17,459 nucleotides of DNA, taken from contig JANQTO010000224.1 in the NCBI GenBank assembly GCA_030731685.1, positions 1 through 17,459 of the forward strand, read 5' to 3'. Positions 1-17,459 of the stretch are shown piece by piece. The notes under the pieces are model-generated. The model did not search any database. It was given only the letters and a program-made list of their open reading frames with translations, and was not told the DNA's origin. The translations under genes and the position numbers were made by a program. Within the stretch, counting starts at the first letter, position 1; every line of letters starts with the position of its first letter. The DNA is from Nonlabens sp. Its GTDB lineage: Bacteria; Bacteroidota; Bacteroidia; Flavobacteriales; Flavobacteriaceae.

Positions 1-463
1 GTCCTTCACCTATGGTTTCAACAATTTGACTTGTGGACGCTATGACTATAAACGTGTCGGGCAGTTGCGCTGGCTTTATTTCTTTAATTTGGTTTGAAGA
101 GAATAAAATAGCACCGTGGTCAGATATTAGATACTCACAGGTAGTGAGAAATAAACTGCTTTCCTCGTGGTTAGCATTAAAATCTAAATTAAAATTACTA
201 AAACGCTCGACGAGTTGCTTGTCATAGCAAAATGCTGGCTGTTCAAAGAAGTCATGTTCAACCATTATATCTTCAAAATGTGCCTGTATTTCTTCTTCAT
301 TCAGGCTGTAGAGCAACCTGCCGCCCTGTTTTGTGAAATGATGTATAAATTGCTCATCTAAGGGCAACTTATCATCAGGCATGAATTTAGAGCGCTCATC
401 GCCCGCACGATCTTCATTTTCAGAAGCTTTGTTCTTTCCAAAAAGTTTGTCGAAAATGCTCAT
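1..463 (-). CDS. LUD-domain protein (LutC/YkgG-like), 3' end missing
   Basis: The reading frame runs from an ATG at 463 off the left edge of the window, giving 154 residues without a stop. It starts MSIFDKLFGKNK. The visible C-terminal part contains GAILFSSNQIKE and LPDTFIVIASTSQIVETIGEG, which I recognise as the core of the LUD fold, found in LutB/LutC lactate-utilisation proteins and in uncharacterised single-domain relatives. In flavobacteria a protein of this type usually follows ftsH and precedes a phosphatidate cytidylyltransferase gene, so the position fits. It lies 63 bases after the ftsH stop on the same strand, and I see no clear terminator between them, so it is probably co-transcribed with rsfS and ftsH. 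The substrate is unknown, and a role in lactate oxidation should not be assumed because no LutA/LutB partner is visible. The family call is fairly secure; the function is not. Confidence 0.8.
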   Translation of the reverse strand, partial: MSIFDKLFGKNKASENEDRAGDERSKFMPDDKLPLDEQFIHHFTKQGGRLLYSLNEEEIQAHFEDIMVEHDFFEQPAFCYDKQLVERFSNFNLDFNANHEESSLFLTTCEYLISDHGAILFSSNQIKEIKPAQLPDTFIVIASTSQIVETIGEG

Positions 464-526
464 CGGCGAGTACTAAGGGTGTTTAGGGTTGCTGGTAAAT
501 ATAATCACTTATTAGATTGTGACCAA

Positions 527-2539
527 CTATTCCTCGGGCGCCAAATTTTTAGTTTCTTCTACAGGAAAAGTACTGCTCGTTTTTAACGCTACCGCTTCCT
601 CTTTAATGAACGGTCGCTCTCCAAAAATTTGCTCCAAGTCATCCTTGAAAATCACTTCTTTTTCAAGTAATATTTCTGCAAGTTGTGTGAGCTTGTCTTT
701 ATTTTCAGTAAGAATTGAGATTGCTCGTTGATACTGCTCTTCGATGACCTTAGAAATTTCCTGGTCTATAACAATAGCAGTTTGTTCGCTATAAGGTTTG
801 CCAAAACTATATTCTTGCTGGCCGCTAGAGTCATAGTATGTTACATTTCCTACCTTATCGTTAAGTCCGTAGATAGTAACCATAGCTCTGGCTTGTTTAG
901 TTACTTTTTCTAAGTCGCTTAGTGCTCCGGTGGAAATATTATTAAACATCACTTTTTCAGCAGCGCGTCCACCCATAGTTGCGCACATTTCATCCAGCAT
1001 TTGTTCTGGACGCACTATTTGTCTTTCTTCAGGCAGGTACCATGCTGCACCTAGCGACATGCCACGAGGTACTATAGTTACTTTAACAAGTGGTGCTGCA
1101 TGTTCGGTCATCCAGCTAACCGTCGCGTGACCAGCTTCGTGATATGCAATCGTTCTTTTCTCAGAAGGAGTGATAAGCTTATTTTTCTTTTCTAATCCAC
1201 CAACGATTCTATCTACGGCGTCTAAGAAATCTTGACGTCCTACAGCCTTTTTACCTTTACGAGCTGCTATTAATGCTGCCTCGTTACACATGTTTGCAAT
1301 ATCAGCACCTGAAAAGCCTGGTGTTTGTCTTGCAAGGAACGCTGTGTCAAGTTCATCTTCAACCTTTTTAATAGGACGTAGGTGAACTTCAAATATTTGT
1401 TCACGCTCGCGCACGTCCGGCAAGTCTACATAAATTTGTCGGTCGAAACGGCCTGCACGCATAAGCGCTTTGTCAAGAATGTCTGCTCGGTTTGTTGCTG
1501 CAAGAACGATAACGTTTGTGTTCGTGCCGAAACCATCCATCTCTGTAAGGAGCTGATTCAGGGTATTTTCACGCTCATCATTTGAGCCAGACATGTTGGA
1601 TTTTCCACGTGCGCGTCCTATAGCATCTATCTCATCAATAAAGATAATGGAAGGAGATTTTTCTTTTGCCTGCTTAAATAAGTCACGTACACGACTCGCG
1701 CCTACACCTACAAACATTTCAACAAAGTCTGAACCACTAAGGGAGAAGAAAGGAACTTTAGCCTCGCCAGCTACTGCTTTTGCAAGTAAGGTTTTACCAG
1801 TTCCTGGTGAGCCTACAAGTAGTGCGCCTTTAGGAATTTTACCACCTAGGTCTGTATATTTTTCTGGATTTTTAAGGAAGTCTACAATTTCTTGAATTTC
1901 TTCTTTTGCACCTTCTAGTCCTGCGACATCTTTAAAGGTAGTTTTAACATCTGTTTTTTGGTCAAAGAGTTTAGCTTTTGATTTTCCTATGTTGAAAATC
2001 TGGCCACCGCCACCACCACCTCCGCCGCTCATGCGACGCATTAGGTATATCCATATACCTATAAGAAGTACAAATGGCAACAGGGTCCCTAAGTAAGAGG
2101 TCCAGTCTTCTTTCTCTGCGTTAAATACAGGCTCTGCATCTAATTTGTTGTCGTTTATAGTCTGAAGTAGTTTTTCTTCAAAAAGTTTAGCGTCACCAAA
2201 TTCATACGTAAATTCGGGTAGTTCCTTGTTTGCAATCGCACCTTCTTTAATGGACTTTTTATATTTTTCCATTTTAAGTGCTTCGTCTTTTAAGTAGATT
2301 TTAGCGATTTTACGATTGCTTACTACTTCTACTTCACGCACATCACCAGATTCTAATATTCTATTAAAATCAGTGGTATTGAGCTCGCTTGGTGACGATA
2401 TGTTATTTGAAAAGAAGCTGAATGCTATAAATACAAGCACCAGTGGTACAATAATCCACCATACATTGAATGCTGGTTTCATGCCACCTGGTAGGTTGGG
2501 TTTGTTAGGCTTAGGTGCGTTTTTGTTATCTTCGGACAT
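527..2539 (-). CDS. ftsH: ATP-dependent zinc metalloprotease FtsH
   Basis: This is the membrane-anchored AAA+ protease that extracts and degrades unstable or damaged membrane and cytosolic proteins as a hexamer. The 670 residues show a first transmembrane segment at about 26-44, an extracytoplasmic domain at about 45-150, and a second transmembrane segment at about 152-167. A run of eight glycines follows at 172-179. The AAA module has Walker A GSPGTGKT (243-250), a pore loop MFVGVG (275-280), Walker B IIFIDE (298-303) and the second region of homology around RAGRFDRQ (361-368). The peptidase domain has the zinc motif HEAGH (467-471), with D542 in the [10 protein letters not shown] region as the likely third ligand. 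Length and order are normal for Bacteroidota FtsH. The gene begins 18 bases after the rsfS stop, so it is probably co-transcribed with rsfS and followed by the LUD gene. Confidence 0.98.
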
Positions 2540-2557
2540 GTAAGTTTTGTTCTAAGT

Positions 2558-2929
2558 TTAATAAGTGGATTCTATGACGGTAGTTTTTGCATCGCCCCAC
2601 AATCCTTCAAGGTCATAATACTCGCGTACGTGTTTTTGAAAAACATGTACTACGACATCTACGTAGTCGAGTAAAACCCATTCTGCTTGCTCGCTACCTT
2701 CCACATGCCACGCATTTTCTTTGAGTGACTTGCTCACGCCGCGTTGAATGGAGTTTACGATAGCTTTTACTTGTGTATTTGAGGTACCATTACATATGAT
2801 AAAATAACTTGTAACAGTGTTTTCAATAGCTCTTAGGTCTAAAATGGTAATGTCATTCCCTTTAACATCTTCTATTCCGGCAATTATTTGAGACACGAGT
2901 GTATCTGGAGAAACTTGATTTTTAATCAT
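2558..2929 (-). CDS. rsfS: Ribosomal silencing factor RsfS (Iojap/RsfA family)
   Basis: RsfS binds ribosomal protein uL14 on the large subunit and blocks joining with the small subunit, lowering translation in starvation and assisting late 50S assembly. The 123-residue protein has the family landmarks: DITILDLR, a following TSYFIICNG segment, and the C-terminal WHVEGSEQAEWVLLDYVDVV region followed by REYYDLEGLWGDA. The ATG at 2927-2929 gives a normal family length; a nearby ATG (2931-2933) is out of frame. It heads the rsfS-ftsH-LUD run and is divergent from birA across 85 bases, which carry a possible promoter (2949-2956). Confidence 0.95.
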   Translation of the reverse strand: MIKNQVSPDTLVSQIIAGIEDVKGNDITILDLRAIENTVTSYFIICNGTSNTQVKAIVNSIQRGVSKSLKENAWHVEGSEQAEWVLLDYVDVVVHVFQKHVREYYDLEGLWGDAKTTVIESTY

Positions 2930-2948
2930 TCATTGTAGTTTACGTTTA

Positions 2949-2956
2949 CAAATTTA
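2949..2956 (-). promoter_or_regulatory. Possible -7 promoter box for rsfS-ftsH
   Basis: The minus strand reads TAAATTTG, an exact match to the Bacteroidota -7 consensus TAnnTTTG, and ends 19 bases before the rsfS ATG. That spacing would give a short leader. I see no convincing TTTG -33 element at the usual distance, so this rests on the box and its position only. Confidence 0.4.
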
Positions 2957-3014
2957 TCGCTTTTTAATGGTAGACTGTTAAAATTTGTCTTAAACTCGCC
3001 GATAAATATGCAAG

Positions 3015-3722
3015 TTGAACCTAGTCAAATTACATGCCAGTGCCTCTACAAATGAGGATTTAAGGGTACGCTTTCGCGAAAGCGAACTCCCCAACCTAAC
3101 CACAATATTCACACACACGCAAACGCAAGGTAAGGGGCAACGAGGTACTCGATGGGAAAGTGAACCTTATAAGAATCTAACATTCAGTATATTAATTTCC
3201 GATTTACGTAATTTTGACAACCTTTTTTCACTCAATAAATTAGTGAGTGTAGCGCTGGTAACTTGGTTACAGGAACAGTTGCGCGTCACGGCCAAAATCA
3301 AATGGCCTAACGACATACTGTCAGTTAACCACAAACTTGCTGGCGTGCTGGTTGAAACTATTTTCAAGGGCTCTCAAAAAGATCATGCGATTATAGGAAT
3401 AGGCCTTAACGTTAATCAAACCGATTTTATTCATGCGCCCAGAGCTATCTCATTGAAACAAATCACGGGAAATGTTCAGGATTTAGACAAATTGCTGTTG
3501 TCTTTCTTAAATCATTTTGAGCAGTGGTACCAAAACCCTACGGCATTAGATGCGATGTATATGAAGCATTTTTACAAACTAGATAAACTAGTTTCCTATA
3601 CCATTAATGGACATAAAGTCCAAGCCACGGTGCGCGGCGTTGACGACGACGGCAAGCTATTGCTGGAATGTGATGGTGTGCTGAGTTCCTACGAACTCAA
3701 AGAAGTGTCATGGAATTACTAA
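3015..3722 (+). CDS. birA: Biotin--[acetyl-CoA-carboxylase] ligase, monofunctional
   Basis: The enzyme activates biotin with ATP and transfers it to the target lysine of biotin carboxyl carrier proteins. The 235 residues hold the catalytic domain without the N-terminal helix-turn-helix of E. coli BirA, so it should be a ligase and not a repressor. Visible motifs are STN (11-13), the biotinyl-AMP loop GKGQRG (39-44; GRGRRG in E. coli), KWPND (96-100), the catalytic lysine in KLAGVLVE (K107) and GIGLNVN (128-134). A small C-terminal beta domain follows. The best start is TTG at 3015, because the ATG at 3008 is in another frame and the frame is closed by TAA at 3003. A 16-bp palindrome at 3069-3084 encodes residues 19-23 (RFRES), between the STN motif and the next conserved strand. 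Its TAA overlaps the stop of the convergent SRPBCC gene. Confidence 0.92.
   Translation: MNLVKLHASASTNEDLRVRFRESELPNLTTIFTHTQTQGKGQRGTRWESEPYKNLTFSILISDLRNFDNLFSLNKLVSVALVTWLQEQLRVTAKIKWPNDILSVNHKLAGVLVETIFKGSQKDHAIIGIGLNVNQTDFIHAPRAISLKQITGNVQDLDKLLLSFLNHFEQWYQNPTALDAMYMKHFYKLDKLVSYTINGHKVQATVRGVDDDGKLLLECDGVLSSYELKEVSWNY
3069..3084. repeat. Iterated 16-bp palindrome, copy 1 (inside birA)
   Basis: CGCTTTCGCGAAAGCG is a perfect palindrome and the first of three identical copies in this window (others at 6528-6543 and 12976-12991). In birA the codons are CGC TTT CGC GAA AGC, giving RFRES at residues 19-23. It is followed by AA on the plus strand. Confidence 0.95.
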
Positions 3723-4105
3723 AGTTTTTCCAGTCCTGTCGCAAGTTGCTCTAAGAACTTATTGATAGGGCCTTTAATCATCATGGCCATCATGGCATTA
3801 AAATCACCGTTAAAATGAAGTTGTGCAAGCGTTCCATTTTCTTGCTGTACCATGTCACACGTGAGTGTAAAGGCAAGTTTATCGCTGGTAGAACCTAAGA
3901 CTACCTTACTGTGCGGTATGCTTTCCTGAAGACCTAGACGTATCTCTGGCATGCCTTTAAGTCCGAAAAGGAACTTATCGGTACCCTGAACTTCAAATTT
4001 TGTATCCTCTGGCATGAGTTGTTTAAAATTCTCTACTTGTGTAAGAAATGTGTAAAGTTCTTCTTGGGATTTTGAGGTGGTTACCTGGCGACTTTCTAAG
4101 TTCAT
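3719..4105 (-). CDS. SRPBCC (START-like) family protein
   Basis: This 128-residue protein has the size and pattern of a single SRPBCC/START-like fold. An N-terminal strand (residues about 3-10) is followed by two short helices (EELYTFLTQVENFKQLMP), then a run of strands including FEVQGTD, PEIRLGLQESIP and TLTCDMVQ, and a long C-terminal helix from about 108. Such proteins bind hydrophobic ligands in a deep cavity, but nothing here identifies the ligand, and there is no signal peptide. It starts 9 bases after the pyrE stop and should be co-transcribed with it. The pairing is one I recognise in flavobacteria, which suggests but does not prove a functional link. Its TAG overlaps the birA TAA tail to tail by 3 bases. 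Confidence 0.72.
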   Translation of the reverse strand: MNLESRQVTTSKSQEELYTFLTQVENFKQLMPEDTKFEVQGTDKFLFGLKGMPEIRLGLQESIPHSKVVLGSTSDKLAFTLTCDMVQQENGTLAQLHFNGDFNAMMAMMIKGPINKFLEQLATGLEKL

Positions 4106-4114
4106 AATATTTTT

Positions 4115-4759
4115 TTAAGATGCACTCCACGTGCTAGGGTTTTCTCTCCAGCTTTTGAGTAATGCAATTTCGGTTTCATTTAAATAACCTGTACTTTGTG
4201 CTTGTAATATAAGATGTTCATAGTCGCTAAGCGTTGTGAGCTCTATGTTTTGATTTTTGAAGTTTTCAGTTGCTTCATCAAAACCGTATGAAAATAATGC
4301 AAGCATTCCCTTAACGTCTGCGCCAGCTTCTTTGAGCGCTGCAACAGCATTCAGGCTACTGTTGCCAGTGCTTATAAGGTCTTCAACAACAACTACTTTT
4401 TGACCTTTTTCGAGATGTCCTTCTACTTGATTTTTACGGCCGTGCTTTTTAGCTTCGGGACGCACGTAAACAAATGGAAGTTTCATGTAGTCAGCAACAA
4501 GCATTCCTATTCCTATGGCGCCTGTTGCTACACCAGCGATTACGTCAGGCTTGCCGTAAAGGTCCTCAATACGGTCTGCAATGTTCTCGCGCAGGTAGTT
4601 TCTTATAGTGTGGTAGGATAGGGTTACTCTATTGTCACAGTATATAGGAGAACTCCAGCCGCTTGCCCATGTGAAAGGGTCTTGTGGTTGCAATTTAATT
4701 GCTTTAATTTGCAACAATAATTCTGCTGTTTTAATTGCCGTATCTCTATCTCTAACCAT
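4115..4759 (-). CDS. pyrE: Orotate phosphoribosyltransferase
   Basis: PyrE condenses orotate with PRPP to give orotidine 5'-monophosphate in de novo pyrimidine synthesis. Starting at the ATG at 4757-4759, the protein is 214 residues. It has PFTWASGWSSPIYCDNR (28-44), the flexible catalytic loop with K104, K105 and H106, and the PRPP-binding signature VVVVEDLISTGNSS (122-135) with the acidic pair E126-D127. The frame stays open upstream to 4816, but those 19 residues (MSEVTIMAISL onward) are not family-like and overlap the start of the Nudix gene, so I chose the internal ATG. The SRPBCC gene follows in the same unit. Only 7 bases separate its start from the divergent Nudix start, so its promoter must lie within the Nudix coding region. 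Confidence 0.95.
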   Translation of the reverse strand: MVRDRDTAIKTAELLLQIKAIKLQPQDPFTWASGWSSPIYCDNRVTLSYHTIRNYLRENIADRIEDLYGKPDVIAGVATGAIGIGMLVADYMKLPFVYVRPEAKKHGRKNQVEGHLEKGQKVVVVEDLISTGNSSLNAVAALKEAGADVKGMLALFSYGFDEATENFKNQNIELTTLSDYEHLILQAQSTGYLNETEIALLKSWRENPSTWSAS

Positions 4760-4766
4760 GCCGCAA

Positions 4767-5366
4767 ATGTATAAAGTTTTTGTCAAAGAAATTGCCATAA
4801 TTGTCACCTCTGACAAAGATGCCTTTCCAGACTATGAAGTGTTCAGTTTAAAAAAGGTAGACCTTCAAAAAATTATCAGAAAAATAAGAAAGGGCAAACT
4901 AGAGCGAGTCCTATTGTATAACAAGTCTCCTAAGAAACTTCTTAAATTATTACATGAGAAATTGCCGCTGGTAATAGCTGCAGGTGGCCTTGTCATTAAC
5001 GATAAACAAGAATACCTTTTTATACACCGCAATGGTAAATGGGACTTGCCTAAGGGAAAAATGGATAAAGGTGAAACGGTAGAACAGGCTGCCGTAAGGG
5101 AAACGATAGAAGAAACTGGTGTCCAGGATTTAGATGTGACTCGGTATCTAGGTGCGACCTATCATATTTTTGATTGGAAAGAAAATAGCAAGCTTAAACT
5201 TACACACTGGTACATTATGAGCACAACCTATGGCGGGTTGCTCATGCCTCAAAATAACGAAGGTATAGATGAGGCAGTCTGGTTGTCTAAAGAAGATGCC
5301 GTAGATGCCTTAAAGGTTTCTTATGAAAATATCAAATACCTTTTTCCTTCAGACATGCTGGTTTAA
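4767..5366 (+). CDS. Nudix hydrolase
   Basis: Nudix enzymes hydrolyse nucleoside diphosphates linked to another moiety; the substrate cannot be read from this sequence. The 199 residues comprise an N-terminal region of about 65 residues (MYKVFVKEIAIIVTSDKD) and a Nudix domain. The complete Nudix box GX5EX7REUXEEXGU is at 97-119 (G97, E103, R111, E112, E115, E116, G118), preceded by GKWDLPKG. The start at 4767 (MYKVFV) fits the family; an in-frame ATG at 4758 would add MPQ and overlap the pyrE start codon. An open frame extends further upstream to 4632, but it lies antisense in pyrE and is not family-like. The gene ends in front of a run of ten adenines and faces the lipoprotein gene at 5388. 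Confidence 0.9.
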   Translation: MYKVFVKEIAIIVTSDKDAFPDYEVFSLKKVDLQKIIRKIRKGKLERVLLYNKSPKKLLKLLHEKLPLVIAAGGLVINDKQEYLFIHRNGKWDLPKGKMDKGETVEQAAVRETIEETGVQDLDVTRYLGATYHIFDWKENSKLKLTHWYIMSTTYGGLLMPQNNEGIDEAVWLSKEDAVDALKVSYENIKYLFPSDMLV

Positions 5367-5377
5367 ACCTACTCCAC

Positions 5378-5408
5378 AAAAAAAAAATTATTTGACTTTT
5401 GAGAAGTC
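5378..5408 (-). terminator. Weak possible terminator after the lipoprotein gene
   Basis: On the minus strand a 5-bp stem (GACTT with AAGTC, 5-base loop, 5394-5408) formed by the last codons of the lipoprotein gene is followed within six bases by ten thymines (5378-5387). The stem is short and overlaps the stop region, so this is only a weak candidate. The A10/T10 run is the longest homopolymer I noticed in the window. Confidence 0.25.
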
Positions 5409-6209
5409 CAGATATGCGTTGAGCTCTACAGCCGCAATATCGAGTACAATCGTATTATTTATGTACGATAGTCGGTTGGGAAGTTCTATTTGTTTTGCAA
5501 CTTGTAGATAGATACTGCCGTCTACACTTTTGCGTAGTCCTGGAACAAGTTCTTTAAAACTACCAGACTCAAAAGTGTACACCTTATCTTTTATAAAATC
5601 TTGAAAGTATTCTTGGTCACCTGGCTTAACAAATAATGCTAATGATGCAACTTCAGACTGTAGGTTTATGTCATAAATAGTCTCCACGTCTTGTTGCTTT
5701 CCTGGCCTTATGAGTTCTTGAAGGTATATGGGCGTCACACCATTTTTTCTATAACTACGCAGTAAACTACTGGTCACATTATGCTGAACATATTCTAATT
5801 CAAAACTTACAAAATCTTCATTTTCTGAAACGTGTTTTACTGTAATGCGCTGCATACCATTATCAGGATTTTTACATAACGCTTGACTTCTTTGGTTTAC
5901 GTAAATTTTGTAAACGTCTTCAATAGGTGTGCCTTGTGCGTACGTCACATTCTTAAAGTCGTAAACAAGTAGGCTGAAAATATCGTTGTTCAGTCTGGAC
6001 ACTGCTTCTTTAGAACCTTGAAAAAGCGGTAACTGAAATGTAAACCGTTGCGAGTCACAAACAACATCTTCGGCAAACGTTCCATCTGTAACGGCTCCTT
6101 CGACCGTTATTTTTTCAAGTTCTGGTGTAATTGTTTCAGTTTGTTTTTCGTTTTTGCAGCTTGAGTTAAAAAACACAATTACAATGAGAAGTAAAAACTT
6201 AATTTTCAT
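5388..6209 (-). CDS. Uncharacterised lipoprotein, possibly DUF3298-like
   Basis: I do not recognise this 273-residue protein with confidence. It begins with a signal peptide (MKIKFLLLIVIVFF) and a relaxed lipobox ending in NSSC, so C18 is the likely lipidated residue. No clear acidic surface-export signal follows (CKNEKQ), so it may stay on the periplasmic face. The mature part is strand-rich, with no transmembrane segment or catalytic motif. Two further cysteines, C51 and C112, could pair. The pattern FTFQLPLFQGSKEAVSRLNN followed later by LQELIRPGKQ vaguely resembles DUF4163/DUF3298 proteins of the periplasm, but I rate that as weak. It overlaps the end of the M14 peptidase gene by 11 bases and is last in the ddl-coaD-M14 run, so it is probably translated with the peptidase. 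Confidence 0.75.
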   Translation of the reverse strand: MKIKFLLLIVIVFFNSSCKNEKQTETITPELEKITVEGAVTDGTFAEDVVCDSQRFTFQLPLFQGSKEAVSRLNNDIFSLLVYDFKNVTYAQGTPIEDVYKIYVNQRSQALCKNPDNGMQRITVKHVSENEDFVSFELEYVQHNVTSSLLRSYRKNGVTPIYLQELIRPGKQQDVETIYDINLQSEVASLALFVKPGDQEYFQDFIKDKVYTFESGSFKELVPGLRKSVDGSIYLQVAKQIELPNRLSYINNTIVLDIAAVELNAYLDFSKVK

Positions 6210-7965
6210 AGTAAATTTTATAAATAGGGTAGGTTAAATGTGCTTTTTCGTAATTTTTTGAACGCTTGTGAATCCATTCTAGTTGAGCGTAGTTATCGCT
6301 TTTGAATTCTTTGTTACTCGATTTTTTAGCTTCAAATTCTTTTTTAATTGCTGGGTTTTCCGCAAGTAGTTTGGCCGCTGTAGCTTCAAATACGTAGCTT
6401 GAAAATCCTTCTTTTTGTTGAAGAATAGTATCAAAAAAGTTCCATCTAAAAAAGGAATCGGTCGCGGCAGGTTCTAGGGTCTCTAGAATATACCTGATAC
6501 CTGGTTGTGCAGTAGGTACGAGTATATCGCTTTCGCGAAAGCGAACTTCTCCAACAGTTTCTTCTAAAACAACACTGTTATGTATATAATGTCCTTCGTA
6601 AGGATTTGTCACGGTTCCATAGTCAGCAATGCGGTAAGTTCCTACTTTATATGTGGTATCTTCAGTGAGTGGCTGCATTTTTATGCGGTTTGCTCTCAAC
6701 AGGTCTATAACGTGCCACTGGCCGCTTGGTATCACGTAATATTCTGGAATGGTGATGCTGTCTCCAGGTATGTATTGATTATAAAACGGAACCGCCTTAG
6801 TAAATGGTTTGCTGCGGTCATAGGTGAGTAATGTGTTGCCTGTGAGTGCACTTTTGTCATTTTTAGGCTCATAGCCCATAAATTGTAGCGTGTCCGCTTT
6901 GGTTTCATCTAGCGTGTATGAAAGCGCATATTTTCTGGATTTTTCAAAATGAGCAAAAGATTCAATGCGTGCCTTTTTAATCGCTTCCATATTTTTAGTT
7001 CCCAGAGCAATCATCTCTTCCATGATTGCTTTAGTACCTGCGACGCGGTCTTTATAGGGTTTGAGCATGTGGGTTTCGACCACAAGGCCTAAAGTATTCC
7101 ATAAAGTTGTGTAACCAGACGAGTATCTAGGTGAGTCCATAAACTGGCTAAATCCACTTTCTGGTGGGCCGTTCCAAACATTTACATACGGTGTAATAGG
7201 TAAGGAGCGTTTTAAAAGGGCTTTTTCTAGGTCTGGTTGTAGGTTGTTTTGCAGGTAGGTTCCTGTTGCGCTACCCAGTTTGTTATGTTGTGTAAAAAGA
7301 TGGGTGAGCGTGTACTGGTAGTCTGCACCGTTACTCACGTGGTTGTCTATAAAAATATCTGGATTTATTTTGTGATACACTTCGTAGAACGCTCGTGCGT
7401 TGCGGGAATCGGCTTTTATAAAGTCTCTGTTTAAGTCATAATTTCGTGCATTTCCTCTAAACCCGTAGGACTCTGGCCCATTTTGGTTCGTGCGACTATC
7501 GCTATTGCGGTTTAGCGAACCACCTACGTTATAGATTGCGATGGTGGAGAATATAAGATTGTCTGGTGTTTTCACTGCTCCGGTTGCGAGGTCTCTCATG
7601 AGCATCATGCTCGCGTCTATACCATCGCTTTCACCTGCATGGATACCATTATTGACAAGTATTTTAATTGCATTTTCGTTTGCGGTGTTCCAGTCGACGG
7701 TATTTTTTGAGTATGTAATTAAATGTAATGGTTTGCCACTATCTGTAAGTCCTATTTCTTCTATGGTAATGGTCGTAAACTGTTCTGCGAGCATTTTATA
7801 ATAAGCAATGGTCTCATCATAGGTTGCTGTCTGGTTTCCATTGCCTTTTTCAAAAACAGTTTTTAAATCTTTAGGTGGGCTCGTTGATTTGCTTTCGACG
7901 CCGTTTTGCTTACAGCTGGCGAGTAAGAAGATGAGTAAAAAAAGCGTGGTTATTAAATTTTTCAT
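6199..7965 (-). CDS. M14-family zinc carboxypeptidase-like lipoprotein
   Basis: The 588-residue protein starts with a signal peptide and the lipobox LLASC (C18), so it should be an envelope-anchored lipoprotein. The M14 metallopeptidase domain covers about 45-330. The zinc ligands look complete: H109 and E112 in NGIHAGES and H209 in IDNHVSNG. The segment GNARNYDLNRDF (171-182) fits the substrate-binding region, and E297 in VVETHML fits the catalytic glutamate. The C-terminal part (about 350-588) is an accessory region I cannot assign. The family removes C-terminal residues from peptides and, in some branches, acts on murein peptides; the substrate here is unknown. The start overlaps the coaD stop by 4 bases (ATGA type) and the stop overlaps the next lipoprotein gene by 11. 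The palindrome at 6528-6543 encodes RFRES at residues 475-479. Confidence 0.9.
   Translation of the reverse strand: MKNLITTLFLLIFLLASCKQNGVESKSTSPPKDLKTVFEKGNGNQTATYDETIAYYKMLAEQFTTITIEEIGLTDSGKPLHLITYSKNTVDWNTANENAIKILVNNGIHAGESDGIDASMMLMRDLATGAVKTPDNLIFSTIAIYNVGGSLNRNSDSRTNQNGPESYGFRGNARNYDLNRDFIKADSRNARAFYEVYHKINPDIFIDNHVSNGADYQYTLTHLFTQHNKLGSATGTYLQNNLQPDLEKALLKRSLPITPYVNVWNGPPESGFSQFMDSPRYSSGYTTLWNTLGLVVETHMLKPYKDRVAGTKAIMEEMIALGTKNMEAIKKARIESFAHFEKSRKYALSYTLDETKADTLQFMGYEPKNDKSALTGNTLLTYDRSKPFTKAVPFYNQYIPGDSITIPEYYVIPSGQWHVIDLLRANRIKMQPLTEDTTYKVGTYRIADYGTVTNPYEGHYIHNSVVLEETVGEVRFRESDILVPTAQPGIRYILETLEPAATDSFFRWNFFDTILQQKEGFSSYVFEATAAKLLAENPAIKKEFEAKKSSNKEFKSDNYAQLEWIHKRSKNYEKAHLTYPIYKIYYEN
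6528..6543. repeat. Iterated 16-bp palindrome, copy 2 (inside the M14 peptidase gene)
   Basis: This perfect CGCTTTCGCGAAAGCG copy is identical to copies 1 and 3. Read on the minus strand it gives RFRES at residues 475-479 of the M14 protein, in the accessory C-terminal region (GEVRFRESDILVP). On the plus strand it is followed by AA. Confidence 0.95.
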
Positions 7966-8414
7966 AGGGATACTCCTTTAGGTACAAAGGCACTATAATC
8001 GCCTCCATTTTTCATTACGTCGCGCACTATGGATGAAGAGATAAAGCTATACTCTGGCGCAGTAAGTAAAAATGCGGTGTCTATGCCGGTCATTTTTTTG
8101 TTTGCTTGGGCAATTGATTCCTCAAATTGAAAATCGGCAGGATTGCGTAGTCCTCTTAAAATATAATGAGCACCTATGGTTTTACAGTAGTCCACAGTAA
8201 GTCCAGTATAATGAGTGACCTTTACATTTTTTAACTCAGAAAATGCTTCTTCTAAGAAAGCGACGCGCTGTGCAGCGGTAAACGTATACGTTTTTAGCGC
8301 ATTAGTACCTACGGCTATGATTAACTCGTCAAACAGTGATGCGCCTCTAGTTATAATATCTACATGTCCTAAAGTTACTGGATCAAAACTACCTGGAAAA
8401 ACTGCTATTTTCAT
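7962..8414 (-). CDS. coaD: Phosphopantetheine adenylyltransferase
   Basis: CoaD transfers AMP from ATP to 4'-phosphopantetheine, the penultimate step of coenzyme A synthesis. The 150-residue length is close to the usual for the family. Motifs are FPGSFDPVTLGH (6-17) with the nucleotidyltransferase T/HxGH signature at T14-H17, ILRGLRNPADFQFE (85-98) and the ATP-binding ISSSIVR (125-131). Its start overlaps the ddl stop by 4 bases and its stop overlaps the M14 start by 4 bases, so it sits in a tightly coupled unit. Confidence 0.97.
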   Translation of the reverse strand: MKIAVFPGSFDPVTLGHVDIITRGASLFDELIIAVGTNALKTYTFTAAQRVAFLEEAFSELKNVKVTHYTGLTVDYCKTIGAHYILRGLRNPADFQFEESIAQANKKMTGIDTAFLLTAPEYSFISSSIVRDVMKNGGDYSAFVPKGVSL

Positions 8415-9394
8415 GCGTGATGGTTTTCAATACAATCAAGTATTATCTGTGTAAAGACTTCTTTAAGCGTTTTGCCTGCCTGCTTTATTTGTTTTGGTAC
8501 GATGCTGGCTTCACTTAATCCAGGATTTGTATTAATCTCCACAAAATGCGGTCTACCTTGGTGGAAAATAAAATCGGCACGGGTAATACCTTTACAATTT
8601 AAGTATTTATAAATGCGTGCAGTTGTGTCTTTCAACATTTCGTACTGTGCAGGCGATATGCGTGCAGGTGTTATTTCTTCAGATTTTCCTAAATATTTTG
8701 CTTCATAATCAAAGAAGTCATTTTCTGAGACAATTTCGGTCGCGGGCAAAACGATTATATTATTTCCTAGACTATAAACACCTATGGAAACTTCAGTGCC
8801 TTCTAAAAAGGATTCTATAAGCACCTCGTTATCTTCTTTAAAAGCTATAGCGAGTGCGGCTTCAATCTCTGAGGTTTTATAAACCTTACTAACGCCAAAA
8901 CTACTACCACTGCGGTTTGCTTTAACAAAACAAGGCAAGCCAAGTTGTAATGCTATGTCTTGTGCGTCGTAGCTATCACCTTCGTTTAGAAACATGTTTT
9001 TTGCAGTTTCTATATTTCTACCGCGCACAATGGAAATGGTATCTCGCTTATTAAACGTAATTCCAGAGACATAAGAATTGCAGGAAGTTTGTGGAATTTT
9101 AAGCAGTTCTAGATATGCTTGGAGTTTACCATCTTCGCCTGGAGTGCCATGAATAGTATTGTAACAACAATCAAAAAGTATCTTTTCACCGGCTACCGTA
9201 ATGCTAAAATCGTTCTTGTCAATAGAGTACTTACTACCTTTCTCGTCTTCATAAAACCAACCTTCTGGCATGATATGAATGCCATATACCGCAAAGATTG
9301 TCCTATCTAAATTACTGGAAACAACGTTACCACTCTTGATGGAAATTTCCCATTCACTAGAGTAGCCGCCCATTAATACCGCAATGTTTTTCAT
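8411..9394 (-). CDS. ddl: D-alanine--D-alanine ligase
   Basis: Ddl joins two D-alanines with ATP to make the terminal dipeptide of the peptidoglycan precursor. The 327 residues show the N-terminal GGYSSEWEIS motif (9-18; E16 aligns with the substrate-binding glutamate), HGTPGEDGKLQAYLELL (82-98), the ATP-grasp segment PCFVKANRSGSSFGVSKV (154-171), and the metal- and phosphate-binding FVEINTNPGLSEASIVP (284-300). It is the first gene of the run ddl-coaD-M14-lipoprotein. An exact -7 type box lies 29 bases upstream (9424-9431). The divergent neighbour encodes a PASTA protein. Confidence 0.96.
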   Translation of the reverse strand: MKNIAVLMGGYSSEWEISIKSGNVVSSNLDRTIFAVYGIHIMPEGWFYEDEKGSKYSIDKNDFSITVAGEKILFDCCYNTIHGTPGEDGKLQAYLELLKIPQTSCNSYVSGITFNKRDTISIVRGRNIETAKNMFLNEGDSYDAQDIALQLGLPCFVKANRSGSSFGVSKVYKTSEIEAALAIAFKEDNEVLIESFLEGTEVSIGVYSLGNNIIVLPATEIVSENDFFDYEAKYLGKSEEITPARISPAQYEMLKDTTARIYKYLNCKGITRADFIFHQGRPHFVEINTNPGLSEASIVPKQIKQAGKTLKEVFTQIILDCIENHHA

Positions 9395-9423
9395 AAGTTA
9401 CTTTTTGGCAATAGCCAGAACAA

Positions 9424-9431
9424 CAAAGTTA
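9424..9431 (-). promoter_or_regulatory. Likely -7 promoter box for the ddl operon
   Basis: The minus strand reads TAACTTTG, matching the Bacteroidota TAnnTTTG box, and ends 29 bases before the ddl ATG, a normal leader length. No clear TTG-type -33 element sits at the preferred distance; a TTT lies about 17 bases upstream. Confidence 0.5.
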
Positions 9432-9448
9432 AAAAAGAAGTGGCTTAA

Positions 9449-9458
9449 AGAACGTTCT
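9449..9458. promoter_or_regulatory. Palindrome AGAACGTTCT between divergent promoter boxes
   Basis: A perfect 10-bp palindrome lies in the 204-bp gap between ddl and the PASTA gene. It sits between the two candidate -7 boxes, 17 bases from the ddl box and 7 from the PASTA-side box. That places it over the expected -33 region of both promoters, a plausible position for a shared regulator. No binding protein is known to me, and a 10-bp palindrome may arise by chance. The rest of this gap holds nothing I can identify. Confidence 0.3.
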
Positions 9459-9465
9459 CAATACG

Positions 9466-9473
9466 TATCTTTG
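9466..9473 (+). promoter_or_regulatory. Possible -7 promoter box for the PASTA-rluD operon
   Basis: TATCTTTG is an exact match to TAnnTTTG. It lies 125 bases upstream of the PASTA start, which would imply a long leader, and no good -33 element is seen. No exact box is found closer to the start. Confidence 0.4.
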
Positions 9474-9598
9474 AATATAATTTCAAACCAAACTTTAAGG
9501 AGACGCTTTTAGGCAATTTTAGAAGTTTAGTTATTACAATATCCTGTTAATAAGCAAGTTGTAAAAAATAAACCAGCAGTTCCATAATTTGATTTCAT

Positions 9599-10270
9599 AT
9601 GAATTTTGTAAGATTTCTCGCAACGAGAACGTTTTTAAAGCATTTCATACTATCTATTCTTTTAATAGTAGCGCTTATCTTCTTTTATTTTTTCATGCTA
9701 TCATGGTACACAAACCACGGTGAAGAAATTAAGGTTCCTAACATCGTCAAACTGACCGAATCTCAATTTGAAGATGTTCTTGACGACTTAGATTTAGAAT
9801 ATACAACTACCGAAAGTTCTGTTTTTAACCCAGCGTTTCCACCGAACAGTGTGCTCGAACAAAACCCTAAACCTGGACGCATGGTTAAGGAAGGTAGAAA
9901 AATGTACCTTAAATTAAACCCTGCAGACTACGCCTTAATTAAAGTGCCTAACCTTGTTTTCAAAACAAAACGACAGGCCATACCTACGCTAGAGGCGCTT
10001 GGTTTTAAAATAGGTAAATTTACCTACGAGGCAAATATTGCAAAAGACCTGGTTTTAGAAATGAGAAGTAATGGTAAAAAGGTTAAAGCTGGTGATAAAC
10101 TGAAGCGTACTACTACAATAGAACTTGTTCTGGGCGACCCAACTTTGATGCCAGACTACTATGACGATGAAACCACCATTGCGCCATCTACAAGCCCAAC
10201 AACTCCTGCAGATTCTACACAAACTACAGCGCCAGTAAATACAGGTGATACAGACAACGACAATGGTTGA
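9599..10270 (+). CDS. Single-pass membrane protein with two PASTA domains
   Basis: The 223 residues comprise a short basic cytoplasmic tail (1-15), one transmembrane segment (about 16-37) and an extracytoplasmic part. Two PASTA domains are visible, at about 44-108 (EIKVPNIVKLTESQFEDVL to KMYLKLNP) and 114-180 (IKVPNLVFKTKRQAIPTLE to IELVLGD). A disordered Thr/Pro/Ser/Asp-rich tail (181-223) follows. PASTA domains bind uncrosslinked peptidoglycan or mediate septal interactions in serine/threonine kinases and penicillin-binding proteins, but no kinase or transpeptidase domain is present here, so any sensing output is unknown. Its end overlaps the rluD start by 8 bases (ATGGTTGA), indicating coupled translation. 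It is divergent from ddl, which supports an envelope role by context only. Confidence 0.9.
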   Translation: MNFVRFLATRTFLKHFILSILLIVALIFFYFFMLSWYTNHGEEIKVPNIVKLTESQFEDVLDDLDLEYTTTESSVFNPAFPPNSVLEQNPKPGRMVKEGRKMYLKLNPADYALIKVPNLVFKTKRQAIPTLEALGFKIGKFTYEANIAKDLVLEMRSNGKKVKAGDKLKRTTTIELVLGDPTLMPDYYDDETTIAPSTSPTTPADSTQTTAPVNTGDTDNDNG

Positions 10271-11309
10271 TAACGATAGTACAGAGCAAAACGAGCACGA
10301 GGACGAAGACCTTTTTGAACATTTTCAATTTACCGCTGGTGCAAATCAAGTGCCGTTACGAGTAGACAAGTTTCTCATGAATTTCATGGAAAATGTCACT
10401 CGTAGTAAAATACAACAATCCATTAAAGATGGTAGCGTACGCGTCAATAACGATGTGGTGAAGGCAAACCAAAAAATAAAACCAGGTGACGATGTACGCG
10501 TGCTTTTTAAGCACCCAACGTACGAGGGACTTTTGGTCGCAGAGGATATACCGCTGACCATCATTCACGAAGACGATGATGTGGTCGTGGTAAATAAACC
10601 CGCAGGTATGGTTGTTCACCCAGGTCATGGAAATTATTCGGGAACGCTTATCAATGCTCTTATTCACCATTTTGATAATTTACCCAACAACAGCAGCAAT
10701 AGACCTGGTCTGGTTCATAGAATTGATAAGGATACAAGCGGTTTGCTGGTCATCGCAAAGAATGAAGAAGCCATGGCGCACCTTTCGGCACAGTTTGCGG
10801 CCAAAACAAGCGAGCGAGAGTACATTGCCATTGTTTGGGGTGGTTTTGACGAAGAGTCGGGTAGTGTAGAAGGTAACATAGGGAGACATCCTAAAAACCG
10901 TTTACAAAATACTGTTTGGCTAGGTGAAGATGCTCATAAGGGAAAACCTGCAGTTACGCACTTTAAAGTGTTGGAAGATCTAGGCTACGTTTCTGTTATA
11001 TCATGTAGGCTAGAAACGGGTAGAACGCATCAAATACGCGTTCATATGAAATATATAGGACATACCTTATTTAATGACGAGCGCTATGGCGGCGACACTA
11101 TTTTGAAAGGAACAAGCTTTACAAAATACAAGCAGTTTGTAGACAATTGTTTTAAAATTTTACCCAGACAGGCCTTGCACGCACGCACTTTAGGTTTTGA
11201 ACATCCTAAAACGAAGCAATGGATGCAGTTTTCTTGCGACATACCTAATGACATTCAAGAGTGTATAGAGAAATGGCGCAATTACGCAACAAACTCTGCC
11301 GACTCCTAA
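10263..11309 (+). CDS. rluD: RluA-family 23S rRNA pseudouridine synthase, RluD-like
   Basis: The enzyme isomerises uridines of helix 69 in 23S rRNA to pseudouridine if it is a true RluD; other RluA-family targets are possible. From the ATG at 10263 it has 348 residues. An acidic N-terminal stretch is followed by an S4 RNA-binding domain (about 30-80, VPLRVDKFLMNFM to KIKPGDDVRV). The catalytic domain contains NKPAGMVVHPGHG (111-123), the catalytic aspartate in RPGLVHRIDKDTSGLLVIAK (D155) and RTHQIRVHMK (254-263). An in-frame ATG at 10245 would add six residues and overlap the PASTA gene by 26 bases; I prefer the shorter overlap. It is followed after 27 bases by yaaA. Confidence 0.93.
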   Translation: MVDNDSTEQNEHEDEDLFEHFQFTAGANQVPLRVDKFLMNFMENVTRSKIQQSIKDGSVRVNNDVVKANQKIKPGDDVRVLFKHPTYEGLLVAEDIPLTIIHEDDDVVVVNKPAGMVVHPGHGNYSGTLINALIHHFDNLPNNSSNRPGLVHRIDKDTSGLLVIAKNEEAMAHLSAQFAAKTSEREYIAIVWGGFDEESGSVEGNIGRHPKNRLQNTVWLGEDAHKGKPAVTHFKVLEDLGYVSVISCRLETGRTHQIRVHMKYIGHTLFNDERYGGDTILKGTSFTKYKQFVDNCFKILPRQALHARTLGFEHPKTKQWMQFSCDIPNDIQECIEKWRNYATNSADS

Positions 11310-11336
11310 TAAATAGAAATTAAAAATACAGCAGTC

Positions 11337-12098
11337 ATGAAAATAATGCTCTCACCTGCAAAAACCTTGGACATGGAAAGCTCGCTGCCCGTTGACAAGT
11401 TTACCCAGCCATTATTCACAAAAGATATCGAGACCATACGCAAGGTCATGAAAAAGATGAGTGCGCCGCAGTTAGCAACACTCATGCATATATCTGGCAA
11501 CCTTGCGCAATTAAACCACCAGCGTTTTCAGGAGTTTGAAACAACTTTTTCTCAGGAAAATGCGAGACCGGCGATTTACACATTTGCTGGAGATGTCTAT
11601 ACCGGACTTGACGCTTACACTTTAGATACGAAGCATATACCTTATTTACAGGATAACGTGCGCATACTTTCCGGTCTTTATGGTTATTTGAGACCACTAG
11701 ATTTGATGCAGCCGTACCGTTTAGAAATGGGTACGAATATCGCTATTGCGAAAGCTGACAATCTATACGCATTCTGGAAAAAGAAAGTGACCGATTCTTT
11801 AAATAAAGAGATTCAGGATGGTGAACTGGTAGTAAATCTTGCAAGCAACGAGTATTTTAAAGCAGTAGATACAAAGTCGCTACGAGGTCAACTAATAAGT
11901 CCTGTTTTCAAGGACTTTAAGAATGATAAGCTCAAAGTCATATCGTTTTTTGCAAAGAAAGCACGTGGTACCATGACGCGCTATCTAGTAGAAAATAAAG
12001 CAAGTACTTTAGAAGATATAGTGCGTTTTAAAGAAGACGGTTATACATATTCTGAACAGCACACCCTAAAGGCAAACGAGCCTGTTTTTATACGATAA
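11337..12098 (+). CDS. yaaA: Peroxide stress protein YaaA (DUF328/UPF0246)
   Basis: In E. coli, YaaA lowers free intracellular iron during peroxide stress, and the family fold binds DNA; the exact mechanism here is unproven. The 253 residues match the family length and carry its hallmarks: MLSPAKTLDMES (4-15), GLYGYLRPLDLMQPYRLEMG (113-132), VVNLASNEYFKAVD (165-178) and the basic FFAKKARGTMTRYLVEN (204-220). It starts 27 bases after rluD and ends 4 bases before radC, so it sits inside the PASTA-rluD-yaaA-radC-HAD unit. Confidence 0.95.
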   Translation: MKIMLSPAKTLDMESSLPVDKFTQPLFTKDIETIRKVMKKMSAPQLATLMHISGNLAQLNHQRFQEFETTFSQENARPAIYTFAGDVYTGLDAYTLDTKHIPYLQDNVRILSGLYGYLRPLDLMQPYRLEMGTNIAIAKADNLYAFWKKKVTDSLNKEIQDGELVVNLASNEYFKAVDTKSLRGQLISPVFKDFKNDKLKVISFFAKKARGTMTRYLVENKASTLEDIVRFKEDGYTYSEQHTLKANEPVFIR

Positions 12099-12102
12099 AT
12101 AC

Positions 12103-12801
12103 ATGCCAAAGGATTCATCGCATTTTGCCATTAAGGACTGGTCAGAAAACGACAGGCCGCGAGAGAAACTGCTCGCACAAGGTAGCCATGCACTTTCAAA
12201 TGCAGAGCTGCTCGCTATACTTATAGGAAGTGGAACACGCAATATGAGTGCCGTGGAGCTGTGCAGAATGATTTACAATCATGCAGGTGAATCGCTTGAC
12301 AAACTAGGTAAACTCAATCTCAAAGAGTTAATGAAATTTAAGGGAATAGGCGAGGCCAAAGCCATTACCATAGCAGCAGCTATGGAACTGGGCAAGCGAC
12401 GCGCTTCTGAGCAACCTTTGCAAATAGTCAAAATAAGTTCTAGTGATGACGCCTTCAAACTACTACAACCCATCATAGGTGAACTGCCACACGAGGAATT
12501 CTGGACCCTATTACTTGATAATAGTAACAAAGTCATCGCAAGACACCAGGTGAGTAAAGGTGGTTTTACGGGAACGCTCGTGGACATACGGGTAGTGTTT
12601 AAACGAGCCATTGAAGAAGGTAGCGTTGCTATGATACTCGCTCATAACCATCCCAGCGGGAAACTCACGCCCAGTGTGCAGGATAAGGAAATGACCTCAA
12701 AACTTATCAAGGCTGGAGCGACACTTGACATTAAAATATTAGACCATTTAATAGTGACTGCAACAAATTTTTACAGCTTTGCAGACGAAGGCATTTTATA
12801 G
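12103..12801 (+). CDS. radC: RadC/JAB-domain DNA repair family protein
   Basis: RadC proteins carry a JAB1/MPN metalloprotease-like domain, and their role in DNA repair is still debated. The 232 residues have an N-terminal helix-hairpin-helix-like region with FKGIGEAKA (79-87) and the MPN core. That core holds the zinc motif HNHPSG (181-186) with D194 in SVQDKEM, and E131/E132 as the candidate catalytic glutamate, so the metal site looks intact. It starts 4 bases after yaaA and ends 3 bases before the HAD gene. Context is chromosomal housekeeping, without the phage or ICE genes that often surround radC copies. Confidence 0.95.
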   Translation: MPKDSSHFAIKDWSENDRPREKLLAQGSHALSNAELLAILIGSGTRNMSAVELCRMIYNHAGESLDKLGKLNLKELMKFKGIGEAKAITIAAAMELGKRRASEQPLQIVKISSSDDAFKLLQPIIGELPHEEFWTLLLDNSNKVIARHQVSKGGFTGTLVDIRVVFKRAIEEGSVAMILAHNHPSGKLTPSVQDKEMTSKLIKAGATLDIKILDHLIVTATNFYSFADEGIL

Positions 12802-12804
12802 ATT

Positions 12805-13500
12805 ATGAAGTTTACAGGCATAGAACACATATTTTTTGACCTAGACCACACACTTTGGGATTTTGATTTAAACAGCAAACTTGCATACAAGCAAATATTT
12901 CAGGAACGCAACATATCTCTAGACTTGGAGCATTTTATAGGTATTTATGAACCTTTAAATTTGGAGTTTTGGAGACGCTTTCGCGAAAGCGAAATAACCA
13001 AAGAACAACTACGATACCAAAGGCTCAAGAGTGCGTTTGATGCCTGCGATTATGAGGTAAACGATAATGAAATAGACCTCATTGCCGATTTGTACATTGC
13101 ATACTTGCCGAATAACAATCATCTTTTTGATGGATGTATGGAGCTACTGGACGCGCTCAAACCAAAGTATAAGCTTCACTTAATTACAAATGGGTTTGAA
13201 GAAGTGCAGCATTTAAAGGTAAAGCAAGCAGGTCTTTTGAGTTATTTTGACTTGATTCTTACGGGTGAGGCGGCAGGAGTTAAAAAGCCACATCCAGATA
13301 TTTTTCACCAAGCATTAGAACGTACCGGCGCAAGGGTAGATAACAGCATCATGATAGGCGACAGCTTTGATGCAGATGTTAAGGGAGCACAAAACATAGG
13401 CATGCCTGCAATTTGGTTTTATAGGACTGATGAGCAAATTCCAGAAGGGCAGCTCGTTGCTAGAGAATTGAATGAAATTCATTCCTTTTTTGATTTGTAG
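12805..13500 (+). CDS. HAD-superfamily phosphatase, YjjG-like pyrimidine nucleotidase
   Basis: The 231 residues form a subfamily-I HAD hydrolase. The nucleophile and acid/base aspartates are D12 and D14 in FFDLDHTLWDF, motif II is LITNG (126-130), the motif III lysine is in GVKKPHP (158-164), and motif IV is MIGDSFDAD (183-191) with D186. The helical cap covers about 20-105. The FDLDHTLWDF start and overall pattern resemble YjjG, which dephosphorylates pyrimidine nucleoside monophosphates including non-canonical ones; substrate assignment from sequence alone is tentative. The palindrome at 12976-12991 encodes RFRES at residues 58-62 in the cap, where relatives have a short variable segment before ITKEQLRYQRL. 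It begins 3 bases after radC, and its 3' end overlaps the convergent rarA by 22 bases. Confidence 0.88.
   Translation: MKFTGIEHIFFDLDHTLWDFDLNSKLAYKQIFQERNISLDLEHFIGIYEPLNLEFWRRFRESEITKEQLRYQRLKSAFDACDYEVNDNEIDLIADLYIAYLPNNNHLFDGCMELLDALKPKYKLHLITNGFEEVQHLKVKQAGLLSYFDLILTGEAAGVKKPHPDIFHQALERTGARVDNSIMIGDSFDADVKGAQNIGMPAIWFYRTDEQIPEGQLVARELNEIHSFFDL
12976..12991. repeat. Iterated 16-bp palindrome, copy 3 (inside the HAD gene)
   Basis: This perfect CGCTTTCGCGAAAGCG copy is identical to copies 1 and 2. It encodes RFRES at residues 58-62 of the HAD protein and is followed by AA on the plus strand. Confidence 0.95.
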
Positions 13501-14774
13501 TCGTAGTGATTTTTCCAACGTTTTTCTAGGAAATCGCGCTGTGATTCTTCACGCGGGTTAGCTCCAGGTTCATAGATGGTGGTTCCACTGATTTCATTAG
13601 GTAGAAACTCATTAAACGCAAAGTTTGCATCATGGTCATGAGCATATTTGTAGGTTTCGCCGTATCCCAGTTGTTTCATTAATCGGGTAGGAGCGTTGCG
13701 CAATCCTAGTGGCACGGGTAAATCACCTGTTTGTTTTACGAGTTGTTGCGCCTTGCCTATCGCGAGATAACTCGCGTTGCTCTTTATAGAGGTAGCAAGA
13801 TAAATAGCGCACTGGCTTAGTATAATGCGGGACTCAGGATAGCCTATTGTCGACACTGCCTGGAAACAATTGTTTGCCATGATAAGCGCGGTAGGGTTTG
13901 CGTTTCCTATATCTTCGCTAGCAAGTATGAGCATGCGACGTGCAATAAATTTTAGGTCCTCGCCACCTTCAATCATCCTGGCAAGCCAATATACCGACGC
14001 ATTAGGGTCGCTACCGCGTATACTTTTAATAAATGCACTTATGATATCGTAATGTTGCTCGCCTGTTTTATCGTAGCGCGCAGGATTTGCCTGTATTTGT
14101 TCCTGAACCATTTTATCTGTGATGATAATGGGCTCTTCGGTCTGTGAGTTTATAACCAGTTCAAAAATATTGAGGAGTTTACGCGCATCGCCACCACTTA
14201 TGCGTAATAGTGCGTTTGTTTCTTTTACCTCAATATTCTTTTTGATTAAAATAGTGTCGTTCTTAAGAGCTCTGTTAATCAATGATTCTAGGTCTTCTTT
14301 AGAAAAAGCATCGAGTACATATACTTGGCAGCGGGAAAGTAGTGCCGGTATCACCTCAAAACTTGGATTTTCAGTAGTTGCTCCTATGAGCGTTACCCAA
14401 CCTTTCTCAACAGCTGCAAGCAAAGAATCTTGTTGGGATTTGCTAAATCTATGTATCTCATCTATAAAAAGAATAGGATTTCGTGCTGTAAACAGGCCAC
14501 CGGAACTTTTAGATTTTTCTATAACTTCCCGTACATCTTTTACGCCACTGTTGATTGCGCTTAAGGTATAGAAAGGTCGTTTGCTTTCTTGAGCTATAAT
14601 TTGAGCTAGTGTAGTTTTGCCTGTTCCAGGTGGTCCCCATAAAATGAGTGATGGAATAGTACCGTTTAAGACATGTTGACGTAATGTTCCCTTAGGACCT
14701 ATAAGGTGCTGCTGGCTCAAATATTCGTCTAAATTCTGAGGTCTTATACGTTCTGCAAGTGGTTCTTGATTCAT
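13479..14774 (-). CDS. rarA: Replication-associated recombination protein A (MgsA/WRNIP1 family)
   Basis: RarA is a tetrameric AAA+ ATPase related to clamp loaders that acts at stalled replication forks. With the ATG at 14774 it has 431 residues and begins MNQEPLAERIRPQNLDEYL, the usual family start; the open frame to 14819 would add 15 residues that do not look conserved. Walker A is GPPGTGKT (47-54), Walker B ILFIDE (101-106), and sensor 1 GATTENPSFEVIPALLSRC (131-149). The C-terminal half carries the family segments DPNASVYWLARMIEGGED and LASEDIGNANP. The gene faces the HAD gene and overlaps its last 22 bases. It is divergent from the rhomboid gene across 91 bases that hold a near-palindrome (14792-14810). 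Confidence 0.96.
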   Translation of the reverse strand: MNQEPLAERIRPQNLDEYLSQQHLIGPKGTLRQHVLNGTIPSLILWGPPGTGKTTLAQIIAQESKRPFYTLSAINSGVKDVREVIEKSKSSGGLFTARNPILFIDEIHRFSKSQQDSLLAAVEKGWVTLIGATTENPSFEVIPALLSRCQVYVLDAFSKEDLESLINRALKNDTILIKKNIEVKETNALLRISGGDARKLLNIFELVINSQTEEPIIITDKMVQEQIQANPARYDKTGEQHYDIISAFIKSIRGSDPNASVYWLARMIEGGEDLKFIARRMLILASEDIGNANPTALIMANNCFQAVSTIGYPESRIILSQCAIYLATSIKSNASYLAIGKAQQLVKQTGDLPVPLGLRNAPTRLMKQLGYGETYKYAHDHDANFAFNEFLPNEISGTTIYEPGANPREESQRDFLEKRWKNHYDYKSKKE

Positions 14775-14791
14775 GTTGCTAAGATAATATT

Positions 14792-14810
14792 TGTGGGGAA
14801 GTTCCCAACA
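14792..14810. promoter_or_regulatory. 19-bp near-palindrome between rarA and the rhomboid gene
   Basis: The plus strand reads TGTGGGGAAGTTCCCAACA. It is symmetric about the central base except for one mismatched pair (TGT-n-GGGAA-n-TTCCC-n-ACA). It lies 17 bases before the rarA start and 55 before the rhomboid start. On the rarA strand a TTG inside it sits 19 bases upstream of a TATCTTAG box, so it could cover the rarA promoter. This placement suits an operator, but the regulator is unknown. Confidence 0.35.
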
Positions 14811-14865
14811 CACTGACAAACTTGCTTATTTGTGAACTTGGCTTTTTTATTGCAGTTTTGGGAGA

Positions 14866-15546
14866 ATGAGAGAAAAGGACTTTTTCATTTTTGACTGGAA
14901 GACTATTGCTCCTGCACTTGGCTTTACTATGCTTATGTGGGTAGTTTTTTATATCGAGCGACGGTTCTTAGTAAGCTTCGTTGATTACGGGATTCGTCCT
15001 GAAAAAACACTGGGTCTTAGAGGTGTTTTAATGGCTCCATTTATTCACGGTGACATTAGTCATCTATGGAGTAATACGATGCCTTTAATTGTATTAGGAA
15101 TCGCATTAGGTTATTTCTATAGGAAACAGTCGATGTTTGTATTAATTATAGGCCTCATATTGACAGGTTTGTTAACTTGGTTTATAGGTCGACCGTCTTA
15201 TCATATAGGTGCCAGTGGCGTTTTGTATATGCTCGTGTTTTTTCTTTTTTTCAAAGGAATTTTTACCAGGCACTTCAGACTGATTTCGTTGAGTTTCTTA
15301 GTGGCATTTTTCTATGGTAGTCTCATATGGTATGTATTTCCCATTGAGAGAGGTATTTCTTGGGAAGGTCATTTGAGTGGTGCGATTGTGGGTTTACTGC
15401 TAGCTGTAACTACTAGAAACAAACTGCCGTCCAAAAAATTATTGTCATGGGAACAGCCCCATTATCGAATAGAAGAAGATGGATTTATGCAACAATTTGA
15501 CGAAAATGGAAACTTCTTTGAGATAATAAGAGACGAAGAGGAGTAG
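14866..15546 (+). CDS. Rhomboid-family intramembrane serine protease
   Basis: Rhomboids cleave transmembrane substrates within the bilayer. The 226 residues have about six hydrophobic segments, starting at residues 13-30, and a soluble acidic C-terminal tail from about 185. The catalytic serine is S117 in HIGASGVLYM (113-122), its histidine partner H169 in WEGHLSGA (166-173), and the HxxxN motif is HLWSN (66-70), which supplies the oxyanion-hole residues. The dyad is therefore intact and the protein should be active. The ATG at 14866 directly follows GGGAGA, which may act as a close-spaced ribosome site. It stands alone on the plus strand between rarA and rlmB. Substrates are unknown. Confidence 0.93.
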   Translation: MREKDFFIFDWKTIAPALGFTMLMWVVFYIERRFLVSFVDYGIRPEKTLGLRGVLMAPFIHGDISHLWSNTMPLIVLGIALGYFYRKQSMFVLIIGLILTGLLTWFIGRPSYHIGASGVLYMLVFFLFFKGIFTRHFRLISLSFLVAFFYGSLIWYVFPIERGISWEGHLSGAIVGLLLAVTTRNKLPSKKLLSWEQPHYRIEEDGFMQQFDENGNFFEIIRDEEE

Positions 15547-15650
15547 GGTTTGAACCTTTCAAAAATAGGAAGAAACAACTTTCAACTCAATGCTAGTCTC
15601 TAGGTCGCGTGCAGTAAATTCTTCTAGTTTCGAAGTGATTACTTTAGGAA

Positions 15651-16391
15651 TTAGGAATTTTGTTGTCTCAATATTTCGTAAAGTAAAGCACCACAAGCGA
15701 CAGATACGTTTAAAGAATCTATTTCTCCTTTCATAGGCAATTTTACTTTGTAATCGAGCACTTTTAAGGTGGATGGGTTGATTCCTTTGTCTTCACTTCC
15801 CATAACTAATGCTACACTTTTATTAGCATCAACGTCGTATATAATATCTGAAGATTTTTCAGTCGCACCAAACGTGGTTATGCCATAAGATTGCATTAAG
15901 AAAACGGCATCTTTAATATGGTCCACTTTACAAATGGGCATGCTAAAGGCTGCGCCTGCACTTGTCTTTACAGTTGCTGCATTGATAGGAGCAGAGCCTT
16001 GTGCTGCGATTACGATAGCCTTTACACCTGTGCAAGCTGCAGTTCTTATGATTGCTCCAAAATTACGCACGTCGGTAACACCGTCTAAGAGCAAATAGAT
16101 AGACTTCTCAGTCTCGTTGTGAAGCTCTAAAATATCTTCTAAGGAAGCAAAAGTTATAGGAGAGATAGCCGCTACTGCACCTTGATGATTTCCTTTTGCT
16201 AGATGGTCCAGTTTTTCAATGGGAACAAAAGACGTTGTTATTTTATTGTTGCGGGCTTGTGTTTTAAGATTGTTGAGTAAAACACCATCGCCGTCTTTTA
16301 ACAAATAAACTTTAGAGATTTCCTCACCACTTTCAATGGCTTCTAGTATAGCACGTATGCCATATATGTAGGTAGTTTTTTCTTGTTCCAT
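15651..16391 (-). CDS. rlmB: 23S rRNA (guanosine-2'-O-)-methyltransferase RlmB (TrmH/SpoU family)
   Basis: RlmB methylates the 2'-O of G2251 (E. coli numbering) in the P loop of 23S rRNA using S-adenosylmethionine. The 246 residues carry an N-terminal substrate-binding domain (about 5-75, YIYGIRAILEAIESG) and a SPOUT knot domain. Motif 1 is LDGVTDVRNFGAIIRTA (102-118, with N110 and R116), motif 2 ALVMGSEDKG (194-203, with E200) and motif 3 LPMKGEIDSLNVSVA (218-232). The sequence could in principle be another TrmH-family 2'-O-methyltransferase, but length and motifs fit RlmB well. The gene faces the rhomboid gene across a 104-bp gap. Its start lies about 35 bases beyond the terminator of the Sus-type locus, so it should have its own promoter. 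Confidence 0.92.
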   Translation of the reverse strand: MEQEKTTYIYGIRAILEAIESGEEISKVYLLKDGDGVLLNNLKTQARNNKITTSFVPIEKLDHLAKGNHQGAVAAISPITFASLEDILELHNETEKSIYLLLDGVTDVRNFGAIIRTAACTGVKAIVIAAQGSAPINAATVKTSAGAAFSMPICKVDHIKDAVFLMQSYGITTFGATEKSSDIIYDVDANKSVALVMGSEDKGINPSTLKVLDYKVKLPMKGEIDSLNVSVACGALLYEILRQQNS

Positions 16392-16427
16392 GTTGTAAAG
16401 GTAATTATATTTTCAATTTGTTATATT

Positions 16428-16456
16428 AAAAAAGGCCATCCTGATAGGATGGCCTT
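16428..16456 (-). terminator. Rho-independent terminator of the SusD-lipoprotein operon
   Basis: On the minus strand a perfect 11-bp stem (AAGGCCATCCT with AGGATGGCCTT, 16432-16456) closes a 3-base loop and runs into six thymines (16428-16433, overlapping the stem by two). It lies 24 bases after the stop of the lipoprotein gene at 16481 and separates that locus from rlmB. Confidence 0.9.
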
Positions 16457-16480
16457 GGTATAATTTTCAATAATTAGTTA

Positions 16481-17317
16481 CTAAGGTATTTTAGTCATGA
16501 TAAATGACTGATTTACCCAAGCTGCACTGTTTGCACAGCTTGCTGTAACATCAAAATTGAAATTAACGATAAAAGTACTATCATCAGTTAAATCGTAACT
16601 AGAGTTATTTGTAGCAGCACCGTAAGTTATTGGATTTCCAGCGGTACAAACTAGGTTTGTACTAACGTCAGCCATAACTATGGAATTACATACTAAACCA
16701 AGAGTAATATTTCTATCTACTGTCTCTCCTAATAACTTATTAGTAAAACTTCTACTTGTAGCAGTAGGAGCTGTAACGTTTGCCACTTTAGTTTCAATAA
16801 GCGCTCTTCCGAATCTCGTTGCTAAATTAGTAATTTGATAATTACCAACCATGTAGGTTGAAGGTATCGGACAAACTTGAAAAAGTCTGATATTCGATGA
16901 CGGCCCTACTGCTACATTAGTGTCAGAACTAACTAGAGTAATAGTTGCTGTTTCAGACGTTGTCTCAAGAGTTACATCATTACCAGTTATCATTAACGTA
17001 CCACTGTATGCATTAGCGGGAATCGTTACACTTGCTGGAACAGTATAGTTCTGTGGGTCTGCATCTGAAGATGCTTCAACAACAACATTAAAAGTTCTAT
17101 CAACATTGGATATAGTTGAAACGTTAACGTCTACAGGTAACATTTGATTGGTTGTATTAATTTCAACTGCAAAGTCGTAGTTAGTACTTCCAAAAGATAG
17201 TAGTGCTTTTGCATTTGAGCTAGTATCTACTATTCTAAGTTCAGATTCTCTATCACAAGAGACTAGTGTAGCTACACTAAGTAATCCTAAAAAAAATATT
17301 TTTTTCATTGTGTTCAT
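16481..17317 (-). CDS. Sus-locus surface lipoprotein with Calx-beta/DUF1735-like domain
   Basis: The 278-residue protein has a signal peptide (MNTMKKIFFLGLLSVATLVSC) with lipobox LVSC, giving lipidated C21. The residues after it, CDRESE, are acidic and resemble the Bacteroidota lipoprotein export signal, so it is probably displayed on the cell surface. Residues about 45-145 (PVDVNVSTISNVDRTFNVVV, then VPASVTIPANAYSGTL and ATITLVSS) look like an immunoglobulin-like Calx-beta or DUF1735-type domain. The rest, about 147-278, is strand-rich with four cysteines (C149, C210, C224, C261) that could form two disulfides. It may start at 17317 or at the second ATG, 17308. It follows the susD-like gene by 11 bases and is closed by a strong terminator, so it is the last gene of that operon. 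A role in ligand binding is inferred; the ligand is unknown. Confidence 0.8.
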   Translation of the reverse strand: MNTMKKIFFLGLLSVATLVSCDRESELRIVDTSSNAKALLSFGSTNYDFAVEINTTNQMLPVDVNVSTISNVDRTFNVVVEASSDADPQNYTVPASVTIPANAYSGTLMITGNDVTLETTSETATITLVSSDTNVAVGPSSNIRLFQVCPIPSTYMVGNYQITNLATRFGRALIETKVANVTAPTATSRSFTNKLLGETVDRNITLGLVCNSIVMADVSTNLVCTAGNPITYGAATNNSSYDLTDDSTFIVNFNFDVTASCANSAAWVNQSFIMTKIP

Positions 17318-17328
17318 TTTAAAAGTTA

Positions 17329-17459
17329 TTAATAACCTGGATTTTGTTGAGCACGAAGACCAGGGTTACCGTTGAATTCAACTTGTGGTATTGGCCATGT
17401 GAATCTAAAGTCTGTCGTTGCTAAAGTACAAGCTCCTGATGCTGCACAGTCATTTGCAG
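17329..17459 (-). CDS. RagB/SusD-family lipoprotein, C-terminal fragment
   Basis: The last 43 codons of a minus-strand gene enter from the right edge and end at tandem TAA codons (17329-17331 and 17326-17328). The translation ends FTWPIPQVEFNGNPGL and then RAQQNPGY, the very characteristic C-terminus of SusD-like proteins (WPIP...NP.L.QNPGY). SusD proteins are outer-membrane lipoproteins that bind nutrients over a SusC TonB-dependent channel, so a susC-like gene should lie further upstream, outside this window. The fragment includes two nearby cysteines (NDCAASGACTL). The lipoprotein gene follows 11 bases downstream. The substrate of the locus cannot be inferred from here. Confidence 0.93.
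   Translation of the reverse strand, partial: ANDCAASGACTLATTDFRFTWPIPQVEFNGNPGLRAQQNPGY

Follow-up and report, generated by a model that had tools for sequence, protein, structure and literature searches.

A perfect 16-bp palindrome evenly spaced through the genomes of Nonlabens and two other genera, a candidate chromosome-organising site

The perfect 16-bp palindrome CGCTTTCGCGAAAGCG occurs 384 times in the 2.50-Mb assembly of a Nonlabens sp., compared with 0 occurrences of the reversed control, a count far above background that bears out the original prediction of a genome-wide iterated element in the style of HIP1. The reading that we favour, tentatively and at somewhat less than even confidence, is that the site is selected for coverage of the chromosome and read by a clade-specific DNA-binding protein, most likely one with a chromosome-organising role. 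Such a role was among the possibilities named in the original prediction and is supported together with the iterated element, while its proposals of a methylation motif and of a self-spreading palindrome have lost ground.

Results

Copies in the window and across the family

The window (the whole 17,459-nt stretch of DNA analysed) carries the following features.

3015..3722, plus strand: BirA-like gene, biotin/lipoate protein ligase family (PF03099), host of copy 1
3069..3084: copy 1 of CGCTTTCGCGAAAGCG, exact match, in the BirA-like gene, read as RFRES
6199..7965, minus strand: M14 zinc carboxypeptidase family gene (PF00246), host of copy 2
6528..6543: copy 2 of CGCTTTCGCGAAAGCG, exact match, in the M14 peptidase gene (minus strand), read as RFRES
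11741..11756: degenerate copy CGCTATTGCGAAAGCT, 3 mismatches, of doubtful function
12805..13500, plus strand: HAD-like hydrolase gene (PF13419, PF00702), host of copy 3
12976..12991: copy 3 of CGCTTTCGCGAAAGCG, exact match, in the HAD hydrolase gene, read as RFRES
14295..14310: position in the rarA/mgsA gene, site-free here, state TTCTTTAGAAAAAGCA, 6 mismatches, AFSKE on the minus strand

The observation of three exact copies, at 3069-3084, 6528-6543 and 12976-12991, is correct and was understated, and the domain families confirm the hosts named at the time, birA, an M14 peptidase and a HAD gene. Absent from that account was the single reading frame, Arg-Phe-Arg-Glu-Ser, shared by all three perfect copies. 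The window holds four copies with up to three mismatches, compared with a mean of 0.04 in dinucleotide shuffles, and 0 of 200 shuffles reached four. As originally stated, no flanks are duplicated, the 20-bp flanks of the three copies differing from each other though sharing composition, and the view that this is not a copied gene segment is likewise upheld. In one relative, G004, copy 1 keeps its codon position and 16 of 16 bases at 53% protein identity, and copy 2 keeps 16 of 16 bases at 66%.

Each of 22 other genus members examined carries 180-737 copies. Beyond the genus, Dokdonia sinensis has 630 and one further genus 153; in the other 391 of the 397 family genomes searched the count is 0-13. 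Most of the detailed statistics were obtained in G004, 60% of which was read and whose genes were called by a simple open-frame rule. In the 1.90 Mb covered we counted 393 copies, compared with <0.001 expected from a Markov background; this genome-wide comparison, proposed with the original prediction, did not give a near-background outcome, and both G004 (393) and the source assembly (384) show the over-representation that characterises highly iterated palindromes. The site is also carried by phage contigs. One phage copy adjoins a tape-measure gene.

Structure of the site

For about 18 bp the left side of the palindrome is depleted in C and the right side in G. The frequency of flank C is 0.08 at coding and 0.06 at intergenic sites, compared with 0.20 and 0.17 further out; in window copies 1, 2 and 3 the 18 bp to the left contain 0, 2 and 0 C, and those to the right 0, 1 and 1 G. 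Symmetry between the half-flanks is in excess only at the +/-1 pair, which covaries, and this fits dimer contacts rather than a longer stem. The 16-mer may form the core of a recognition site of ~50 bp with two-fold symmetry, which a sequence-specific DNA-binding protein of the clade (the genus itself, Dokdonia and one further genus) would recognise, probably as a homodimer.

With the 16-mers masked, TCGCGA occurs 396 times in the 1.90 Mb of G004 compared with ~255 expected (~1.5-fold), and near-copies of the 16-mer account for part of this excess (72 masked TTTCGCGAAA). Since the TCGCGA excess is small and that of the 16-mer huge (393 vs <0.001), the 16-mer is the main unit. These counts bear on the idea of a HIP-type motif created or kept by a cognate DNA methyltransferase together with mismatch repair. 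The excerpts of PMC4390886 describe HIP1 and the alternate HIPs of cyanobacteria as likewise perfect, GC-rich palindromes iterated through a clade's genomes, with one-base departures at the ends of HIP1, and in the 16-mer 45 of 82 such departures fall at the outermost base; the TCGCGA excess outside 16-mers also suits the idea, although it consists partly of near-copies. However, HIPs in the same excerpts are mostly 6-8 bp long and occur roughly 1-2 per kb, whereas our palindrome has 16 bp and a density of ~1 per 5 kb. It further differs from HIP1 in its exclusion zone, its symmetric degenerate flanks and the lack of a cognate cytosine methylase common to all carriers. The m5C methylase family PF00145 is absent from 9 of 22 genus genomes tested, which hold 255-680 copies, and from G234, a carrier outside the genus; PF01555 is absent from 10 of the 22, and both are absent from G007, G008 and G010 (579, 680 and 427 copies). 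Neither of these two families accompanies the palindrome throughout, as the methyltransferase of a HIP does. We consider a HIP-type origin quite improbable, and the proposed methylation motif is weakened by the 16-mer being the main unit and by the genomes without PF00145.

Spacing along the chromosome

None of the 366 gaps between copies is shorter than 500 bp, whereas 1000 simulations gave 37.5 such gaps on average and never fewer than 20; 6 gaps are shorter than 1 kb, compared with 71 simulated. Imperfect copies keep their distance too: 5% of 1-mismatch copies (n=74), 10% of 2-3-mismatch copies (n=41) and 0% of hairpin-interrupted copies (n=20) lie <1 kb from a perfect copy, whereas 43% would at random. 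Sites are surrounded by an exclusion zone of ~1-1.5 kb, which holds for perfect and imperfect copies alike. For perfect copies alone the gap CV is 0.757 in G004 and 0.789 in 480 kb of D. sinensis; once copies with ≤2 mismatches are counted as well, it falls to 0.664 and 0.580, respectively. Across 27 sampled blocks around one chromosome, site density is 1.3-3.3 per 10 kb with no evident ori-ter pattern, and most of eight gaps >15 kb coincide, as judged by eye, with islands, an IS array or a ribosomal-protein operon.

Hundreds of regularly spaced copies in three genera point to an undescribed reading protein. Selection may keep at least one site per few kilobases of chromosome. The most likely role would be to organise the chromosome, by anchoring, bridging or the formation of topological domains. 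Even spacing alone is no proof of an architectural role, and that of Haemophilus uptake sequences was once taken as architectural, according to the excerpted text of PMC1939737.

Among organising systems, the closest in form are the parS/Noc sites of ParB proteins, 14-16 bp palindromes with TTTC/GAAA arms that are bound by dimers. The 16-mer shares palindromy, length range and arms, but its half-sites are spaced differently, by one base in each arm, and it is spread evenly over the chromosome, whereas parS/Noc sites are regional. A Noc-type ParB paralogue was rejected as the reader: 31 of 34 genomes have one ParB_N match, whether or not they carry the site, and the extra matches in G014, G018 and G019 only do not amount to a clade-wide Noc-like paralogue among carriers, which mostly have one ParB. 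The sampled 60% of G004 contains one exact parS 16-mer only. Chi sites of E. coli, at about one per 5 kb, have a similar density; they are short and not palindromic, whereas the 16-mer is longer and palindromic.

Gain and loss between relatives

Of 23 genus genomes, 6 have the HAD-gene site in exact form and the other 17 have 7-10 mismatches there, with no intermediates; the site changed state at least three times within the genus. At a distance of 1.3 kb, the rarA site is present in 14 of 22 genus genomes, and the two never coexist among these 22; over independent pairs, 2 of 3 are in opposite states with 1 tie (sign test p 0.5, given few independent events). Where ortholog positions are covered, they show an exact site, a site with one changed base, or unrelated sequence aligned without gaps, and gains and losses there are in frame, without gaps, at near-compatible peptides. 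This replacement result refers to covered ungapped ortholog pairs, leaving out gapped or uncovered pairs and 3 of the 23 indel alignments; at the covered pairs, copies were not added as extra DNA, unlike the 20-bp hairpin inside some copies. Sites turn over at permissive places, and the comparison of relatives suggested with the original prediction reveals that the same codons have gained or lost the site repeatedly.

The high copy number, and covered positions that are either exact or one base off, or unrelated, would suit a self-spreading element or a copied segment. Ungapped in-frame replacement, mutual avoidance and recurrent change at the same codons argue against it, so that this part of the original prediction is weakened and we regard such an element as very improbable.

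In a more detailed form of the favoured reading, to which we give slightly less credence, a hitherto undescribed bacterial chromosome-organising system would consist of a dimeric clade-specific protein on ~50-bp sites every 3-4 kb along the entire chromosome, with spacing under such strong selection that gaining a site entails losing the neighbouring one.

The main rival, also named in the original prediction, is a DNA-uptake tag: competent cells would import site-bearing DNA and biased recombination (molecular drive) would spread the site, one per recombination tract being enough. We think this unlikely, though deserving serious attention. Haemophilus USS consists of a core with a degenerate flank, and so does the 16-mer. 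Even spacing, permissive locations, scarcity in islands, the missing intermediates at the HAD position and the sites on phages all agree with it. In excerpts of PMC2397512, the coverage-like distribution, permissive places and scarcity in insertions are also features of uptake sequences, Neisseria DUS spacing matches the length of conversion fragments, and recent DUSs often face homologous regions without a DUS-like motif. Excerpts of PMC2397512, PMC1939737 and PMC7811141 likewise give Neisseria DUS and Haemophilus USS at least hundreds of copies at permissive places, scarce in insertions and with spacing related to function, as for the 16-mer. The 16-mer differs from them, as far as these excerpts go, in being palindromic, with a longer exact core, no close pairs and no receptor candidate, and it is less dense than USS (~1 per kb). 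Known uptake sequences are not palindromes in the excerpted PMC1939737, whereas the 16-mer is a perfect one and not a strand-specific motif.

The machinery for uptake speaks in both directions. All 34 genomes tested encode ComEC, but so do all 10 relatives without the site that are among them. The one pilus/secretin cluster considered, that of G004, is unsupported as the cognate factor; its ATPase is not common to all carriers, having no match in the source genome and G013 and a distant one in G007 (46% identity), which counts against a tag, and its matches (60 of 299 genomes overall) are scattered through site-poor or site-free genera. The cluster's small pilin matches the ComP_DUS model, though below the cut-off of that model (E 4e-4). 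Also against the tag, identity in 120-bp windows does not peak near the rarA site of G009 or the HAD site of the window, as local introgression would make it do. Scanning G004 with regular expressions for DnaA, ParB, methylases and others yielded little, and no binding protein was found among the candidates tested (methylases, Noc-type ParB and the G004 pilus/secretin cluster).

Inserted hairpin, folding and placement

Dozens of copies in G004 are interrupted by a 20-21 bp hairpin, almost always at one position, the edge of CGCG, which is comparable to the SDR5 repeat module precisely inserted inside HIP1 in excerpts of PMC4390886. Such a preference could mark a type II topoisomerase or other strong cleavage site whose cuts are staggered by 4 nt about the central CGCG. 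However, the insertion has no target duplication, only 5 of 23 genus genomes have it in its exact form, and a transposase choosing the 16-mer as target explains it equally well; we consider a cleavage site improbable.

The palindrome folds as a stem with a CGCG loop, and the 34-mer (z -2.79) and the 64-mer with the inserted hairpin (z -3.79) fold better than shuffles, which together with the covarying +/-1 pair could suggest an element acting in RNA, for instance a terminator or an mRNA hairpin. Yet the bare 20-mer is no better than shuffles (z -1.19), covariation ends at +/-1, and 226 of 393 copies lie inside predicted genes in G004. T precedes and A follows the stem, the reverse of a terminator, so that a stem followed by a U-tract downstream of genes is not what we see. 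Intergenic enrichment is similar for tandem, convergent and divergent gene pairs; with convergent genes not preferred, a terminator or promoter role was rejected on placement, and we give an RNA-level function scant probability.

Discussion

What iterated palindromes such as HIP1 do is still termed a mystery in excerpts of PMC4390886. In the openly licensed literature we found no paper on the exact 16-mer CGCTTTCGCGAAAGCG, no highly iterated palindromes in Flavobacteria and no uptake sequences in Bacteroidetes; a search for TTTCGCGAAA gave paper titles not on these bacteria, and among the titles listed for a palindrome of Nonlabens or Dokdonia none concerned the 16-mer.

The 16-mer is longer and cleaner than HIP1-type palindromes and strikingly evenly spaced. 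A sharp clade boundary, site-free relatives and gains and losses on the tree make its function testable in culturable marine bacteria that are not known to be pathogens. A protein reading it would represent a new way for bacteria to lay out their chromosome. Should the site instead prove to be an uptake tag, it would to our knowledge be the first in Bacteroidota and the first palindromic one. The palindrome can also be used as a watermark for genes that left the clade.

Iteration of the palindrome in the genome

The original prediction held that a perfect 16-bp palindrome found in the window is iterated genome-wide. We confirmed its three copies in the window sequence, together with their host genes:

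3069-3084, both strands (palindrome), in a BirA-like gene
6528-6543, both strands, in an M14 peptidase gene
12976-12991, both strands, in a HAD hydrolase gene (HAD copy)

In all three hosts the 16-mer is read as RFRES. The genome-wide claim was borne out: the source assembly, 77.4% complete with 2.50 Mb in 543 contigs (the window being contig C224), contains 384 copies, against 0 for the reversed 16-mer used as control. Against a Markov background, the check was run in G004, a relative within the genus of which 1.90 of the 3.19 Mb chromosome was sampled in 27 blocks, and gave 393 copies versus 0.0002-0.0008 expected (order 1 to 4). Places with 0 to 5 mismatches in G004 number 393, 82, 28, 25, 58 and 357; none of four control 16-mers exceeded 3 places at up to 2 mismatches. 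Of the 82 one-mismatch places, 45 differ at an outermost base and 17 have T replaced by C at position 6. The sample contains TTTCGCGAAA 465 times, 393 of them with both outer arms. In 480 kb of Dokdonia, 0 to 3 mismatches gave 86, 27, 25 and 30 places; loss of one arm is better tolerated there than in G004. Each strand of 3069-3084 and of every perfect copy also contains GCGAAAGC, a DNA mini-hairpin sequence of unusual stability whose bearing on the 16-mer is hypothetical. The 16-mer was not found in the literature searched.

Distribution among genomes and phages

Among 59 genomes examined, the source included, all 22 other members of the genus carry 180-737 copies, one of 13 family members from other genera carries 4, and 23 of 23 genomes from other families of the order have none. 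Across 397 family genomes, a set that takes in the source genome and three congeners, hundreds of copies are confined to the genus, Dokdonia sinensis (630) and G234, a member of one further genus (153); the remaining 391 hold 0-13. The 12-bp core draws the same clade boundary in this set, with 445-917 occurrences in six sampled carriers, 0-21 elsewhere and 0-3 for the reversed control.

Forty-two other family genomes hold 1-13 copies. In the eight of them examined, which do not include the four richest (6-13 copies), every cluster of the 16-mer is located within or next to genes for heavy-metal efflux, named by eye. These genes have probably passed through the site-bearing clade, of which the recurrent spacings between 16-mers in several clusters (933, 2446 and 3460 bp) would be a sign. 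In L266-L275 and L035, loci of other Flavobacteriaceae, the 16-mer sits in CusA/CzcA-like, TolC-like and metal ATPase genes, again named by eye.

In 306 kb of AT-rich viral loci there are 42 perfect copies, 28 of which are distinguishable by their flanks, a density subject to selection bias because the loci were chosen as site-bearing. The phage loci carrying the site are L153, L132, L136 (in genes with portal and large terminase family matches), L130 (in an HNH endonuclease gene), L146 (beside a tape-measure gene) and L121 (beside an integrase gene). One 37.4-kb phage contig has 6 copies in three stretches, about host density. Single GC-rich matches look like chance.

Spacing and placement

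The strongest single result is that selection acts on presence per chromosome stretch, not per gene. None of 366 gaps in G004 is below 500 bp (37.5 at random; lowest of 1000 simulations, 20), 6 are below 1 kb versus 71 at random, and 44 below 2 kb versus 129. When binned, gaps up to 1.5 kb are clearly depleted and those of 1.5-2 kb hardly so, and the CV for perfect copies is 0.757 versus 0.974 at random. Counting only cases with both neighbours inside the same G004 block, 5% of one-mismatch copies (n=74), 10% of those with two or three mismatches (n=41) and 0% of hairpin-interrupted copies (n=20) lie within 1 kb of a perfect copy, versus 43% at random; an interrupted copy may lie where it does simply because the perfect copy that took up the hairpin was already there. 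When copies with up to 2 mismatches are counted, gaps average 3.6 kb in G004 (CV 0.664) and 3.5 kb in D. sinensis (CV 0.580). Since imperfect copies are kept away from perfect ones and lower the CV when included, they are part of the array. The gaps from G234 (7 and 18) are too few for a verdict.

With G004 genes predicted by a simple open-frame rule, 57.5% of copies fall inside genes versus 88% expected, and the enrichment in intergenic space is about 3.7-fold whether the neighbouring genes are tandem, convergent or divergent, so copies are located where tolerated. In a separate count that placed 224 copies in predicted genes, they are read as AFAKA (134), RFRES (53) or LSRKR (37). Eight gaps exceed 15 kb; judged by eye from protein starts, they contain a ribosomal-protein operon, mobile or prophage-like islands, a pilus region with repeats, an IS array, a glycosyltransferase-rich cluster and, in one, apparently ordinary carbohydrate-metabolism genes. 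Locus L079 (G004 1861-1875 kb) has five transposase genes, nearly identical to one another and IS110-like by eye, packed into 14 kb of a 26-kb site-free island.

Turnover and interrupted copies

Among the 23 genus genomes, 6 have the HAD copy without mismatch and the other 17 show 7-10 mismatches, K/MFREN replacing RFRES in 13 of these. Of the 22 genomes with sequence at a rarA position 1.3 kb away (14295-14310, site-free in the window), 14 match the 16-mer perfectly, the genome G002 has one mismatch and the remaining seven have 5-7 (counted by eye). No genus genome has both copies. A locus tree from which the site columns were removed requires 3 state changes for the HAD copy, also 3 on supported branches, and 4 for the rarA copy, 3 on supported branches; a single clade of HAD carriers is rejected (AU p 5.7e-51). 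Independent HAD/rarA contrasts are few: two of three pairs are opposite and one is tied.

Table. Covered copies at orthologous positions
From the source genome to G004: 5/7 at 16/16, one with 1 mismatch, one with 8
From G004 to the source genome: 6/7 exact, one with 11 mismatches
From G004 to D. sinensis: 3/13 exact, 10 with 7-13 mismatches; 6 more gapped or uncovered
From D. sinensis to G004: 3/11 exact, 8 with 9-13 mismatches; 5 more gapped or uncovered
Comparisons with G234: partner without site in 5/5 (6-12 mismatches); 4 more uncovered

By blastn, 129 copies from many loci gave 43 matches in G004, 23 spanning the site: 17 exact, one with one mismatch, 2 unrelated and 3 with indels, a share of exact copies inflated by site-anchored alignment. 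Because site-free positions carry the near-compatible peptides AFSKE and xFREN, we tentatively read the sites as having arisen through selected point mutations, wherever the most suitable place offered itself, rather than through insertion.

G004 further contains 43 hairpins (20-21 bp; CCTGCCTG...CAGGCAGG type), all but five inside intact or decayed 16-mers (judged by eye; examples in loci L016-L115). They enter nearly always between bases 10 and 11 in one orientation, in two cases one base later, with no target duplication in G004. Five of the 23 genus genomes carry exact forms (17, 21, 5, 2 and 1). On the simplest reading, the hairpin would be a mobile element using the 16-mer as target.

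Flanks and candidate function

In G004, C is avoided in the left flank between -1 and about -18; the preferred bases at -1 to -6 are T, T, T/G, A, G/T and T, with T and G favoured further out (-9, -11/-12, -14/-15); the right flank is its complement. Coding and intergenic copies share the pattern, which recurs in 16 source-genome, 77 Dokdonia and 54 Nonlabens copies (C 0.08-0.09 versus 0.16-0.19 further out) and is weaker in phage copies (C 0.11). Such a pattern is what a symmetric dimer contacting double-stranded DNA would be expected to leave. Symmetric positions agree in excess at +/-1 (z 5.85) and show no excess beyond in G004, which speaks against the functional unit being a longer hairpin.

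The 16-mer is real, genome-wide and selected for coverage. Tentatively, and with slightly less than even confidence, we take it to be read by a protein and most likely chromosome-organising; a DNA-uptake tag ranks next and seems to us rather unlikely. ComEC is present in all 34 genomes tested and does not discriminate carriers. Searches for a cognate factor among PF00145 and PF01555 methylases, a ParB paralogue and a pilus/secretin cluster were negative. That cluster of secretin, T2SSE ATPase, T2SSF and pilin (L037:9216-18698, G004 329-339 kb) lies where sites are sparse, flanked by two large direct repeats of uncharacterised genes, and ATPases related to its own occur sporadically, in 60 of 299 family genomes.
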